Source: Mycolicibacterium doricum
Lineage (GTDB): Bacteria; Actinomycetota; Actinomycetes; Mycobacteriales; Mycobacteriaceae
Reading direction: 5' to 3'
Assembly (NCBI RefSeq): GCF_010728155.1
Contig: NZ_AP022605.1
Span: 62,001-126,000, forward strand
Length of the DNA stretch: 64,000 nt
Numbering within the stretch: the stretch's first letter is position 1; the number at the start of each line of letters is the position of its first letter. The translations under genes and the position numbers were made by a program. The notes beneath the pieces were generated by a model. That model saw only the letters and a program-made list of their open reading frames with translations. It made no database searches and was not told the origin of the DNA. Of the stretch, positions 1 through 64,000 are shown piece by piece.

Positions 1-683
1 ACACGCGAGGTCAGCAGCGCGGACAGCGGCCGGAACGGCTGCAACCATGCTCCCTGCTCAGGCAGCGAATCGAGGCCGATCCGCGGCAACGGCTCTCGGA
101 AAACACCAGGAATGTCTTCCAGATCGACGAACTCCAAGGTATCCGACGCTAGCGCCCAGCTCGCGTGTTCGCGAAATCCGAGCACCTGCACGGGAATCCC
201 CTGGCGGGCGATCTCTTCCAGCGGCAACCGGAACGCCTGACCGTCCGCCGAGGCCACCAGCACGGCAGCCAGCCCCTCGCGACGGCGCAGCGCGATGTGG
301 TCCAGCATGTCGCTGTCGACGTCGCTGTCCTCGTCGATCTTGGGTTTGGCGAAGACGGCGAAACCGACGTTGCGCAGTGCCTCCACCCACGGCCTGACGA
401 CGTCGGCGCTGCCGGGCGCGATGTTGGTGAACACCGTCGCCTCGGGTTCGAGCGTGACGTCTTCGCGTCCGGTGGACAGGTCGGCGGTGCGGGTGAGCAA
501 CCAGCGGCCAAGCGCGTCGAAGCGGGGTCTATGCGCCGCGGTGGGCCTCCCACCGATGATCGAGCCGAGCCCCATATCGAGGTTCGGGGCGTCCCACACC
601 AGCAGCACCCGCTGCGTTCCCGCGGGCGGACCCGCAGGCGGTGGCGGGGGCGCGAGCTGCGGAAGGTCCTCGGTGACGCTCAT
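1..683 (-). CDS. NYN-domain protein (Rv0207c-like), 3' end cut by window
   Basis: The frame is open from an ATG at 683 to the window edge, so the stop codon lies outside; 227 codons are visible. Near the N-terminus is VLLVWDAPNLDMGLGSIIGG, which fits the first acidic strand of a NYN/PIN-like nuclease fold. Further on is KPKIDEDSDVDSDMLDHI, the second acidic cluster. NYN domains are metal-dependent RNA-processing nucleases, so an RNA-cleaving role is inferred from the family only. The proline-rich segment after MSVTEDLPQLA is probably a flexible leader. The start overlaps the trmB stop by 4 nt (ATGA), indicating one operon transcribed trmB then this gene. The tail matches the recalled M. tuberculosis Rv0207c protein closely. 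Confidence 0.85.
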   Translation of the reverse strand, partial: MSVTEDLPQLAPPPPPAGPPAGTQRVLLVWDAPNLDMGLGSIIGGRPTAAHRPRFDALGRWLLTRTADLSTGREDVTLEPEATVFTNIAPGSADVVRPWVEALRNVGFAVFAKPKIDEDSDVDSDMLDHIALRRREGLAAVLVASADGQAFRLPLEEIARQGIPVQVLGFREHASWALASDTLEFVDLEDIPGVFREPLPRIGLDSLPEQGAWLQPFRPLSALLTSR

Positions 684-1492
684 GGCGTTTTCTCCCAGAG
701 CAGTTCGGTGACGTCGGGGCCCGCCAGGGCCTTGCGTTCGTATTTCGTCGCCGGGCGCTGCACCGAGATCGGCAGCTCGTCGGTCATCCTGACCCTGCGC
801 AGGAGCGGTTCGGCGTCGCCGACGTCCGCGATGTGTTCGGCGTAACCCTGGTGGTCGGTGGCCGCGTGCAGGACGCCGCCGGGTCGTAACCGGTCGGCGA
901 TCAGCGCGACGGTCGCCGGCTGCAGCAGCCGGCGCTTGTGGTGGCGGGCTTTCGGCCACGGATCCGGGAAGAACACCCGCACACCGGTCAGAGAGTTGCT
1001 GGCGATCATGTACTCGAGCACGTCGACGCCGTCACCGCGGACCATCCTGATGTTGCGAACGCCGGCCCGGTCGATGCCGGTCAGCAGCTGGGCGAGGCCC
1101 CGCCGATAGACCTCGACCGCGATGACGTCGATGCCCGGTTCGTCCTGCGCCATTGCCAGCGTCGACGTGCCGGTACCCGAACCGATCTCCAGGACCAGGG
1201 GTGCGGCGCGACCGAACCACGCCGCGGTGTCCGGGGGAGCCGCCGGCCGCCCGTCGCGGTCGCGGGCCTCGGTGCCCAGCTCCGGCCAGAGCCGATCCCA
1301 GGTGTCCTGCTGCCCACCGGACAGCGCCGAACGCCGCGACCGGAAACTCGTCACCCGGCGGTGCCGCGGCGCTGAGGGGAAGTCCAGCGCCGGCCCGCCG
1401 GCGGGGTCGAGCGCCGGCCCGCCGGCGGGGTCGAGCGCCGGCCCGCCGGCGGGGTGGGACTCGGGCGCGTGCATCCGTCCATGGTGTCTCAT
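680..1492 (-). CDS. trmB: tRNA (guanine-N7-)-methyltransferase TrmB
   Basis: The 270-residue product transfers a methyl group from S-adenosylmethionine to N7 of G46 in the variable loop of tRNAs. The SAM-binding motif I is LVLEIGSGTGTSTLAMA; the family signature VFFPDPWPKARHHKRRL, which carries the catalytic Asp region, and the C-terminal TDELPISVQRPATKYERKA segment are also present. ATG 1492 was chosen because its MRHHGRMHA start resembles the recalled M. tuberculosis start MVHHGQMHA. The frame stays open upstream but that part is not TrmB-like. Residues after MHAPESHP hold an eight-residue repeat (AGGPALDP), in a region normally variable in length. The stop overlaps the next gene start. Confidence 0.93.
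   Translation of the reverse strand: MRHHGRMHAPESHPAGGPALDPAGGPALDPAGGPALDFPSAPRHRRVTSFRSRRSALSGGQQDTWDRLWPELGTEARDRDGRPAAPPDTAAWFGRAAPLVLEIGSGTGTSTLAMAQDEPGIDVIAVEVYRRGLAQLLTGIDRAGVRNIRMVRGDGVDVLEYMIASNSLTGVRVFFPDPWPKARHHKRRLLQPATVALIADRLRPGGVLHAATDHQGYAEHIADVGDAEPLLRRVRMTDELPISVQRPATKYERKALAGPDVTELLWEKTP
1387..1455. repeat. 24-bp tandem repeat, 2.9 copies, inside trmB
   Basis: Copies start at 1387, 1411 and 1435; the third is incomplete by 3 nt. The unit is GC-rich and in frame, encoding AGGPALDP on the minus strand near the TrmB N-terminus. Being a multiple of three it lengthens the leader without shifting the frame. Confidence 0.95.
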
Positions 1493-1628
1493 CGCTGCCG
1501 GTGTACCCGCATCGTGGTACACATTGATACCCAACAGTTGCCTTCGGCTGGTATGCCAAAACATGCGCAAAACATGTGTGTGTGAAGCGCCCCGACAAAT
1601 GCCACGATTTCCCCGGGACCCGCAAGCC

Positions 1629-2630
1629 GTGACGGGTCGACGGAGGGAGGGCGCAGCGATCACCGTCCCCGATTTCCATAACGTGCTGACACGGTTCGCG
1701 CAGGGATGCGGGGACCCCGCGGTGTCGGCGGTCGCCGCCCGGCTGGCGGTGCCGCTGCTGGTGGCCGTCAGCGGTCGCGCCGGGGTGGGCCGCACCACGC
1801 TGAGCCGCGCGTTGGCCGGTGCCGGAATCCGGACGGCTCTCGCTGGTGACGACCTCGGGGGGCTACCGGACGTCGCGGTGGTGGTCATCGCCGAGGCGGC
1901 GAAACCGGAGGACCGGTCCTCGGTGGCGGCGTGGCGCGACGCCGGGGTGCCGGTCGTGGTCGTGCGCAACAAGGCCGACCTCGCCGGCCGAGTACCGGCC
2001 GATGCGTTGCGGTGCCGGGTCGCCGACGTACCCGTGGAGCCTGCGGTCGCGGTCCTCGCCGCCGTCGACCTCGACCACGAGATGCTCACGGCACTGCGGA
2101 CGCTGGCGGCGCACCCGGCCGACCTTCGGTCCGTGGACGCCTTCCTCGATACCGCCCACCCGCTGCCCGGTGACGTGCGCCTGCGGCTGCTGCGCGCCCT
2201 CGACCGGCGCGGCATCGCGCACAGCGTGCGTCTGCTGCGCGACGGTGCCGACCCCTTCGACCTGCCTGCGCTGCTGCGCGAGCTGAGTGCGATCCATCGG
2301 GTGCTCGACCGCATCGACGCACTGGCCGCGCCGGTGCGGTACCGCCGGGTGCGCGACGCGCTCACCGAACTGCAGGGCCTGGCCGCCGGCAACGACCGGC
2401 TCGCCGAGTTCCTGGCCGGCGACGACGCGGTGCTCGCGGTGATGACCGCGGCCGTCGACGTCGTACAGTCCGCCGGCATGGAGGTCGACCCGGGTGACGA
2501 CGCCGCCGCTCACCTGCGCCGAGCGGTGCGGTGGCGCGGCTACGGCCGCGGGCCGGTGAGTCCGCTGCATCGCGCGTGCGCCGCCGACATCGCCCGCGGC
2601 TCGCTGCGACTGTTCGAGCGTCGCCGGTGA
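1629..2630 (+). CDS. Rv0209-like P-loop GTPase-related protein
   Basis: A 333-residue protein of unproven function. A degenerate Walker A, GRAGVGRTT, lies at residues 49-57 with Arg replacing the usual Lys. A later VVVVRNKADLAG gives a good G4 (NKxD) guanine-specificity motif, so a GTPase-derived fold is likely, but normal hydrolysis is doubtful. It overlaps the next gene by GTGA, so the two are translated together; that partner is membrane-anchored, which recalls paired bacterial dynamin-like proteins. The GTG at 1629 is a guess: an in-frame ATG lies at 1599, and a GGAGGGAGG tract at 1642-1650 has no standard start just after it. It is divergent from trmB. Confidence 0.65.
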   Translation: MTGRRREGAAITVPDFHNVLTRFAQGCGDPAVSAVAARLAVPLLVAVSGRAGVGRTTLSRALAGAGIRTALAGDDLGGLPDVAVVVIAEAAKPEDRSSVAAWRDAGVPVVVVRNKADLAGRVPADALRCRVADVPVEPAVAVLAAVDLDHEMLTALRTLAAHPADLRSVDAFLDTAHPLPGDVRLRLLRALDRRGIAHSVRLLRDGADPFDLPALLRELSAIHRVLDRIDALAAPVRYRRVRDALTELQGLAAGNDRLAEFLAGDDAVLAVMTAAVDVVQSAGMEVDPGDDAAAHLRRAVRWRGYGRGPVSPLHRACAADIARGSLRLFERRR

Positions 2631-4120
2631 CTGCTGCCCCCGATCCGATCGCTGCCCCCGACCCGGTCGCGGCCGCCGCCCTGGCCGCGCTCAGCTCGCC
2701 GGGGGTGCGCCGCAGCGATGCCGTCCTCGTCACCGGTCCATGGCTGGCCGGCGTCACCAGCCTGGTCGCGGTCCTGCGCGCCCGGCTGCCCGAGATGTCG
2801 TTCGTCGAGGCAGACGAACTACCCGTCGGCACCGCACCCGCCGCCGTGGTGTTCGCAGTCTCGGCGGTGTCTCCGCTTGCCGACTCCGACTGCGAACTGC
2901 TCGATCTGGCGGCCGATCACACCGACTGCGTCATCGGCGTCGTCACCAAAGTCGACGTCCATCTCGACTGGCGCGAGGTGATGGCCGCCGACCGCGAACT
3001 GCTCGGCGCGCGCCGTCGGCGCTTCGCCGGACTGCCATGGGTCGGTGTGGCGGCGGCCCCCGAAGAAGGCGATCCAGCGGTCGACGAGCTGGCCGACCTG
3101 CTGCACGACACCGTCGGCGACCCGGAGGTGATGCGGCGGAACCGGTTGCGCGCGTCGGAACGTCAACTCGAAAAGGTGATCGCGCGCTGTTGCGCAGACG
3201 GTGACGGCGCCGATCGGCAGGCACGGGTGTCGCTGTTGTGTTCCCAGCGGGAGGAGATCCGGCGAGAACGGCGGCTGGAGAAGTCGCAGCGCGCGATCGC
3301 CTTGCGCTCTCAAACCCAGCAAGCCCGCGTGCAGCTGGCGTACTTCGCGCGCAACAGGTGTGCGTCGGTGCGTGGCGAACTGCAGGAGGACATCGCCGAA
3401 TTAGGCCGACGCCGGCTCGCCGCCTTCGAGCAGACGGTGCGGGGCCGTGCCGCCCAGGTGATGACCGAGGTCGACGAAGGCGTCACCACCCACCTCGCCG
3501 CCGTCCAGGCCGACCTGCGCCTGGACGCCGAGCTGCCGTCTTCGCCGCCGGTGAGGGTCCCCGACTTCGCCGGACCTCCGCTGCGGTCCCAGCGGCTCGA
3601 GACGCGGCTGATGATGCTGCTCGGGGCCGGCTTCGGTCTCGGTGTCGCGCTTGCGGTGAGCCGGCTGTTCACCGGCCTCGACCCCGGCCTTGCGGTCGCC
3701 GGTGTGCTCGCCGGGGGCGCCGCCGGACTGGCGGTGGCGCTGTGGGTGGTCGGCATCCGCGCTCTGCTGCATGACCGCGGCATACTCGACCGCTGGGTCG
3801 TCGAGGTCACCGCGACGCTGCGATCGGCGGCGGAGGAGGCGGTCGCCACCCGCGTGCTGGCCGCCGAGGCGGCCGTGACCGCTGCGCTGGCTGCCGAAGA
3901 AGAGGCCGCCGCGGCCGCCGCGGCCGCCAGGATCGCCGAGGTCGAGGCCGAACTGCGGGAACACGCGGCCGCCACCGCGCGCGCCGCCGCGCTGCGCGAC
4001 CGTCGACTCCCGGGCTTGCAGCGCGCTCTTGAAGCCGTCCGCGTCGAGTTGTACGCCGATTCACCGGGCGAATTCACCGATGCACCCAAACGGAGTTCCG
4101 GGAGAACAGACGGTCACTGA
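2627..4120 (+). CDS. Rv0210-like membrane-anchored GTPase-related protein
   Basis: A 497-residue protein starting at GTG 2627, which overlaps the upstream stop (GTGA). The N-terminal part has a TKVD motif in VIGVVTKVDVHLDW that resembles G4, but no clear Walker A lysine; the equivalent stretch is VTGPWLAGVTS. Two adjacent hydrophobic segments (LMMLLGAGFGLGVALAV and LAVAGVLAGGAAGLAVALWVV) form a membrane hairpin in the second half. Next comes an Ala/Glu-rich, probably coiled-coil stretch. A GTPase-like head, helical middle, membrane hairpin and helical tail are the layout of bacterial dynamin-like proteins, so membrane remodelling is an inference. It could equally be a structural, non-hydrolysing partner of the upstream protein. 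Confidence 0.7.
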   Translation: MTAAPDPIAAPDPVAAAALAALSSPGVRRSDAVLVTGPWLAGVTSLVAVLRARLPEMSFVEADELPVGTAPAAVVFAVSAVSPLADSDCELLDLAADHTDCVIGVVTKVDVHLDWREVMAADRELLGARRRRFAGLPWVGVAAAPEEGDPAVDELADLLHDTVGDPEVMRRNRLRASERQLEKVIARCCADGDGADRQARVSLLCSQREEIRRERRLEKSQRAIALRSQTQQARVQLAYFARNRCASVRGELQEDIAELGRRRLAAFEQTVRGRAAQVMTEVDEGVTTHLAAVQADLRLDAELPSSPPVRVPDFAGPPLRSQRLETRLMMLLGAGFGLGVALAVSRLFTGLDPGLAVAGVLAGGAAGLAVALWVVGIRALLHDRGILDRWVVEVTATLRSAAEEAVATRVLAAEAAVTAALAAEEEAAAAAAAARIAEVEAELREHAAATARAAALRDRRLPGLQRALEAVRVELYADSPGEFTDAPKRSSGRTDGH

Positions 4121-4136
4121 TCGTACGAGGCTTCTG

Positions 4137-4181
4137 TGCTTTCTGAATCGTTGCTTTCTGAATCGTTGCTTTCTGAATCGT
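4137..4181. repeat. 15-bp perfect tandem repeat, three copies, upstream of pckG
   Basis: Three identical copies of TGCTTTCTGAATCGT begin at 4137, 4152 and 4167, in the 229-bp gap before pckG. The unit is AT-richer than its surroundings and not a palindrome. The remaining gap shows no obvious promoter that I would defend. Confidence 0.97.
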
Positions 4182-4349
4182 TCTTGTGAGTCAACGGACA
4201 CAGATCCGAATTCCTTCGGGTACGTCACCCACGTTAACCTCGGAAACAAGGGACGACCGTGATCGCCGTTGATCTCGTCATCGGCGGCGTCATCGTGGGC
4301 CTGCGTCCTGGGGAGAACCTAGTGCGGGAAGATGCAGGAGAATCACAAA

Positions 4350-6176
4350 ATGACTTCAGCCACCATACCGGGCCTGGACACCGCTCCGACGAAACACGAG
4401 GGGCTGCTGGCCTGGGTTCGGGAGGTCGCCGAGCTGACGCAACCCGATCGTGTGGTGTTCGTCGACGGTTCCGCCGAGGAGTGCGCCCGACTCACCGAGC
4501 AGCTCGTCGAGGCCGGGACGTTCCATAAGCTCAACGACGAGAGGAAGCCCAACTCCTACCTGGCGCTGTCCGATCCCAAGGACGTCGCACGAGTGGAGTC
4601 GCGCACCTTCATCTGTACCGAACGCGAGGTCGACGCCGGTCCGACCAACAACTGGATGGACCCCGCCGAGATGCGCGGCATCATGATCGACCTGTACCGC
4701 GGCTGCATGCGGGGCCGCACCATGTACGTCGTCCCGTTCTGCATGGGTCCGCTCGACGCCGAGGACCCCAAGCTCGGTGTGGAGATCACCGACTCCGAGT
4801 ACGTCGTCGTCTCGATGCGGACCATGACCCGCATGGGCCGGGCCGCGCTGGACAAGATGGGCACCGACGGTTTCTTCGTCAAGGCGCTGCATTCGCTCGG
4901 AGCGCCGCTGGAGCCCGGCCAGGCCGACGTGCCGTGGCCGTGCAACGACACGAAGTACATCACCCACTTCCCCCAGACCCGCGAAATCTGGAGCTTCGGC
5001 TCTGGGTACGGCGGCAACGCGCTGCTGGGCAAGAAGTGCTACTCGCTGCGCATCGCCTCGGCGATGGCGCACGACGAGGGCTGGCTCGCCGAGCACATGC
5101 TGATCCTCAAGCTGATCTCGCCGGAGAACAAGGCGTACTACATCGCGGCGGCGTTCCCTTCGGCGTGCGGTAAGACCAACCTCGCCATGCTGCAGCCCAC
5201 CATCCCCGGCTGGCGCGCCGAGACCGTCGGCGACGACATCGCCTGGATGCGGTTCGGCAAGGACGGCCGGCTCTATGCCACCAACCCCGAGTTCGGCTTC
5301 TTCGGTGTGGCACCGGGAACCAACTGGAAGTCGAACCCGAACGCGATGAAGACGATCGCGGCGGGTAACACCGTGTTCACCAACGTCGCGCGGACCGACG
5401 ACGGCGACGTGTGGTGGGAGGGCCTGGAAGGAGATCCGCAGCATCTGATCGACTGGAAGGGCAACGACTGGACGCCCGAGTCGGGGGAGAAGGCCGCACA
5501 CCCGAACAGCCGCTACTGCACGCCGATCTCACAGTGCCCGACGCTCGCACCGGAGTGGGACGATCCGCAGGGCGTGCCGGTCTCGGCCATCCTGTTCGGC
5601 GGCCGCCGCAAGACGACGGTTCCGCTGATCACCCAGGCCCGCGACTGGCAGCACGGTGTCTTCATCGGCGCGACCCTCGGCTCCGAGCAGACGGCCGCCG
5701 CCGAGGGCGAGGTCGGCACGGTGCGCCGAGACCCGATGGCGATGCTGCCGTTCCTCGGCTACAACGTCGGTGACTATTTCCAGCACTGGATCGACATCGG
5801 CAAGAACGCCGACGAGTCGAAGATGCCCGCGGTGTTCTTCGTGAACTGGTTCCGCCGTGGCGACGACGGCCGCTTCCTGTGGCCGGGCTTCGGTGAGAAC
5901 AGCCGCGTACTCAAGTGGGCCATCGAGCGCATCGAGCACAAGGCCGACGGGCGCACCACGCCGATCGGCATCGTGCCGACAGCCCAGGACCTCGACCTCG
6001 ACGGCCTCGACGTCGATCCGGCGGACGTGGACGCCGCGCTCGCGGTCAGGCCCGACGAGTGGCGCGAGGAACTGCCGCTCATCGAGGAGTGGTTCGAGTT
6101 CGTCGGCGAGAAGCTGCCCACGGGCATTCGCGACGAGTTCGACGCACTCAAGCACCGGCTGGCCGAAGAGTCCTGA
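4350..6176 (+). CDS. pckG: Phosphoenolpyruvate carboxykinase (GTP)
   Basis: A 608-residue cytosolic enzyme converting oxaloacetate plus GTP to phosphoenolpyruvate, GDP and CO2, the first committed step of gluconeogenesis. The GTP-type P-loop with the hyper-reactive cysteine, [13 protein letters not shown], is at residues 268-280 (Cys273, Lys275). Substrate-loop [16 protein letters not shown] and metal-site [16 protein letters not shown] regions are intact, and length equals the family norm (about 606). ATG 4350 was chosen over an ATG 18 nt upstream because AGGAG at 4336-4340 sits 9 nt before it and the product then begins [14 protein letters not shown] as in mycobacterial PckA. Isocitrate lyase 2 a few kilobases away fits growth on fatty acids. 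Confidence 0.97.
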
Positions 6177-6215
6177 CCTCTACAACTGGTGCGTGCGTGT
6201 CGGTCGGGGAGGCGG

Positions 6216-6953
6216 TCAGCCCGAGCGTCGCAACGTCACCCGGTAGGTGTACTGCTCGGGCAGGAAGTGACTGACCGACAGCTCGACGGGCCGGCCTGCG
6301 CTGTCCGAGTACAGCCGGTCGACACGCAGCATCGGATGCCCGCGCGGACACGCCACCGCTGCGGCGACCGCGTCGTCGGCGGGCGCGACGGTGATCGACT
6401 GTGCCGCTTCGGCGATCGGTTCCCCCAGGTGGCGTTCGAGGACTCCGATGACGGTGTGCGTGCTCACCGCGTCCGCTTGCAGCGCGGCGTCTCCGTCGAC
6501 GTGCCGCGCGATCGACGGCGGCAGGTGAACCGTCGTCGACACGAACGGCACCCCGCCCCCGGGTGGCCCGTGCAACCGCCGGAACACCACGGTGTGCACC
6601 ACGTCGTCGTCGAGGCGCAACCGGCTCGCGGCGGCCACGTCGACCCGGCGCGACAACCCGCGGACCACTTCCATCGTCGTATCCTGGGACAGGCTAATCA
6701 GATCCTCGATGGAGCCCAGCTGCCGGAGGTAGCGTCCCGGTTCCCGCGCATAGGTGCCCCGTCCGGGAACCCGGTATACCACCCCTTCGGCCACCAGGTC
6801 CTGGAACGCCCGGCGCACCGTTTGTCGCGACACCCCGTGTCGGGCAACGAGTTCGGATTCGGTAGGTAGCCGGAGGCCGTCACGGTATCGGCCGGCGGCG
6901 ATTTCGCCACGCAGCTGGTCGCGCAGCAGCTGGTAGGCCGGCTCGGGCTTTAT
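6216..6953 (-). CDS. GntR/HutC-type transcription regulator, apparent ATA start
   Basis: A 245-residue regulator if read from ATA 6953. The N-terminal winged helix reads KPEPAYQLLRDQLRGEIAAG, then LPTESELVARHGVSRQTVRRA as the recognition helix, then GVVYRVPGRGTYA as the wing. The rest is a UTRA ligand-binding domain ending VELSVSHFLPEQYTYRVTLR. No ATG, GTG or TTG lies between the in-frame stop at 6965 and the fold, whereas ATA 6953 is preceded by AGGAG with 6-nt spacing. The first ordinary start, GTG 6833, would delete 40 residues including most of the winged helix. Coupling to the upstream fadE suggests it senses an acyl compound and controls that gene. The stop is at 6216. Confidence 0.8.
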   Translation of the reverse strand: MKPEPAYQLLRDQLRGEIAAGRYRDGLRLPTESELVARHGVSRQTVRRAFQDLVAEGVVYRVPGRGTYAREPGRYLRQLGSIEDLISLSQDTTMEVVRGLSRRVDVAAASRLRLDDDVVHTVVFRRLHGPPGGGVPFVSTTVHLPPSIARHVDGDAALQADAVSTHTVIGVLERHLGEPIAEAAQSITVAPADDAVAAAVACPRGHPMLRVDRLYSDSAGRPVELSVSHFLPEQYTYRVTLRRSG

Positions 6954-6964
6954 CGCGGGCTCCT
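6951..6964 (-). promoter_or_regulatory. Shine-Dalgarno fused to fadE stop, preceding an ATA start
   Basis: On the minus strand the sequence reads TAGGAGCCCGCGATAAAG. TAG (6965-6963) ends fadE, AGGAG (6964-6960) is the ribosome site and ATA (6953-6951) the inferred start. The overlap of stop and ribosome site implies translational coupling, which may offset a weak start codon. Confidence 0.6.
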
Positions 6965-8120
6965 AGACCCCGCCCCGGGCGACCAACTGGGCCGCGATCA
7001 CGTTGCGCTGGATCTCATTGGTGCCCTCGCCGACGATCATCAGCGGGGCGTCGCGGAAGTAGCGCTCCACGTCGTACTCGGTGGAGTAGCCGTAGCCGCC
7101 GTGGATGCGGACGGCGTTGAGTGCGATCTCCATCGCGACCTCGGAGGCGAACAGCTTCGCCATGCCCGCCTCCATGTCGGCGCGCTCACCGCTGTCGTAC
7201 CGTTCGGCGGCGTAACGAGTCAGCTGCCGCGCCGCGGTGAGCTTCGTCGCCATGTCCGCCAGGTAGTTCCCGATCGACTGGTGTTTCCAGATGGGTTGTC
7301 CGAAGCTCTCGCGCTCCTGGGCGTAGCGCAGCGCGTCCTCGAGCGCGGCCGTCGCCACCCCCAACGCCCGCGAGGCGACCTGGATGCGCCCGGTCTCGAG
7401 TCCCTTCATCATCTGCGCAAACCCCCGGCCGGGGTCTCCGCCGAGAATCGCCGTCGCCGGCACCCGGCAGTCGTCGAAGACAAGCTCGCAACTCTCGACG
7501 CCCTTGTAGCCCAGCTTGGGCAGATCCCGCGACACCGACAGCCCCGTCATGCCCTGATCGACGAGCACCACCGAGATCCCGCGGTGCCGGGGCGTGGCCG
7601 CCGGGTCGGTCTTGCACAGCAGCGCGATCAACCCTGATCGACGGGCGTTGCTGATCCAGGTCTTCGATCCGTTGATCACCAGACCACCGCCCTTGGCGGC
7701 CAGCGCGGTGGTGCTCATGTTCTGCAGATCGGAGCCGCCGCCCGGCTCGGTCAACGCCATGGTCGCGCGGATCTCTCCGCTCGCCATCGCAGGAAGATAG
7801 GCCCGCTTCTGCTCCTCGGTGCCGAACAGGGTGAGCAGTTTGGCGACGACGGTATGTCCACCCATCGCGCCCGCCAGGCTCATCCACCCGCGCGAGAGTT
7901 CCTGGGTGACCTCGACGTAGCAGGCGGTCGACACCGGGTAGCCGCCGTACTGCTCGGGGATCGCCAGCCCGTAGATGCCGATGCGCTTCATCTGCTCGAT
8001 CCACGCCTCGGGGTATTCGTCGGCGTGCTCGACGTCGCGCACGGTGGGCTTGACCTCGCGGTCCACGAACGTGCGGACGGTGTCGACCAACATGGTCTCT
8101 TCGTCGTTCAACTGGCGCAT
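6963..8120 (-). CDS. Acyl-CoA dehydrogenase (FadE3-like)
   Basis: A 385-residue FAD enzyme oxidising acyl-CoA to trans-2-enoyl-CoA. Family landmarks are MALTEPGGGSDLQNM (FAD/substrate loop), KTWISNA, GFAQMMKGLETGRIQVASRA, and the C-terminal GEGTNEIQRNVIA with the catalytic base expected at Glu365. ATG 8120 follows GGGGAG at normal spacing. It is the first gene of a two-gene unit with the GntR regulator and is divergent from a hotdog-fold protein, so both promoters must lie within about 65 bp. The substrate is unknown; synteny with M. tuberculosis fadE3 is suggested but short of proven. Confidence 0.92.
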   Translation of the reverse strand: MRQLNDEETMLVDTVRTFVDREVKPTVRDVEHADEYPEAWIEQMKRIGIYGLAIPEQYGGYPVSTACYVEVTQELSRGWMSLAGAMGGHTVVAKLLTLFGTEEQKRAYLPAMASGEIRATMALTEPGGGSDLQNMSTTALAAKGGGLVINGSKTWISNARRSGLIALLCKTDPAATPRHRGISVVLVDQGMTGLSVSRDLPKLGYKGVESCELVFDDCRVPATAILGGDPGRGFAQMMKGLETGRIQVASRALGVATAALEDALRYAQERESFGQPIWKHQSIGNYLADMATKLTAARQLTRYAAERYDSGERADMEAGMAKLFASEVAMEIALNAVRIHGGYGYSTEYDVERYFRDAPLMIVGEGTNEIQRNVIAAQLVARGGV

Positions 8121-8135
8121 GACTCCCCTTGTAAA

Positions 8136-8205
8136 TGTACGGCCATATTGACATGGCTAAGCCGGCGCTGCCAGCATGTGCGGCTGTGACTTTGTACGGC
8201 CATAT
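8136..8205. repeat. 13-bp direct repeat around the fadE/hotdog divergent start region
   Basis: TGTACGGCCATAT occurs at 8136-8148 and again at 8193-8205, 57 bp apart. The first copy is just upstream of fadE. The second lies in the first codons of the hotdog gene. It could be a paired operator, perhaps for the GntR regulator next door, or a small duplication, since both copies read as YGHI in the same plus-strand frame. Confidence 0.7.
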
Positions 8206-9196
8206 CGCCGGTGGCCCCTACTTCGACGACCTCGCGGTGGGGCAGGTGTTCGACTCGGCGCCGACGATGACGCTGTCGGCCGGTGCCGCCGCCGTGCACC
8301 AGTCCATTCTCGGCGACCGTCTGCGCTTGGCGCTCGACGCCGAACTCGCCGCCGCGGTCACGGGTGCGACTGCTCCGCTGGCCCACCCCGGCCTGGTGTG
8401 CGACGTGGCGATCGGCCAGTCGACGCTGGCGACCCAGCGGGTCAAGGCCAACCTGTTCTACCGGGGCCTGGCGTTCCACCGCTATCCCGTTCTCGGCGAC
8501 AGTTTGTTCACCCGCACCGAGGTGGTCGGGCTGAAGCAAAACTCGGCGAGACCGGGCCGCGCCCCGACCGGGCTGGCTGCGTTGCGGATCACCACCGTCG
8601 ACCAACTTGGGCGGCGGGTACTGGACTTCCACCGCTGCGCGATGCTGCCGTTGCGCGACGGCGCCGCCGACACCGGACACGCCGACGAGCTGTCGACCGT
8701 CGGCCCCGACACCCCGGTGCCCGACCCAACCGCGGCTTGGGATGCGCAGGCCTACCGCACCCGGGTGCCGTCGCCGTCGTTCGACACCGGGCTGGCCGGA
8801 GCGGTGCTGCACAGCACCGCCGACGTGGTCAGCAGCGCGCCCGAGCTGGCCCGGCTCACCCTCAACATCGCTGCCACACACCACGACTCACGTGTCGACT
8901 CACGTACCGCCGATGGTAGGCGGCTGGTTTACGGCGGGCACACCATCGGGTTGGCGCTGGCGCAGGCGACACGTCTGCTGCCGGACCTGGCGACGGTGCT
9001 GGCGTGGGAGTCCTGTGATCACACCGGCCCGGTGTACGAGGGCGACACGCTCTACAGCACCCTGCACGTCGACGCCGCGAGGCCCCTTGCCGGCGGCCGG
9101 GGTGGCGTGCTCGATCTGCGGACACTGGTCTACGCCGTCGACGAGCAGGCGGACCGGCCCGTGCTCGATTGGAGGTTCTCCGCCCTGCACTTCTGA
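8186..9196 (+). CDS. Double-hotdog MaoC-like dehydratase (Rv0216-like)
   Basis: About 336 residues from GTG 8186. The fold is predicted as two hotdog domains; family landmarks are LYGHIAGGPYFDDLAVGQVF at the start, VKANLFYRGLAFHRYPVLGD in the first half, and NIAATHHDSR with LVYGGHTIGLALAQATR in the second. Related enzymes hydrate enoyl-CoA or similar thioesters, so a role beside the divergent FadE is plausible. The start is uncertain: ATG 8153 and ATG 8135 are in frame, but GTG 8186 gives a length close to the 337 residues recalled for Rv0216, and the extra N-terminal residues look unconserved. No strong ribosome site precedes any of the three. Confidence 0.8.
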   Translation: MTLYGHIAGGPYFDDLAVGQVFDSAPTMTLSAGAAAVHQSILGDRLRLALDAELAAAVTGATAPLAHPGLVCDVAIGQSTLATQRVKANLFYRGLAFHRYPVLGDSLFTRTEVVGLKQNSARPGRAPTGLAALRITTVDQLGRRVLDFHRCAMLPLRDGAADTGHADELSTVGPDTPVPDPTAAWDAQAYRTRVPSPSFDTGLAGAVLHSTADVVSSAPELARLTLNIAATHHDSRVDSRTADGRRLVYGGHTIGLALAQATRLLPDLATVLAWESCDHTGPVYEGDTLYSTLHVDAARPLAGGRGGVLDLRTLVYAVDEQADRPVLDWRFSALHF

Positions 9197-9250
9197 CCGC
9201 GAGCAGACACACTCGGAGTAGACCCGGCAGCACAGTCGAGGCCGACCGGT

Positions 9251-10123
9251 TCAACCGGTGTGGCGATGGTCGACGGCGTAGGCCCGTACGACGGTGTGGG
9301 TGTCGGCACCGAGTTGCAGGAACTCGCGGTCGAGCACTTCGGCCAGGCTGTCGACGGCGGTGGTCATCAGAAGTCCCGCCATCCGCAGCGGTGCCTGGTC
9401 GCTGGCGGTGGCCTCGGCAGCGAGCTGGGTGGCGTAGACCAGGGACGCCGCCAGAGATGCGTCGGCCTCCAGGTCGCGGAAGTAGTAGGTGGCGCTGTAC
9501 TGGTTGAAGTCGTTGCGGGCTTCCACGATGCTGGCCGCCAGCGACGTCAGGACATCGACGGGGACACTGTCGATCGAAAGCCCCGGATCGGCCTCACGCG
9601 CCCGCCGGAGCGTCGACAGTTGCAGTGCCAGCACGCGCCGGCGGTGCAGTGCCGGATAGATCTCGAGCACCCAGGAGACCGCCGCGGTCAGCAGCATGAA
9701 GCCGAAGAGCGCTTCGACGGGAGCGGCCAGTCGCAGTGTCGCCGACGTCGGGACGACATCGCCGAACCCCAGCGTGGCGATGGTGACCAGCGACAGATAC
9801 AGCGAGTCGAGGAATGCATGGCGCTGATTCGGATCCAGCTCGGAGCCGTACGCGAAACCTTCGGGCATCTGAGCCCAGTAGATGAGGGTCCAGCCGAGTA
9901 CGGCGATCCCACCCCAGGCAAGTACCAACATGGCGATGCCGAACGGCCCCGTCAGCCCGGCCATTCGGCGCTGAGGGGGCATTTGACCCAGCAGCCGCCA
10001 GTTCAGCTTCATCACCATCGGCGCGATGCTGCCGTTGCCGACCGGATGGAACATCGTGTGAAACACATCCCGCACGATGAGGGCCACCAGCACGATGCCT
10101 ATCACGGTCGCTGTCCACTGCAT
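9251..10123 (-). CDS. Two-TM potassium channel family protein
   Basis: A 290-residue membrane protein. The pore signature TIATLGFGDVVP, a TxGFGD selectivity filter, lies between hydrophobic segments, with an N-terminal segment (QWTATVIGIVLVALIV) and another (FGIAMLVLAWGGIAVLGW) before it. The cytoplasmic C-terminus from about residue 165 is soluble, with no RCK nucleotide motif visible, so gating is unknown. ATG 10123 was chosen because AGGAGA sits 7 nt upstream; an in-frame start at 10186 lacks this. Ion selectivity for K+ is inferred from the filter alone. It stands on its own, facing the hotdog gene tail to tail. Confidence 0.88.
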   Translation of the reverse strand: MQWTATVIGIVLVALIVRDVFHTMFHPVGNGSIAPMVMKLNWRLLGQMPPQRRMAGLTGPFGIAMLVLAWGGIAVLGWTLIYWAQMPEGFAYGSELDPNQRHAFLDSLYLSLVTIATLGFGDVVPTSATLRLAAPVEALFGFMLLTAAVSWVLEIYPALHRRRVLALQLSTLRRAREADPGLSIDSVPVDVLTSLAASIVEARNDFNQYSATYYFRDLEADASLAASLVYATQLAAEATASDQAPLRMAGLLMTTAVDSLAEVLDREFLQLGADTHTVVRAYAVDHRHTG

Positions 10124-10241
10124 ATAGGCGTCTCCTCGATGACCGGCCGCGCGTCCGCGTCGCTGTCCGTCCATCAAGTCCATCACGAGACCCGCTCGGG
10201 CGGCGGCTCAGCCTCGATGCGTGTCAGTCAGCCCGGAGGCG

Positions 10242-12554
10242 TCAGTCCTCCTTGCGGATCAGCCGCCCGAGCGCCTCGCGGTCCGACGCCAGGAGCTCCT
10301 CGATGCGCGAGCGGTTGACCTCGGCGACGATGATCTCTCCGACGTCCTTGTGCACATCGCTGAAGATGCCGTGCGACTTCATCTTCTCGGTCTGGTAGAC
10401 GTTGTCCTCCGTCGGCGTCACGTAGTACACCGCGTCGGCCTTGAAGCGGTGTACGAGCCACAGGTGGATCAGTGTCATCAACCGCTTCTGGCGCAGTTTC
10501 TCGGCATAGGTGTTCTGGTCGCGCACCGTCAGGATGCTGCGGCCGTGCCGGTCCTTGATCGGATCGACCAGCACGTCGGCGAGTTTCTCCTCGCCGTCTT
10601 CGCGTTCGCCGTAGATGCCGAGTTCGAGCACCTCCCCGCCGGCCCGCCGGGGACGTAGCTGCACCCGCAGCTTTTCGCCGAGCTGGTAGTGCTCGCTCCA
10701 CAGGGCGAGCCATTCCTCGAGCAGTTTCTTGGGAACCTCCGTCTGCACCAGGTGCTGATGCTGGGTGGAACCCTTGCCCATCGCCTTGGTGGTGGCCGTG
10801 CGGCCGGACGACGCGAGCAGCGCCGCATCGCTGCGGGGCCCGCCGACCAGGGTCTGCGGGGTGCGGTAGGGCGACTCGACCAGGCGCATCTTGCGCTGCA
10901 GACGGGCCAGCGCGAGCATTCCGTCCTGGCGCAGGGCGGTGGCGAACTCCTCGGCGGCGACGCCGTCGACCTGGTGTCCGCCGTAGGTGATGAAGTTGAA
11001 GACGAAGCCCATCTTCCCCAGTTCCTGGGGGAACGCCCGCATGTCGTCGTCGGTCATACCGGTGGTGTCCCAGTTGAACGACGGGGACAGGTTGTAGGCC
11101 AGCATCTTGTCGGGGAACTCGGCGTGGATCGCCTCGGCGAACTCCCTGGCGTCGGCGAGGTCGGCGGTCTTGGTCTCCATCCACAGGATGTCGGCGAACG
11201 GCGCGGCGGCCAGCTGTTTGGCGATCGCGTACGGAATGCCCCCGCGGAGTTGGTAATAGCCCTCGGGCGTCTTGGCGAGCTCACAGTCCCATTCGACGTC
11301 GACTCCCAATTCGCGGGCCTTCTTCCCGGCGGTGTACAGCGATGCCCGCTTGGCGAAATGCTGCCACTCGTCGACGCCCATCCCGTACGCCTCGCCGTCG
11401 CGTTCGGCGAACTGCAGCCGGGCGGCCACCGCCTCGGCGTACGTCTTGAGCCCGGCGTCCTCTTCCCACGCGGCGATGAACTGCGATTCGACGTCGTCGT
11501 AGAGCGCGTCGTTGCCGGGGTCGCCGTCGGACCGCCACTGGTCGGCCGCCTTGGCGATGACGTCGGCCAAGCCGTGACGTTGCAGCCAGGCGCGCGCCGT
11601 GTCGTATTCCCCGTCGGGCAGCCAGTAGAGCAGGTGGCCGTTGAGCGCGGAGACTCCCGCGTCGTAGAAACTGCGCATCATCGCCAGGAAGCACGACTTG
11701 TACGACGGGATGGACAGATTCGTCGCGCCGAGCAGGAACGGCTGGTCGCGTTCGTCGGCGCGGCTGTCGATCAGGTTCGCGGCCTCGGCGTCGGTGCGGG
11801 CGACGACGATGCCCGGCACGCCCATGATGTCGAGCTGGAACCGGGCGGTGTTGAGACGTTTGATCTGTTCGTCCGACGGCACCAGCACCTTGCCGCCCTG
11901 ATGTCCGCACTTCTTGGTGCCCGGGCGCTGATCTTCGATGTGGTATCCGGGCACCCCGGCCTCGACGAACCGCCGGATCAGGTTGCGGATGTGGGGATCA
12001 CCGCCGTGACCGGTGTCGGCGTCGGCGATGATGAACGGCCGGAAGTCGACGGGAGGCCCCGCTGCCGCCAGTTGCTGGCTGTTCATCCGCAATCGCAAGT
12101 AGTGCTGGTTGCGGTCGGCGGTCAGCAGTGCGCGCACCAGACCGGCGGCCTCGTCGGGCACCTGGCTCAGCGGGTAGCTGGCCAGATCGGGACCTGGATC
12201 CTCGTCGGTGGACCCTTTGGCCGAGGTGGCCCAACCACCGAGGTAGATGCCCTCGATGCCGACCCGTTTCATGGTCACGGCCTGGCCGGGGGAGTAGGGG
12301 CCGAAGGTCGTGATGCTCTTGGACTGGTCGAACAGTTCACGAAGGCGCGGGTAAAACGCCTTCGCGGCCTCCCGTGCCACGGTGTAGTCGACGGGGATCG
12401 TGCCGCGCTGTTCGACGACCTGCCGGGCCGTGTAGAGCCGCGTGATGCCCTCGAAGCGCGAGCTGTCGAAATAGCGCTGAGTGTCGGCGACCTCCTGGTC
12501 GAAGGCCGTGACGGCCTGCGCTGGCGTCGCCTGAGATTCCGTGTCGATGGTCAC
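10242..12554 (-). CDS. icl2: Isocitrate lyase 2 (long form)
   Basis: A 770-residue enzyme cleaving isocitrate to glyoxylate and succinate; the mycobacterial enzymes also act as methylisocitrate lyases. The catalytic loop [10 protein letters not shown] has its Cys at residue 216. Metal and substrate motifs [12 protein letters not shown] and NLSPSFNWD are present, as is a C-terminal extension of about 170 residues typical of the long ICL2 form (766 in M. tuberculosis). GTG 12554 was chosen because GAGGAG lies 7 nt upstream; the open frame continues 19 codons further without a better site. ICL2 and PckG together support growth on fatty acids, matching the many fadE genes here. No clear regulator site was found upstream. 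Confidence 0.95.
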
Positions 12555-12674
12555 CGTGGCGCTCCTCGTTGAGCCGTGTGCGTCGAGGACCCGGAATTCG
12601 GGACCTTCCATATGCCCGACGATACGACGGTCGGCTTCCCGAAGTCGTTACGTTGGACCAATGACGAAAGAAAG

Positions 12675-12785
12675 ATGAAGCTCACCGGATTCACCGCACT
12701 GGTGACCGGAGCCAGCGGCGGCATCGGCGAGGAGGTCGAAGCAACGCTGGCCCGACCCAGCGTGCCCGAGCTTACCAACCGCTGA
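12675..12785 (+). pseudogene. Remnant of a short-chain dehydrogenase N-terminus
   Basis: The 36-codon frame reads MKLTGFTALVTGASGGIGEE and then VEATLARPSVPELTNR before a stop. The first 26 residues are the Rossmann TGxxxGIG motif of a short-chain dehydrogenase; the rest of the enzyme is missing. It lies alone between icl2 and a small hypothetical gene. Best read as the stump left by a deletion, though a translated micropeptide cannot be excluded. Confidence 0.65.
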
Positions 12786-12822
12786 CTGGTTACCGTGCCG
12801 CCACGGTGGGCACCCATGGCGT

Positions 12823-13158
12823 ATGGCTAACCGTGACGACCTCCCGCTGAGGGACTACGACCAGCTGGCGCTGCCCGATCTGCGGCATCGCATCCGATCA
12901 CTCGACGAACCCCAGTTGCGATCGCTGTTCGACCACGAGACCGAGCACGGCAACCGCATCCCGGTGCTCGAGGTCCTCCACGCCCGGCTCCAGGAACTGC
13001 ACGACGGTGCGGAGCCGTCGGGCGGTGACCAGTCCAACGCCCCCGGCGTGACTGGGACCCCGGGCGGCTCGCAGGTCCAGGAGTCGACGGCGGCCCGGTC
13101 GAACACGCCGCTGCGGCACGGCGTCGCGTACCAGACGCCGACGCGAGGGAAACCCTGA
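12823..13158 (+). CDS. Conserved mycobacterial hypothetical protein, 111 aa
   Basis: I do not recognise a named function. The N-terminal half (LPLRDYDQLALPDLRHRIRS, then LDEPQLRSLFDHETEHGNRI and VLEVLHARLQEL) is predicted strongly helical and charged. It looks like a small compact three-helix domain. The C-terminal half from about residue 62 is rich in Gly, Ser, Pro and Gln and probably disordered. No signal peptide, membrane segment or cysteine is seen. ATG 12823 gives MANRDDLPLRDYDQL; codon use is typical of the window. It precedes a single-pass membrane protein on the same strand but is separated by about 200 bp, so a shared transcript is uncertain. Confidence 0.75.
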   Translation: MANRDDLPLRDYDQLALPDLRHRIRSLDEPQLRSLFDHETEHGNRIPVLEVLHARLQELHDGAEPSGGDQSNAPGVTGTPGGSQVQESTAARSNTPLRHGVAYQTPTRGKP

Positions 13159-13365
13159 GGAACCGCGGAAGACTCCCGCCGGCTCTCCGCGGTGGCGGGC
13201 CGATACCGGGAAACGGATCTGGGCGCCCCGCAACCATTTCGGCCACCGTCGGTGAGCGCCGGTGTCGCGGCCCGGCGGCCACCCGTAGCTCGTTGCGCTC
13301 ACCACGATGATCATCGACGCGTGACGACATGTTTTTCCAGCGCCGCTCGCGGGCACAGTGTCGGC

Positions 13366-13611
13366 ATGGACAAGGTGACTCGGCTCCGGCACGCCCAACA
13401 GCGACTCCTCAAGGTGCAGAGGCGGCTGTGGCTTGCGCAGCTCGCAATGTGGCCGACGCTGATCGTCACCGGGGTGGTCACCGTCGCCGGCGCGGTGTGG
13501 CTGCTGCGCAGGCGTTCCGCCGGGGGACGGCACGAACTGCCGGAGTCGCCCGGTGCGCATCGGGTCGAGACCGCCGCAGAACACGACGGGCAGGGCATGG
13601 TTCCGAGTTGA
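13366..13611 (+). CDS. Small single-pass membrane protein, 81 aa
   Basis: The product starts MDKVTRLRHAQQRLLKVQRR, a basic amphipathic helix, followed by one membrane span (LAMWPTLIVTGVVTVAGAVWLL), an RRR stop-transfer cluster and a short polar tail. The layout suggests an N-out or helix-inserted small inner-membrane protein; there is no recognisable catalytic motif. The frame runs upstream to 13192, but the extra part looks non-coding in composition and ATG 13366 gives the compact protein. It ends 5 bp before the convergent DUF1206 gene. Function unknown. Confidence 0.6.
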   Translation: MDKVTRLRHAQQRLLKVQRRLWLAQLAMWPTLIVTGVVTVAGAVWLLRRRSAGGRHELPESPGAHRVETAAEHDGQGMVPS

Positions 13612-13615
13612 GCGC

Positions 13616-14446
13616 TCACATCCGCGCGTAGCGGGTGAGCGCGAAGCTGTACAGACCGTAGGCGGCGAAACCCGCCGCGGCGATCCCTATCAGCACCGGT
13701 CCGAACGGCATCTGCCCGAGCGCCTTGACGGCGCCGTCGAGCCCGGTGGCCTTCGACGGATCGGCCCGCACAGAGGCGACGACCACCAGCGCACCGGCGA
13801 CCGCAAGCACCACACCCTCCGCGACGTGACCCGAGGCTCCGAGCACCGTGAGCAGTCGCCCACCGGAAATGTTGAGGTCGTCGCGGAACCGCCGCGAGGC
13901 ACCCTTGAACGCGAAGTAGCAGCCCACCGCCGTGACGCCGAGGCCGATCAGGGCGAGCGCCGCCTTACCCTCCGGCGTGCGCATCAGCCAGGTGCTCAGC
14001 CCGACGGTCCGCTGCGCGCTGGAATCGCGGCTGCCGAGCGCGAACTGCACGGCCATCGCCGCCACCGCGGCGTACAGCACCCCGAGTCCGAGCGCCTTGA
14101 GCCGGTTGACCATCAGGAAGTCGTCGGGGTTAGGGTTGGGCTGGTGGTGCTCAGTGGGATGCAGCCCGAGAACGGTTTCCGCCAGCCGCCACAGCGTCAG
14201 CGGCACCAACGCCACCGCGACCCCCCACAGCGCCAGGAACCCACCGTGGGTCTGCGCGAGGGTGGCCAGTGCACCGGACTGGTCCGCGTCGCCGCTGCCC
14301 GACCCGATCGCGATGCGAAAGATGATGTAGGCGATCAGCAGATGCAGCATTCCGTTGATCAGATAGCCGACGCGGGCCGCGATCTGCGCGCCCCGTTGGT
14401 TCGTCGCACTGCGAACCGCACCGGCGGCGCCGGTCTCATCTGTCAC
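13616..14446 (-). CDS. DUF1206 family membrane protein
   Basis: A 276-residue integral membrane protein with three repeats of a two-helix unit, the DUF1206 architecture. The first repeat is AARVGYLINGMLHLLIAYIIF, the second starts LKALGLGVLYAAVAAMAVQFALG, the third GASGHVAEGVVLAVAGALVVVA. Each begins with a G/A-x-G or YxxxG pattern. Biochemical role is unknown; the family is often near stress genes in actinobacteria, and here a CsbD-like stress protein is encoded just upstream on the same strand, 14 bp away, so the two may be cotranscribed. GTG 14446 is the start used. Confidence 0.88.
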   Translation of the reverse strand: MTDETGAAGAVRSATNQRGAQIAARVGYLINGMLHLLIAYIIFRIAIGSGSGDADQSGALATLAQTHGGFLALWGVAVALVPLTLWRLAETVLGLHPTEHHQPNPNPDDFLMVNRLKALGLGVLYAAVAAMAVQFALGSRDSSAQRTVGLSTWLMRTPEGKAALALIGLGVTAVGCYFAFKGASRRFRDDLNISGGRLLTVLGASGHVAEGVVLAVAGALVVVASVRADPSKATGLDGAVKALGQMPFGPVLIGIAAAGFAAYGLYSFALTRYARM

Positions 14447-14460
14447 CGAGGGTTGACCGG

Positions 14461-14655
14461 TCAGTACCCGCGGGGCCGCCGGCGGGAACGGAAGGCGTCC
14501 TTGACCTTCTCGCCGGCTCGCTTGAGGTGAGCGATCCGCTCGTCACTGCGACCCCGTGCCCGCATGTTCGGGTCGTCGATCGCGCTGCCCGTCGCAGCCC
14601 GCATGCGGCCCTGGATCTGCTGCATCTTGTTCCTCGCCTTGTCGCCGACACCCAT
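14461..14655 (-). CDS. CsbD-like small stress protein, 64 aa
   Basis: MGVGDKARNKMQQIQGRMRA followed by ATGSAIDDPNMRARGRSDE matches the CsbD pattern G-x-x-D-K-x-x-N-K-x(4)-G and its second helix. These small charged proteins are general-stress (sigma-B type) products of unknown mechanism. The C-terminus is unusually basic (RSRRRPRGY). ATG 14655 is preceded by GAGGG at about 8 nt; the frame is open further upstream into a repeat region that is not protein-like. It is followed closely by the DUF1206 gene. Confidence 0.8.
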   Translation of the reverse strand: MGVGDKARNKMQQIQGRMRAATGSAIDDPNMRARGRSDERIAHLKRAGEKVKDAFRSRRRPRGY

Positions 14656-14755
14656 GTCATCACCCTCGGATCTCGGTGCCCCGGTAGTCGAGACGCTCGA
14701 GAGGGGGTCTACCCGTTCCGAGTCGACTTCACCAGCATCGCCGACCTCAGTGCGG

Positions 14756-14830
14756 CCTCCCCACGGTGCCCCTCCCCACGGTGCCCCTCCCCACGGTGCC
14801 CCTCCCCACGGTGCCGCTTCCCCACGGTGC
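14756..14830. repeat. 15-bp tandem repeat, four perfect copies plus a fifth degenerate
   Basis: CCTCCCCACGGTGCC is repeated at 14756, 14771, 14786 and 14801; a variant follows to about 14830. It lies between the CsbD-like gene and the fadE pair. Frames through it exist on both strands but give low-complexity peptides, so I treat it as non-coding. Confidence 0.95.
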
Positions 14831-14922
14831 GCCGCCGCCGGGCGCAGTGAGCAGATTCGGCTCGACACCGCCGCCCAGCGCATCGACGAGGTGCTCGACA
14901 GCTAGCGAGGTGCTCGGCGGAG

Positions 14923-15933
14923 CTACGGCCCGACAAGCACATCCCACGGGTCGCCGGCGGACAATGCGAGCCGTCCCAGCTCGCGGGCGTGCCGAGCGGT
15001 GGGGCCGAAGTCGTCGACCCAACCGCGGGCTCGCATCGTGGACAGCCACAGGGGGTGTTCGACCGTGACGCCGATCGCCCCGTGCAACTGATGGGCGATC
15101 GTGGTGACCGGTTCGACGGCGCGCCCGACGGTCACTTTGGCAACGGTCACCGCATAGTGCGTTGCGGGCGCGCCGAATCCGTACTGGGCGGCCGCCGCGA
15201 CGGCGAGCTCCGTGGTGGCGCGTGCACGTTCGACCTCGCCGGCCATGGCCGCGAGCGCATGCTGGACGGCCTGGAACTTGCTCAGTGACCGGCCGAACTG
15301 GACCCGATCACGGGTGTGGGTGGCGGTCAGGTCGGCGGCGGCGTCGAACGCGCCGACGGTCTGGACGCACCGTGCCCACGCGCCACGCCGCATCAACTCG
15401 TCGGTGAACGCCGGATCTAGCCGGACGCAGGCGTTCTCGGCGACGTCGACGGTGACCTCACCCCGTGGCTCACCGGCCAGGTCCATCCCGTCGACGATCA
15501 CCGGATCGTCGAGCGCCGAAACGTAGAGGGCTTCGGCTGAGCGCACGGCAGCCACCACCGTCGCGTCACGCGGCCACGGCACCCGGTGTGCGGCACCGAC
15601 GACCCGCCCGTCGCTGACCGTGCCCGCGCACACGGCCACGGTCAGCGGACCGGAAGCGGGTACGTCGACGCCGGCCTGACGGGCCAGCCATGCGGCCAGG
15701 AGATCGGTCTCGGCCGCCGGCACGGCGGCACTGCGCCGCGCGAGGCCGGCCAGCACGACCGCCGACTCGGCGGGTCCGGCGCCCTCTCCGGTGGTCAAGC
15801 GGCTCAGACCGGTCTCCTCGAGGTGGCGCCACAGAGCGGCGTCGAAGGTTTCCGGGCGGGTGCGCTGACCCATCCGCGCGTCATACGAGCGGCGCGCCAG
15901 ATTGTCGACCAGGACGCGTAATTCGGCGCTCAT
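14923..15933 (-). CDS. Acyl-CoA dehydrogenase, small subunit type
   Basis: A 336-residue protein of the acyl-CoA dehydrogenase fold, shorter and more divergent than a classical FadE. The N-terminal domain is reduced; the C-terminal four-helix region is recognisable (TRDRVQFGRSLSKFQAVQHA, then QLHGAIGVTVEHPLWL). The Arg and Gln positions in DRVQFGRSLSKFQ normally touch FAD. The catalytic-Glu C-terminal motif is absent. Small, divergent FadEs paired with a second FadE occur in actinobacterial heteromeric enzymes such as the steroid side-chain dehydrogenases, so an alpha2beta2 complex with the upstream gene is inferred. ATG 15933 overlaps the last mini-ORF of the 32-bp repeat array by ATGA. Confidence 0.85.
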   Translation of the reverse strand: MSAELRVLVDNLARRSYDARMGQRTRPETFDAALWRHLEETGLSRLTTGEGAGPAESAVVLAGLARRSAAVPAAETDLLAAWLARQAGVDVPASGPLTVAVCAGTVSDGRVVGAAHRVPWPRDATVVAAVRSAEALYVSALDDPVIVDGMDLAGEPRGEVTVDVAENACVRLDPAFTDELMRRGAWARCVQTVGAFDAAADLTATHTRDRVQFGRSLSKFQAVQHALAAMAGEVERARATTELAVAAAAQYGFGAPATHYAVTVAKVTVGRAVEPVTTIAHQLHGAIGVTVEHPLWLSTMRARGWVDDFGPTARHARELGRLALSAGDPWDVLVGP

Positions 15934-16061
15934 CGGTGTCCTCGGCTCTTCGCGCAAGCGCTCATCGGTGCCCTCGGCTCTTCGCGCAAGCGCTCATCGG
16001 GGTTGTCGGCTGTTCGCGCAAGCGCTCATCGGTGCCCTCGGCTCTTCGCGCAAGCGCTCAT
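15926..16061. repeat. 32-bp tandem array carrying four overlapping 11-codon mini-ORFs
   Basis: The GCGCTCAT landmark recurs at 15926, 15958, 15990, 16022 and 16054, exactly 32 bp apart. Read on the minus strand, each unit has GAGG(G/A)CACCG before ATGAGCGC. From ATG 16061, 16029, 15997 and 15965 run frames of 11 codons (MSACAKSRGHR, with one copy MSACANSRQPR). Each TGA overlaps the next ATG as ATGA. The first ATG overlaps the stop of the upstream fadE, and the last stop overlaps the start of the downstream fadE. The unit thus carries a ribosome site plus a start codon. Confidence 0.95.
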
Positions 16062-17215
16062 CGCGCTCCCAGCCCGCGGGCCACCACGTCTCGTAACACC
16101 TCATTGGTCCCGCCGCGCAGGGTGAACAACGGGGAGTGCAGGCGGCCCGTGGCCAGCAAGCCGCGCAACCGGTCAGCCTCGGGCGCGTGCTCGTCGAGGT
16201 AGGTGAGCAGATCGGCGACGATCTCCACCGACTCCTGTTCGAATCTGGTGCCCAGGTCCTTCACCAACGCCGCCCTGGTGTTCGCGTCACGCCCTTCGGA
16301 GAGCTCACGCGCCACCGAGATCGACAGCTGCCGCAGCGATACCATTCGGGCCATCAGGTCGCCCACCTCGGCGGTGGTGCGCTCGTCGACGTCGCCACGC
16401 CCGAGGGCGGCCAGCGCCTCGAACACCAGCGTCGCCGTCGACAGGATCCGTTCCGGGCCGCTGCGCTCGAATCCAAGTTCGGCCGTCACCTGGCGCCATC
16501 CGTTCCCGATCTCACCGAGCACATCGGCGTCCGGGACGAACACCCCGTCGAACAGCACCTCGTTGAAGTGGTGTTCGCCGTTCATCAGCACGATCGGGCT
16601 GATCGTCACCCCGGGTGAGTCGGTCCGGACGATGAATTGGCTCAACCCGGCGTGCCGGTGGTCACGGTCGACGGGGGCCGTGCGCGCCAGCACCACGACC
16701 TGGTCGGCGACGTGGGCTCCGCTGGTCCACACCTTCGTCCCGTCGATCCGCCAGCCGCCGCGGACCTCGGTGGCGCGAGTGGCAACCGCCGCCAGGTCCG
16801 AACCGGCTCCGTGTTCGCTCATCCCGATCGCGGAGGACAACCGGCCCGCGGCGATGCGGGGCAGCAGTCGACGGCGCTGTTCCTCGCTGCCGTACGTCAG
16901 CAGTCCGGGCGCCACCTGCCGGTCGGCGATCCAGTGCGCGGCGACGGGCGCGCCGTGTGCCAGCAGTTCCTCGGTCACCACGTAGCGGTGCAGATGCCCG
17001 ACCCCGTGCCCGCCGTACTCGGTGGGGATGGTCAGGCCGACGAACCCGGCCTCGGCCAGCCGCACGCTGAACTCCGGATCCCACGCCGCCAGCCAGCAGT
17101 CGACGGCCGGCTGCCAGCCGTACGCCGCGCGATCGGCGGCCAGGAACTCCCGGATCGACGTCCGCAACGTCGCCAGGCCGTCGTCGTTGGCGCACAGCGC
17201 CTCGAATTCACCCAC
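16058..17215 (-). CDS. Acyl-CoA dehydrogenase, large subunit type (FadE)
   Basis: A 385-residue acyl-CoA dehydrogenase. Landmarks: GFVGLTIPTEYGGHG, AIGMSEHGAGSDLAAV (substrate/FAD loop), KVWTSGAHVADQ, and GNGWRQVTAELGFERSGPER. The C-terminal motif reads LRGGTNEVLRD: the position that carries the catalytic Glu in MCAD-type enzymes is Gly368. The Glu in the GFERSGPER region may serve instead, as in isovaleryl-type and heteromeric enzymes; this is inference. Its stop overlaps the first mini-ORF of the 32-bp array, so it is coupled to the smaller FadE downstream. GTG 17215 is used as start; no strong ribosome site was seen. Confidence 0.88.
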   Translation of the reverse strand: MGEFEALCANDDGLATLRTSIREFLAADRAAYGWQPAVDCWLAAWDPEFSVRLAEAGFVGLTIPTEYGGHGVGHLHRYVVTEELLAHGAPVAAHWIADRQVAPGLLTYGSEEQRRRLLPRIAAGRLSSAIGMSEHGAGSDLAAVATRATEVRGGWRIDGTKVWTSGAHVADQVVVLARTAPVDRDHRHAGLSQFIVRTDSPGVTISPIVLMNGEHHFNEVLFDGVFVPDADVLGEIGNGWRQVTAELGFERSGPERILSTATLVFEALAALGRGDVDERTTAEVGDLMARMVSLRQLSISVARELSEGRDANTRAALVKDLGTRFEQESVEIVADLLTYLDEHAPEADRLRGLLATGRLHSPLFTLRGGTNEVLRDVVARGLGAR

Positions 17216-17293
17216 TGGTGGTGAAGTGTAGTGAGCACGGTCTGTGCCATGGACTCACACCACCGATGGACGGCAAACCAGAATCTGTTGCAG

Positions 17294-18055
17294 TCAAGGC
17301 TGCAGCACCAGCACCTGATTGCTCACCACGAACTCCCGGAGACCGGGCACCGTGTTGGTCCACCATGCCCACCGCGGGTGGTAGCGGGGGAACGCGGCGA
17401 TCAGAGCGCCGGTGCTCTCCGCCCACTGGAGGCCGTCGTGCACGGACACCGCGAACAGTGACGAACCGTAGTCGTTCTTCGGCCGACGTCCGTGTCTGCG
17501 GGTGTACCGCTCGGCAGCCCGAGCGCCGCCGAGGTAGTGCGTCAACCCCATTTCGTGCCCACCGAAGGGGCCCAGCCAGACGGTGTACGACAGCACGGCG
17601 AGCCCGCCGGGCCGGGTGACGCGCAGCATCTCGTTGCCCAGCCGCCAGGGATGGCGGACGTGTTCGGCGACGTTGGAGGACAAGCAGACGTCGACGCAGC
17701 CATCAGCGAATGGCAACGACATGCCCGAAGCCCGCACGTACCGGCCCGGGTGTGCGGTGGCCGCCGGGCCCGCATGCATCTCGCGAGGGTCCGGTTCGAC
17801 GCCCACGTAGTCCATGCCGCGGCGGGTGAAGGCAGTGCCGAAGAAACCGGGTCCGCCGCCGACGTCGAGCACCGTACGGCGGCCCGGGGTCGTTGCGGTC
17901 GCTCCCTGCCACAGGTCGGCCACCATCGCGGCGGTGTCCTCGGCGAGCGCACCGTAGAATCGGGCCGGGTCGGACTGCTCGAAGCGGAATTCGCTGAGCA
18001 ACCGGACCGATCGCCACAGCGTCGCGTGTCGGGCGAACAGCTCGGTAGCGGACAC
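17294..18055 (-). CDS. SAM-dependent methyltransferase (Rv0224c-like)
   Basis: A 253-residue class I methyltransferase. Motif I is VLDVGGGPGFFGTAF, with the acidic strand-2 end in YVGVEPDP, and the post-motif SSNVAEHVRHPWRLG. GTG 18055 aligns with the ATG of the recalled M. tuberculosis protein; an in-frame ATG lies at 18067. The family lies beside glycosyltransferase and envelope genes in mycobacteria, and here it is divergent from such a glycosyltransferase, so a cell-envelope or glycan substrate is likely but untested. The highly conserved middle, TVWLGPFGGHEMGLTHYLGG, could form the acceptor site. Confidence 0.88.
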   Translation of the reverse strand: MSATELFARHATLWRSVRLLSEFRFEQSDPARFYGALAEDTAAMVADLWQGATATTPGRRTVLDVGGGPGFFGTAFTRRGMDYVGVEPDPREMHAGPAATAHPGRYVRASGMSLPFADGCVDVCLSSNVAEHVRHPWRLGNEMLRVTRPGGLAVLSYTVWLGPFGGHEMGLTHYLGGARAAERYTRRHGRRPKNDYGSSLFAVSVHDGLQWAESTGALIAAFPRYHPRWAWWTNTVPGLREFVVSNQVLVLQP

Positions 18056-18083
18056 GCGACCGACCATACGCAGCGGTTAGCGG

Positions 18084-18120
18084 TTAGGCTGTCCGACCGG
18101 TTCCCATTAGGCTGTCCGAC
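18084..18120. repeat. 14-bp direct repeat in the methyltransferase/glycosyltransferase divergent gap
   Basis: TTAGGCTGTCCGAC occurs at 18084-18097 and 18107-18120, offset 23 bp, the second ending just before the glycosyltransferase ATG at 18122. It may be a paired operator or a small duplication; a 7-bp GCGGTTAG-type repeat precedes it. Confidence 0.8.
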
Positions 18121-18121
18121 G

Positions 18122-19360
18122 ATGTGTCCCCGGCCGCCTGCGCCCCCGCTTCGTTCCGTCCTGCTCCTGTGCTGGCGGGACACCGGCCACCCACAGGGCG
18201 GCGGCAGTGAGATGTACCTCCAGCGCATCGGTGAGCAGCTGGCCGCCTCGGGTGTGCGGGTCACGCTGCGCACCGCCCGCTACGCCGCTGCCGCGCGGCA
18301 TGAGGAGCTCGACGGTGTGCACGTCAGCCGTGGCGGCGGCAGGTACTCGGTGTATCCGTGCGCGCTGTTGGTGATGGCACTGGCTCGTATCGGCTTCGGC
18401 CCGCTGCGTGGAGTGCGCCCCGACGTGGTGGTCGACACCCAGAACGGGGTGCCGTTCCTGGCCAGGCTAATCTTCGGCAGCCGCGTGGCAGTGCTGGTGC
18501 ACCACTGCCACCACGAGCAGTGGCCGGTCGCCGGCCCGGTGCTGAGTCGGCTGGGATGGTTCGTCGAATCGGTCGTGTCGCCCCGCGTGCACCGGCGGGC
18601 GCAGTATGTGACGGTGTCGCTGCCGTCCGCGCGCGACCTGACCGAACTCGGGGTCGACGGCGGGCGGATCGCCGTGGTGCGCAACGGGCTCGACGAGGCG
18701 CCGGCGTCGACGCTCACCGAGCCGCGTTCGGAGAGGCCGCGGATCGCGGTGCTGTCGCGGCTGGTACCGCACAAGCAGATCGAAGACGCGCTCGACGCGG
18801 TTGCGGCGCTGCGCCCGCATCTGCCGGATCTGCACCTCGACGTCCTCGGCGGCGGATGGTGGCAGCGCAAGCTCGTCGACCATGCCCGGCTGTCCGGGAT
18901 CTCCGATGCGGTCACTTTCCACGGGCATGTCGACGACCTCACCAAACACCAGGTGCTCCAACGGAGTTGGGTGCACGTGTTGCCGTCCCGCAAGGAAGGT
19001 TGGGGGCTCGCAGTGACCGAGGCGGCACAGCACGCGGTACCCACCATCGGTTACCGGTCGTCGGGCGGGCTGACCGATTCGATCGTCGACGGTGTGACGG
19101 GTCTGCTGGTGGACGATCGCGATGAACTCGTCGAGGCGCTGAAGCAGCTGCTCGGCGATCGCGTGCTGCGCGAGCAGCTCGGCGCGAAGGCCCAGGCGCG
19201 CAGCGTCGAATTCTCCTGGCGGCAGAGCGCTGCGGCGATGCGCGGCGTCTTCGATGCGATGCGCAGCGGCCGGTACGTCAGCGGGGTCGTCGAGCTTTCG
19301 CCTCGCTCGGGTAACGCCACTGCGGTGATCCGGCCCGAGAACCTCCGCAGCGTTACGTAA
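18122..19360 (+). CDS. GT4-family glycosyltransferase (Rv0225-like)
   Basis: A 412-residue GT-B fold glycosyltransferase using a nucleotide or similar activated sugar. The N-terminal nucleotide-free domain starts RSVLLLCWRDTGHPQGGGSE, with the GGG loop of GT4 enzymes. The donor domain contains AVLSRLVPHKQIEDAL and the EX7E-like motif SRKEGWGLAVTEAAQHAVPT. The tail after WRQSAAAMRG is poorly conserved. ATG 18122 gives the right N-terminus; the frame is open for 210 codons upstream but over an antisense gene. Context with membrane proteins, DUF3068 and an O-acyltransferase suggests an envelope glycolipid or glycan pathway. Its stop overlaps the convergent membrane gene through TTACGTAA. Confidence 0.9.
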   Translation: MCPRPPAPPLRSVLLLCWRDTGHPQGGGSEMYLQRIGEQLAASGVRVTLRTARYAAAARHEELDGVHVSRGGGRYSVYPCALLVMALARIGFGPLRGVRPDVVVDTQNGVPFLARLIFGSRVAVLVHHCHHEQWPVAGPVLSRLGWFVESVVSPRVHRRAQYVTVSLPSARDLTELGVDGGRIAVVRNGLDEAPASTLTEPRSERPRIAVLSRLVPHKQIEDALDAVAALRPHLPDLHLDVLGGGWWQRKLVDHARLSGISDAVTFHGHVDDLTKHQVLQRSWVHVLPSRKEGWGLAVTEAAQHAVPTIGYRSSGGLTDSIVDGVTGLLVDDRDELVEALKQLLGDRVLREQLGAKAQARSVEFSWRQSAAAMRGVFDAMRSGRYVSGVVELSPRSGNATAVIRPENLRSVT

Positions 19361-21014
19361 GTCGCGCGTCCACCCTGTTCCGCGAGCGCACGCCGAGCAC
19401 CCCTGCGGCCAACGATCCGAACAGCACGGCCAACCACGCGGCGTGCGCCCAGATCAGCAGGCCCCGGTCCGGCGATCCCGGCCGGTCGCCGCCGACCCGG
19501 TACACCGCGAGATCGTCATCGCGATACGCGACCGGCAGATCCAGCACCGAACCGCCGGATTCGACGACCACCCACCCCACCCCGGCATCGCTCAGCTCCG
19601 ACACCGGCGCCCCCCGCGTGACCAGGGCCTGCAGCTCCCGCGCGCGCACTCCCTCGCCGGGCACCGTCGTCCCGCCGATCACCAGATCACCTGTGCTGAG
19701 GACGTCGGCGCGCACCCAGCGCGGCAGCGGATCGAGCACCGGCGCCTCACCTGCCCAGTCGAACTGACGCATGCTGTCCGGCGGCAGCACCGCCACCGGG
19801 CGAGGATCGGCGTTGACCACCGCCGCGGCGGCCGCCCATCCCGGGGGATACTGCACGGCCCGCATCTGCCCGCCCACTCCGAACGCCAGATCCGGAAGCA
19901 CGGCGATCAATGCCGCGCAGCACACCGCGCCCAAAGCCACCGGAGGCACCCGCCGCACCGCCAGCACCGCACCCGCACCGGCGACGGCATAACCGGGCAG
20001 CGCCAGCGCCACCCACTTCTGCCCGTCCCGCAGCACACCCAATCCCGGCAGCGCCCTTACCGTGTGCTCGAGCGCCGCAAGCCCCGGCTCGGTGGCCATC
20101 ACCGCGGGAAGGACCACAGCGGTAGCGGCCAGGATCAGCAGAGGGAGGGCAGCAGCCTGCCGCCGCACCACCGCAACCCCGGCCAGCACCACCACGAGCA
20201 GCACGGCCGTCGCCACGGCAGCGAAAAGTGTCGTGCGCGAGGCCGGCACCGCGTCGGCGTTCCAGATGCCGCCGAGCCCGGCCAGGCTGCCCAAGGTCCC
20301 GAGACCCGGCTCCGCCCGCGCCGCGAACTCCGGCAGCCCCGCCGCCGGCGATACGGCCAGCGAACCCGACACCGCCGCGGCGAGCAGCCATGGCAGGGCA
20401 CACACCGCCGCCGCCCCGGCCGCCATTCCCAGCACAGGAACCCGACGGCGGCCCTCGCCCGGCACGCACACCGAAACCACCGCCACCAATGCGGCCAGCA
20501 GCAACCCGGTCGGGGTCAACCCGGCGAGGGCTGTCCAGAACGGCAGCGGCCACCAGCCGCCGGATCCGTCGCGCAGCCGCACCACCGCGGCCGCGACCCA
20601 GGGCAGGCAGCCGTATCCGACCAGCAGGCTCCAGTGACCCTGCAACAGGCGTTCGGCGACGTACGGATTCCACACCGCCACGGTGACCGCCACACACTGC
20701 CCGGCAACGCCTGCGTCCGGCACCACCGTCGCCGCCAATCGGGCCGCACCCCAGCCAGCCAGCCACAGACCCGTCACCAGCAGCGCCTTGACCGCCACAC
20801 CGCCGTCGAGCACGTGTGAGGCCAGGGCCAGCGCGAAGTCCTGCGGCAGCGCGCGCGGCGCGGTCTCCGAGAGGCCCAGCGCCGCATCGGACAGATATGA
20901 CCTCGGCGTCGACACCGCGTCGCGAAGGAGCAGATAACCAGGCGGCAGCAGCGGCGCGGTGACGATCAGCGACAGCGCCAGCGCGTAGACCGGCGGGAGA
21001 CAGCGGGAGATCAG
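19353..21014 (-). CDS. Polytopic membrane protein (Rv0226c-like), apparent CTG start
   Basis: About 553 residues with roughly ten hydrophobic segments, resembling GT-C type membrane glycosyltransferases in layout, plus a C-terminal periplasmic stretch. The first span, LPPVYALALSLIVTAPLLPP, is clearly coding-like, yet no ATG, GTG or TTG precedes it. CTG 21014 overlaps the upstream stop as CTGA, exactly like the ATGA and GTGA couplings elsewhere here, so CTG is proposed. The first ordinary start, GTG 20915, would delete the first span. The N-terminal loop containing RDAVSTPRSYLSDAALG could hold the active acidic residue. Function unknown; likely works with the DUF3068 protein and the glycosyltransferase. 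Confidence 0.82.
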   Translation of the reverse strand: MISRCLPPVYALALSLIVTAPLLPPGYLLLRDAVSTPRSYLSDAALGLSETAPRALPQDFALALASHVLDGGVAVKALLVTGLWLAGWGAARLAATVVPDAGVAGQCVAVTVAVWNPYVAERLLQGHWSLLVGYGCLPWVAAAVVRLRDGSGGWWPLPFWTALAGLTPTGLLLAALVAVVSVCVPGEGRRRVPVLGMAAGAAAVCALPWLLAAAVSGSLAVSPAAGLPEFAARAEPGLGTLGSLAGLGGIWNADAVPASRTTLFAAVATAVLLVVVLAGVAVVRRQAAALPLLILAATAVVLPAVMATEPGLAALEHTVRALPGLGVLRDGQKWVALALPGYAVAGAGAVLAVRRVPPVALGAVCCAALIAVLPDLAFGVGGQMRAVQYPPGWAAAAAVVNADPRPVAVLPPDSMRQFDWAGEAPVLDPLPRWVRADVLSTGDLVIGGTTVPGEGVRARELQALVTRGAPVSELSDAGVGWVVVESGGSVLDLPVAYRDDDLAVYRVGGDRPGSPDRGLLIWAHAAWLAVLFGSLAAGVLGVRSRNRVDARLT

Positions 21015-22213
21015 ACCGGTCTGTCGGGCGGTAGATCGGTCGGTCGCTGGGCCGGCAGCTTCTCGGTCTTGGCTTCGGCGCCCGGCACCGGTTCACCGGC
21101 GTCGTCGCGCTGGAAGAATCCGTGGTCGGCCTCGTCGAGACCGGGATCGATCAGTGCCGACTCCGCGCGCAGGCTGAACGATCCGAGCAGGGCGCCGCCC
21201 ACGAGCAACACCAGACCGACCGCGGTGAACGTGATCGGCAGGATGCGGCCCCACAGCGCGACGCGATCGCGTTCACTGCGGGCGCTGGCCACCTGCGACT
21301 CGACCGACTCCTCGTTCGTCGTGACCGTGTAGTCCGCGAACGTCACCTCTGGCCGGAGCGCGTCCCGGGCGTAGTAGTGGTACGCGTGCTCGTCCGACTT
21401 GACGATCGTGCCGGACACCGGGTCCACCCACAGGGTGCGCTCGGCGGCGTAGTAGCGCCCCATCGTGATCGGCTCTTCGGGGTCGCCCTCCACACCCCAC
21501 AGGGCGGCGCGGGCGGTGACCTGCGCATCGGCGTCGTCTTCGTACAGCGAGGCATACTTCACCGGTTCGACGAGCTTGCCCTCGGAGTCGTAGCCGACGT
21601 TCTGGCTGAACTTGAAGGTGGTCAGCCCGTTGACGTCGTCTTCGCCGTCGTAGTTGGCGTCGTAGGCCTTCTGGGCGATCGGGTCGAACAGCGGGTAGGT
21701 CTTCTTCTCGGTGTCGAACGGGAACCGGTAGGTCAGTCCGTCGTGCGGAAGTGCGATGTTCGTCGGCGGCTGGTCGTCCTCGATGGCCCGCGGCTTCTGC
21801 ACCGCGCCACCGGGGTTGCTCTCGCTCGACACCGCCATCGCCGACGACCGGTCCATGGTCACGGTGTCGACCATCGCGAGCAGCAGACCGTTGTCCTGCT
21901 GCTTGTCGGTGCGCCGTAGCGTACTGCCGACCTGCAGGGTGACCACGTCGGCGTTCGACGGTGACTCCACGGTGATCTGCTGCTGGAAGGCCACCGGGAC
22001 GTCACGGTCGACGATGAAACGCTCTCCCAGCAGCGAGGCGGGATCGAACGCTGTGCCGGTTCCGTCGCTGACCAACGTGGTGTCGATGTCAAGGGGGACC
22101 TTCGAGATCTTGCCCTTGGTATAGGTGGACAGCAACAGTGCGGCGATGAGTAAGGCAGCGCCCAACCCCATGAGTCCGCACGCCGCGATCCGCAACGCCA
22201 CTGCGCGGTTCAA
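21011..22213 (-). CDS. DUF3068 (PorA-family) membrane protein
   Basis: A 400-residue protein anchored by an N-terminal span (IAACGLMGLGAALLIAALLL) and a second near residue 330 (ILPITFTAVGLVLLVGGALLG), leaving about 290 residues outside the membrane. Recurrent family motifs include YRFPFDTEKKTYPLFDP and the ARAALWGVEGDPEEPITMGRYYAAERTLWVDP region. The family name comes from corynebacterial porin-associated proteins; its real activity is not established. It is the first gene of a CTGA-coupled pair with the downstream membrane protein. The region upstream to the acyltransferase is a 127-bp divergent gap. Confidence 0.88.
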   Translation of the reverse strand: MNRAVALRIAACGLMGLGAALLIAALLLSTYTKGKISKVPLDIDTTLVSDGTGTAFDPASLLGERFIVDRDVPVAFQQQITVESPSNADVVTLQVGSTLRRTDKQQDNGLLLAMVDTVTMDRSSAMAVSSESNPGGAVQKPRAIEDDQPPTNIALPHDGLTYRFPFDTEKKTYPLFDPIAQKAYDANYDGEDDVNGLTTFKFSQNVGYDSEGKLVEPVKYASLYEDDADAQVTARAALWGVEGDPEEPITMGRYYAAERTLWVDPVSGTIVKSDEHAYHYYARDALRPEVTFADYTVTTNEESVESQVASARSERDRVALWGRILPITFTAVGLVLLVGGALLGSFSLRAESALIDPGLDEADHGFFQRDDAGEPVPGAEAKTEKLPAQRPTDLPPDRPV

Positions 22214-22340
22214 ACCGTGCCTCCTTCGGCTCGGGCCGGCAAAACCCGTCTGACCCTAACAGCAGACATTAAGGCGGGAACTTACTACGAGACCCTCGGT
22301 CCCGCCCTGACCTCCTTGCCGCGCTGGCACACTGGTCGCC

Positions 22341-23537
22341 GTGACGAGCAGCCAGCAGATCTGCGGGACGCGTTCGTTCCTGCCCGCAGTCGAAGGGATG
22401 CGCGCCTGCGCGGCCATCGGCGTCGTCGTCACCCACGTCGCGTTTCAGACCGGGCACACCAGCGGCGCCGACGGCCGATTCTTCGGCCGGTTCGACCTCG
22501 CCGTCGCGGTGTTCTTCGCGCTGTCGGGCTTCCTGCTGTGGCGCGGCCACGCCGCCGCGGCGCGCGGACTGCGGGCCACCCCGCCGACTGCTCACTACCT
22601 GCGCTCGCGCATCGTGCGGATCATGCCCGGCTACCTGGTCGCGGTGGTGATCATCCTGACGCTGTTCCCCGACACCGAACCGGACCTCACTGTGTGGCTG
22701 GCCAACCTCAGCCTCACGCAGATCTACGTCCCGCTCACCCTCAGCGCGGGGCTGACCCAGATGTGGAGCCTGTCGGTCGAGGTCAGTTTCTATCTGGTGC
22801 TGCCGCTGCTGGCGCTGCTGGCGCGACGAGTCACTGTCCGGGCGCGTATCCCGGTCATCGTCGCCGTCGCGGTGGCGAGCTTGTTCTGGGTCTACATTCC
22901 GTCGGATCCCGACTCCGGACACAACCTGTGGAACTGGCCGCCGGCCTTCTTCTCGTGGTTCGCCGCCGGCATGGTCCTCGCGGAGCTGGCCGTCAAGCCG
23001 GTCGGGTGGGCCCACCGGTTGGCGCGCCGGCGCGTGCTGACGGCGCTGATCGCGGTGGCTGCCTTCACGGTCGCCGCCTCGCCGTTGGCCGGCCGGGAAG
23101 GTCTGCAGCCGGGCACCATCGGCCAGGTCATCCTGAAGACGGCGATGGGCGCGGTGGTGGCCGGGGCACTGCTGGCGCCACTGGTGCTCGACCGGCCGGA
23201 CACCGGGCACCGCATCCTGGGCAGCCGGGTGATGGTGGCGCTCGGCCGCTGGTCCTACGGGCTGTTCGTCTGGCATCTCGCCGCGCTGGCGATGGTCTTC
23301 CCCATGGTCGGGGAATTCGCGTTCAACGGGCAGATGCCGCTGGTGTTGGCGCTCACCCTGCTGTTCGGCTTCGCGCTCGCCGCGGTGAGCTACGCGCTGG
23401 TCGAAAGCCCGGCCCGCGAAGCATTGCGGCGCTGGGAGTTCCGCCGCGCCACTCGGGCGCACAAGGTCACTCGGGCGCATAAGGTGCCGCCGCTGGACAG
23501 TGCGGTCAGCGACTTGCCCGAGCCGATCACGCGATGA
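22341..23537 (+). CDS. Acyltransferase 3 family membrane protein (OafA-like)
   Basis: A 398-residue integral membrane O-acyltransferase. The N-terminal signature FLPAVEGMRACAAIGVVVTHV has the R-x(n)-H arrangement of the acyltransferase-3 family. FALSGFLLWRGH, the FLSGFL-type motif, and the YLRSRIVRIMPGYL basic loop follow; ten or so spans are visible. Such enzymes move acyl groups onto sugars or lipids at the cell envelope. GTG 22341 gives a length like Rv0228 (about 407). The C-terminus carries a duplicated TRAHKV hexapeptide from an 18-bp tandem repeat. It is divergent from DUF3068. Confidence 0.9.
   Translation: MTSSQQICGTRSFLPAVEGMRACAAIGVVVTHVAFQTGHTSGADGRFFGRFDLAVAVFFALSGFLLWRGHAAAARGLRATPPTAHYLRSRIVRIMPGYLVAVVIILTLFPDTEPDLTVWLANLSLTQIYVPLTLSAGLTQMWSLSVEVSFYLVLPLLALLARRVTVRARIPVIVAVAVASLFWVYIPSDPDSGHNLWNWPPAFFSWFAAGMVLAELAVKPVGWAHRLARRRVLTALIAVAAFTVAASPLAGREGLQPGTIGQVILKTAMGAVVAGALLAPLVLDRPDTGHRILGSRVMVALGRWSYGLFVWHLAALAMVFPMVGEFAFNGQMPLVLALTLLFGFALAAVSYALVESPAREALRRWEFRRATRAHKVTRAHKVPPLDSAVSDLPEPITR
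23450..23485. repeat. 18-bp tandem duplication at the acyltransferase C-terminus
   Basis: Copies at 23450-23467 and 23468-23485 differ at one base. They encode TRAHKV twice and are in frame, lying about 17 codons before the stop. Confidence 0.9.
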
Positions 23538-23600
23538 CGTCGGCGCGCACGGCGGAGACCTGCGAACCGCGTTGCGGCCGCGGACATGCCGTCGACCAAC

Positions 23601-24578
23601 TCAGTACCCGCCCGAGTGCTCGAAGACGCGCCGCGGATTGTCGACGAGCATGGTGGTGAGCTGTGCCTCGGTGACCCCGCGGGCACGTAGCGCCGGCAGT
23701 ACGTCGTTGTGGATGTGCAGATAGTGCCAGTTCGGCATGACCGCGGGAACCGTCTCCTCCGGCAGCGCGTCGAAGTAGCAGGACGCGTCGTGGGACAGCA
23801 CCATCTGATCGGCGTGGCCGCGCTCGCACAGCGCTGCCACGGTCGCGACCCGGTCCTCGAATCCGAGGAACGCGTCGACACCGAAGCGGTCCATGCCGAT
23901 GTAGGAACCCGCGTCCATCAGCTCTGTGAGGTAGTCGACGTCGGTGGTGTCGCCGGAGTGCCCGATCACCACCCGCGACAGGTCGACGCCCTCCTCGGCG
24001 AAGATGCGCTGCTGTTCCAGCCCGCGGCGGGTGGCGGCGTGGGTGTGGGTGGAGATGGGCGCCCCGGTCTGGCGGTGGGCCTGCGCGACCGCACGCAGCA
24101 CCCGCTCCACACCGGGGGTGACGCCGGGTTCGTCCGTGGCGCACTTGAGGATCGCGGCTTTCACGCCGGTGTCGGCGATACCCTGCTCGATGTCGCGGAC
24201 GAACATGTCGACCATCACCTCGGGGCCTCCCAGCAGGGTGCCCGGCCCCGTGTAGTGGAAGAAGAACGGCACGTCGTTGTAGGTGTACAGACCGGTCGCC
24301 ACGACGATGTTGAGGTCGGTGGCCGTCGCGATGCGGGCGATGCGGGGGATGTAGCGACCGAGCCCCACCACCGTGAGGTCGACGATCGTGTCGACCCCGC
24401 GTGACTTCAGTTCGTCGAGCCGGGCGATCGCATCCGCCTCGCGCTCGGCCTCGTCACCCCACGCCTCCGGATAGTTGAGCAGGATCTCCGTGGTCATGAT
24501 GAACACGTGCTCATGCATGAGCGTGACACCGAGGTCGCCGGTATCGATGGCTCCCGCTGCGGTATTCAACTGTGGCAC
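23601..24578 (-). CDS. php: Phosphotriesterase-like lactonase/hydrolase
   Basis: A 325-residue binuclear-metal amidohydrolase-superfamily enzyme. Metal ligands are visible: HEH at residues 22-24 (TLMHEHVF), the carbamylated Lys in ILKCATDE, His in APISTHTHA, His in VVIGHSGD and Asp in LSHDAS. Family members hydrolyse lactones and, weakly, organophosphate triesters; most mycobacterial ones favour acyl-homoserine or oxo-lactones. GTG 24578 starts the frame; the N-terminus MPQLNTAAGAIDTGDLGVTL is typical. It is divergent from an MFS exporter across 119 bp, suggesting but not proving shared control. Confidence 0.93.
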   Translation of the reverse strand: MPQLNTAAGAIDTGDLGVTLMHEHVFIMTTEILLNYPEAWGDEAEREADAIARLDELKSRGVDTIVDLTVVGLGRYIPRIARIATATDLNIVVATGLYTYNDVPFFFHYTGPGTLLGGPEVMVDMFVRDIEQGIADTGVKAAILKCATDEPGVTPGVERVLRAVAQAHRQTGAPISTHTHAATRRGLEQQRIFAEEGVDLSRVVIGHSGDTTDVDYLTELMDAGSYIGMDRFGVDAFLGFEDRVATVAALCERGHADQMVLSHDASCYFDALPEETVPAVMPNWHYLHIHNDVLPALRARGVTEAQLTTMLVDNPRRVFEHSGGY

Positions 24579-24697
24579 AAGCGCGATGCTAGTGCTGCGG
24601 TCGACGGGGTGTCGGCGTTTGACGGGATCGCCGAGATGCGGTTTCTTATCGGTCGCCGCGGTGGGTACCCGGTACCGACCTCAGGGAGGAACGCCAC

Positions 24698-26299
24698 ATG
24701 GCCACACCGCAACCGCCACCGGCGGTGTCCTCGTGGGCGCCGCTGAGGTCTCCGATCTACCGGGCGCTGTGGATCGCACAGTCCATCTCGAACCTCGGCA
24801 CGTGGATGCAGACCGTGGGCGCGCAGTGGATGCTGGTCGGAGATCCCGGTGCCGCGGTGCTGGTCCCACTCGTGCAGACGGCGACGACCCTGCCCGTCAT
24901 GCTGCTCGCGTTGCCGTCCGGGGTGATCGCCGATCTGGTCGACCGGCGCAGGTTGCTGATCGCCACCCAGGGCGCGATGGCATCCGGGGTGGCCACGCTG
25001 GCGCTGCTGAGCGGGTTCGGGCTCGCGACGCCCACGGTGCTGCTGCTCCTGCTGTTCGTGATCGGCTGCGGTCAGGCGCTGACGGCCCCCGCCTGGCAGG
25101 CCATTCAGCCCGAACTCGTCCCGCGCGAACAGATCCCGGCCGCGGCGGCGCTGACAAGCATGAGCATGAACGGTGCCAGGGCGATCGGCCCTGCGATCGC
25201 GGGCGTCCTGGTGTCGGCGTCGGGGCCCACGACGGTGTTCGCGCTCAACGCCGTCTCGTTCATCGGGATCGTGACGGTGCTGCTCGCGTGGCGGCGGCCG
25301 CCCACCGAATCGATGATGCCCGTCGAGCGACCATTGTCGGCGCTGAGCGCCGGCGGGCGGTTCATCCGCAGCTCACCGGTGATCCGGCGGATCCTGCTGC
25401 GGTCGGTGCTGTTCATCGCGCCGGCCAGCGCGCTGTGGGGTCTGCTGGCGGTGATCGCCGCGAATCAGCTGAACCTGTCGTCGTCGGGGTACGGGGTGTT
25501 GCTCGGCGCGCTGGGTGTCGGGGCGGTGGTCGGGGCGGTGGTGCTTTCCCGGCTGCAGAAGGCCTTCGGGTTCAACCAGCTGCTGGCCGTGGCGGCCGTC
25601 GGATTCGCCGTCGCGACGGCGGTGCTGGCCACGGTTCACGTACTCGCCGTGGTGCTGGGTGCGCTGGTGCTCGGCGGCGTGTCGTGGCTGTTGACGTTGT
25701 CGACGTGCAACGCGTCGATGCAGCTGAGTCTCCCTGCCTGGGTGCGCGCACGTGGACTGTCGGTCTACCAGCTGGTCTTCATGGGGGGGCAGGCCATCGG
25801 CTCGCTCGGGTGGGGGTTGGTGGCGGGCGCCACCAGCGTTGTGACCGCGTTGCTGATCAGCGCAGCGCTGCTGGTCGGATGCGCCGCCTCGGTGCTGTGG
25901 TGGCCGCTGCACGCAGGCACCGGGACCCTCGACGTCACGCCGTCGGCGCACTGGGGGGAACCGGCGCTACTCTTCGAACCCGACCCGCGGGACGGACCCG
26001 TCGTGGTGCTGCAGTCCTATCTGGTGGCGCCCGAGGACGAGGCCGGGTTTCTTGGCTTGATGAAACGTGTGCGGCGGTCGCGGCAGCGGACCGGGGCGAT
26101 GCAGTGGGGGATCTTCCGCAGCGGTGAGTCCGCGGACACCTTCGTCGAGCTTTTCGTCGTGCGCAGCTGGGACGAACACCTGCGCCAGCATCTGGTCCGG
26201 CAGACCGGCCTGGACTACGCGCTCGAGCAGGAAATCTCGCGGTTCGTCCACGGCGAGTCGACGTTGCGGCACTTCATCGCCGTGAGGACCGAGCGCTGA
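24698..26299 (+). CDS. MFS exporter with C-terminal ABM-like domain
   Basis: A 533-residue protein. Residues 1-410 form a major-facilitator transporter of the MFS_3 / enterobactin-exporter type: about 11 spans, with GVIADLVDRRRLL as the loop 2-3 signature. The last 115 residues, beginning LLFEPDPRDGPVVVLQSYLV, look like a soluble alpha/beta-barrel monooxygenase-type domain (SRQRTGAMQWGIFRSGESADTFVELFVV). That fusion is common in bacteria but the tail's role is unknown. ATG 24698 is preceded by AGGGAGG. Substrate unknown. The 3' end overlaps the convergent aftD by 26 bp. Confidence 0.9.
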   Translation: MATPQPPPAVSSWAPLRSPIYRALWIAQSISNLGTWMQTVGAQWMLVGDPGAAVLVPLVQTATTLPVMLLALPSGVIADLVDRRRLLIATQGAMASGVATLALLSGFGLATPTVLLLLLFVIGCGQALTAPAWQAIQPELVPREQIPAAAALTSMSMNGARAIGPAIAGVLVSASGPTTVFALNAVSFIGIVTVLLAWRRPPTESMMPVERPLSALSAGGRFIRSSPVIRRILLRSVLFIAPASALWGLLAVIAANQLNLSSSGYGVLLGALGVGAVVGAVVLSRLQKAFGFNQLLAVAAVGFAVATAVLATVHVLAVVLGALVLGGVSWLLTLSTCNASMQLSLPAWVRARGLSVYQLVFMGGQAIGSLGWGLVAGATSVVTALLISAALLVGCAASVLWWPLHAGTGTLDVTPSAHWGEPALLFEPDPRDGPVVVLQSYLVAPEDEAGFLGLMKRVRRSRQRTGAMQWGIFRSGESADTFVELFVVRSWDEHLRQHLVRQTGLDYALEQEISRFVHGESTLRHFIAVRTER

Positions 26300-29200
26300 A
26301 CGGCACCGCGGAGGCGGCCAGCACCGCCACCGACATCAGGGTCAGCAGCTGCACGTGAGCCGAATGCCCGACGTAACCGTCCACCGAACGCCACGGATGC
26401 TGCGACAGTACGGCGCCGGCCAGGGTCAGCCCGCCGGCGGCGACGGCCAGGGTGAGCCGGTCGCGTAGCCGCGGCCGATCCCGTAGCAGGTGGCGCATGG
26501 CGAGCGCAGCGCCGACGACGACCATCCCGGCCCACCCGGAGATGGCCGCCCCCACTGTGAGGGCGCCCAGCGCGGCCAGCGCGGCGGGCACCCCCCAGGG
26601 CGGTGCGGGCTCGTCGTCCCGAGGACGCCGCACTGGTAGCCAGGCCAGCAGCGCGAGCACCGGAAGCAACGCGAGCCCGCCGATCAGTCCCACCCGGTAT
26701 AGCGTGTTCGAGCCGAATGAGAGCGTGACGGTGCCCTCGGCGTCCGCGGGCACCACCCAGCCCTGCTGCCAGCCGTTGACGACGACCGGGGTCAGCACGT
26801 CACCGCTGGGGCCACGCGCCTGCCAGCCCGAGTTGACACTCTCCGGCACCACGAGCACACGGTTGCGTTGCGCAGTTTCGACGGTCACCTCCCGGCGGTT
26901 GGCGCTCCACGCGCCGGTGTCGGCGGGTGTGGTCGGCGCCGGGGTGATGGCGCGAGCCGTCGGGGCGGCCAGCTGCACCCCGTCGACGACGAAGGTGGCG
27001 CCGGGACTGACCAGGAGTTCCTGCTCACCGGCGGGTAGGTCGATCGGTCCGGGGCGGCAGGGGCGTGCCGGCACCGGGTCACCGTCGAGCAGCGCCTCGA
27101 CGGTGGTGGTGACCGTGGTCGGCACGAATTGTCCGGCGACGCCGATGATCGGCCCGTCTCCGCACGGGACGTCGATGGTCCGGGTGTGGTTCTCGCCTGC
27201 GTCGGCGGCTCCGATGGGGTTGCCCCGCCGGTCCAGGGCGGTCACCTCTGCCAGGCCCGGCGGTTTGAGCTGGTCGAACCCCAGCGATGTGCGGTCGATG
27301 ATGTCGTTCCAGTCGAGCAGGGAAACCGCGACGGTGGCGGTGCGGTGCGGTGCCAGCTCGATCGTCTCGGTGTCGCCGCCGCCGGAGAGCCGGCGCGCCT
27401 GCGGTCCGTTGCCGAGGTCCACGGCCACCATCCTCGGATGCGCGGGTGGCTCGGTGTTGCTGGGCGTGATCCGCAGGGCGGCGACCTCCGCCGGAGCCGG
27501 CAGCGTGAGCGTCAAGGTCGGCGGGGAGCGGTGCTGGACGACGCGCTGCGGTGCGGTCCACGCGGTTCGCGGATCACCGTCGCCCGCGGCGTAGGACGAG
27601 CCGAGTACGTCGGGGGCGTCGGCGTCGCCGGAGACCACGGTGGTGCCCGGTTCGCGGACCAGCTCGGCCAGCCGCGGACCCTGCCGAGCCCGGACCCACA
27701 CTGTCGGCTGGACCGACGTCGGCTCGGGCACCGTCAGCGTCCGGCTCAGGTTCACCGGCTCCTCGGGTGAGACTGCCATGGCGGCCGCACACTTGACCCC
27801 GTCGGGACTGTCCACGCACCCCGGCCGGCCCAGCAGTTCGGAGCCCAGATCCCAGAGCCCGACCGCGGACCCGGCGGGTGGGCCGGGGACCTCCACGGTG
27901 TGCCGCAAGCGGATCGGGGTGGCGAACCCGTTGGCGTCGTACTGGGTCACCGACAGGTCGGTGATGCCGAACTGCACCCCGGCCGACCCGTCGTCGGTGC
28001 CGGTCGCGGTGATCCGCACCCACGGGGTCTCCCCGTAGGGCAGCGCGACGGTCAGCGGTTTGCCGGCCTCCTCGAAGCGCAGCGTACTGGTGCCGTTGAC
28101 CGTCGCGACCTCGATCCGCCGCACTTGCGCGCCGACGGCGGTGGCGCTGGGTGTGACGGTGATCGTGGCGTTGGTGACCGGTTTGTCGAAGTCCACCTGC
28201 AGCCACTGTCCGAGCGCGGCCTGCAGCGCGTTGGACACCCAGCTCGTCGACGTGTCGGCGTCGATGGCGGCCGTCGGACCGGTTGCGGGGGCGACGTTGG
28301 GCAGCGCGGTCGAATCGGCCGCCGAACTCGACGCCGACAGCCGGCCGCCGATCCACCGGCCGTAGACAAGGTCGGCGCCCTCGGACGGATAGTCGGGCAC
28401 CCGGTTGAAGGTGTTACGCGGATCGTCGGGGGTGCGGATCGCCGAGGAGTGGTCGTCGACGCGGCCGTAGTCGGTTTCGCGCGCCGTCGGGGTGTCGGTG
28501 ACGGTCACCACCGGCGCGGCCAGCCCCGCGCGTTCGGCGTCCGAGGTGAGCAGCATCGGGCCCGCCGCCGGCTGGTCGAGCAGGCGGCGGCGTTCGTCGA
28601 GACGAAGCAACGCCTCGGGCCCGCCGTCGACCCGTGCCATCGCATCGGCGTCCACCAGATAGGGCGCCGACGGATTCTGATGCGGCTCGACGCGGTAGAT
28701 CTCGACGGCGGGATAACGCGGCCGCAGTCCGCTGTCGGAGACGAAGCCATCGAGGGTGCCCGCGCCGACCGGGTCGCCGAACTGTGCGACCCGGGTCAGG
28801 CCGGCGGACCCGTCGATCGCGCGGTGCACCAGCACCGGCCGCGCCGAACGGGACGATTCGGGGTCCAGGTCGTTGCGCACCACCACGTATGAAATGCCTT
28901 GGCGGGCAAGGGTGTCGGCAAGTCCGGCGGAGGGCCGGCCCGCCGCGAAGAGGCGCTGCACCGAGTCGAGGGCGCGGATCGTCTCCGGCGGGGTCAGCGG
29001 GATCGAATCGCGCACCCCCCAAGGACTCTCACCGAGCACCTGCAGGGGTTCGTCGCGGCTGGTGCCCCACACCTGGGTGGCGAACGGCGCCCCGGGCGCG
29101 ACCAGCACGCGACCGGCCGTCGGGTCACCGGTGTTGTTGGCGTCCAACCACTGCGCGGCCTCGTGCCAGTGGTCGGGGATGGCGGTGAACGCTCCCGGCG

Positions 29201-30443
29201 GGGTGAGGCGCCCCGTCCACGCCAGTGACGTGCCTGCGGTGAGCGCGGCGAGGACGACGATGCCCACCGCCACCCGTCGGTCCCGTTCGGGATGGGCGAA
29301 CGCGCGCAGCCACACCGGCCGCGGTGCGCTGCCGGGCAGCGGGATTCGGGCCAGTAGGTGGATCACGCCCAGGGCCAGCGGCAACCGCAGCACCGGGTCG
29401 AGCTTCTGCAGGTTACGCAGCGGGGTGCCGGCGCCGTCGAGGAACGCCTGCACCGCCGTCGCGATCGGCGAGCCCAGCCCGCCCGCATAACCCGCCGCGA
29501 GCAGCGCGACCCCGACGAGCAGCATGGTGATCAACCGGCCGCGGGCCGGCATCGAGCCCAGCGCCAGCCCGGCCAGTCCCGCCGCGGCCACCAGCGTCGT
29601 CGCCAGCACGGCGAGGCTCCCGGTGACCAGCGTGGAACCGGCCGTCGCGCCGGGCGCCACGAACGGTGTCCAACTGCCGGTGCCGCGCAGCATCTCCGTC
29701 AGCGACATCCACTGCGTGGTGACGCCGGAGGATTCGATGAAGTCGAGGAACGGGGGGCTGATTCGTCCGAGCAGCAACAGCGGGATCACCCACCACAGCA
29801 CCGCGAGCGCCGCACAGCCGAACCACCACGCAGTGAACCTCAGCCATAGCCGGTTGGGCCGGTGACACGCCCACCACAGCACCGCGGCCAGGCAGCCGGT
29901 CAGCGTGGCAGCCGCGTTGACCGCTCCCATCAACGCGATCGCGCCCGCCGACCGGGCCGCCAGGACGCGGGTCGACCCTTGGCCGCGCAGCCCGAGGATC
30001 ACGGGCAGCAACACCCACGGCGCCAGCATCATCGGCAGCGTCTCCGACGACAGTGCGCCCAGCGTCGTCAGCACCCGAGGCGACAGCGTATAGGCGATGG
30101 CGCCGATGACGCGGGAAGAAGGGCTGCCGATGCCGAGCGCCTCGGCGACCCGCACCACACCCCAGAAGCCGACGGTCAGCAGCAGTGCCCACCACAGCCG
30201 CTGCGTCACCCAGCCCGGCACGCCGAGCAGGTCACCGGCGAGGAAGAAGGTGCCATGCGGGAACAGGTAGCCGTACGCCTGGTTCTGGGCCTGGCCGAAC
30301 GGCAGGTCGCTGTTCCACAGGTTGGCCGCGCGCGCGAGGAACCGCAGTGGATTCGCGGTGAGGTCCAGTTTGGTGTCGGGGGAGATCTGTCCGGGCGACT
30401 GGGCGAAAGTCAGGACGATCGCCGCAACCGCGGCCACCCACAT
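26274..30443 (-). CDS. aftD: Alpha-(1->3)-arabinofuranosyltransferase AftD
   Basis: A 1389-residue membrane glycosyltransferase (M. tuberculosis AftD is about 1400) that adds alpha-1,3-arabinofuranose branches to arabinogalactan and lipoarabinomannan from decaprenyl-phospho-arabinose. The N-terminal half is a GT-C fold; the first extracytoplasmic loop FAQSPGQISPDTKLDLTANP carries the expected acidic catalytic residue, followed by NLWNSDLPFGQAQNQAYGYL. The C-terminal half is periplasmic with discoidin/F5-F8-type carbohydrate-binding regions and ends in further spans. ATG 30443 is the first ordinary start; the frame is open upstream but has no ATG, GTG or TTG. It lies 64 bp downstream of a DUF2613 gene on the same strand. 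Confidence 0.95.
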   Translation of the reverse strand: MWVAAVAAIVLTFAQSPGQISPDTKLDLTANPLRFLARAANLWNSDLPFGQAQNQAYGYLFPHGTFFLAGDLLGVPGWVTQRLWWALLLTVGFWGVVRVAEALGIGSPSSRVIGAIAYTLSPRVLTTLGALSSETLPMMLAPWVLLPVILGLRGQGSTRVLAARSAGAIALMGAVNAAATLTGCLAAVLWWACHRPNRLWLRFTAWWFGCAALAVLWWVIPLLLLGRISPPFLDFIESSGVTTQWMSLTEMLRGTGSWTPFVAPGATAGSTLVTGSLAVLATTLVAAAGLAGLALGSMPARGRLITMLLVGVALLAAGYAGGLGSPIATAVQAFLDGAGTPLRNLQKLDPVLRLPLALGVIHLLARIPLPGSAPRPVWLRAFAHPERDRRVAVGIVVLAALTAGTSLAWTGRLTPPGAFTAIPDHWHEAAQWLDANNTGDPTAGRVLVAPGAPFATQVWGTSRDEPLQVLGESPWGVRDSIPLTPPETIRALDSVQRLFAAGRPSAGLADTLARQGISYVVVRNDLDPESSRSARPVLVHRAIDGSAGLTRVAQFGDPVGAGTLDGFVSDSGLRPRYPAVEIYRVEPHQNPSAPYLVDADAMARVDGGPEALLRLDERRRLLDQPAAGPMLLTSDAERAGLAAPVVTVTDTPTARETDYGRVDDHSSAIRTPDDPRNTFNRVPDYPSEGADLVYGRWIGGRLSASSSAADSTALPNVAPATGPTAAIDADTSTSWVSNALQAALGQWLQVDFDKPVTNATITVTPSATAVGAQVRRIEVATVNGTSTLRFEEAGKPLTVALPYGETPWVRITATGTDDGSAGVQFGITDLSVTQYDANGFATPIRLRHTVEVPGPPAGSAVGLWDLGSELLGRPGCVDSPDGVKCAAAMAVSPEEPVNLSRTLTVPEPTSVQPTVWVRARQGPRLAELVREPGTTVVSGDADAPDVLGSSYAAGDGDPRTAWTAPQRVVQHRSPPTLTLTLPAPAEVAALRITPSNTEPPAHPRMVAVDLGNGPQARRLSGGGDTETIELAPHRTATVAVSLLDWNDIIDRTSLGFDQLKPPGLAEVTALDRRGNPIGAADAGENHTRTIDVPCGDGPIIGVAGQFVPTTVTTTVEALLDGDPVPARPCRPGPIDLPAGEQELLVSPGATFVVDGVQLAAPTARAITPAPTTPADTGAWSANRREVTVETAQRNRVLVVPESVNSGWQARGPSGDVLTPVVVNGWQQGWVVPADAEGTVTLSFGSNTLYRVGLIGGLALLPVLALLAWLPVRRPRDDEPAPPWGVPAALAALGALTVGAAISGWAGMVVVGAALAMRHLLRDRPRLRDRLTLAVAAGGLTLAGAVLSQHPWRSVDGYVGHSAHVQLLTLMSVAVLAASAVPFSARSSRR

Positions 30444-30507
30444 CCACCGCCGCGACAGCGGTTGCGCGGCGTGCGCGGCTACGGACGCGTCAGCCGCGAC
30501 CCGGGTA

Positions 30508-30681
30508 CTAACTTCTGTCGCCGTACTCGACCCTGTTGAGCACCGATGACGCCGGATCGCCCGCCTGCAGGGGAGGTTTGCTGTCCTCCTGCACCATCAA
30601 CGTCACCCCGAACACGGCCGCCGCCCCGAGCAGCAGGCCCACGACGATGCTGGCCGCGGAGGGGACGATGAACCGATCCAT
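30508..30681 (-). CDS. DUF2613 small membrane protein (Rv0236A-like)
   Basis: A 57-residue protein: one N-terminal membrane or signal segment (SIVVGLLLGAAAVFGVTLMV) and a polar tail QEDSKPPLQAGDPASSVLNR. The DUF2613 family is fixed upstream of aftD in mycobacteria and corynebacteria; the role is unknown but the context implies arabinan assembly. ATG 30681 was selected; the frame extends 44 codons further upstream but the extra residues look non-coding. It is probably the first gene of the aftD operon. Confidence 0.85.
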   Translation of the reverse strand: MDRFIVPSAASIVVGLLLGAAAVFGVTLMVQEDSKPPLQAGDPASSVLNRVEYGDRS

Positions 30682-30882
30682 GGCGCCAAAACTAGCATGC
30701 GGCCGCTCAGCGGCCGGGCGGCACGATTGAGCACGGACGGTGTCCGTGACGCAGCGCCCGCCCGGCGTAGTGCACGGTTCGGTGGCCGAGGCGTCGGCTT
30801 CGGCGGTCAGCACACCTCCCGTGGTGTCCCTCGACCCGACGGCATCGACCCGCGCGCGTCGGAGCCGTTAGTGTCAGGGCTC

Positions 30883-32076
30883 ATGGCTTGGATCCGAGGA
30901 CTATGTGCACTGGTCGCGACGTCGGGGATGCTGCTGGCATGCTCGTCGCCGAAGCAGCAGTCCGCGGCCGCACCGGCCGATCCGGCGGTGACCGCGGCAC
31001 CGGTTTCGGCCGCCCCAGCGGTTCCGGCGAAGGCACCCGTGCCGCTGGCGCCCGGGGCCCCGGCGTGCAGTCAGGGCGCCGCGGTGATTTCGGAGATGTC
31101 GACCCGCGACAAGCTGGCCCAGCTGCTGATGGTGGGGGTCTCCGACGCCGCGGACGCCCGCGCGGTGGTCGACGACCATCACATCGGCGGCATCATGATC
31201 GGCAGCTGGACCGACCTGTCGATGATGGGTGCCCCGCTGGCCGACATCGCCGCCTCGGCGGGTCCGCTGCCGCTGGCCGTCAGCGTCGACGAGGAAGGCG
31301 GCGGTGTCTCCAGGCTGGCCTCGCTGATCGGCAGCCAGCCGTCGGCGCGTGCGCTGGCACAGAGCTCGACCCCAGAGCAGGTCTACGGCATCGCGCTCGA
31401 GCGGGGCCGCGCGATGCGCGGGCTCGGCGTCACGATCAACTTCGCGCCGGTGGTCGACGTCACCGGGGCCAGTGCCGCCATCGGTGACCGGTCCTTCGGC
31501 GACGACCCGGCGACGGTCACCGAATACGCCGGGGCGTACGCCCGCGGCCTGCGCGACGCCGGTGTGCTGCCGGTGCTCAAACACTTCCCGGGCCACGGCA
31601 ATGCCTCCGGAGACTCGCACACCGAGGGTGTCCGCACCCCGCCGCTGTCCGAGCTGCAGACGTCGGACCTGGTGCCGTACCGCACGCTGACCGCGCAGCC
31701 GCCGGTCGGGGTGATGGTCGGGCACATGGAGGTGCCGGAGCTGACCGGCAGCGATCCCGCGAGCCTGAGCCCCGCCGCGTACCAGCTGCTGCGGTCGGGT
31801 GGCTATGGCGGCCCGGGCTTCAACGGCCCGGTGTTCACCGACGACATCTCCGGCATGAGGGCGATCACCGATCGCTACGGGGTGGCCGACGCGGCGCTGC
31901 GCGCCCTGCAGGCCGGCGCCGACACCGCGCTGTGGGTGACGACGGCCGAGGTGCCTGCGGTGCTCGACCGCTTGGAGCAGGCGCTCGGCGCCGGTGAGCT
32001 GACGATGCCGCGCGTCGACCAGTCCGTGCTGAGGGTCGCGGCGATGAAGGGCCCGAACCCGCGCTGCGGCGGCTGA
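30883..32076 (+). CDS. lpqI: LpqI, lipoprotein beta-N-acetylglucosaminidase (NagZ-type)
   Basis: A 397-residue glycoside hydrolase family 3 lipoprotein that removes N-acetylglucosamine from muropeptides during peptidoglycan recycling. The lipobox LLAC puts the acylated cysteine at residue 20 of a short signal peptide. Family motifs are LPLAVSVDEEGGGVSRL, KHFPGHGNASGDSH (the flexible loop with the His general acid/base) and FTDDISGMRAI, whose Asp is the expected nucleophile. A Pro/Ala-rich linker follows the anchor. ATG 30883 was chosen; a 62-codon upstream extension lacks any signal-peptide sense. It is divergent from DUF2613/aftD, so both cell-wall genes share a 200-bp control region. Confidence 0.94.
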   Translation: MAWIRGLCALVATSGMLLACSSPKQQSAAAPADPAVTAAPVSAAPAVPAKAPVPLAPGAPACSQGAAVISEMSTRDKLAQLLMVGVSDAADARAVVDDHHIGGIMIGSWTDLSMMGAPLADIAASAGPLPLAVSVDEEGGGVSRLASLIGSQPSARALAQSSTPEQVYGIALERGRAMRGLGVTINFAPVVDVTGASAAIGDRSFGDDPATVTEYAGAYARGLRDAGVLPVLKHFPGHGNASGDSHTEGVRTPPLSELQTSDLVPYRTLTAQPPVGVMVGHMEVPELTGSDPASLSPAAYQLLRSGGYGGPGFNGPVFTDDISGMRAITDRYGVADAALRALQAGADTALWVTTAEVPAVLDRLEQALGAGELTMPRVDQSVLRVAAMKGPNPRCGG

Positions 32077-32083
32077 GCGGGTC

Positions 32084-33253
32084 CTACAGCCCGTACACCC
32101 GTTCGGCGTTGCGTACACCGATCATGTCGACGATGCGGATCGCGTCGGCTTCGGTGCAGTCGCCACAGCGGACCCACTCGCCCAGCACCAGGCCCATCGC
32201 GCGCCGCCACAGCACCGAGCCGAGCAGGTGCAGTTCCGGCGGTCCGAACGCGTCCGACGAATACAGCTGCTTGGCGAACGGCGCGGTCTCGAGCGCCTCG
32301 GCGACCAGCGACGGCGACCGAGGGCCCAGGAAGTTGATCGCCAGCCCGACATCGAAGTTGACGTTGTCGAAGGCCTGCGCGAGGTAGCCGGCCTGCCGCT
32401 GAAACGGATAGCAGTGCAGCAGTAGAACGGGCACGGGAGCCATCGCCCGCAGCAGCGGCAGCAACAGCAGCGGATCGGTGCGGTGCAGGTCCAAGTCGCG
32501 GTCGCCGAAGCCGACATGGATCTGAAGGGGCAACCCACGCGCGGTCGCCTCGTGCACCCCGAACGCGATCAGCACCGGATCGTCGACGCGTGCGGGCCGC
32601 TGGCCCTGCCGGGCCGCGGACTGGACCACAGCGGTGTCGGCCGGTCGCGACCAGTCGACGTCGAAGCCGGTGCGATAGGCCGCGATGGTCTTCACGCCGA
32701 CGGTGTGGGGGTCCGCCACGGCGTCGTCGAGTGCTGCCCGCAACGCCTCCGGATAGTCCTTCGGCGACGCGCCGGCCTCGATCAGGTCCTCGGTCAGGCG
32801 TTCCAGCCGCAGGATCGACGACGACGCGACACCGCTGAGCGACGTCATCTCCTCCGGTGTGGTGATCCGGTCGCCCAGGAATCCGGTGTCGACGACCCAG
32901 CGCGCCACACCGGCCGCACGCAGGAAGCGTTCGGAGAGGTCGGCTGGCCGCAGTTCAGCGCGCCGTAACCAGTATTCGTCGGCGCTCGCCAGTGGCTGCA
33001 GGCCCAGCACCGGAGCGCACCAGCGGCGGACGGCCAGCCCGAGCGGCGAGTCGAACTGTGACATGAACGCCGGGACAGGGTCGGTGGACCCCTCGTTGAG
33101 CGCAGCTTCGAAGCCGGCCCGGTCGATCCCGACGGTGAACGCACCGTGGACGTGGTGGTCGATCAGATCGACGTCGTGCAGATGCCGGGCCAAGGCGTCG
33201 GGTACCTCCGGCCGCAGGCCGGCGAACACGTCCGTGCGTCCCCCTACCGCCAT
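32084..33253 (-). CDS. Amidohydrolase-2 family metal-dependent hydrolase
   Basis: A 389-residue TIM-barrel hydrolase. LIDHHVHGAF gives the first-strand HxH metal pair; LPLQIHVGFGDRD carries a further His; QLYSSDAFGPPEL provides the late Asp; the DNVNFDVG strand is typical. Members are decarboxylases or hydrolases of diverse carboxylates, so the substrate is unknown. ATG 33253 follows GGAGGGGG. It is convergent with lpqI, with a 7-bp gap, and divergent from the TetR gene, which might be its regulator. Confidence 0.85.
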   Translation of the reverse strand: MAVGGRTDVFAGLRPEVPDALARHLHDVDLIDHHVHGAFTVGIDRAGFEAALNEGSTDPVPAFMSQFDSPLGLAVRRWCAPVLGLQPLASADEYWLRRAELRPADLSERFLRAAGVARWVVDTGFLGDRITTPEEMTSLSGVASSSILRLERLTEDLIEAGASPKDYPEALRAALDDAVADPHTVGVKTIAAYRTGFDVDWSRPADTAVVQSAARQGQRPARVDDPVLIAFGVHEATARGLPLQIHVGFGDRDLDLHRTDPLLLLPLLRAMAPVPVLLLHCYPFQRQAGYLAQAFDNVNFDVGLAINFLGPRSPSLVAEALETAPFAKQLYSSDAFGPPELHLLGSVLWRRAMGLVLGEWVRCGDCTEADAIRIVDMIGVRNAERVYGL

Positions 33254-33351
33254 CGCATGTGCCCCCTCCGGCCTCGGCTTCTCAGGCGATTGTGCAGCAG
33301 CGGCCGCGTCCTGACTCGGCTCCGGCGCGCACGATTGCTTATCCTCGAACG

Positions 33352-34008
33352 ATGGCCGGTGGAACGAAGCGTTTGCCCCGCGCGGTGCGCGAGCAGCAGA
33401 TGCTCGACGCGGCCGTGCAGATGTTCTCGGTGAACGGCTACCACGAGACCTCGATGGACGCGATCGCCGCTGAGGCGCAGATCTCCAAGCCGATGCTCTA
33501 CCTGTACTACGGCTCGAAAGAGGAGCTGTTCGGCGCGTGCCTGAACCGTGAGCTCAGCCGGTTCGTCGACGAGGTACGCAGCAAGATTGACTTCAGCCAG
33601 GGTGCGCGTGACCTACTGCGCAATGCGGTGCTGTCGTTTCTGACCTACATCGACACCAATCGCGCCTCATGGATGGTCCTCTACACCCAGGCGACCAGTT
33701 CGCAGGCATTCGCCCACATGGTCCGGGAGGGCCGCCAGCGGATCATCGAGCTGGTCAGCAGACTCCTGCGCGAGGGTACCCGCAACCCCGAACCGGACAC
33801 CGATTTCGAGATGATGGCCGTCGCGCTGGTCGGCGCGGGCGAGGCGATCGCCGCCCGGGTCAGCACCGGTGACGCCGACGTCGAGGAGGCCGCCGAGCTG
33901 ATGATCAACCTGTTCTGGCGCGGCCTGAAAGGCACTCCATCCGACGGCGGCGGCCACGAGCGCAGCGATCCGGGGATGGCCAAGGAGGCTGCGGTCGCCT
34001 CGAACTAG
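33352..34008 (+). CDS. TetR-family regulator (Rv0238-like)
   Basis: A 218-residue TetR-type repressor. The helix-turn-helix is at residues 30-55: GYHETSMDAIAAEAQISKPM followed by LYLYYGSKEELF. The ligand domain is a standard all-helical core ending EELMINLFWRGLKG-like. The tail from about residue 200 is unconserved. Position next to the htdX-fabG4-fadA2 and fadE5 genes makes it a reasonable candidate for the TTAC-N6-GTAA elements in front of those genes, though no such element was seen upstream of its own gene. ATG 33352 was chosen over an in-frame site at 33259. Confidence 0.9.
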   Translation: MAGGTKRLPRAVREQQMLDAAVQMFSVNGYHETSMDAIAAEAQISKPMLYLYYGSKEELFGACLNRELSRFVDEVRSKIDFSQGARDLLRNAVLSFLTYIDTNRASWMVLYTQATSSQAFAHMVREGRQRIIELVSRLLREGTRNPEPDTDFEMMAVALVGAGEAIAARVSTGDADVEEAAELMINLFWRGLKGTPSDGGGHERSDPGMAKEAAVASN

Positions 34009-34077
34009 ACCGCCTTGCCTTCGATCAGACTGGGCGGTCAAAAAAGCCCGCGCCCCGGACAAATCCGGCACGTTCGG

Positions 34078-34923
34078 CTACAGCGCTCGGATGGTGGCCG
34101 TCAGGTGCGGTTCACCCTTCGTGTTGCGCAGCGCTAGGTCCCAGCCGCCGTCCGCGGTGCGTTCGACGTAGAGCCCTGCTTTGGCAGGCAGCACCACCGG
34201 TTTGGCGAAGCGGACCGAATACTGCACCGCTGGGGGCAGTTGCCCCTCGATGTTGGCCAATATGGCTGCGGCCGAGAACATCCCGTGGGCGATCACGGTC
34301 GGGAAGCCGAACAGTTTGGCCGCGAGGGGGTTGGTGTGGATCGGGTTGTGATCGCCGCCGACCGATGCGTACCGGCGGATCTGGCCGGCGGTGATGTTCA
34401 ACAACGCGTTCGGCGGGCGCAGTTTCGGCTGCTTCTGTGGCGGCGGCTTCGGTTCATCGGACAGGCTGGTCCGTTGCTGGTGCAGGAACGTCGTCACCTG
34501 ATGCCACGCCAGTTCGTAGCCGACCTTCACGTCGGTCACCACGTCGACCAGCAGACCCCGGCGGTGCTCACGCAGGTTCTCGGCGTGCACCGCCGCGGAG
34601 ACCGTGTCGCTGACCGAGATCGGCCGGTGCTGTGTGATGTGGTTCTCGATGTGCACCGAACCCATTGCGGCGAAGGGGAAGTCGAACCCGGTCAGCAACG
34701 CCATGACGGTGGGGAACGTCAGGGTGAACGGGTAGGTCAGCGGAACGGTGTTGCCGAACCGAAGTCCAGTCACATCGGCGTACGCGGCGACGTTCGCCGG
34801 GTCGATGGACAAATCGTCGGCGGTCAGTGTGCGTTCGGGCAGCGTTTCACCGCGCGGGACGAACGGCAACGCACCGGCTGCGGCCCGTAGCACGTTTCGT
34901 GCTCCGCTGAATTGTCCGCTCAT
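34078..34923 (-). CDS. htdX: 3-hydroxyacyl-thioester dehydratase HtdX
   Basis: A 281-residue double-hotdog enzyme that interconverts (R)-3-hydroxyacyl and trans-2-enoyl thioesters. The hydratase-2 motif YASVGGDHNPIHTNPLAAKL followed by FGFPTVIAHG holds the catalytic Asp and His. The first hotdog supplies VPLTYPFTLTFPTVMALL. M. tuberculosis HtdX works in fatty-acid chemistry alongside FabG4; here it starts 1 bp after the fabG4 stop (TGACATG), so the two form an operon. ATG 34923. Confidence 0.94.
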   Translation of the reverse strand: MSGQFSGARNVLRAAAGALPFVPRGETLPERTLTADDLSIDPANVAAYADVTGLRFGNTVPLTYPFTLTFPTVMALLTGFDFPFAAMGSVHIENHITQHRPISVSDTVSAAVHAENLREHRRGLLVDVVTDVKVGYELAWHQVTTFLHQQRTSLSDEPKPPPQKQPKLRPPNALLNITAGQIRRYASVGGDHNPIHTNPLAAKLFGFPTVIAHGMFSAAAILANIEGQLPPAVQYSVRFAKPVVLPAKAGLYVERTADGGWDLALRNTKGEPHLTATIRAL

Positions 34924-34924
34924 G

Positions 34925-36277
34925 TCAGGCTCCCAGCAGGGCTTGGCCGCACACCCGAATGGTGTTGCCGGTCACGGCGTTCGACGCCGGGTTGGCGAAG
35001 TAGGCGATGGTCTCGGCGACGTCGATCGGCTGGCCGCCCTGATACAGCGAGTTGAGCCGGCGGCCCACCTCGCGGGTGGCGAACGGGATCGCCTCGGTCA
35101 TCTTCGTTTCGATGAACCCGGGCGCGACGGCGTTGATCGTGACGCCCTTGTCGTGCAGCTTCTCCGCCAGCGCGTCGGTGAGGCCGATCATCCCGGCCTT
35201 GGTGGTGGCGTAATTGGTCTGCCCGCGGTTGCCGGCGATCCCGGCCATCGACGACAGGCCGATCACCCGGCCGCCCTCGCCGAGGACCCCGCGGTCCACC
35301 AGGCCCTCGGTGAGCCGCAGCGGCGCCAGCAGGTTGACGGCAATCACGGCGTCCCAGCGGTCCTCGTCCATGTTGGCCAGGAGCTTGTCGCGGGTGATGC
35401 CCGCGTTGTTGACCAGGATGTCGAGCTTGCCGCCGTGATGCTCACGGACGTGCTGTGCGATGCGGTCGACGGCATCGGGGGCGGTCACGTCGATGGTCAG
35501 CGCGGTGCCACCGACCTTCTCGGCTACCTTGGCAAGATCCTCGGCGGCGCCTTGCACGTCGACGGCGACGACGGAGGCGCCGTCGCGGGCGAACACTTCG
35601 GCGATGGTGGCGCCGATGCCGCGCGCGGCGCCGGTCACCACGGCCACCTTGCCCGTCAGCGGCTTGTCCCAGTCCGCTGGCGGTGCGGCGTCGTCGGCGC
35701 CCACCCGGTAGACCTGACCGTCGACGTAGGCCGACTTGCCGGACAGGATGAACCGCATCGTCGACTCCAGACCGGTCGCCGCCGGTTTTGCATCGGCCGA
35801 CAGGTATACCAGCGACACCGTCGCTCCGCGCCGCATCTCCTTGGCCAGCGAGCGGGTGAAGCCCTCGAGCGCGCGCTGCACGATTTGCTGATGCGGGCTC
35901 GACGTCTCATCGGGAGCGGTGCCCACGACGACCAGGCGCGCGTTCGGCGTCAGGTTGCGCAGCAGCGGGGTGAAGAACTCGTAAAGGCCCTTGAGCCCCT
36001 CCGGCTCGGTGATGCCGGTCGCGTCGTACACCAGGCCGCCGAACTTGTCGGCCCAGCGACCTCCGATGTTGTTGGCGACGACGTCGTAGTCCTCTGCCAG
36101 CGCGGCCCGCAGGGGTTCGACCACGCGGCCCTCGCCGGCGATCAGCAGCGCACCGGGCAACGGCGGTTCGCCCGGCCGGTAACGGCGCAGCGTCTCGGGC
36201 TGGGGGATTCCCAGTTGTTTGGCCAGAAACGAACCAGGGCCCGAGTGGACGATTTGGGTATAGATGTCGGAGGCCAC
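34925..36277 (-). CDS. fabG4: Long-form 3-oxoacyl-thioester reductase FabG4
   Basis: A 450-residue high-molecular-weight FabG. An N-terminal flavodoxin-like domain (to about residue 205) precedes a complete short-chain dehydrogenase domain: [20 protein letters not shown] for cofactor, [10 protein letters not shown], catalytic Ser in [10 protein letters not shown] and the YATTKAG catalytic Tyr/Lys. Known mycobacterial FabG4 uses NADH to reduce 3-oxoacyl-CoA; Asp in [10 protein letters not shown] at the end of strand 2 agrees with NAD preference. GTG 36277. It shares a 108-bp divergent control region with fadA2, which contains a perfect inverted repeat. Confidence 0.95.
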
Positions 36278-36317
36278 TTCAGCTGCCTTTCGTCTGCGGA
36301 GTGGGGATCCACCACGA

Positions 36318-36335
36318 ACTTACTTCAGAGTAAGT
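36318..36335. promoter_or_regulatory. Perfect inverted repeat (TTAC-N6-GTAA) in the fabG4/fadA2 gap
   Basis: ACTTACTTCAGAGTAAGT has perfect 7-bp arms around TCAG. Its core, TTAC-N6-GTAA, recurs upstream of fadE5. Size and symmetry fit a TetR-family operator placed to act on both divergent promoters. Confidence 0.65.
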
Positions 36336-36385
36336 ACGGGGGTAACATCGGGGAGTAGATAACCGGAACGACAGTGGAGGCAAAC

Positions 36386-37687
36386 GTGGCCGAGAGCAGA
36401 AGCATGCGGCGGGTCGCCGTCCTCGGTGGCAACCGGATACCGTTCGCCCGTTCCGACGGCGCCTACGCGAACGCGTCCAACCGGGACATGTTTACCGCGG
36501 CCCTGGGCGGGCTCGTCGAGCGGTACCAGCTGCAGGGCGAGAAGCTCGGCGCAGTCATCGGCGGCGCGGTGCTCAAACACAGCCGCGACTTCAATCTCAT
36601 GCGGGAATGCGTACTCGGCAGCGCGCTGTCGTCGTACACGCCCGCCTTCGACATCCAGCAGGCCTGCGGCACCGGCCTGCAAGCCGCCATCGCCGCGGCT
36701 GACGGTATCGCCGCCGGACGGTACGAATCCGCCGCGGCAGGTGGCGTGGACACCACCTCGGACCCCCCGATCGCCTTCGGCGACGACCTGCGCAAGACGC
36801 TGCTGGGGCTGCGTCGCGCCAAGTCGAACGTCGACCGCCTCAAACTCGTCGGCAAGCTGCCTGCGGCCGTAGGCATCGAGATCCCGGTCAACAGCGAACC
36901 GCGGACCGGCATGTCCATGGGTGAGCACGCCGCCATCACCGCCAAGGAGATGGGCGTCAAGCGCGTCGACCAGGACGAGCTGGCCGCGGCCAGCCACCGC
37001 AACATGGTGGCGGCCTACGACCGGGGCTTCTTCGACGACCTCGTCACGCCGTTCCTGGGTGTGTACCGGGACAACAACCTGCGCGCGGATTCGTCGGCCG
37101 AGAAGCTGGCCAAACTCAAGCCGGTGTTCGGCATCCGGCAGGGCGACGCCACGATGACGGCGGGCAACTCCACGCCGTTGACCGACGGGGCCTCCGTCGC
37201 GCTGCTGGCCGGTGAGCAATGGGCGCAGCAGCACGGCATCGAGCCGCTGGCGTACTACGTCGACGGGGAGACCGCGGCTGTGGACTACGTCAACGGCCGC
37301 GACGGGCTGTTGATGGCGCCGACTTACGCGGTGCCGCGCCTGCTCGCCCGCAACGGTCTGATGCTGCAGGACTTCGACTTCTACGAGATCCACGAGGCGT
37401 TCGCGTCGGTGGTGCTGGCGCACCTGCAGGCGTGGGAGTCCGAGGAGTACTGCAAGGAACGTCTCGGCCTGGACAGTGCGCTTGGGCCGATCGACCGGTC
37501 GAAGCTCAACGTCAACGGCTCCTCGATCGCCGCGGGGCATCCGTTCGCCGCGACCGGTGGCCGCATCGTGGCGCAGTTGGCCAAGCAGCTCGCCGAGAAG
37601 CGCAAGCAGACCGGTCAGCCGGTCCGCGGGCTCATCTCCATCTGCGCGGCGGGTGGGCAGGGTGTGGCCGCGATCCTCGAGGCCTGA
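36386..37687 (+). CDS. fadA2: Acetyl-CoA acetyltransferase / thiolase FadA2
   Basis: A 433-residue thiolase. The nucleophilic Cys94 lies in DIQQACGTGLQAA; the His of FYEIHEAFAS and the GHPFAATGGRIVAQ motif activate it; the second catalytic Cys is in ISICAAGGQGVAAIL. It is trifunctional-type, catalysing beta-ketoacyl-CoA cleavage or its reverse. GTG 36386 is preferred to GTG 36374 because GGAGG lies 5 nt upstream. With FabG4, HtdX and FadE5 nearby the set could run beta-oxidation or a reversed, elongating cycle; direction cannot be told from sequence. A strong hairpin follows the stop. Confidence 0.95.
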   Translation: MAESRSMRRVAVLGGNRIPFARSDGAYANASNRDMFTAALGGLVERYQLQGEKLGAVIGGAVLKHSRDFNLMRECVLGSALSSYTPAFDIQQACGTGLQAAIAAADGIAAGRYESAAAGGVDTTSDPPIAFGDDLRKTLLGLRRAKSNVDRLKLVGKLPAAVGIEIPVNSEPRTGMSMGEHAAITAKEMGVKRVDQDELAAASHRNMVAAYDRGFFDDLVTPFLGVYRDNNLRADSSAEKLAKLKPVFGIRQGDATMTAGNSTPLTDGASVALLAGEQWAQQHGIEPLAYYVDGETAAVDYVNGRDGLLMAPTYAVPRLLARNGLMLQDFDFYEIHEAFASVVLAHLQAWESEEYCKERLGLDSALGPIDRSKLNVNGSSIAAGHPFAATGGRIVAQLAKQLAEKRKQTGQPVRGLISICAAGGQGVAAILEA

Positions 37688-37745
37688 GAAGGTTGTCCGG
37701 AACCGTGTAACGCGGCCTCGGACCGCGCCGATACACCTGATAGCT

Positions 37746-37785
37746 CCGTGTTGCCGTCTGACCCCCCGACCCGACGGCAACACGG
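37746..37785 (+). terminator. Hairpin terminator after fadA2
   Basis: CCGTGTTGCCGTC (37746-37758) pairs perfectly with GACGGCAACACGG (37773-37785) around a 14-nt loop, 59 bp past the fadA2 stop. There is no T-tract, as is common in mycobacteria. Confidence 0.75.
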
Positions 37786-37925
37786 GGCCACTGTCTTGCG
37801 GTCGACCGCTGGCACCTCCGGTCGACGAGGGGAACCAGACGCGTACGAGCGGACGCGACGCGAGACACAGCGAAGACGCCCTCGATCTCCTCCCGGCGCC
37901 CTGATTCCTCTGACCCGCCAACACA

Positions 37926-37953
37926 GAAGGCCCTCGCCGTGGCGAGGGCCTTC
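37926..37953 (-). terminator. Hairpin terminator after fadE5
   Basis: GAAGGCCCTCGCC and GGCGAGGGCCTTC form a perfect 13-bp stem with a 2-nt centre, 13 bp beyond the fadE5 stop. With the fadA2 hairpin it insulates two convergent genes. Confidence 0.8.
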
Positions 37954-37966
37954 AGCGTTGGAACGA

Positions 37967-39802
37967 TCAGAACGCGGCTTCGTCGAGCTCCATGATCTCG
38001 TTGTCGAGATTTTCGACGACCTGGCGGGTGCTGGTCAGCAGCGGCAGGAAGTTCTTCGCAAAGAACGACGCGACGACGACCTTGCCCTCGTAGAATGCGC
38101 GGTCGTCACCGCTGGCACCCTGGTCGAGCGCGCCGATGGCCACCGCGGCCTGCTGCTGAAGCAGCCAACCGAGAACCAGATCGCCGACGCTCATCAGGAA
38201 GCGCACCGAGCCGAGGCCGACCTTGTACAGCTCGGTCGGCTCCTCCTGCGCCGCCATCAGGTAGCCGGTCAGCGAGGCGGCCATGGCCTGGACATCCTCC
38301 AGCGCGGTCGCCAGCAGCGCACGTTCGGTCTTGAGCCGGCCGTTACCCGACTCGCTCTTGACGAACTGCTCGATCTGACCCGCAAGGTACGTCAGCGCCT
38401 GGCCCTTGTCCCGCACGATCTTGCGGAAGAAGAAGTCCTGCGCCTGGATCGCGGTGGTGCCCTCGTACAGCGAGTCGATCTTGGCGTCGCGAATGTATTG
38501 CTCGATCGGGTAGTCCTGCAGGAACCCCGATCCGCCCAAGGTCTGCAGGCTCTCGGTGAGCTTGGCGTACGCCTGCTCGGAGCCGACACCCTTGACCACC
38601 GGCAGCAGCAGGTCGTTGACCTTGACTGCGAGAGTGGAGTCGACACCGTGCACCGCCTCGGCGACCGCCGAGTCCTGGAAGGTGGCGGTGTAGAGGTACA
38701 ACGCGCGCAGACCCTCGGCGTAGGCCTTCTGGGTCATCAGCGACCGACGCACGTCTGGGTGGTGTGTGATGGTCACGCGCGGCGCAGTCTTGTCGGTCAT
38801 CTGGGTCATGTCGGCGCCCTGTACGCGGCTCTTGGCGTACTCCAGCGCGTTGAGATAACCGGTCGACAGGGTGGCGATGGCCTTGGTTCCGACCATCATC
38901 CGGGCCTGCTCGATGACGTCGAACATCTGCGCGATGCCGTTGTGCACCTCGCCGACCAGCCAGCCCTTGGCCGGCACATCATGCTGACCGAACGACAGCT
39001 CACAGGTGGCCGAGACCTTGAGGCCCATCTTGTGCTCCACGTTGGTGACGAATACGCCGTTGCGCTCGCCCAGCTCGCCGGTCTCGAAGTCGAACAGGAA
39101 TTTCGGCACGAAGAACAGCGACAGACCCTTGGTGCCCGGTACTGCACCCTGGGGACGGGCCAGCACCAGGTGGAAGATGTTCTCGAACAGGTCGTCGGAG
39201 TCCGCCGAGGTGATGAATCGCTTCACACCGTCGATGTGCCAGGAGCCGTCCTCCTGCTTGACGGCCTTGGTGCGGCCGGCGCCGACGTCGGAGCCGGCGT
39301 CGGGCTCGGTGAGCACCATCGTGGCGCCCCAACCACGCTCGGCGGCCAGCACGGCCCACTTCTTCTGCTCCTCGGTCGCGTTGTGCGCGAAGATCTGGGC
39401 GAACGCAGCGCCGCCCGCGTACATCCACACGGCGGGGTTGGCTCCGAGGATGTGCTCGTTGAGCGCCCACAGCAGCGCCTTCGGCGCCGGCACGCCGCCG
39501 AGATCCTCGTCGAGACCCACCTTGTCCCAACCGCCCTCGATGCATGCGCGCACCGACTTCTTGAACGACTCGGGCAGCGTCACCGAATGCGTCGCGGGGT
39601 CGAAGATCGGGGGATTGCGGTCGCCGTCGGTGAAGCTTTCGGCGATCGGGCCCTCGGCCAGCCGGGCCATCTCGGACAGCATCTCGCGAGCGGTGTCGGC
39701 GTCCAGATCGCTGAACTCGCCGGTGCCGAGCGCCTTGTCGACTCCCAAGACTTCGAACAGGGCGAACTCTTGATCACGGACGTTGCTCTTGTAGTGGCTC
39801 AC
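37967..39802 (-). CDS. fadE5: Acyl-CoA dehydrogenase FadE5
   Basis: A 611-residue long-form acyl-CoA dehydrogenase, same length as its M. smegmatis counterpart, which acts on a broad range of acyl-CoAs. Motifs: [48 protein letters not shown] and [16 protein letters not shown] with the catalytic base Glu447. The extra C-terminal domain after residue 460 is helical. GTG 39802 follows GAGGAGG. A second inverted repeat of the TTAC-N6-GTAA type lies 49 bp upstream, so it likely belongs to the same regulon as fabG4 and fadA2. Confidence 0.96.
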
Positions 39803-39850
39803 GTTGCCTCCTCGATGAGAAATGCCACCTGCGGTTGGGTACTTGGGTTA

Positions 39851-39868
39851 AGTTACCCACCAGTAACT
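39851..39868. promoter_or_regulatory. Inverted repeat (TTAC-N6-GTAA) upstream of fadE5
   Basis: AGTTAC-CCACCA-GTAACT has 6-bp arms and the same TTAC-N6-GTAA core as the fabG4/fadA2 site. The gap 39803-40133 otherwise shows a further half-like GGTAACTT at 39888-39895 and no gene. Confidence 0.65.
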
Positions 39869-40133
39869 GCACCGACTATACCGCTCGGTAACTTCAACGC
39901 CAAGCGGTGCCGAGCAATTTCCACCGGCTCATCAACCGGGCGGTTGGCCGAGGCCGGCCACCCGGCCGAATTAGCCGTCTGAGCTGGCTATATATCGGCA
40001 CGTGACGCTCATCACTTCGCGGTGCAAGGGGCCCCGACGCAAGAGCGCCCGGTTGGGAAAGACGTTGAGTCGACTTCGGTGAGGTCCACCTCCGTCGGGT
40101 TTCGTCCGCGTCAGATCTGGCAAAACTCAGAGC

Positions 40134-40919
40134 GTGGCGGCACGAAACACGCTCGACCAACCGGGGAGCGGAGCCCCGGAGGTGGTCGCGCGCATCAGCA
40201 CGGCTTTCGACGCGGTGGCGTCGCTGAAAGCCATCTCGGCCGCTGAAGAGTCGCTCGATAAGGTCCTGTCGTGGGTGGCCGACGGCGCGGTGGCCGCCGT
40301 GGCGGACGCGGACGCGGTGTCGATCACCGTGCTGGAACCTCCGGTAGCCCGCACCGTCGCCTACACCGACGAGAAACTGCTTCCGCTGGACGAGAAGCAG
40401 TACACCTCACGCCGAGGACCTTGCCTGGAAGCGGCCGACACACGGCAAGCCGTGCGCGCCGCCATGGCCTCTCACCAGCAGCGGTGGCCCGAGTTCGTCG
40501 CTGCCGCCCGTGACGGAGGTGTGCGCGCCACGTTGTCGATACCACTGATCATCGCCTCGCCGACGGGCGGACCCGACCACGAACTGGTCGGTTCCCTCAA
40601 CGCGTACAGCACCACCACCGGCGAATTCGATCTCGTCGACGAGGCGCTGTTGGCCCTCTACACCGACGCGGCCGGCCAGGCGATCAGCAGTGCCCGCCGC
40701 TGGCAGTACATGCGGGACACCGTCGCCCGGCTTGAGGAGGCGATGACCGCACGTGCCGACATCGAACAAGCCAAGGGCGCGCTGCGGGTGGTGAACGCGT
40801 GCACCGCCGACAAGGCATTCGCGCTTTTGGTCGAACGGTCGCAGCGCGAGAACGTGAAGCTTCGACACATCGCGCGCCGCGTCCTCGAGGAGCTGACCCG
40901 GACCCCGCCGCAGGAGTAG
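40134..40919 (+). CDS. GAF-ANTAR RNA-binding regulator
   Basis: A 261-residue protein with an N-terminal GAF sensor (residues about 45-185, including YTSRRGPCLEAADTRQ and ATLSIPLI) and a C-terminal ANTAR domain: ARADIEQAKGALRVVNACTA, then DKAFALLVERSQRENVKLRHIARRVLEEL. ANTAR domains bind paired hexaloop RNA hairpins and prevent transcription termination. Target RNA is unknown. The start is weak: GTG 40134 has no clear ribosome site. A second GAF-ANTAR gene lies 10 kb downstream beside nirBD. Confidence 0.85.
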   Translation: MAARNTLDQPGSGAPEVVARISTAFDAVASLKAISAAEESLDKVLSWVADGAVAAVADADAVSITVLEPPVARTVAYTDEKLLPLDEKQYTSRRGPCLEAADTRQAVRAAMASHQQRWPEFVAAARDGGVRATLSIPLIIASPTGGPDHELVGSLNAYSTTTGEFDLVDEALLALYTDAAGQAISSARRWQYMRDTVARLEEAMTARADIEQAKGALRVVNACTADKAFALLVERSQRENVKLRHIARRVLEELTRTPPQE

Positions 40920-41024
40920 CGACCCCGCCCGGCCGTCGTCCGTACCGGAACTGCCAAAGGGTGACCGCGACGGCCATCACCTCACCCGGATCGGGGCCGT
41001 GGCTGCCATCCACCGCCCGTGTGA

Positions 41025-41522
<498 letters not shown>

Positions 41523-41532
41523 CGCGACGCGG

Positions 41533-41694
41533 TCAGGGACGCGTTGCGAGTTCCTCGCGATAACCCTGGATCCGCCGCTCGATCTGGGCGGCATCACTGC
41601 TTCGGCCCTCTTTTCGGGCCAGGTCGGCGCGCACGGACAGCTCTCGGATCGCCGTGCGGATGTCGTTTAGGCTCTGCGTGTGACCGAGGGTCAT
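41533..41694 (-). CDS. Small hypothetical helical protein, 53 aa
   Basis: The frame from ATG 41694 reads MTLGHTQSLNDIRTAIRELS and continues VRADLARKEGRSSDAAQIER before RIQGYREELATRP and stop. It is preceded by AAAGGCGG at useful distance. The regular charged, helical pattern with Arg/Glu pairs looks like a real protein, perhaps a short coiled coil. It sits between the flavin reductase gene and sdhB and is on the sdh strand but downstream of it. I know no function. Confidence 0.6.
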   Translation of the reverse strand: MTLGHTQSLNDIRTAIRELSVRADLARKEGRSSDAAQIERRIQGYREELATRP

Positions 41695-41755
41695 CAGGCC
41701 GCCTTTCGTCGTTGATTGGCTGCTTGACCCGAGGGTACCCGACGTTCGAGGCGGC

Positions 41756-42508
41756 TCACTTCCGTCGGAACAACTTGTTGCCCAACCACACCACCGGGTC
41801 GTACTTGCGGTCGGCGGCGCGCTCCTTCATGGGGATCAACGCGTTGTCGGTGATCTTGATGTGTTCCGGGCACACCTCGGTGCAACATTTGGTGATGTTG
41901 CAGTAGCCGAGCCCGTGAACCTCCTGTGCATCCTCGGCGCGGCGGTCGTGGACGTCAAGAGGGTGCATGTCCAGTTCGGCCATCCGCATCAGGTAGCGCG
42001 GACCCGCGAACGCCTTCTTGTTCTCCTCGTGGTCACGAACGACGTGGCAGACGTTCTGGCACAGGAAGCATTCGATGCACTTGCGGAACTCCTGCGACCG
42101 GTTCACATCCTCCTGAGCCATCCGGTACTCACCGGGCTGCAGGTCCTTGGGCGGGCTGAATGACGGAATCTCCCTGGCCTTCTCGTAGTTGAACGACACG
42201 TCGGTGACCAGATCTCGGATCACCGGGAACGCGCGCAGCGGCGTCACCGTGACGGTCTCGCTCTCGCCGAAGGTCGACATCCGGGTCATGCACAGCAGGC
42301 GGGGGCGGCCGTTGATCTCCGCCGAACAGGAGCCGCACTTCCCGGCCTTGCAGTTCCACCGCACCGCCAGGTCGCCGGTCTGGGTCTGCTGCAGACGGTG
42401 GATGATGTCGAGGACGACCTCACCCTCGTTCACGTCGACGGTGTAGTCCTGCAGGGCGCCGCCCTCCTCGTCGCCGCGCCACACCCGCAACTTCGCCTGG
42501 TAGCTCAC
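41756..42508 (-). CDS. sdhB: Succinate dehydrogenase iron-sulfur subunit (Rv0247c-like)
   Basis: A 250-residue electron-transfer subunit. The N-terminal [2Fe-2S] site is WNCKAGKCGSCSAEINGRPR with the later LLCMTRM. The C-terminal ferredoxin part has CIECFLCQNVCHVV, and CNITKCCTEVCPEH for the [4Fe-4S]/[3Fe-4S] clusters. Electrons pass from the FAD subunit to the membrane subunit and menaquinone. GTG 42508 overlaps the sdhA stop (GTGA) and has AAGGAGG upstream, fixing the start. Confidence 0.95.
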   Translation of the reverse strand: MSYQAKLRVWRGDEEGGALQDYTVDVNEGEVVLDIIHRLQQTQTGDLAVRWNCKAGKCGSCSAEINGRPRLLCMTRMSTFGESETVTVTPLRAFPVIRDLVTDVSFNYEKAREIPSFSPPKDLQPGEYRMAQEDVNRSQEFRKCIECFLCQNVCHVVRDHEENKKAFAGPRYLMRMAELDMHPLDVHDRRAEDAQEVHGLGYCNITKCCTEVCPEHIKITDNALIPMKERAADRKYDPVVWLGNKLFRRK

Positions 42509-44544
42509 GAGCCCCTCCTTGCCGGGTGGTTGGCGAGCTCCTCGTCGGTGAAGTACTTTTCGAGTTCTTCGATGTCCAGCAGCTCGAGCAGGTCGTCTCG
42601 CATCGGGACCTGGTCTTCTTTGGTGACGGTGACGCTCGGTATGACTATGTCGTCGTCCTCGGCCCGGCACACCAGCAGCGTCTTGCGCCAGCCCGCCGCC
42701 ATCGCCGGGTAGTCGTCGCGGGTGTGGCCGCCGCGGCTTTCGGTGCGCTCCAGCGCCGCCTTGGCCACGCACTCGCTGACCAGCAGCATGTTGCGCAGGT
42801 CGATGGCCAGGTGCCAGCCGGGGTTGAAGTGCCGGTTGCCCTCGACCTTCATACGCTTGAACCGTTGCCGCAGTTCATCGAGTTTGCTCTGGGCCTCGGT
42901 GATCTCGTCGGCCTTGCGGATGATCCCGACCAGCTCGTTCATGGTGTCCTGCAGGTCGAGCTGCAACGTGTAGGGGTTTTCCGGTTCGCCGTCGCTCGGC
43001 CCGTCGAACGGGGCCAGCGCGAGCCCCCTGGCCTCATCGACCGCCTCGTCCGACACCGCCGGCCGGTCGCCGAGCGCCCGCACGTAGTCCGAGGCGCCCA
43101 GCCCGGCGCGGCGACCGAATACCAGAAGGTCCGACAGCGAATTGCCACCCAGCCGGTTCGACCCGTGCATACCGCCCGCGCACTCGCCGGCGGCGAACAA
43201 CCCGGGGGTCTTGGCGGCGCCGGTGTCCGGGTCCACCTCGATCCCCCCCATCACGTAGTGGCAGGTGGGACCGACCTCCATCTCGTCGGTGGTGATGTCG
43301 ACCTCGGCGAGCTCCATGAACTGGTGGTACATCGACGGCAGCCGGCGCTTGATCTCCTCGGAACTCATCCGCGACGCGATGTCGAGGTAGACGCCACCGT
43401 GCGGGGTGCCGCGACCCTCCTTCACCTCGGTGTTGATGGCGCGGGCCACCTCGTCGCGGGGCAGCAGGTCAGGGGTGCGGCGCGCGGAGTCGTTGTCCTT
43501 GAGCCACTGGTCGGCCTCGTCCTCGGACTCGGCGTACTGGCCCTTGAACACGTCGGGGATGTAGTCGAACATGAACCGCTTGCCGTCGGAGTTCTTCAGC
43601 ACCCCGCCGTCACCGCGCACACCCTCGGTGACGAGAATGCCTTTTACGCTGGGCGGCCACACCATTCCGGTGGGGTGGAACTGGATGAACTCCATGTTGA
43701 TCAGCGTGGCGCCGGCGCGCAACGCCAGGGCGTGCCCGTCACCGGTGTACTCCCACGAGTTCGACGTGACCTTGTACGCCTTGCCGATCCCGCCCGTGGC
43801 GAGCACGATCGCCGGTGCGTCGAAGAGGATGAAGTTGCCGCTCTCGCGCCAGTAGCCGAACGCGCCCGCGATCCGACCCGGTCCTTCCCCCGTCGCTCCG
43901 CTCGCCCCCGGTCCTGCCCCCGTCGCTCCGCTCGCCCCCGGTCCTGCTCCCGTCGCTCCGCTCGCCCCCTTATCCAAGATCAGGTCGGTGACCGTGCACT
44001 CGGCGAACACCCTGATGCGGGCCTCGTAGTCGCCGAGCTCCTCCTTGTCCTCCTGCTGCAGTGAGACGATCTTCTGCTGCATGGTGCGGATGAGCTCCAG
44101 GCCGGTGCGGTCACCGACGTGGGCCAGCCGCGAGTAGGTGTGCCCACCGAAGTTGCGCTGGCTGATCCGGCCGTCTTTCGTGCGGTCGAACAGTGCACCG
44201 TAGGTCTCGAGTTCCCACACCCGGTCGGGTGCCTCCTTGGCGTGCAGCTCGGCCATCCGCCAGTTGTTGAGGAACTTGCCGCCGCGCATGGTGTCGCCGA
44301 AGTGCACCTGCCAGCTGTCCTTCGGGTTGGTGTTGCCCATCGACGCGGCGCAACCCCCCTCGGCCATCACCGTGTGCGCCTTGCCGAACAGCGATTTGCA
44401 CACCACGGCGACCTTCAGGCCCCGCTCACGCGCCTCGATCACCGCTCGCAGACCCGCACCGCCGGCACCGATCACGACCACGTCGTACTGGTGCCGTTCG
44501 AGCGGCGACGAGCCGCTTGCGCGAAGAGCATCGAGCTCAGTCAT
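42505..44544 (-). CDS. sdhA: Succinate dehydrogenase flavoprotein subunit (Rv0248c-like)
   Basis: A 679-residue flavoprotein oxidising succinate to fumarate (or the reverse). FAD site: YDVVVIGAGGAGLRAVIEA; covalent-FAD His region: MAEGGCAASMGNTNPKDSW, HFGDTMRGGKFL; substrate loop: FIQFHPTGMVWP, GVRGDGGVLKN; C-terminal RNMLLVSECV. It differs from a normal protein by a 30-residue Gly/Ala insertion of three GASGATGAGP units after LILDKG, from a 30-bp repeat. The N-terminal DALRASGSS segment also derives from a repeated 16-mer. Length without the insertions is close to the family norm. It is cotranscribed between sdhC-like and sdhB. Confidence 0.95.
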   Translation of the reverse strand: MTELDALRASGSSPLERHQYDVVVIGAGGAGLRAVIEARERGLKVAVVCKSLFGKAHTVMAEGGCAASMGNTNPKDSWQVHFGDTMRGGKFLNNWRMAELHAKEAPDRVWELETYGALFDRTKDGRISQRNFGGHTYSRLAHVGDRTGLELIRTMQQKIVSLQQEDKEELGDYEARIRVFAECTVTDLILDKGASGATGAGPGASGATGAGPGASGATGEGPGRIAGAFGYWRESGNFILFDAPAIVLATGGIGKAYKVTSNSWEYTGDGHALALRAGATLINMEFIQFHPTGMVWPPSVKGILVTEGVRGDGGVLKNSDGKRFMFDYIPDVFKGQYAESEDEADQWLKDNDSARRTPDLLPRDEVARAINTEVKEGRGTPHGGVYLDIASRMSSEEIKRRLPSMYHQFMELAEVDITTDEMEVGPTCHYVMGGIEVDPDTGAAKTPGLFAAGECAGGMHGSNRLGGNSLSDLLVFGRRAGLGASDYVRALGDRPAVSDEAVDEARGLALAPFDGPSDGEPENPYTLQLDLQDTMNELVGIIRKADEITEAQSKLDELRQRFKRMKVEGNRHFNPGWHLAIDLRNMLLVSECVAKAALERTESRGGHTRDDYPAMAAGWRKTLLVCRAEDDDIVIPSVTVTKEDQVPMRDDLLELLDIEELEKYFTDEELANHPARRGS
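43880..43969. repeat. 30-bp tandem repeat, three copies, inside sdhA
   Basis: Units begin at 43880, 43910 and 43940, nearly identical, and contain GTCGCTCCGCTCGCCCCC. On the minus strand they add three decapeptides, GASGATG(A/E)GP, to the flavoprotein without shifting the frame. Confidence 0.96.
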
Positions 44545-44582
44545 CTATGTGGGTCCTCACTTGCGTGTTCTGGATGGGACTG

Positions 44583-44614
44583 CCTGTTCGGTATTGGACC
44601 TGTTCGGTATTGGA
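44583..44614. repeat. 16-bp tandem repeat between sdhC-like and sdhA
   Basis: CCTGTTCGGTATTGGA occurs twice back to back, at 44583-44598 and 44599-44614, in the 79-bp gap of the sdh operon. Confidence 0.95.
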
Positions 44615-44623
44615 GTTGTCTTG

Positions 44624-45442
44624 TCAGCCGATGAATCTGAGGTCGGAGATGGCGCCGCTGGCCACCAGCATGATGTAGAAGTCGGTCAGCACCAGTGTTG
44701 CGAGCGTGATCCAGGCGAACTGCATGTGCCGGGTGTTGAGCTTGCTGATCTGGGTCCACATCCAATAGCGGATGGGGTGTTTGGAGAAGTGCTTGAGACG
44801 GCCGCCGGTGACATGGCGGCAGGAGTGGCACGAGATCGTGTAGGCCCACAGCAGGACCACGTTGACGACGAGGATCACGTTCCCGAGGCCGAATCCGAAC
44901 CCGCTGGGGGAGTGGAACGCCAGGATCGCGTCCCAGGTGTTGATCAACGAGATGAGCACCGCGACGTAGAAGAAGTAGCGGTGCAGGTTCTGCATGATCA
45001 GGGGCAGTTTGGTCTCACCGGTGTACTTCGAATGCGGTTCTGCCACAGCGCATGCCGGTGGGGATTGCCACACCGATCGGTAGTAGGCCTTGCGGTAGTA
45101 GTAGCAGGTGAGCCGGAACAGCAGCAGGAACGGCAGCGAGAACGCCGCGTACGGCAACCACCAGACGTCGGGCAGGACCTGGCCGAAGTGGCTGGCCTCA
45201 GGGATGCAGCCCTTGCTCACGCACGGTGAGTAGAACGGCGTCAGGTAGTGGTAGTCGGCCACCCAGTAGGCGCTGCCCCAGAACGCGCGGACCGTCGCGT
45301 AGAGGACGAAGGCGGCGAGCCCGAGGTCGGTCAACAGCGACGGCATCCACCAGCGGTCGGTGCGCAAGGTTCGTTGCGCGATCTCGGCGCGCCCGGCGGA
45401 GTAGACGCCGGTGCCCTCACGGTCTGCGGTCGGTGCGCTCAC
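44624..45442 (-). CDS. sdhC: Succinate dehydrogenase membrane subunit (Rv0249c-like)
   Basis: A 272-residue five-span membrane anchor of the fused SdhC type. Spans include LLTDLGLAAFVLYATVRAFW, PYAAFSLPFLLLFRLTCYYY, FFYVAVLISLINTWDAIL, VILVVNVVLLWAYTI and MQFAWITLATLVLTDFYIML. His residues in NLHRYFF, ISCHSCRHVTG and TRHMQF are the likely haem ligands. It passes electrons to menaquinone. GTG 45442 is preceded by GAAAGG; an upstream extension to 45487 lacks a site. It is the first gene of sdhC-sdhA-sdhB. Confidence 0.9.
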   Translation of the reverse strand: MSAPTADREGTGVYSAGRAEIAQRTLRTDRWWMPSLLTDLGLAAFVLYATVRAFWGSAYWVADYHYLTPFYSPCVSKGCIPEASHFGQVLPDVWWLPYAAFSLPFLLLFRLTCYYYRKAYYRSVWQSPPACAVAEPHSKYTGETKLPLIMQNLHRYFFYVAVLISLINTWDAILAFHSPSGFGFGLGNVILVVNVVLLWAYTISCHSCRHVTGGRLKHFSKHPIRYWMWTQISKLNTRHMQFAWITLATLVLTDFYIMLVASGAISDLRFIG

Positions 45443-45539
45443 GGTTGCCTTTCGAAATCGGTGCGGCGGACATGCGGTTACCCTCAACCGACGCTTCCAC
45501 GCCGGCGGTTGGTGCGGGCGGCGGGCCGCTCGCTAGCGG

Positions 45540-45836
45540 TCAGCGGGTGCCGCCGAGGCCCTCGTCGTCGACACCGCGCCAGAACTCGGTGTCGTACTGG
45601 GTGTCGGGGATCGGGATCTTCTCGCCGACATGGTGATGTCTGTTCAATCCGCGGCCGAGTTCGAGTTCTTCGGCATCGATGTCGAGACGGTCGATGTCGT
45701 TGACGATGCGTTCGGCATCGTTGACGATGCGGCGCATCGCCGGGGAGTCGCCGTATTGGGACGCCAGCGCGGTGACGCAGCGTCGCAGGCCGCCGATGAG
45801 CTCGTGCAGTTCGGCGAAACCGGTCGTGGTGGACAA
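45540..45836 (-). CDS. Hypothetical protein (Rv0250c-like), 98 aa
   Basis: Mostly helical and charged: FAELHELIGGLRRCVTALAS, MRRIVNDAERIVNDIDRLDI, ending with a conserved acidic/aromatic tail DTQYDTEFWRGVDDEGLGG. No known domain. The TTG at 45836 is taken as start because AAGGAGG lies 4 nt before it. It lies 97 bp upstream of the sdh operon on the same strand, and this adjacency is conserved in mycobacteria, hinting at an accessory role for the dehydrogenase; that remains inference. Confidence 0.8.
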   Translation of the reverse strand: MSTTTGFAELHELIGGLRRCVTALASQYGDSPAMRRIVNDAERIVNDIDRLDIDAEELELGRGLNRHHHVGEKIPIPDTQYDTEFWRGVDDEGLGGTR

Positions 45837-45975
45837 GTGACCTCCTTGGGCTGAAGGGTGTCGTGAATCACAGTACGCAACCGATGCTAGTCATATCGCT
45901 CGGTTGAGAGTGAGACAGATCACGTACGAGGCGCATGGCTGACCAAGGCCCGAACCGAGTGTTGCCCAAAGAGCA

Positions 45976-46012
45976 GTCAGGGTCGTGAACCACGAGGATT
46001 CACGACCCTGAC
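45976..46012 (-). terminator. Hairpin terminator after hsp20
   Basis: GTCAGGGTCGTGAA (45976-45989) pairs perfectly with TTCACGACCCTGAC (45999-46012), 14 bp, loop of 9. It starts 34 bp beyond the hsp20 stop; a TGCTCTTTG follows on the minus strand. Confidence 0.85.
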
Positions 46013-46046
46013 TTCGTTCTGCGCGCCAGAGGGCTGCGCCGAGGGG

Positions 46047-46490
46047 TTACTTGTTCTCGATCGCGATGCGCTGCGGCTGAGCCCCGGCGTAGGCGCCGGC
46101 CACTCGGACGGTCAGCACACCGGCGTCATACGACGCCGAGATGGCGTCGCCGGTGACGTGCTGCGGAAGCCGGAACGACCTGCGGAAGGATCCGTACCGC
46201 ATTTCGCGAAGCGTCCGGCCGTCATTCTCCTCGCTGCGTTCGTCGCGGCGCTCACCGTGGATGACGAGTTGGCCACTGTCGACCTCCACGGTGACGTCCT
46301 TGTCGACGTCGACGCCGGGCAGTTCCACTCGGACGACCGCGTCGTCACCGTCCCGGGCAATCTCGGCGGCGGGATTGAAGCCCGCAGCCGCACCGGCGAA
46401 CCAGTCGTCGGCCGCCGCCGGACCGAAGAAGTCACGAACCCAACGATCCAGATCCCACGCTGGTCGCACCCGCAAGGCCACGTTGCTCAT
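46047..46490 (-). CDS. hsp20: Small heat-shock protein Hsp20 (Acr2-like)
   Basis: A 147-residue alpha-crystallin-domain chaperone holding unfolded proteins. The crystallin core runs from about residue 42: DAVVRVELPGVDVDKDVTVEV, LVIHGERRDER, RYGSFRRSFRLPQHVTGDAI, ASYDAGVLTVRVAGA. The C-terminal tail is IAIENK after QPQR, giving a weak I-x-I. ATG 46490 has GAGGAG upstream. Immediately upstream are a SigE/SigH-type promoter and an HspR-like element, which fits the heat- and envelope-stress control known for M. tuberculosis acr2 (Rv0251c). Confidence 0.94.
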   Translation of the reverse strand: MSNVALRVRPAWDLDRWVRDFFGPAAADDWFAGAAAGFNPAAEIARDGDDAVVRVELPGVDVDKDVTVEVDSGQLVIHGERRDERSEENDGRTLREMRYGSFRRSFRLPQHVTGDAISASYDAGVLTVRVAGAYAGAQPQRIAIENK

Positions 46491-46546
46491 ATGCTGCTCT
46501 CCTCGACTCGTGGAGACCGGCCCTGCGCCGGTCTTCTGCCCGTATG

Positions 46547-46573
46547 AACTTGAGTCGGCCCCGCTCATGTTCC
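46547..46573 (-). promoter_or_regulatory. SigE/SigH-type promoter of hsp20
   Basis: On the minus strand GGAACA (46573-46568), 18 nt, then GTT (46549-46547). This matches the GGAAC-N17-19-GTT consensus of SigE/SigH-type sigma factors, about 57 bp before the ATG. Confidence 0.7.
46549..46569. promoter_or_regulatory. HspR-binding (HAIR-like) element overlapping the hsp20 promoter
   Basis: CTTGAGT-CGGCCCC-GCTCATG matches the HAIR consensus CTTGAGT-N7-ACTCAAG in 12 of 14 positions and overlaps the promoter spacer, as a repressor site should. Confidence 0.6.
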
Positions 46574-46579
46574 GGCGAC

Positions 46580-46600
46580 GTGTTCGCCTCCGGCGAACAC
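46580..46600. promoter_or_regulatory. Perfect palindrome in the hsp20/nirB gap
   Basis: GTGTTCGCC and GGCGAACAC flank TCC. It lies upstream of hsp20's promoter and about 105 bp before nirB. An operator or a hairpin; factor unknown. Confidence 0.5.
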
Positions 46601-46704
46601 CCGGAGCGGTCTCACAGCTACGTCGGCAGCCAGGTGAGCACACCGTGATGGGGCCTTCACACGAGGCGACATCGCGGCAATATCCGCTTCCTAGCCTGGT
46701 CCCC

Positions 46705-49317
46705 ATGCTGTCAACGAAGAACGTCGTGGTCGTCGGCCACGGCATGGTCGGGCACCGGTTCGTCGAAGCGCTGCGTGCGCGCGACGACGCGGGTGCCTGG
46801 CGGGTCACCGTGCTCGCCGAGGAAACCGACGCCGCCTACGACCGGGTGGGTCTGACCGGGTACACCGAGCACTGGGACCGCGCGCTGCTGGCGCTCGCCG
46901 GCAACGACTACGCCGGCGACGACCTGGTCGACCTGCGCCTGGGGCAGCGGGTCACCTCGATCGACCGAGACGCCGGCACCGTGACGACTGCCGACGGGAC
47001 GACGGTCGGCTACGACGCGCTGGTGCTGGCGACCGGTTCGTACGCCTTCGTGCCGCCGGTGCCCGGGCGCGACCTACCCGCCTGTCACGTCTACCGCACG
47101 TTCGACGACCTCGACGCGATCCGTGCCGACGCAGCCCGCGCACACGAGAGAAACCGCGCACCGGTTGGCGTCGTCATCGGTGGTGGTCTGCTCGGCCTGG
47201 AGGCCGCGAACGCGTTGCGTGGGTTCGGGCTTACCGCCCATGTCGTGGAGCGGTCGCCGCGCCTGATGTGCCAACAACTCGACGACGCGGGCGGTGCGCT
47301 GCTGAGCAGGATGATCGCCGATCTTGGCATCGAGGTCCACCTCGACGTCAGCACCGAGGCGATCGCACCGGCGCAGCGCAACCGGCCACTGCGGCGTTCC
47401 CGAGAGGACGACTCGCTACGGGTGATTCTGGGCGACGGGTCGTTCATCGACGCGGGCGTCGTGGTCTTCGCTGCCGGGGTCAGACCGCGCGACGAGCTCG
47501 CCCGTGACGCGGGGCTGCAGACCGCCGAGCGCGGCGGCGTGCTCACCGACCTGGGCTGCCGCACCAGCGATCCCAACATCTATGCGGTGGGCGAGGTCGC
47601 CGCGATCGAGGGCCATTGCTACGGGCTGGTGGGTCCGGGCTACACGAGCGCCGAAGTGGTGGCCGACCGGCTGCTGGGTGGGGCCGCGGAGTTCCCCGAG
47701 CCCGACATGTCGACCAAGCTCAAGTTGCTCGGCGTCGACGTGGCGAGCTTCGGCGACGCGATGGGGCAGACCCCGGACTGCCTCGAGGTGGTGGTCAACG
47801 ACGCGGTCAACCAGACGTACGCCAAGCTGGTGCTCTCCGACGACGCCAAGACGCTGCTCGGCGGAGTGCTGGTCGGCGACGCTTCGGCGTACGGCGTGCT
47901 ACGGCCGATGATCGGCGAGCAACTGCCGGGTGACCCCATGGCGCTGATCGCGCCCGCCGGTTCGGGCGGCACCGACGGCGGGCTGGGCGTCGGCGCACTG
48001 CCCGCGGCCGCGCAGATCTGCTCGTGCAACAACGTCACCAAGGGTGACGTCACGGACGCTATCGCCGACGGCTGCTGCGACGTCGCCGGGCTCAAAGCGT
48101 GCACCAAGGCAGGCACGTCGTGCGGATCGTGTGTCCCGCTGCTCAAACAACTGCTCGAGGCCGAGGGCGTCGAGCAGTCGAAGGCGTTGTGCGAGCACTT
48201 CGCTCACTCGCGCGCGGAACTGTTCGAGATCGTCTCTGCCACGGCGATCCGCACGTTCTCCGGACTACTCGAGCGCTTCGGCACCGGGAAGGGTTGCGAC
48301 ATCTGTAAACCCACCGTCGCATCGATCCTCGCATCGACCAGCTCCGAGCACATCCTCGACGGCGAACAGGCCGCGCTACAGGACTCCAACGACCACTTCC
48401 TGGCCAATATCCAACGCAACGGCAGCTATTCGGTGGTGCCGCGGGTGCCGGGCGGCGACATCACTGCCGAACAACTGATTCTGATCGGCGAGATCGCCCG
48501 CGACTTCGACCTGTACACGAAGATCACCGGCGGCCAGCGGATCGACCTGTTCGGTGCCCGTGTGGAGCAGCTGCCGGAGATCTGGCGCCGGCTCGTCGAG
48601 GGTGGGATGGAGTCGGGCCACGCCTACGGCAAGGCGCTGCGCACCGTGAAGAGCTGCGTGGGCAGCGACTGGTGCCGGTACGGCCAACAGGATTCGGTCC
48701 AGATGGCGATCAACCTGGAACTGCGCTACCGGGGCCTGCGTGCCCCGCACAAGATCAAGATGGGTGTCTCGGGGTGCGCCCGCGAATGCGCGGAGGCGCG
48801 GGCCAAGGACGTCGGCGTCATCGCCACCGAGCACGGCTGGAATCTGTACGTAGGCGGCAACGGCGGAATGACCCCCAAGCACGCTCAGCTGCTCGCCGGC
48901 AACCTCGACGACGAGACCCTGATCCGCTACATCGACCGGTTCCTGATGTTCTACATCCGCACCGCGGATCGCCTGCAGCGCACCGCTCCGTGGGTGGAAC
49001 AACTGGGACTGGACCACCTGCGCGAAGTCGTCTGCGAGGACTCCCTCGGTCTGGCAAGAGAATTCGAGACGGCGATGGCAAGTCACGTCGAGGGCTACGC
49101 GTGCGAGTGGAAGGGGGTGCTCGAAGACCCGGACAAGCTGTCGCGATTCGTGTCCTTCGTCAACGCGCCTGATGTGCCCGACCCCACCGTCGCCTTCACC
49201 GAGCACGCCGGCCGCAAGGTGCCGGTTCAGATGGGAATGCCCACCGTCCGCCCCATTGAGGAGGCCCCGATTGAGGAGACCCCGATTGAGGAGACCCCGA
49301 TTGAGGAGACACTGTGA
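46705..49317 (+). CDS. nirB: NADH-dependent nitrite reductase large subunit NirB
   Basis: An 870-residue assimilatory nitrite reductase reducing nitrite to ammonium. Domains in order: FAD/NAD(P)-binding halves (NVVVVGHGMVGHRFVEAL, VGVVIGGGLLGLEAANALRG); a BFD-type [2Fe-2S] segment with Cys439, 441, 466/473/476 (ICSCNNVTKGD, KACTKAGTSCGSC); the sulfite/nitrite reductase ferredoxin-like repeat; and the siroheme-[4Fe-4S] site, CVGSDWC (651, 657) plus GCAREC (691, 695). ATG 46705 is used; the frame runs further upstream over hsp20. The C-terminus carries four IEE(A/T)P-like pentads from a 15-bp repeat. It overlaps nirD by GTGA. Confidence 0.96.
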   Translation: MLSTKNVVVVGHGMVGHRFVEALRARDDAGAWRVTVLAEETDAAYDRVGLTGYTEHWDRALLALAGNDYAGDDLVDLRLGQRVTSIDRDAGTVTTADGTTVGYDALVLATGSYAFVPPVPGRDLPACHVYRTFDDLDAIRADAARAHERNRAPVGVVIGGGLLGLEAANALRGFGLTAHVVERSPRLMCQQLDDAGGALLSRMIADLGIEVHLDVSTEAIAPAQRNRPLRRSREDDSLRVILGDGSFIDAGVVVFAAGVRPRDELARDAGLQTAERGGVLTDLGCRTSDPNIYAVGEVAAIEGHCYGLVGPGYTSAEVVADRLLGGAAEFPEPDMSTKLKLLGVDVASFGDAMGQTPDCLEVVVNDAVNQTYAKLVLSDDAKTLLGGVLVGDASAYGVLRPMIGEQLPGDPMALIAPAGSGGTDGGLGVGALPAAAQICSCNNVTKGDVTDAIADGCCDVAGLKACTKAGTSCGSCVPLLKQLLEAEGVEQSKALCEHFAHSRAELFEIVSATAIRTFSGLLERFGTGKGCDICKPTVASILASTSSEHILDGEQAALQDSNDHFLANIQRNGSYSVVPRVPGGDITAEQLILIGEIARDFDLYTKITGGQRIDLFGARVEQLPEIWRRLVEGGMESGHAYGKALRTVKSCVGSDWCRYGQQDSVQMAINLELRYRGLRAPHKIKMGVSGCARECAEARAKDVGVIATEHGWNLYVGGNGGMTPKHAQLLAGNLDDETLIRYIDRFLMFYIRTADRLQRTAPWVEQLGLDHLREVVCEDSLGLAREFETAMASHVEGYACEWKGVLEDPDKLSRFVSFVNAPDVPDPTVAFTEHAGRKVPVQMGMPTVRPIEEAPIEETPIEETPIEETL
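49255..49314. repeat. 15-bp tandem repeat, four copies, at the nirB C-terminus
   Basis: ATTGAGGAGACCCCG-type units begin at 49255, 49270, 49285 and 49300, ending at the overlap with nirD. Each adds a pentapeptide IEE(T/A)(P/L); AGGAGA inside the last unit also serves as the nirD ribosome site. Confidence 0.95.
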
Positions 49318-49685
49318 CGCTGCTCGATGACCGCGACGAGCGCGACGGGCCGCCGGCCAGGGGATGGACCGTCGCGTGCCGCTACGATCACTTGATCCCG
49401 TGCCGCGGCGTCGGGGTTCTGCTGTCCGACGGCACCCAGGTGGCGTTGTTCCGCCTCGACGACGGGAGCCTGCACGCGGTCGGCAACATCGATCCCTTCT
49501 CCGGCGCGGCGGTGATATCGCGCGGCATCACCGGCGACCGGGGCGGCCGGGCGATGGTGCAGTCACCGATCAAGAAGCAGGCGTTCGCCTTCGACGACGG
49601 CAGCTGCCTCGACGATCCGTCGGCGTCGCTCCCGGTGTACCGGACGCGGCGAACCGTCGACGGTTTCGTCGAGATCGAGACGTAG
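49314..49685 (+). CDS. nirD: Nitrite reductase small subunit NirD
   Basis: A 123-residue Rieske-like beta protein lacking the iron-binding Cys/His pairs, as is normal for NirD. Landmarks: CRYDHLIPCRGVGVLLSDGT, QVALFRLDDGSLHAVGNIDP, SRGITGDRGGRAMVQSPIKK and FDDGSCLDDPSASLPVYRTR. It supports NirB in nitrite reduction. GTG 49314 overlaps the nirB stop. AGGAGA in the final copy of the nirB repeat stands 5 nt before the start. Confidence 0.95.
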   Translation: MTLLDDRDERDGPPARGWTVACRYDHLIPCRGVGVLLSDGTQVALFRLDDGSLHAVGNIDPFSGAAVISRGITGDRGGRAMVQSPIKKQAFAFDDGSCLDDPSASLPVYRTRRTVDGFVEIET

Positions 49686-49688
49686 CGC

Positions 49689-50258
49689 TCAGGCGGCGCG
49701 CCGGTACTCCACCGGGCTGCGGTGGGTGACCGCCCGCACGGGCTGCCAGCGGAACATCCCGGCACCCTGCGCATAGGACAGGTGTCCGCCGAGCGCACCG
49801 CCGACGCTGATGGCACCCAGACCGAGCAGGCTGTACATCCGGGCGGCGCGGACTCTGTCCTTGCGGTAGGCGCGGTAGGCCAGGCCGAAGAACGTCGCGC
49901 CGAGCCCGTTCGACGTCGCATGGACCAGACCGACCCGCTGCTGACGCTTGTTGAGCAGCGCGTAGTCGGCCCATCCGGCCAAAACGGTGGGCGGTGTCGC
50001 CGCCAGTCCGACGCCGACGAGCCTGCGTGCGGTGGCGACGTCGTCGAACACGACGTCGAAGACCACCGACGTCATCCACGTGCCGATGGGCAACGTGACC
50101 AACAGCGGATGGACGGGGTGGCCCAGCCAGGAGCCCCGCAGGATGCGGCCGAGGCGGGCGCCGTCGACGAAACGGCTCGCGACGCGTGCGCTGGCGTCGG
50201 CCGGTGCGTCCAGCGACTCCACTTCTTCGACTCGAGCGAGGATGCGATGGATGTTCAT
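49689..50258 (-). CDS. DUF2231-type membrane protein
   Basis: A 189-residue inner-membrane protein. The family start is visible in LGHPVHPLLVTLPIGTWMTSVVFDVV, with two His likely at a cofactor or metal site, then VGVGLAATPPTVLAGWADYA and two more hydrophobic stretches. Function of DUF2231 is unknown; haem binding has been suggested for relatives. ATG 50258. It ends 3 bp from nirD, tail to tail, and is divergent from the ANTAR gene. Confidence 0.8.
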   Translation of the reverse strand: MNIHRILARVEEVESLDAPADASARVASRFVDGARLGRILRGSWLGHPVHPLLVTLPIGTWMTSVVFDVVFDDVATARRLVGVGLAATPPTVLAGWADYALLNKRQQRVGLVHATSNGLGATFFGLAYRAYRKDRVRAARMYSLLGLGAISVGGALGGHLSYAQGAGMFRWQPVRAVTHRSPVEYRRAA

Positions 50259-50328
50259 GCGGGTGAGATACCCCCCGAGCGTCGGTCGAACCGGGTTTGG
50301 GGACTGCGTGCAGGGGTAATGCGGCGAG

Positions 50329-51015
50329 ATGATCGTGCACGACGGCCGTCTCGAGGAGGCGATCGAGGAGTACGTCCGACGCTATGCCCGCCGAGCGCGG
50401 GCGGATATGACGTCGGCCCTTGCGGCGCTGACTGCGCTGGCCGTGGAGCAGGTGCCTGCCGTCGACCACGCCGGCGTGACGCTGGTGACCGAGGGCGGCA
50501 TCGTCCGGTGCCTGGCCGCCACCGACGGGCACCCGCTCGTGCTGGACAACATCCAGCGTGGCTGCGGTCAGGGCCCGTGCCTGGACGCGGCCACCAGCCG
50601 GCAGATCTTCGGTATCGCCGACCTCCAGGCCGAGAGACGGTGGCCGCGATTCACCGCCAAGGCGGTCGCCAGCACGCCGGTGCGTGCGCTGCTGGCATTC
50701 CCGGTCTTCGACCGCGGCGACACCTACGCCGCGCTCAATCTCTACGCCGACCGCCCGGGGATGTTCGATTCCCGCGTGCAGGATGCCGGTGCCATGATCG
50801 CTGCTCGGATCGCGGAGACCCTGACGGCGGGGCAGGGCCGTGGCAAGTCGGTCCGTTCCGCCCGCACCGACGCCATCAACGAGGCGAAGAACCTGCTGAT
50901 GAGGCGGTTCAGCATCGACGTTGCGCAGGCCTTCGCGCTGCTGGTGAAGCTTGCCAAGCAGCAGAACGATTCCATCGAGGCGGTAGCCCGCGAACTTCTG
51001 TCGGGCAGAGCCTAG
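50329..51015 (+). CDS. GAF-ANTAR RNA-binding regulator beside nirBD
   Basis: A 228-residue two-domain regulator. The GAF part (residues about 25-165) has GCGQGPCLDAATSRQIFGIA and VRALLAFPVFDRGDTYAALN. The ANTAR part starts RTDAINEAKNLLMRRFSIDV and ends AFALLVKLAKQQNDSIEAVA. ANTAR proteins such as NasR turn on nitrate/nitrite genes by antitermination, and this gene lies among nirBD, hemD and narK; nitrogen-source control is thus a fair guess. No dual-hexaloop RNA target was proven here. ATG 50329. Its end overlaps the convergent sirohydrochlorin gene by 4 bp. Confidence 0.87.
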   Translation: MIVHDGRLEEAIEEYVRRYARRARADMTSALAALTALAVEQVPAVDHAGVTLVTEGGIVRCLAATDGHPLVLDNIQRGCGQGPCLDAATSRQIFGIADLQAERRWPRFTAKAVASTPVRALLAFPVFDRGDTYAALNLYADRPGMFDSRVQDAGAMIAARIAETLTAGQGRGKSVRSARTDAINEAKNLLMRRFSIDVAQAFALLVKLAKQQNDSIEAVARELLSGRA

Positions 51016-51707
51016 GCCGCGACGGGGATCCGGGCCCGGCGGAACCGGCTGGCGATAAGCCGTACGAGTCCCGGGTGAGTGCCCAGCGGGTCGGTGACGA
51101 TGTCGGCGCCGCTGGCCCGTAGCCGGTCCTGGAACAGGCCTTCGGACAACAGGTATGACGCCACCACCACACGGTGGGCGCCGCGCCGGCGGGCCACGGT
51201 GACGGCTTCGTCGATGCGCGGCCGGCCGGTGGCGGCGAACGCCAGGTCGACTCGGGCACCGGTGAGCGCCGACAACGATGCGGCGGTCGTGTGCAGATCA
51301 CGCAGAGCGAGCGAATCCGAGGTGCCCGCCGCGGCGAGAACAACCGAATCGCCCGGTGTCCAACCGGATTGGACAAGTCGGTCGCCCAGCACCCGCACCA
51401 GCTGCGGGTCGGGCCCCAGCGGGTCGGCCACCGTGACGTCCGGGTGCCCGCTGGCGGCGACATGGGCCGGGATATCGCTGCCGACGTGGTAGCCGCGGGA
51501 GAGGAACGCGGGCACCAAGACGGTTGGGCGGTCGCCCGTCGCGCGGAGGACATCGGTGGGGGTCGGGCCAAGCACGTCGACGAAGGCGATGCCGACCGGC
51601 GACCCGAGGGTGGCGCCGACGCGGTCGGCGATCTCACCGATCAGCGCCACGCCACAGGGTTTCCGGGTGCCGTGGGCGACGAGAATGCGTCTCACAGGGC
51701 TCCTCAC
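51012..51707 (-). CDS. Sirohydrochlorin ferrochelatase-like (CbiX family, Rv0259c-like)
   Basis: A 231-residue chelatase with two CbiX-type halves. The metal-site histidines are in RILVAHGTRKP and RGYHVGSDIPAHV. The second half starts SVVLAAAGTSDSLALRDLHT. It likely puts Fe into sirohydrochlorin to make siroheme for NirB. GTG 51707 overlaps the preceding stop (GTGA); GTG 51695, with GAGGAG just before it, is an equally good start. Cotranscribed with the hemD-like gene. Confidence 0.87.
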   Translation of the reverse strand: MRSPVRRILVAHGTRKPCGVALIGEIADRVGATLGSPVGIAFVDVLGPTPTDVLRATGDRPTVLVPAFLSRGYHVGSDIPAHVAASGHPDVTVADPLGPDPQLVRVLGDRLVQSGWTPGDSVVLAAAGTSDSLALRDLHTTAASLSALTGARVDLAFAATGRPRIDEAVTVARRRGAHRVVVASYLLSEGLFQDRLRASGADIVTDPLGTHPGLVRLIASRFRRARIPVAA

Positions 51708-52852
51708 AGTGCGTCTGCCGGCTCCTCGTCGACGGCGAGCCGGTAGCCACGCTTGACGACAGTGGACACGATCTGCTTGTCGCCCAAAGTGGTTCGCAGT
51801 CGCAGCACCGCGGTCTCCACGGCATGGGTGTCGGTACCGCTACCGGGCAGGGCGCCGAGCAAGTCGGTGCGCGACACCACCGCCCCCGGCCGGTGGGCGA
51901 GTGCACGGATGGTGGCCATCCCCGCCGGGGCCAGCGATTTCACCACACCGTCCACCAGCACGCAGGTGCCGCGGATTTCGAGCAGGTGCCCGGCGACGCG
52001 CACGGTGCGTGACTGCAACAGCGGGAGTTCGTCGGTGATGTGGCGGGCCAGCGCGCCCAACCGCATCCGCTCCGGGGCCGACGTCGGAACCCCGACCCGG
52101 ACCAGTGGACGCGCGGTGACCGGGCCGACGCACATCGCGTGGACATTGGTGCGCAGCGCAGTCAGCACGCGGTCCGCCACACCCAACTCGGAGGCCCGCA
52201 TGAGCACCGACGCCACCGCGGGTGCCGACGTGAAGCTGACGGCGTCGAACTTCTCGTCGGCGATGCCGGCCACCAACTGGTCGAACTCACCGTTGCGGGG
52301 AGCCGGCCGCCAGCGGTACACGCGGATCGGCACAACTTCGGCGCCCACAGCGCGCAGTTCGTCGAGGAACTCGGGGAAGGGGTCCCAGTCGTCGGTTGCG
52401 CCGTGCAGCTGTACCGCGATCCGCTGCCCGGCGATGCCCCCGTCGAGCAGGTACCGCAGCACCTCCCGGGACGACTCGGAATCCGGTGACCACTCTTCGG
52501 GCAGGCCGGCAGCTCGCAGCGCACCCGTCGCCTTCGGCCCGCGGGAGACGATGCGGGCCCGTTGCAGCGCCGCGGTCAGTTCGGCGGCCACGCCCCAGCC
52601 GTCCGCGGCGGCGATCCAGCCGCGCATCCCGATACCGGTGGTCGCGATCACGATGTCGGGCGGTGTGTCGATCAGCGACTGGGTGTGGGCGCGCAATTCG
52701 TCGTCGTCGGGTAGCGGCACCATCGCGATCGCCGCCGCGCTCGAGACAGTGGCACCGCGGCGGCGCAGCAGTGCGCTCAGCTCCTCGGCGCGGCGGGCAG
52801 AGGTCACCGCCACCCGGAATCCGGTGAGCGGTGCCCACTCAGGCTCACTCAT
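51704..52852 (-). CDS. hemD: Uroporphyrinogen-III synthase fused to a winged-helix domain
   Basis: A 382-residue fusion (Rv0260c-like). Residues 1-260 are the two-lobed HemD fold: FRVAVTSARRAEELSALLRR, DIVIATTGIGMRGWIAAADG, DAVSFTSAPAVASVLMRASE. The last 100 residues are an OmpR-type DNA-binding winged helix: RTDLLGALPGSGTDTHAVET, LRTTLGDKQIVSTVVKRGYR. It may close uroporphyrinogen III for siroheme and also act on DNA as a regulator of nitrite genes, as GnlR-like NnaR does in relatives; that is inference. ATG 52852; the frame continues upstream through an 11-bp repeat. Confidence 0.9.
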   Translation of the reverse strand: MSEPEWAPLTGFRVAVTSARRAEELSALLRRRGATVSSAAAIAMVPLPDDDELRAHTQSLIDTPPDIVIATTGIGMRGWIAAADGWGVAAELTAALQRARIVSRGPKATGALRAAGLPEEWSPDSESSREVLRYLLDGGIAGQRIAVQLHGATDDWDPFPEFLDELRAVGAEVVPIRVYRWRPAPRNGEFDQLVAGIADEKFDAVSFTSAPAVASVLMRASELGVADRVLTALRTNVHAMCVGPVTARPLVRVGVPTSAPERMRLGALARHITDELPLLQSRTVRVAGHLLEIRGTCVLVDGVVKSLAPAGMATIRALAHRPGAVVSRTDLLGALPGSGTDTHAVETAVLRLRTTLGDKQIVSTVVKRGYRLAVDEEPADAL

Positions 52853-52889
52853 GGGTCCTGTGTATGCAGGTCGTGTTACGCATCTGTTT

Positions 52890-52944
52890 CCGAGCCATTG
52901 CCGAGCCATTGCCGAGCCATTGCCGAGCCATTTCCGGGCCATTG
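52890..52944. repeat. 11-bp tandem repeat, five copies, between narK and hemD
   Basis: CCGAGCCATTG at 52890, 52901 and 52912, then variants at 52923 and 52934. It lies in the 151-bp gap between narK and the hemD fusion. 11 bp equals about one helical turn, so bound proteins would sit on one face. Confidence 0.93.
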
Positions 52945-53003
52945 CCGTCGCTGCCGGTGTGGACAGGCCGACACCATTGTCGTCCTGTCCACGGATCCGG
53001 TGG

Positions 53004-54398
53004 TCACGTCCGTGCCAGAGCTGGCCGCGACGCGCGGTCGACCGAGGCGTCGCCGCTCGGGCGGCGCACGTACATCACCCAGGTGACCGCGGACGCCGCC
53101 ACGTAGAACACCGCGAAGACCCAGAAGGCGGCGGTGGCCGAACCGCTCGACAGGTAGGACTGCCGGAGCGCGAGGTTGATGCCTACCCCGCCGAGCGCGC
53201 CGATGGCGCCGGCGAAGCCGATGAGCGCCCCGGACATGGCACGTGACCACGCGGCGCGCTGCTCCGGATCCGCGTCCAGTGACCGACTGCGCACCTCGAA
53301 GATCGAGGGGATCATCTTGTACACCGACCCGTTGCCGATACCCGACAGCAGGAACAGCGCGATGAACCCGACGATGTAGCCGGTCATCGTGGCCGCGGTG
53401 CCCGCACCGGGGCTGCCGTCGTCGAAGGTGCTGACGGTCACCAGCACCCCGGCTGCCAGGATCATGCCGGCGAACACCGCCAGGGTGACCCGGCCGCCGC
53501 CGGTGCGGTCGGCCAGTTTGCCGCCGTACACCCGCGACAACGAGCCCAGCAGCGGGCCGACGAACGCGATCTGCGCGGCGTGCAGCGACGCCTCGGCGGG
53601 GCTTTGCCCGCGGGCGGCGAAGTTGATCTGCAGGACCTGGCCGAACGCGAAGGCGAACCCGATGAAGGAGCCGAACGTGCCGATGTAGAGGAGCGAGATC
53701 ACCCACGTGTCGCGTTCGCGCAGAACGTTTTTCATCGCGGTGAAGTCGATCTTGTGTTGTTCGAGGTTGTCCATGTACAGCGCCGCGCCGATACCGGCGA
53801 CGGCCAGGGCGACCAGGTAGACCGCGCACACCCAGTACGGCTGCCGGTTGCCCGCCGTGGCGATGACGAGGAGACCGACCAGCTGGATCGCCGGCACCCC
53901 GATGTTGCCGCCACCGGCGTTGAGGCCCAGTGCCCAGCCCTTGAGGCGCTGCGGGTAGAAGGCGTTGATGTTCGTCATCGAGGAGGCGAAGTTGCCGCCA
54001 CCGAAGCCGGCCAGCGCCGCGCACACCAGGTACGGCCACAGGGGCAGACCCGGATTGGCGAGCAACACCATCGTGCCGACCGTCGGGATCAGCAGCACGA
54101 ACGCGGAGAAGACCGTCCAGTTTCGCCCGCCGAACTTCGCGGTGGCCAGCGTGTAGGGGATCCGAAGGCAGCCCCCGACGAGGGTGGCGGTAGCGCCGAG
54201 CAGGAACTTGTCGCCCGCCGAGAACCCGTAGACGGCCTCGGGCATGAACAACACCATGACCGACCAGATCGACCACACGGAGAAGCCGACGTGCTCGGCG
54301 GCCACCGACCAGATCAGGTTGCGGCGGGCGATGTGCTTGTTGCCGGCTTCCCAGGCGGCCGTGTCCTCGGGGTCCCAGTCGGTGATGCGGTGCGACAT
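53004..54398 (-). CDS. narK3: Nitrate/nitrite transporter NarK family
   Basis: A 464-residue MFS transporter of the nitrate/nitrite porter family, 12 spans. Signatures: AGFGGGNFASSMTNINAFYP and LNAGGGNIGVPAIQ are the two glycine-rich nitrate motifs; the RxxxxY-type LRIPYTLATAKFGGRN helix holds the substrate Arg. With nirBD, a siroheme pathway and an ANTAR gene it should import nitrite or nitrate for assimilation; a nitrate reductase is not in the window. ATG 54398. The 95 bp upstream contain GGTAACGAACG that only vaguely suggests a GlnR site. Confidence 0.93.
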   Translation of the reverse strand: MSHRITDWDPEDTAAWEAGNKHIARRNLIWSVAAEHVGFSVWSIWSVMVLFMPEAVYGFSAGDKFLLGATATLVGGCLRIPYTLATAKFGGRNWTVFSAFVLLIPTVGTMVLLANPGLPLWPYLVCAALAGFGGGNFASSMTNINAFYPQRLKGWALGLNAGGGNIGVPAIQLVGLLVIATAGNRQPYWVCAVYLVALAVAGIGAALYMDNLEQHKIDFTAMKNVLRERDTWVISLLYIGTFGSFIGFAFAFGQVLQINFAARGQSPAEASLHAAQIAFVGPLLGSLSRVYGGKLADRTGGGRVTLAVFAGMILAAGVLVTVSTFDDGSPGAGTAATMTGYIVGFIALFLLSGIGNGSVYKMIPSIFEVRSRSLDADPEQRAAWSRAMSGALIGFAGAIGALGGVGINLALRQSYLSSGSATAAFWVFAVFYVAASAVTWVMYVRRPSGDASVDRASRPALART

Positions 54399-54493
54399 GG
54401 CAGCAACGGTAGGAAGCGTTCGTTACCCCGGCGCTGCCGGCGATGACCCCGCCGTGAAATTCCGCTCACCTCGGTCGGCGAAGCGGTGTGAGA

Positions 54494-55126
<633 letters not shown>

Positions 55127-55149
55127 TCACGTGATCGACCAGAATCCGA

Positions 55150-55653
55150 TCAACGGCCGCATCGTCGCCACCGGTGGCAGGGCTCCAAGGCCCTAACCGA
55201 AACGTCTGCGCGGCCTCGACCAGTGCAGCCGCACACTCTGGCCGGGGCCTGTGAGGCCCTGTCGACGTCGTGGTCGGCCACGACACCGATGACGATATCC
55301 TCCTGTGGCCGGATGGCCCGGACCCAGGATGACCGGCAATCCGTTGGGGGGCAGCGGATCGCGCCGCGAGTCGCACCTTCGCTGGGCAGCTGGCGGTCGG
55401 GCCACCGGTAGTCCAGCGGCATGCCGACCAAGCGGGTGCCGACGCGGTCGCTGCGGGTGGTGACCTGCCGGTTTGTGCGTACCAGGATGTCCGGGTCGAC
55501 GAACCAGTCGTCACGCGGCCCGGGGACCATCAGCCCGTGCGCGCGGCGGTCCGCCGCGCCCGAGCGGGCGACGCCGAGGTGCGCGAGCTCCGGACGGCCG
55601 ATATCTTCGACAAGCGCCAGCGGTCCGCTGCTGAGAATCTCCAGCGCCGTCAT
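55150..55653 (-). pseudogene. pxpC: Decayed 5-oxoprolinase subunit PxpC (KipA)
   Basis: ATG 55653 has a normal GAGGAGG ribosome site and the product starts [39 protein letters not shown], exactly as PxpC. Then the sequence jumps to [18 protein letters not shown] and [15 protein letters not shown], which belong to the second half; about 150 residues are missing. A frame change follows: the continuation [17 protein letters not shown] lies in another frame (55193-55405), and returns for [16 protein letters not shown]. The remaining frame ends at 55150. Intact PxpC opens 5-oxoproline with PxpA and PxpB. Confidence 0.8.
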
Positions 55654-55663
55654 CGTCGCCTCC

Positions 55664-55830
55664 TCACCCGACGGCGCGGAACTCGACCCACATACCCGGG
55701 GTGAGCAATGCCGGGTTGTCGGGTTCCACGTCCCACACAGAACGGCGTCGGTGCGCCCGATCAACTGCCATCCACCGGGCGATTCACCGGGATACACCCC
55801 GCTGAACTCGCCGGCCAGCCCCGGCATCCC
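55664..55830 (-). pseudogene. pxpB: Remnant of 5-oxoprolinase subunit PxpB (KipI) C-terminus
   Basis: Only about 45 residues remain: [26 protein letters not shown], then a 2-nt (TG) duplication at about 55735 shifts the frame, after which [19 protein letters not shown] plus RAVG ends at 55664. The N-terminal four fifths are gone and replaced by a 17-bp tandem repeat. The original spacing to pxpC is preserved. Confidence 0.78.
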
Positions 55831-55857
55831 ACCACATCCGGCATCCCACCACATCCG
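55824..55857. repeat. 17-bp tandem repeat at the pxpB deletion edge
   Basis: GCATCCCACCACATCCG occurs twice (55824-55840, 55841-55857) where pxpB homology starts. Confidence 0.9.
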
Positions 55858-55953
55858 GCGCTGCGGTCATACCCAAAGCTACCGCCGGCAATGTCGGCGT
55901 CCGCGTCCTGGGAAGCGTCCTGGGAAGTATTGACAGCGGGTTTCACAGAGCGC

Positions 55954-56628
55954 TCAGCCCACGGGTTCGTAGGTCGGTTCTCGACGCTTGATCGTGGCGA
56001 TCACCCGGTAGGTCACCGGCAGCATCGCCGCTTCGATCACCGTCTTGTAGACCCAGCCGAGTGCCGCGTACAGCGCGAACGCGCCCATGTTGCCGAAACC
56101 GATGATCGGTGCGGCTATCGCACAGAACACCAGCGTGTCGGCGAACTGCCCCACCACGGTCGATCCGAGCAATCGCGCCCACAGGTGCTGTTCCTTGGTG
56201 CACTGTTTGATCCGCACCACCACCCAGGCATTGACGAGCTGGCCGACGAGAAAGCCGGACAGCCCCGCGATCGCCAGCCCGGTGATCGCCGCCACCGTGG
56301 TGGCCAGCGCCTCCTGGTTGGCGTAGTCGGGGGCGCCGGGCAGGCGCACCGTCGTCCACAGCACCACCACCGCCAGCGCCTGCATGGCGAAGCCGATGAA
56401 TACCGCCCGTCGCGCGGCACGGAAGCCGTACACCTCGCTGAGCACGTCACCGATGACGTAGGTGAGCGGGAAGACCAGGAAGCCGCCGTCGGTCAGCAGT
56501 GGCCCGAACGCCACGCCCTTGGTGGCTGCGACGTTCGAGATCAGCACCAGGCCGGTGAAGACGGCGACCAGAGTCGGGTAATAGGCGGAACCCACCGCTG
56601 CGGAACCTCGGTGGGCGGGCTCGGTCAC
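55954..56628 (-). CDS. Queuosine-precursor transporter (YhhQ family)
   Basis: A 224-residue membrane protein of the YhhQ/VUT family that imports preQ0 or related 7-deazapurines for tRNA queuosine. Landmarks: VLISNVAATKGVAFGPLLTD, FPLTYVIGDVLSEVYGFRAA, LVGQLVNAWVVVRIKQCTKE and the LLGSTVVGQFADTLVF helix. About six spans. GTG 56628. No queuosine biosynthesis genes are in the window, in keeping with salvage. Neighbours are unrelated. Confidence 0.9.
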   Translation of the reverse strand: MTEPAHRGSAAVGSAYYPTLVAVFTGLVLISNVAATKGVAFGPLLTDGGFLVFPLTYVIGDVLSEVYGFRAARRAVFIGFAMQALAVVVLWTTVRLPGAPDYANQEALATTVAAITGLAIAGLSGFLVGQLVNAWVVVRIKQCTKEQHLWARLLGSTVVGQFADTLVFCAIAAPIIGFGNMGAFALYAALGWVYKTVIEAAMLPVTYRVIATIKRREPTYEPVG

Positions 56629-56666
56629 CGCGTCATTCTCGCAGCCCTTGTTGCGGGCCGGTCGAC

Positions 56667-57632
56667 TCAGGCCAGGACCTGCGCGAGCAGGGGCGGCAGC
56701 CGGTTGGCCACCAGGGGGTAGGACAGCGGGGAGGCGAACGCGATGGCCCCGGCCAGCTCCTTGTCGGTGAAGATGGTGCGCCCACCCGCGACGGCCTTCA
56801 ACCCCGCGATGGTCGGGTCGGCGAGAAGCGCGCCCTGCTCCTGTTCGTTCTCGGTGGTCCAGATCAGGACGTCGGCGGTGTCGAGGACGGCGGCTATCCG
56901 GTTGCGCGGGATCAGCGGGCCCCCAGGATCGACGACGGTGAAACCCATCTGGTTGAGGAAGTCAGTGCGCCAACCGGGGAGCACGGCCGGCACGCTGTCG
57001 CGGTGGAGCGGGCCGCGCAGTAGGAGCGCTTTCTTACCGGCAAACTGCGGGTTGGCCGTGGCGGCATCGGTGAACCGCTCCTCGACGCGCGCGATGAGCG
57101 CCTGCATCTCGCCCGCCTTGAACACCGCCTGGCCGATCACGGTGGCCTGCTCCTTCCACGGTTCGAAGAAGGCGGCTGACCCCCTCTGGGCCACTGTCGG
57201 GGCGATCTGCGACAGCGTCGTGTACGTGTCGGCGTCGACGCCGGCGTTGGTGGCGACGATCAGGTCGGGGTTCAGCCCGCGGATCGCCTCGACCTGGATA
57301 CCGTCGGCGAGGCTGAGCACGGTCGGCTGTGACGCACCGAGATGGCTTCGCGCCCAGGGCCATACGCCGAACGGTTCACCGCCGAACCAGTCGGTGACGG
57401 CGATCGGCACCACGCCGACGGCCAGCAGGTCGTCCTGTTCGGTGAGTCCGGCGCTGACGACACGGTGGGGAGGCCCGGGGATGCGGGTCTCGCCGAAGGC
57501 GTGGGCGACGGTGACGGAGCCGTCCTTCGCGACGGTGCCAGGCTCGTCATCTCCGCAGCCGGCGAGTGCCGTCGAACCGGCGAGCGCGGCTGTCATGGCC
57601 AGGAACATGCGGCGCGACCAGGCGGATGACAC
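56667..57632 (-). CDS. fecB2: Fe3+-siderophore-binding lipoprotein FecB2-like
   Basis: A 321-residue periplasmic-type binding lipoprotein. The signal peptide has a twin-arginine-like SRRMFL and lipobox LAGC with the acylated Cys26. The mature part is a class III binding protein: HRVVSAGLTEQDDLLAVGVV, IQVEAIRGLNPDLIVATNAG and NRIAAVLDTADVLIWTTENE. It presumably hands ferric siderophore to an ABC importer, whose genes are not in the window. GTG 57632. No IdeR-type iron box was found in the 345-bp upstream gap. Confidence 0.9.
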   Translation of the reverse strand: MSSAWSRRMFLAMTAALAGSTALAGCGDDEPGTVAKDGSVTVAHAFGETRIPGPPHRVVSAGLTEQDDLLAVGVVPIAVTDWFGGEPFGVWPWARSHLGASQPTVLSLADGIQVEAIRGLNPDLIVATNAGVDADTYTTLSQIAPTVAQRGSAAFFEPWKEQATVIGQAVFKAGEMQALIARVEERFTDAATANPQFAGKKALLLRGPLHRDSVPAVLPGWRTDFLNQMGFTVVDPGGPLIPRNRIAAVLDTADVLIWTTENEQEQGALLADPTIAGLKAVAGGRTIFTDKELAGAIAFASPLSYPLVANRLPPLLAQVLA

Positions 57633-57977
57633 GCGGCGAGCGTAACCGCTGACTCACCTCGAAGCTGCTGAACACCGCCGTGCTCACCGTGACGCCACTG
57701 GCAGGCGCCATAATCCGATTTGCCGTCTGCGGTACTGTGCGCGTCATTATTTGCCGTAAGCTGACGCGACCCACGGCAAAAGTGACTGGGCAAAAGTGAC
57801 TGATGTGACGCAGGGGGCGCCGCGGTGCACGCGAAAAGGGCAAGAATGGCCTGGAACTCCCCTTTCGCGGCGCTAGGGAGAACAACCGTCAGGAGAGCCC
57901 CAGGCCGCTTTCCAGGCTACGCCCCAAATTCGCCGACGAACGGATTCCCGAGAATCGTCAGCGGGGAGTCGGCATCT
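57633..57977. other. Gene-free gap with a 14-bp repeat
   Basis: No credible gene. It contains GGCAAAAGTGACTG twice in tandem at 57775-57802 and an inverted repeat GCGTCA...TGACGC (57741-57746, 57762-57767). Both lie where a fecB2 promoter would be expected. The remainder gave no pattern that I can defend. Confidence 0.6.
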
Positions 57978-58218
57978 TCAGCCGAGTGCCACCGCTATCC
58001 CCAGAACGATCATCGTGGCGGCGATCAACGCGTCGAGAACCCGCCACGTCGTCGGTGTCGAGAACAAGCCGGCGAGGCGTCGCGCGGCGTACCCGAGACC
58101 GGTGAACCACACGGCGCTCGCCGTGACAGCCCCGATGCCGAAGAGCCAGTGGTCGTCGCGGCGCTGGTTGGCTAGGGCCCGAGCAGGACGACGGTGTCGA
58201 GATAGACGTGCGGGCAGC
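57978..58218 (-). pseudogene. Decayed LysE/ArgO-type amino-acid exporter, 3' half only
   Basis: Translation of the minus strand gives [13 protein letters not shown], then a stop, and in the next frame [58 protein letters not shown]. This is the second half of a LysE exporter, with a single-base deletion at about 58172-58176 and no N-terminal half; the homology stops at CPHVY near 58218. Intact LysE proteins export basic amino acids. Confidence 0.75.
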
Positions 58219-58271
58219 CTCCTTCACATCCACGCCGCCGCACGAAACATCACCCGGGTCATCGCTGAGCG

Positions 58272-58291
58272 GAAGGGACTTCCGTCCTTCG
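58272..58291. promoter_or_regulatory. DosR-like box upstream of the stress protein
   Basis: GAAGGGACTTCCGTCCTTCG matches the core of the DosR consensus TTSGGGACTWWAGTCCCSAA (GGGACT...GTCC) with changes in the centre and arms, about 90 bp before the USP start. Confidence 0.55.
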
Positions 58292-58381
58292 GCTGGGGCC
58301 GGAGGGCCGCTACCGCAGGACGCTGCGATGAGGGAGCATCGTGGGAACCATCCTTTCACGGGTGACGGCGGGAGGACCTCA

Positions 58382-59284
58382 ATGTCTGAGCACACCTGTG
58401 CTGTGGTCGTCGGGATCGACGGCAGTGACAGCGCCCTGCAGGCCGCCCGGTGGGCCGGTGCGGTGGCCGCTGCCAGCGGTGCGCCACTGCACATCCTGCA
58501 CGCCATGCCAAGCCTCGGACGCAATCTGACCGAGACAACGGTGGCCATTCAGGCCGCGATCATGTCCTATCAGCGGGACTCCGCGCTGACCTTCCTGCGG
58601 GCGGCGGAGGAGGCGGTCCACGCGGACCGCCCCAACCTCACTGTCACCACCGAGGCCAGCGAGACGCCGGTGGACGAGGCGATCATCGACGCCAGCCGTA
58701 CTGCCCGGCTGATCGTGCTCGGCGGTCAGGACGTCACCGGGGCGGCTGCGGTGGTGCTGGGATCGACGACGCTGCGGGTCGCGACCCACGCCGCGTGCCC
58801 CGTCGTCGCCTTCCGTGGCGACGAGGTCAGCTTGTCCGACAAGCCGATCGTCGTCGGTGTGGACAGCACCCCTGCCGGCGCCGGCGTCCTGGCGACGGCG
58901 TTCGACTTCGCGGATGCCCTGAAGGCAAAGCTCGTCGTCGTGCGGTCCTGGACGGCCCGTGCGCCAGCCGGTGACGTCACCATTCCCTTCTTGGTCGACT
59001 GGGAAGCACTGGAAGTCGCCGAGTGGGCGGCGCTCAGGGAACTCGTGGACGGCTGCCGTGAGCGCCATCCGGGCGTCGACGCGGAATGTGTTGTGGAGAT
59101 GATGTCCCCGGCTCGGGCGCTGCTGCTCCACGCCGCCGACGCGCAACTGGTAGTGGTCGGCAGCCGGGGAAGAAATGCCTTGGCTGGGCTGGTTTTGGGA
59201 TCGACCAGCATGAACCTGCTGCATCACAGCCAGGTTCCGGTGATGGTGACGCGGGCGCAGGACGCAGAAGCCGATCGACGGTGA
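58382..59284 (+). CDS. Universal stress protein, tandem USP domains
   Basis: A 300-residue protein with two UspA domains. First: TCAVVVGIDGSDSALQAARW and LGGQDVTGAAAVVLGSTTLR. Second: KPIVVGVDSTPAGAGVLATA and VVGSRGRNALAGLVLGSTSM; the G-x-G-x(9)-GS motif indicates ATP binding. ATG 58382 follows GGGAGGACC. Mycobacterial two-domain USPs are mostly DosR-controlled and act in hypoxia; the box upstream agrees. The frame extends to 58208, but over the lysE remnant. Confidence 0.92.
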   Translation: MSEHTCAVVVGIDGSDSALQAARWAGAVAAASGAPLHILHAMPSLGRNLTETTVAIQAAIMSYQRDSALTFLRAAEEAVHADRPNLTVTTEASETPVDEAIIDASRTARLIVLGGQDVTGAAAVVLGSTTLRVATHAACPVVAFRGDEVSLSDKPIVVGVDSTPAGAGVLATAFDFADALKAKLVVVRSWTARAPAGDVTIPFLVDWEALEVAEWAALRELVDGCRERHPGVDAECVVEMMSPARALLLHAADAQLVVVGSRGRNALAGLVLGSTSMNLLHHSQVPVMVTRAQDAEADRR

Positions 59285-59513
59285 CGGTGGAGATGACGCG
59301 CGACGGGCGGCGGATCCTCGTCACCGGTGGTGGGTAGCCGGGGTATTCGTCCTTCACTTTCACCGCCGGTGCGGCAGCGTGAAAGGCGTGGCGCCCTTCT
59401 ATCACCCCGTTCGACCGATCAGGGGGGCGAAGGAACCGATCGTTCATGGGCGATCATGGCGTCGGTCGACTTGTTCTCGTGGAATGCATCGGCACTGTCC
59501 ACTTGTCGTACCA

Positions 59514-59529
59514 TCGAACTACTGTTCGA
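59514..59529. promoter_or_regulatory. LexA SOS box
   Basis: TCGAAC-TACT-GTTCGA is a perfect mycobacterial SOS box, 3 bp before the HNH-gene ATG. 13E12-family genes in M. tuberculosis are known DNA-damage-induced, LexA-controlled genes. Confidence 0.9.
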
Positions 59530-60858
59530 GGTATGGATGGGGAAGCGGTGCTCGCGGCGTTTGCCGGATTCGAGGCAGCTCGCGAGGCGCTCGCCGGCTT
59601 ATCCGTGGAGTCGCTGACCGCCGCCCAGACGCTGACCGTCTTGCAGATGCGTGAACGCGGGCATCGCCGCGACCTGGCGATCGACCACGCCCTGACCGCC
59701 CGCCTCATCGACCAAGCCGATCCCCATGAGATGGGCGCCACGTCGATCAAGAAGCTGCTCACCGAGCGGCTCCGAATCACCGACGCCGATGCCGGTGACC
59801 GCCTCACCGACGCCCGCCAATTGGGGCCGAAGTACACCCTCACCGGCGAACGACTGCAGTCCGATCTGCCCCATACTGCCGACGCGTTGTCTCGCGGCGT
59901 GATCGGCGTCGCCCATGTGCGGATCATCCAGGACTTCGTGAAAAGACTGCCGACATGGGTGTCGTTCGCCCGCCGCGACGACTACGAACGCGACCTCGTC
60001 ACCCACGCGCAGACGTTGGTGCCCGAGGACTTCCGCAAAGTCGCCGAGACCTTGCTGGCCCACATCGACCAGGACGGCGCCGAACCCGACTACCCCACCC
60101 AACAACGCCGCCGCACCGTCACGGTAGGCCGCCAGCAGGCCGACGGGATGAGCCACCTCGACGGCTGGATCGACCCCGAATTCCGGGCCTTCCTCGATGT
60201 GGTGCTGGCCAAACACGCCGCCCCCGGCGCCAACCTGCCCCACCACGACACCTACCACGACACCCACGATGCCGCCCACGACGACACCCACGACGACACC
60301 CACGACGCCGCCCGCACCGGCCGCGACCACCGCACCGCCGGCCAACGCCACCACGACGCCATCAAAACCGTCCTGCGCGACACCGTGGCCTCAGGCCGGC
60401 TCGGTCAGGTCGCCGGCGTGCCCGCCACCATCGTCGCCAGCACCACCCTCGGCGAACTCGAACGCGCCGCCGGATGGGCCCACACCGGCGGCGGCAACCG
60501 CCTGCCCCTCCGCGACCTGATCCGCATGGCCGCCACCTCCCGGCACTACCTGGCGGTGTTCGACGACCACACCGAAGAAATCCTCTACCTCGGCCGCGCC
60601 AAACGCACCGCCACCACCGCCCAACGCCTCGCCCTGTTCGCCAGAGACAAAGGCTGCACCCACCCGCACTGCACCGCGCCGTTCTACTGGACCCAAGCCC
60701 ACCACGCCCACGACTACCGCACCGGCGGGCGCACCGACATCGACAACCTCACCCTGGCCTGCCAACCCGCCAACCTCATGATCGACAAAACCTGGCGTGC
60801 CTCCCACTTTCCGGACTGCGGACCAAATAGGGTCCGAGCCGGAAAGGAATGAAGGGAA

Positions 60859-61149
60859 TTGGCGAAGAAATACCAGAAATTCTCTCCAGAGTTTCGTGAG
60901 GAAGTCGTCAAACTCGTGGTGGAGGGGCAACAGCCTATCGCTAAGGTCGCTCGTGAACATGGGCTGAGTGAGACGACTGTCGGCAATTGGGTGCGCAAAT
61001 ACCGAGAGGAGCGCGCCGGGGACGAGCCGCCGCTGCAATTGTCAGAACGCGCGCGGCTACGCGAGTTGGAACGAGAGAACCGGGAAATGGCGATGGAACT
61101 CGCCTTCCTGAAAAAAGCGGCAGCGTACTTCGCGAGGGAGCAGCGGTGA
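60859..61149 (+). CDS. IS3-family transposase OrfA
   Basis: A 96-residue HTH protein: YQKFSPEFREEVVKLVVEGQ, AKVAREHGLSETTVGNWVRK, and a leucine-zipper-like LRELERENREMAMELAFLKK. It binds the IS ends. Starts at TTG 60859 after AAGGGA. Its stop overlaps orfB by GTGA. Intact. Confidence 0.92.
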   Translation: MAKKYQKFSPEFREEVVKLVVEGQQPIAKVAREHGLSETTVGNWVRKYREERAGDEPPLQLSERARLRELERENREMAMELAFLKKAAAYFAREQR

Positions 61150-62042
61150 GCGAGAAATACGCGCTCATCGCCGCGGAGCACGCCGCCGCGCACGTCGCCG
61201 AGGCTCCCACCGTCGCCCAGATGACCCGCTGGCTGGGCGTGTCCAAGAGCGGCTATTACGAGGGCCGCGCGCCCGCCCAGTACGGCCGAGAAGCGCCGGG
61301 AGGAACTCAAGATCAAGATCGCCACGTTGTTCGACTCATTCGACGGCGCCTATGGGTATCGGCGCATCCACGCCGAGTTGGTCCGCGCCGGCGAACACGT
61401 CGGGGAAGAGTTGGTGCGAAAGCTGATGCGTGAGCTGAACCTTGTTGCGGTGCAACCGAAACCGTACAAACGCACCACAATCCCGGGTAAGCCCGAGCAG
61501 GCGGTGGCCGACCTGGTGGCCCGCGATTTCACCGCCGATAAGCCGGGGGTTAAGTGCGTCGGCGACATCACCTACATCAAGACGTGGGAAGGCTGGCTGT
61601 ATGTGGCGACAGTCATCGACTGCTTCAACAAAGAGGTGATCGGCTATGCCATGGCCGAGCACATGCGCACTGAGCTGGTCACCGACGCGCTGGATATGGC
61701 GGCCCGCAACCACCAGCTGGAGCAAGATTGCATTATGCATTCCGATCGCGGCACCCAATATATGTCTGCCGAGTATTCCGCCACGCTTAAGGAGTTCGGG
61801 CTGCGGCAATCGGTGGGCCGCACCGGGGTATGTTGGGATAATGCGCTCGCGGAATCGTTTTCGCGAGTTTGAAGAATGAGCGGGTCCACCACATGGTGTA
61901 CCCGACCCGGAAGGCGGCGAAGGAAGATATTGCACGCTACATCGAATTGTTCTACAATCGACGCAGAATTCATTCCGCACTCGGCTATCGGACACCGCAC
62001 GAGGTCCGCATCGAGTACATGAATTCACAGCTCGCAGCGTAA
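61146..62042 (+). pseudogene. IS3-family transposase OrfB with two frameshifts
   Basis: The frame from GTG 61146 reads EKYALIAAEHAAAHVAEAPT and GVSKSGYYEGRAP, then shifts near 61265 to TAEKRREELKIKIATLFDSF. The DDE core continues: GDITYIKTWEGWLYVATVID, MHSDRGTQYMSAEY. A second shift near 61857 (a T missing from TCGTTTTCGCG) precedes SLKNERVHHMVYPTRKAAKE and the end at 62042. The third acidic residue lies after the shift. Not functional unless the reads are wrong. Confidence 0.85.
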
Positions 62043-62270
62043 ATGGATGCGAAATCCGCAGTCCGGAAAACGCAGGGCAGCCCAACCGGCTGGACCACCC
62101 ACCGCCCCGGCAACGGCCGCACCCACTGGAACCCACCAAAACACCACGACACCGGCCAACCCCGCCTCAACCACCACTTCCATCCCCACCGCTACCTCAG
62201 CAACGGCAACGGCGACGGCAACGGCAACGGCAACGGCAACGGCGACGACGAACCCGAATAGCTTTGCGAC

Positions 62271-62306
62271 GCAAAGGTGATCGCAAAGGTGATCGCAAAG
62301 GTGATC
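62271..62306. repeat. 12-bp tandem repeat, three copies, after the HNH gene
   Basis: GCAAAGGTGATC at 62271, 62283 and 62295, just past the HNH stop. The preceding bases are AACGGC-type hexamer repeats coding the NG tail. Confidence 0.93.
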
Positions 62307-62321
62307 GCAAACGCCTCCGCG

Positions 62322-62492
62322 TCAGTCGCGCTCGAGCAGTTCGGCGATTGCCTCGACGAGCCCGTCGTGCGGAATCCCATCGAAGGTGTGGGACTCCACG
62401 GTGGTCGCCACGGTGGCCAACGCTGCGACACAGAGCAATTCGACGTTGGGCTGCAGCGATTGCAGCACCCACCGCAACAGGCGGTGACTCAA
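62322..62492 (-). CDS. Small hypothetical protein, 56 aa, TTG start
   Basis: The frame from TTG 62492 reads LSHRLLRWVLQSLQPNVELL, CVAALATVATTVESHTFDG, IPHDGLVEAIAELLERD. The TTG overlaps the preceding gene's stop (TTGA), parallel to other couplings. A hydrophobic stretch in the middle may touch membrane; the tail is acidic. I do not recognise it. Confidence 0.55.
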   Translation of the reverse strand: MSHRLLRWVLQSLQPNVELLCVAALATVATTVESHTFDGIPHDGLVEAIAELLERD

Positions 62493-62983
62493 TGGCAGAG
62501 CCTGTCGATGGTGGCGTCGAGCACGTCGAGGTCACGCTTGAGGGCCTGCTGTCCGGGGTCGCCGTCCGGGGCGCCCGCGGTGGCCGCGGTCCCGAACTGC
62601 ATCAGCTTCGTGCCGAACTGCCGTATCGGGGCGGCGAGTTCGGGCGGCGTGGCCGGGTCCAGGATGTCGAGCAGGTACTGGCCGCCGCCCGTCAGGGCCA
62701 CCCTGGCGTTGGCGGCCACCGCGAGCACTCCGGTGACGTCACTGTCGCCGCCGGGCGGCGCCAGATGCGTGTTGGTCTCGACTCCCGCGCGCACCTGGGT
62801 GTACGCCGCACACGCCGCGTCCGCGGCGGCCGCCTGCGTGGCCTCGTCATACCTCGGCGGGCGGGCCTGCCACCACGTCCACACCGACACGACCAGCGCG
62901 GCGGTGGCGATGAGGCAGGCGAGAGCGGACAGCGCCGTGGACGGTGAGCGGGCGGCACCGATCTGCTGTGGTCCCGGCGGCAT
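62489..62983 (-). CDS. Membrane-anchored hypothetical protein, 164 aa
   Basis: One N-terminal span (LSALACLIATAALVVSVWTW) precedes an exported-looking domain rich in Ala: YDEATQAAAADAACAAYTQV, LAVAANARVALTGGGQYLL and a C-terminal ALKRDLDVLDATIDRLC. This layout, helix-rich and about 120 residues, resembles mycobacterial Mce-associated and related proteins but I cannot place it. It overlaps a 56-residue gene downstream and is divergent from the carboxypeptidase. Confidence 0.7.
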   Translation of the reverse strand: MPPGPQQIGAARSPSTALSALACLIATAALVVSVWTWWQARPPRYDEATQAAAADAACAAYTQVRAGVETNTHLAPPGGDSDVTGVLAVAANARVALTGGGQYLLDILDPATPPELAAPIRQFGTKLMQFGTAATAGAPDGDPGQQALKRDLDVLDATIDRLCH

Positions 62984-63038
62984 GGAACAGATCGTAATGG
63001 GGTCGCGCGGTGCGGCCAGGAGCTGGCATGGTGGCGGG

Positions 63039-63659
63039 GTGAGTGTGCGGCGGACGGTGTGGACGGTCAGCGTGGCCCTCGGCTGCGCCTGTGGTGTGAT
63101 GTTCGGCGCCGCGCCCTCTCACGCGGACCCCGCCGAGCCCGGCGGCGGCACCCTGGTCGGGCCGTCGGCTACCGGGACCCAGCCCTCTGGCGAACCGTTC
63201 GGCGTCGGTCCGGCGGCCACGGACACGTTCGGCGGATACTTGCCCGAGTCGGGAACGCTGACCGCCTTCGACGTCGAGAACCCGATCGTCGGCAGACTCG
63301 ATCCGGCGTTGCTGACGGCGGTGCAGGAGGCCGCCCGGGCGGCGGCCGCGGACGGTGTCGAGGTTGGGATCAACTCCGGATGGCGTTCGATCGGGTTCCA
63401 AGAGCGGCTGTTCCAGGACGGGGTGCGCACCTACGGCAGCGTGGAGATCGCCCGGCAGTTTGTCGCATCGCCGCAGACCTCGATGCATGTGGTCGGACGG
63501 GCAGTCGACGTCGGCGGACCGGACGCCGCAGCGTGGATGTCGCGCAACGGTCCCCGGTTCGGGCTGTGTCAGGTGTACGCCAACGAGCTGTGGCACTACG
63601 AATTGACCGCGGACGCCGACGGCATCTGCCCGCCGATGAAACCCAACGCGACCGGCTGA
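63039..63659 (+). CDS. VanY-type D-alanyl-D-alanine carboxypeptidase, secreted
   Basis: A 206-residue metallopeptidase with a Sec signal (VRRTVWTVSVALGCACGVMF, then AAPSHADP). The zinc motif is SMHVVGRAVDVGG (SxHxxGxAxD) with NELWHYEL as the second site; GINSGWRSIGFQERLF precedes. It probably trims D-Ala from peptidoglycan stems. GTG 63039 was chosen to include the signal; a longer frame upstream is antisense to other genes. Confidence 0.88.
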   Translation: MSVRRTVWTVSVALGCACGVMFGAAPSHADPAEPGGGTLVGPSATGTQPSGEPFGVGPAATDTFGGYLPESGTLTAFDVENPIVGRLDPALLTAVQEAARAAAADGVEVGINSGWRSIGFQERLFQDGVRTYGSVEIARQFVASPQTSMHVVGRAVDVGGPDAAAWMSRNGPRFGLCQVYANELWHYELTADADGICPPMKPNATG

Positions 63660-63721
63660 CCGCCGTACCGGTGAGCCGCTGGAACGCCAACGTCGACACC
63701 CGTGGTTCGGCTCAGCAGCGG

Positions 63722-64000
63722 TCATGTCTGCTCGTGCTCCGCGCGGGGTAAGGATCCGACCTGCCGTGATGTGAGTTCGACCAGCAGCGACATCCCGTAG
63801 TGGGCGGGCATCTCCACGGTGAAACTGTGTAGATCGTCGACCGTGGCGAAGGCGTGTGCGCTGAACATGTCCGAGACCTCGGCCCCGGGGGGCAGCACCG
63901 CGGAGCGCACGGTGCCGGCCACCTCCTCGTTGGCGAAGTTCAGCACGGTCAGCTGGTAGCGGCCCGGTTCGGCCAGTTCGTGCACCAGCACGAGCATCCC
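63722..64000 (-). CDS. C-terminal end of an alpha-amylase-family enzyme, perhaps TreS-like
   Basis: Only the last 90 or so residues are visible; the gene continues beyond the window. VHELAEPGRYQLTVLNFANE, SDMFSAHAFATVDDLHSF and HYGMSLLVELTSRQ resemble the beta-sandwich C domain of trehalose synthase/maltosyl enzymes. If TreS, it interconverts maltose and trehalose. Without the catalytic barrel this is provisional. Confidence 0.5.
   Translation of the reverse strand, partial: GMLVLVHELAEPGRYQLTVLNFANEEVAGTVRSAVLPPGAEVSDMFSAHAFATVDDLHSFTVEMPAHYGMSLLVELTSRQVGSLPRAEHEQT

Follow-up and report, generated by a model that had tools for sequence, protein, structure and literature searches.

A tandem array between two fadE genes of Mycolicibacterium doricum belongs to a dispersed repeat family with a probable hairpin

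The four short overlapping reading frames that link two fadE genes in this DNA are copies of a repeat that is dispersed in the genome and its relatives, and they are not a device peculiar to fadE. The array has very probably arisen by local tandem expansion of a MIRU-like hairpin repeat, through insertion at NTGA, slippage, and selection on phase, and would preserve translational coupling without setting a FadE ratio, the encoded peptides being by-products. It is an ordinary family member at an ordinary gene pair, and what is unusual is the target-complementary first copy, the siting at stop codons, and the near-exclusion of MIRUs. The window, that is, the whole 64,000-nucleotide stretch analysed, covers positions 62001-126000 of a 4,029,398-base contig, whose closest relatives with a name are Mycobacterium species.

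The array consists of four 32-bp units on the minus strand, with starts at 16061, 16029, 15997, and 15965, which exactly fill the interval between the two genes, from the upstream fadE stop to the downstream fadE start (Table 1). It could be confirmed by direct reading that, as a sequence-only reading had claimed, 11-codon frames start at these four positions with each TGA overlapping the following ATG, and that the chain runs from the upstream fadE stop, overlapped by the first ATG, to the downstream fadE ATG at 15933, overlapped by the fourth TGA. The unit translations are, in order, MSACAKSRGHR, MSACANSRQPR, MSACAKSRGHR, and MSACAKSRGHR. TRF describes the array as 4.3 copies of period 32 with 89% matches and a score of 234, and a 17-nt core has five matches at up to three mismatches in the 64-kb window, compared to 0.70 expected and a largest shuffle of four. 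The motif GAGG(G/A)CACCG, which had been ascribed to the unit as a whole, is present in units 1, 3, and 4; unit 2 has GACAACCCCG instead, and unit 3 is therefore without that SD-like motif ahead of it. The window also holds a 15-bp tandem repeat of 4.9 copies (CCTCCCCACGGTGCC) at 14756-14830, beyond the second fadE, and other tandem repeats at 43877-43969 (30-bp units), 49251-49310 (15 bp), 52890-52947 (11 bp), and 4137-4182 (15 bp). A diverged relative of the element, GACGAGCCGCTTGCGCGAAGAGC, lies on the plus strand at 44507-44529, without an ATG and near the end of a convergent ORF.

Table 1. Features of the fadE junction (window positions)
Feature	Position	Strand	Basis
Upstream fadE, acyl-CoA dehydrogenase, 385 aa, TGA overlapping the ATG of the first unit	16058..17215	-	PF02771, PF02770
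Downstream fadE-like partner, 336 aa, start ATG at 15933	14923..15933	-	PF00441, PF08028
Array of four 32-bp units	15934..16061	-	sequence and TRF
Unit 1 (founder position), frame MSACAKSRGHR, TGA overlapping the ATG of unit 2	16030..16061	-	
Unit 2, frame MSACANSRQPR, without GAGG, one hairpin-arm change (AAGA to AACA)	15998..16029	-	
Unit 3, 11-codon frame	15966..15997	-	
Unit 4, 11-codon frame, TGA overlapping the downstream fadE ATG	15934..15965	-	
Founder hairpin C-GATGAGCGC-TT-GCGCGAAGA-G, positions -2 to 20	16042..16063	-	covariation over first copies

The same element recurs throughout the 4.03-Mb genome. Its 21-nt head gives 48 matches at up to three mismatches, in 25 clusters, and the reversed control none. 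A shorter 16-mer at two mismatches gives 65 matches against 11 for the reversed control, and short patterns therefore do yield chance matches. In a survey of 61 genomes, a 19-mer at two mismatches is matched at least once in 29 of 37 genomes of the genus, in 8 of 24 others, and in 37 of 61 overall; one genome (G047) also has one control match, and some single matches outside the genus may be due to chance. In the order-wide search, the 20-nt form at one mismatch occurs in 51 of 298 genomes, with no match of the reversed control, and is absent at this threshold from all 20 genomes of other genera in the same family. Multi-copy genomes were found in three other families of the order (f2, f6, and f12).

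Other arrays in the same genome lie between nuoK and nuoL (four copies, L117), between the ABC-transporter permease genes of two pairs (four at L121 and two at L130), and directly before ftsZ, ~170 nt after ftsQ (four, L128). Gene names at these arrays come from NCBIfam and Pfam profiles, the FtsQ match being below the NCBIfam cut-off and above the Pfam cut-off. Among 30 nuoL loci, the core is present in three, in G000 (4), G013 (2), and G018 (2); the nuoK stop positions at the nuoL loci, assigned by script, are rough for distant genomes. A variant with an extra C (GATGAGCCGCTTGCGCGAAGAG) forms seven 34-bp units at L227 (G000:C1:1360212 onward), outside the 97 arrays described below, and each of these units has a TGA of its own inside, one base ahead of the ATG that follows. 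Nineteen units with exact 32-bp spacing lie between two ORFs at L319 (f12). In f2, at L312-L317 and L320-L324, the hairpin lies within larger composite units of 75-93 bp whose middle is GAGCGAGGAGCGGAGCGA-like, two of which precede a gene. In the open-licence PubMed Central literature, no description of the 32-bp repeat and no match to the exact 17-mer core were found.

The two fadE genes could be compared with known complexes. The best PDB matches of the upstream FadE are to Tcur3483 (6wy9 and 6wy8), followed by 4x28 chain A, and matches of the downstream protein include the chains of their partners, Tcur3481 in 6wy8 over residues 24-301 and 4x28 chain D over 27-321, with lower E-values coming from shorter matches to other dehydrogenases. 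Judged by these matches, the FadE pair resembles the chains of two-subunit dehydrogenases. We take the complexes 6wy8, 6wy9, and 4x28 to be two-subunit heterotetramers, and balanced synthesis is expected of a two-subunit dehydrogenase pair.

The sequence-only reading had proposed that copy number might set the ratio of the two FadE subunits, which would require that each unit costs a fraction of the reinitiating ribosomes. The exact ATGA overlaps chained from stop to start, the SD-like GAGG in three of four units, and the copy numbers of 1, 2, and 4 among related loci are all compatible with such a tuned relay. Among 27 related fadE loci (L031-L057), copies are present in four, namely L031 (1), L046 (4), L048 (2), and L056 (2), and the other 23 have no copy; L032, where the upstream protein is 89% identical, has a bare GTGA overlap, and three of the 27 junctions, without an array, were read by eye. 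The remaining 53 relative loci beyond the 27 gave a single match, at L079. These 23 loci argue against the relay, as do the dispersal of the family in unrelated operons, the likeness of the pair to two-subunit enzymes, and the 17 of 49 multi-copy arrays in which all spacings are 3n and form one fused frame. A copy-number setting of the FadE ratio is thus unsupported and would be very unlikely, and the idea of a fadE-specific device was rejected in view of the dispersed family. The same reading had also considered that a mobile short repeat expanded an ATGA overlap, and this origin is upheld by the dispersed family and by related loci in empty, one-, two-, and four-copy states.

The positions of the element relative to genes were examined in 97 distinct arrays, a non-random sample that consists of the listed places in G000, G036, G019, G027, G033, G041, G003, and G037, the top loci of G026, G004, and G007, and the four fadE loci, and in which kinship among copies inflates the counts. 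Copies lacking TG at positions 2-3 were left out, as were arrays close to the end of a locus. For upstream ORFs with 70 or more codons, the stop codon lies at +1, within the first ATGA, in 45 arrays and at -2, in a TGA two bases ahead of that ATGA, in 27, which makes 72 at two fixed positions of the first unit; it lies elsewhere within 12 nt in six, and 19 arrays have none. The ATG or GTG start of a long ORF is present 20-60 nt past the last unit in 70 arrays, 53 of them at 3n-1, and absent in 27. Moreover, 44 of the 97 arrays show an exact overlap between the stop of the last mini-ORF and the downstream start, and 13 have a last frame that extends more than 60 codons further. An upstream ORF is closed in 74% of arrays compared to 26% of non-element GATGA sites in the same loci, and both an upstream stop and a downstream start are present in 45/97 arrays compared to 10/240 control GATGA sites. 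Where an upstream ORF and a downstream start are both present, the phase is 3n-1 in 45/55 arrays and in 8/27 controls.

The 88 unit spacings are 26, 29, 30, 31, 32, 33, or 35 bp, of which 50 are 3n-1, 37 are 3n, and one is 3n+1. Only 3n-1 spacings are found in 29 of the 49 multi-copy arrays, only 3n spacings in 17, and both in two. In each of the 17 all-3n arrays, the first frame is open through the last unit, and the units are fused in one frame. The claim that a 32-bp length, being 3n-1, forces a stop and restart at each repeat is therefore not a rule of the family. What most arrays preserve is the phase at the last junction. The constraint thus seems to be on continuity with the downstream gene, through either restart or fusion, and not on the number of restarts. 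A lenient simulation of the ribosome chain was non-discriminating, with 67/70 real arrays passing and 68/70 and 60/70 passing after one or two inserted bases, respectively. In 20 arrays from f2 and f12, a downstream start lies within 110 nt in 19, of which 15 were read as 3n-1, and the upstream ORF stop is at the two fixed positions in only 9.

The conserved part of the unit is ~20-22 nt long and has the form (N)GATGAGCGC-NN-GCGCGAAGA(N'), and the tail is largely common within an array and different between loci. In the founder hairpin of the fadE array, the order from the outside is a C-G pair, G/A oppositions, a T-A pair, G/A oppositions, a GCGC/GCGC stem, and a TT loop; the G/A and A/G oppositions between Watson-Crick pairs could be tandem sheared G.A pairs. 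Covariation was examined in an alignment (A2) of 82 sequences, which are distinct first copies plus two of ACGA type, using shuffles that keep the kinship of copies. In this alignment 93.7% of the cells are paired, and the covariation score of 0.217 (against 0.088) was reached in 0/500 shuffles, with slid partners scoring lower; a measure that counts pairs altered on both sides was matched by 39/500 shuffles, and one that counts additional pair types by 212. G occupies position -1 in 81/82 first copies, positions -2 and 20 form a Watson-Crick pair (C-G, T-A, or G-C) in 77/82 (shuffled mean 39.8, maximum 54), and positions -3 and 21 pair in 51/82 (shuffle maximum 48). The -2/20 pair is also Watson-Crick in 18/20 founders of f2 and f12, the other two being T-G. 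Furthermore, the ACGA-type arrays (L244 and L245; ACGAGCGC...GCGCGAGGA) show a compensatory change of T2-A17 to C-G, by which the start codon ATG is lost. Folding energies of four RNA hairpins, three DNA hairpins, and the array were no better than those of shuffles. The hairpin is thus backed by covariation and not by folding energies.

Variation in the head is found in the loop (positions 9 and 10) and at positions 20 and 21 without regard to codon position, and the mini-peptides are therefore under no evident coding selection; conservation would follow the hairpin and not the codons. It is true that MSACAKS is the commonest seven-residue start, in 72 of 185 units, as would be expected of 11-aa peptides that are themselves functional, but there is no third-codon-position bias, substitutions at positions 10 and 20 change the encoded residue, and the ACGA-type arrays lack the ATG. 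A function of the peptides was rejected on these grounds and is almost certainly not the explanation. The strong conservation of the head at the nucleotide level might instead reflect a regulatory RNA hairpin or protein-binding site that controls each operon. The patchy occurrence at corresponding junctions, the unrelated target operons, and the relaxed pairing in later copies make such a function highly improbable, and Rfam provides only one match, no better than chance (12.2 bits, the cut-off being 39), on which membership in an Rfam family was rejected.

The first copy of an array differs from those that follow. The -2/20 pair is Watson-Crick in 92/97 first detected copies but in only 58/88 later copies, and such pairing, strong in first copies and weaker later, therefore perhaps mattered at insertion. 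When T is at position -2 and an upstream ORF was found, this T is part of the TGA of that gene in 27/27 cases. In a relative without the array (L299), CACTGATG is already present at the end of nuoK, and base -2 can therefore belong to the target. These data suggest matching of base 20 to the target on arrival of the first copy, although inheritance of element subfamilies could alternatively account for it. The tail and the upstream flank are identical at 435/994 positions in 71 arrays, compared to a shuffled mean of 338, and at L113 the last part of the upstream gene recurs in the tail. At least L134 and L201, however, look attributable to a decayed earlier unit, and no target-site duplication is therefore claimed; the exact insertion boundaries are uncertain by a few bases.

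A hairpin with a covarying outer pair, together with flanking-base complementarity that is strong in first copies and weaker later, a pattern expected of guide/target pairing, brings to mind a REP- or IS200/IS605-derived element moved by a Y1 (RAYT-like) transposase, and this genome itself has nine Y1 matches, some of them fragments. However, Y1 transposases, found in 12/61 genomes, occur in 5/17 genomes of the genus with at least ten copies and in 5/20 with fewer; they are absent from the other 12 of the 17 copy-rich genomes, including G026 (99 matches), G004 (79), G007 (54), and G020 (44), of which G004 and G007 are incomplete. In addition, five Y1 loci of this genome carry none of the three motifs searched. 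A Y1/IS605 origin is unlikely and was rejected, as Y1 does not track copy number and these loci lack the motifs, and the comparison of Y1 with copy number across genomes revealed no mobilising enzyme. The five loci (L277-L281) have near-identical flanks and are of IS605 type by reading, and a CCCCTGC(C/T)TTCAGG...GGGGG hairpin is found at the upstream end of L279-L281.

The element might also be a true MIRU. According to a passage in PMC12548453, which cites Supply et al. 1997, start codons are the insertion sites of MIRUs, with an ORF coupled at -4, and senX3-regX3 is given in part of PMC9392950 as the place of the 77-bp MIRU-VNTR locus 580. At senX3-regX3 in relatives, MIRU-type arrays with units of 53, 77, and 101 bp, all 3n-1 lengths, could be read; MIRU-type units are present at L171-L175, L178, L180-L182, L185, and L186, and a bare ATGA overlap at L167, L179, and L184. 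The shared niche, the shared 3n-1 overlap logic, and a short CGCTTGC...GAGC match in the 77-bp form would favor a single family comprising our element and these units. Against this, the alignment score was reached by 175/2000 shuffles for the 77-bp form, 1350 for the 53-bp form, and 440 for the 101-bp form. This genome has 0 MIRU-core matches, and only 15 nt without any unit separate its SenX3 stop from its RegX3 start (L135). Among 37 genomes of the genus, 17 have at least ten element copies and 11 have at least ten MIRU cores, but only one (G017) has at least ten of both; the Spearman coefficient, uncorrected for phylogeny, is -0.45 (p 0.006). MIRU homology was rejected on the shuffle-level scores and the missing core matches, and identity with MIRUs is quite unlikely.

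Local expansion of a dispersed hairpin repeat could have proceeded as follows. A copy would have entered an NTGA in which stop and start overlap, or else have supplied or duplicated the NTGA itself, and further copies would have been added by slippage. Purifying selection would then have kept those phases in which ribosomes restart (3n-1) or read on (3n). The remade stop-start junction probably lets translation continue undisturbed, so that the array may preserve coupling rather than set a FadE ratio, with the mini-peptides as by-products. The presence and the copy number of the element do differ between relatives. More tentatively, and as a possibility that we hold to be somewhat short of even, the element may be a stop-codon-seeking hairpin of ~20 nt whose 3' arm (base 20 and partly 21) pairs with the end of the upstream gene. 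It would insert at NGATGA/TGATGA, rebuild the overlap on both sides, spread via operons at nearly no cost, be carried by an enzyme, replace MIRUs in MIRU-poor mycobacteria, and reach distant families.

Arrays of 0 to 19 copies with 26- to 35-bp units offer a natural series for studying ribosome reinitiation through successive stops, and in MIRU-poor mycobacteria they are possible strain-typing loci. They also raise the question of what mobilises such short elements, and they advise caution, as small ORFs at stop/start junctions need not be functional peptides.

Among known systems, REP/REPIN palindromes with RAYT transposases are ~20-nt hairpins that are dispersed, lie at gene ends, and occur singly or in tandem, with a foot of GTAG type. 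The element described here is likewise dispersed, at gene ends, and single or in tandem, with a probable hairpin of ~20 nt; unlike REP, it has a GATGA foot, sits in stop/start overlaps, and showed no link to a Y1 transposase. Coupling of termination and reinitiation at ATGA-type overlaps is known (described in part of PMC6728339), and the array has the same stop/start overlap geometry, whereas its overlap is multiplied by inserted repeats. Like MIRUs, the 32-bp element is a short repeat that a mycobacterial genome carries both dispersed and in tandem, it varies in copy number, and its small ORF overlaps the flanking genes at NTGA. It differs from MIRUs in its mostly 32-bp units, in its covarying hairpin with G/A oppositions, and in its occurrence mainly in MIRU-poor genomes and also in other families of the order. 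It would be a second repeat family, without significant similarity to MIRUs, that has the MIRU trick of living in the overlap of coupled genes and breaking neither; the element works like a MIRU, although we do not file it as one.
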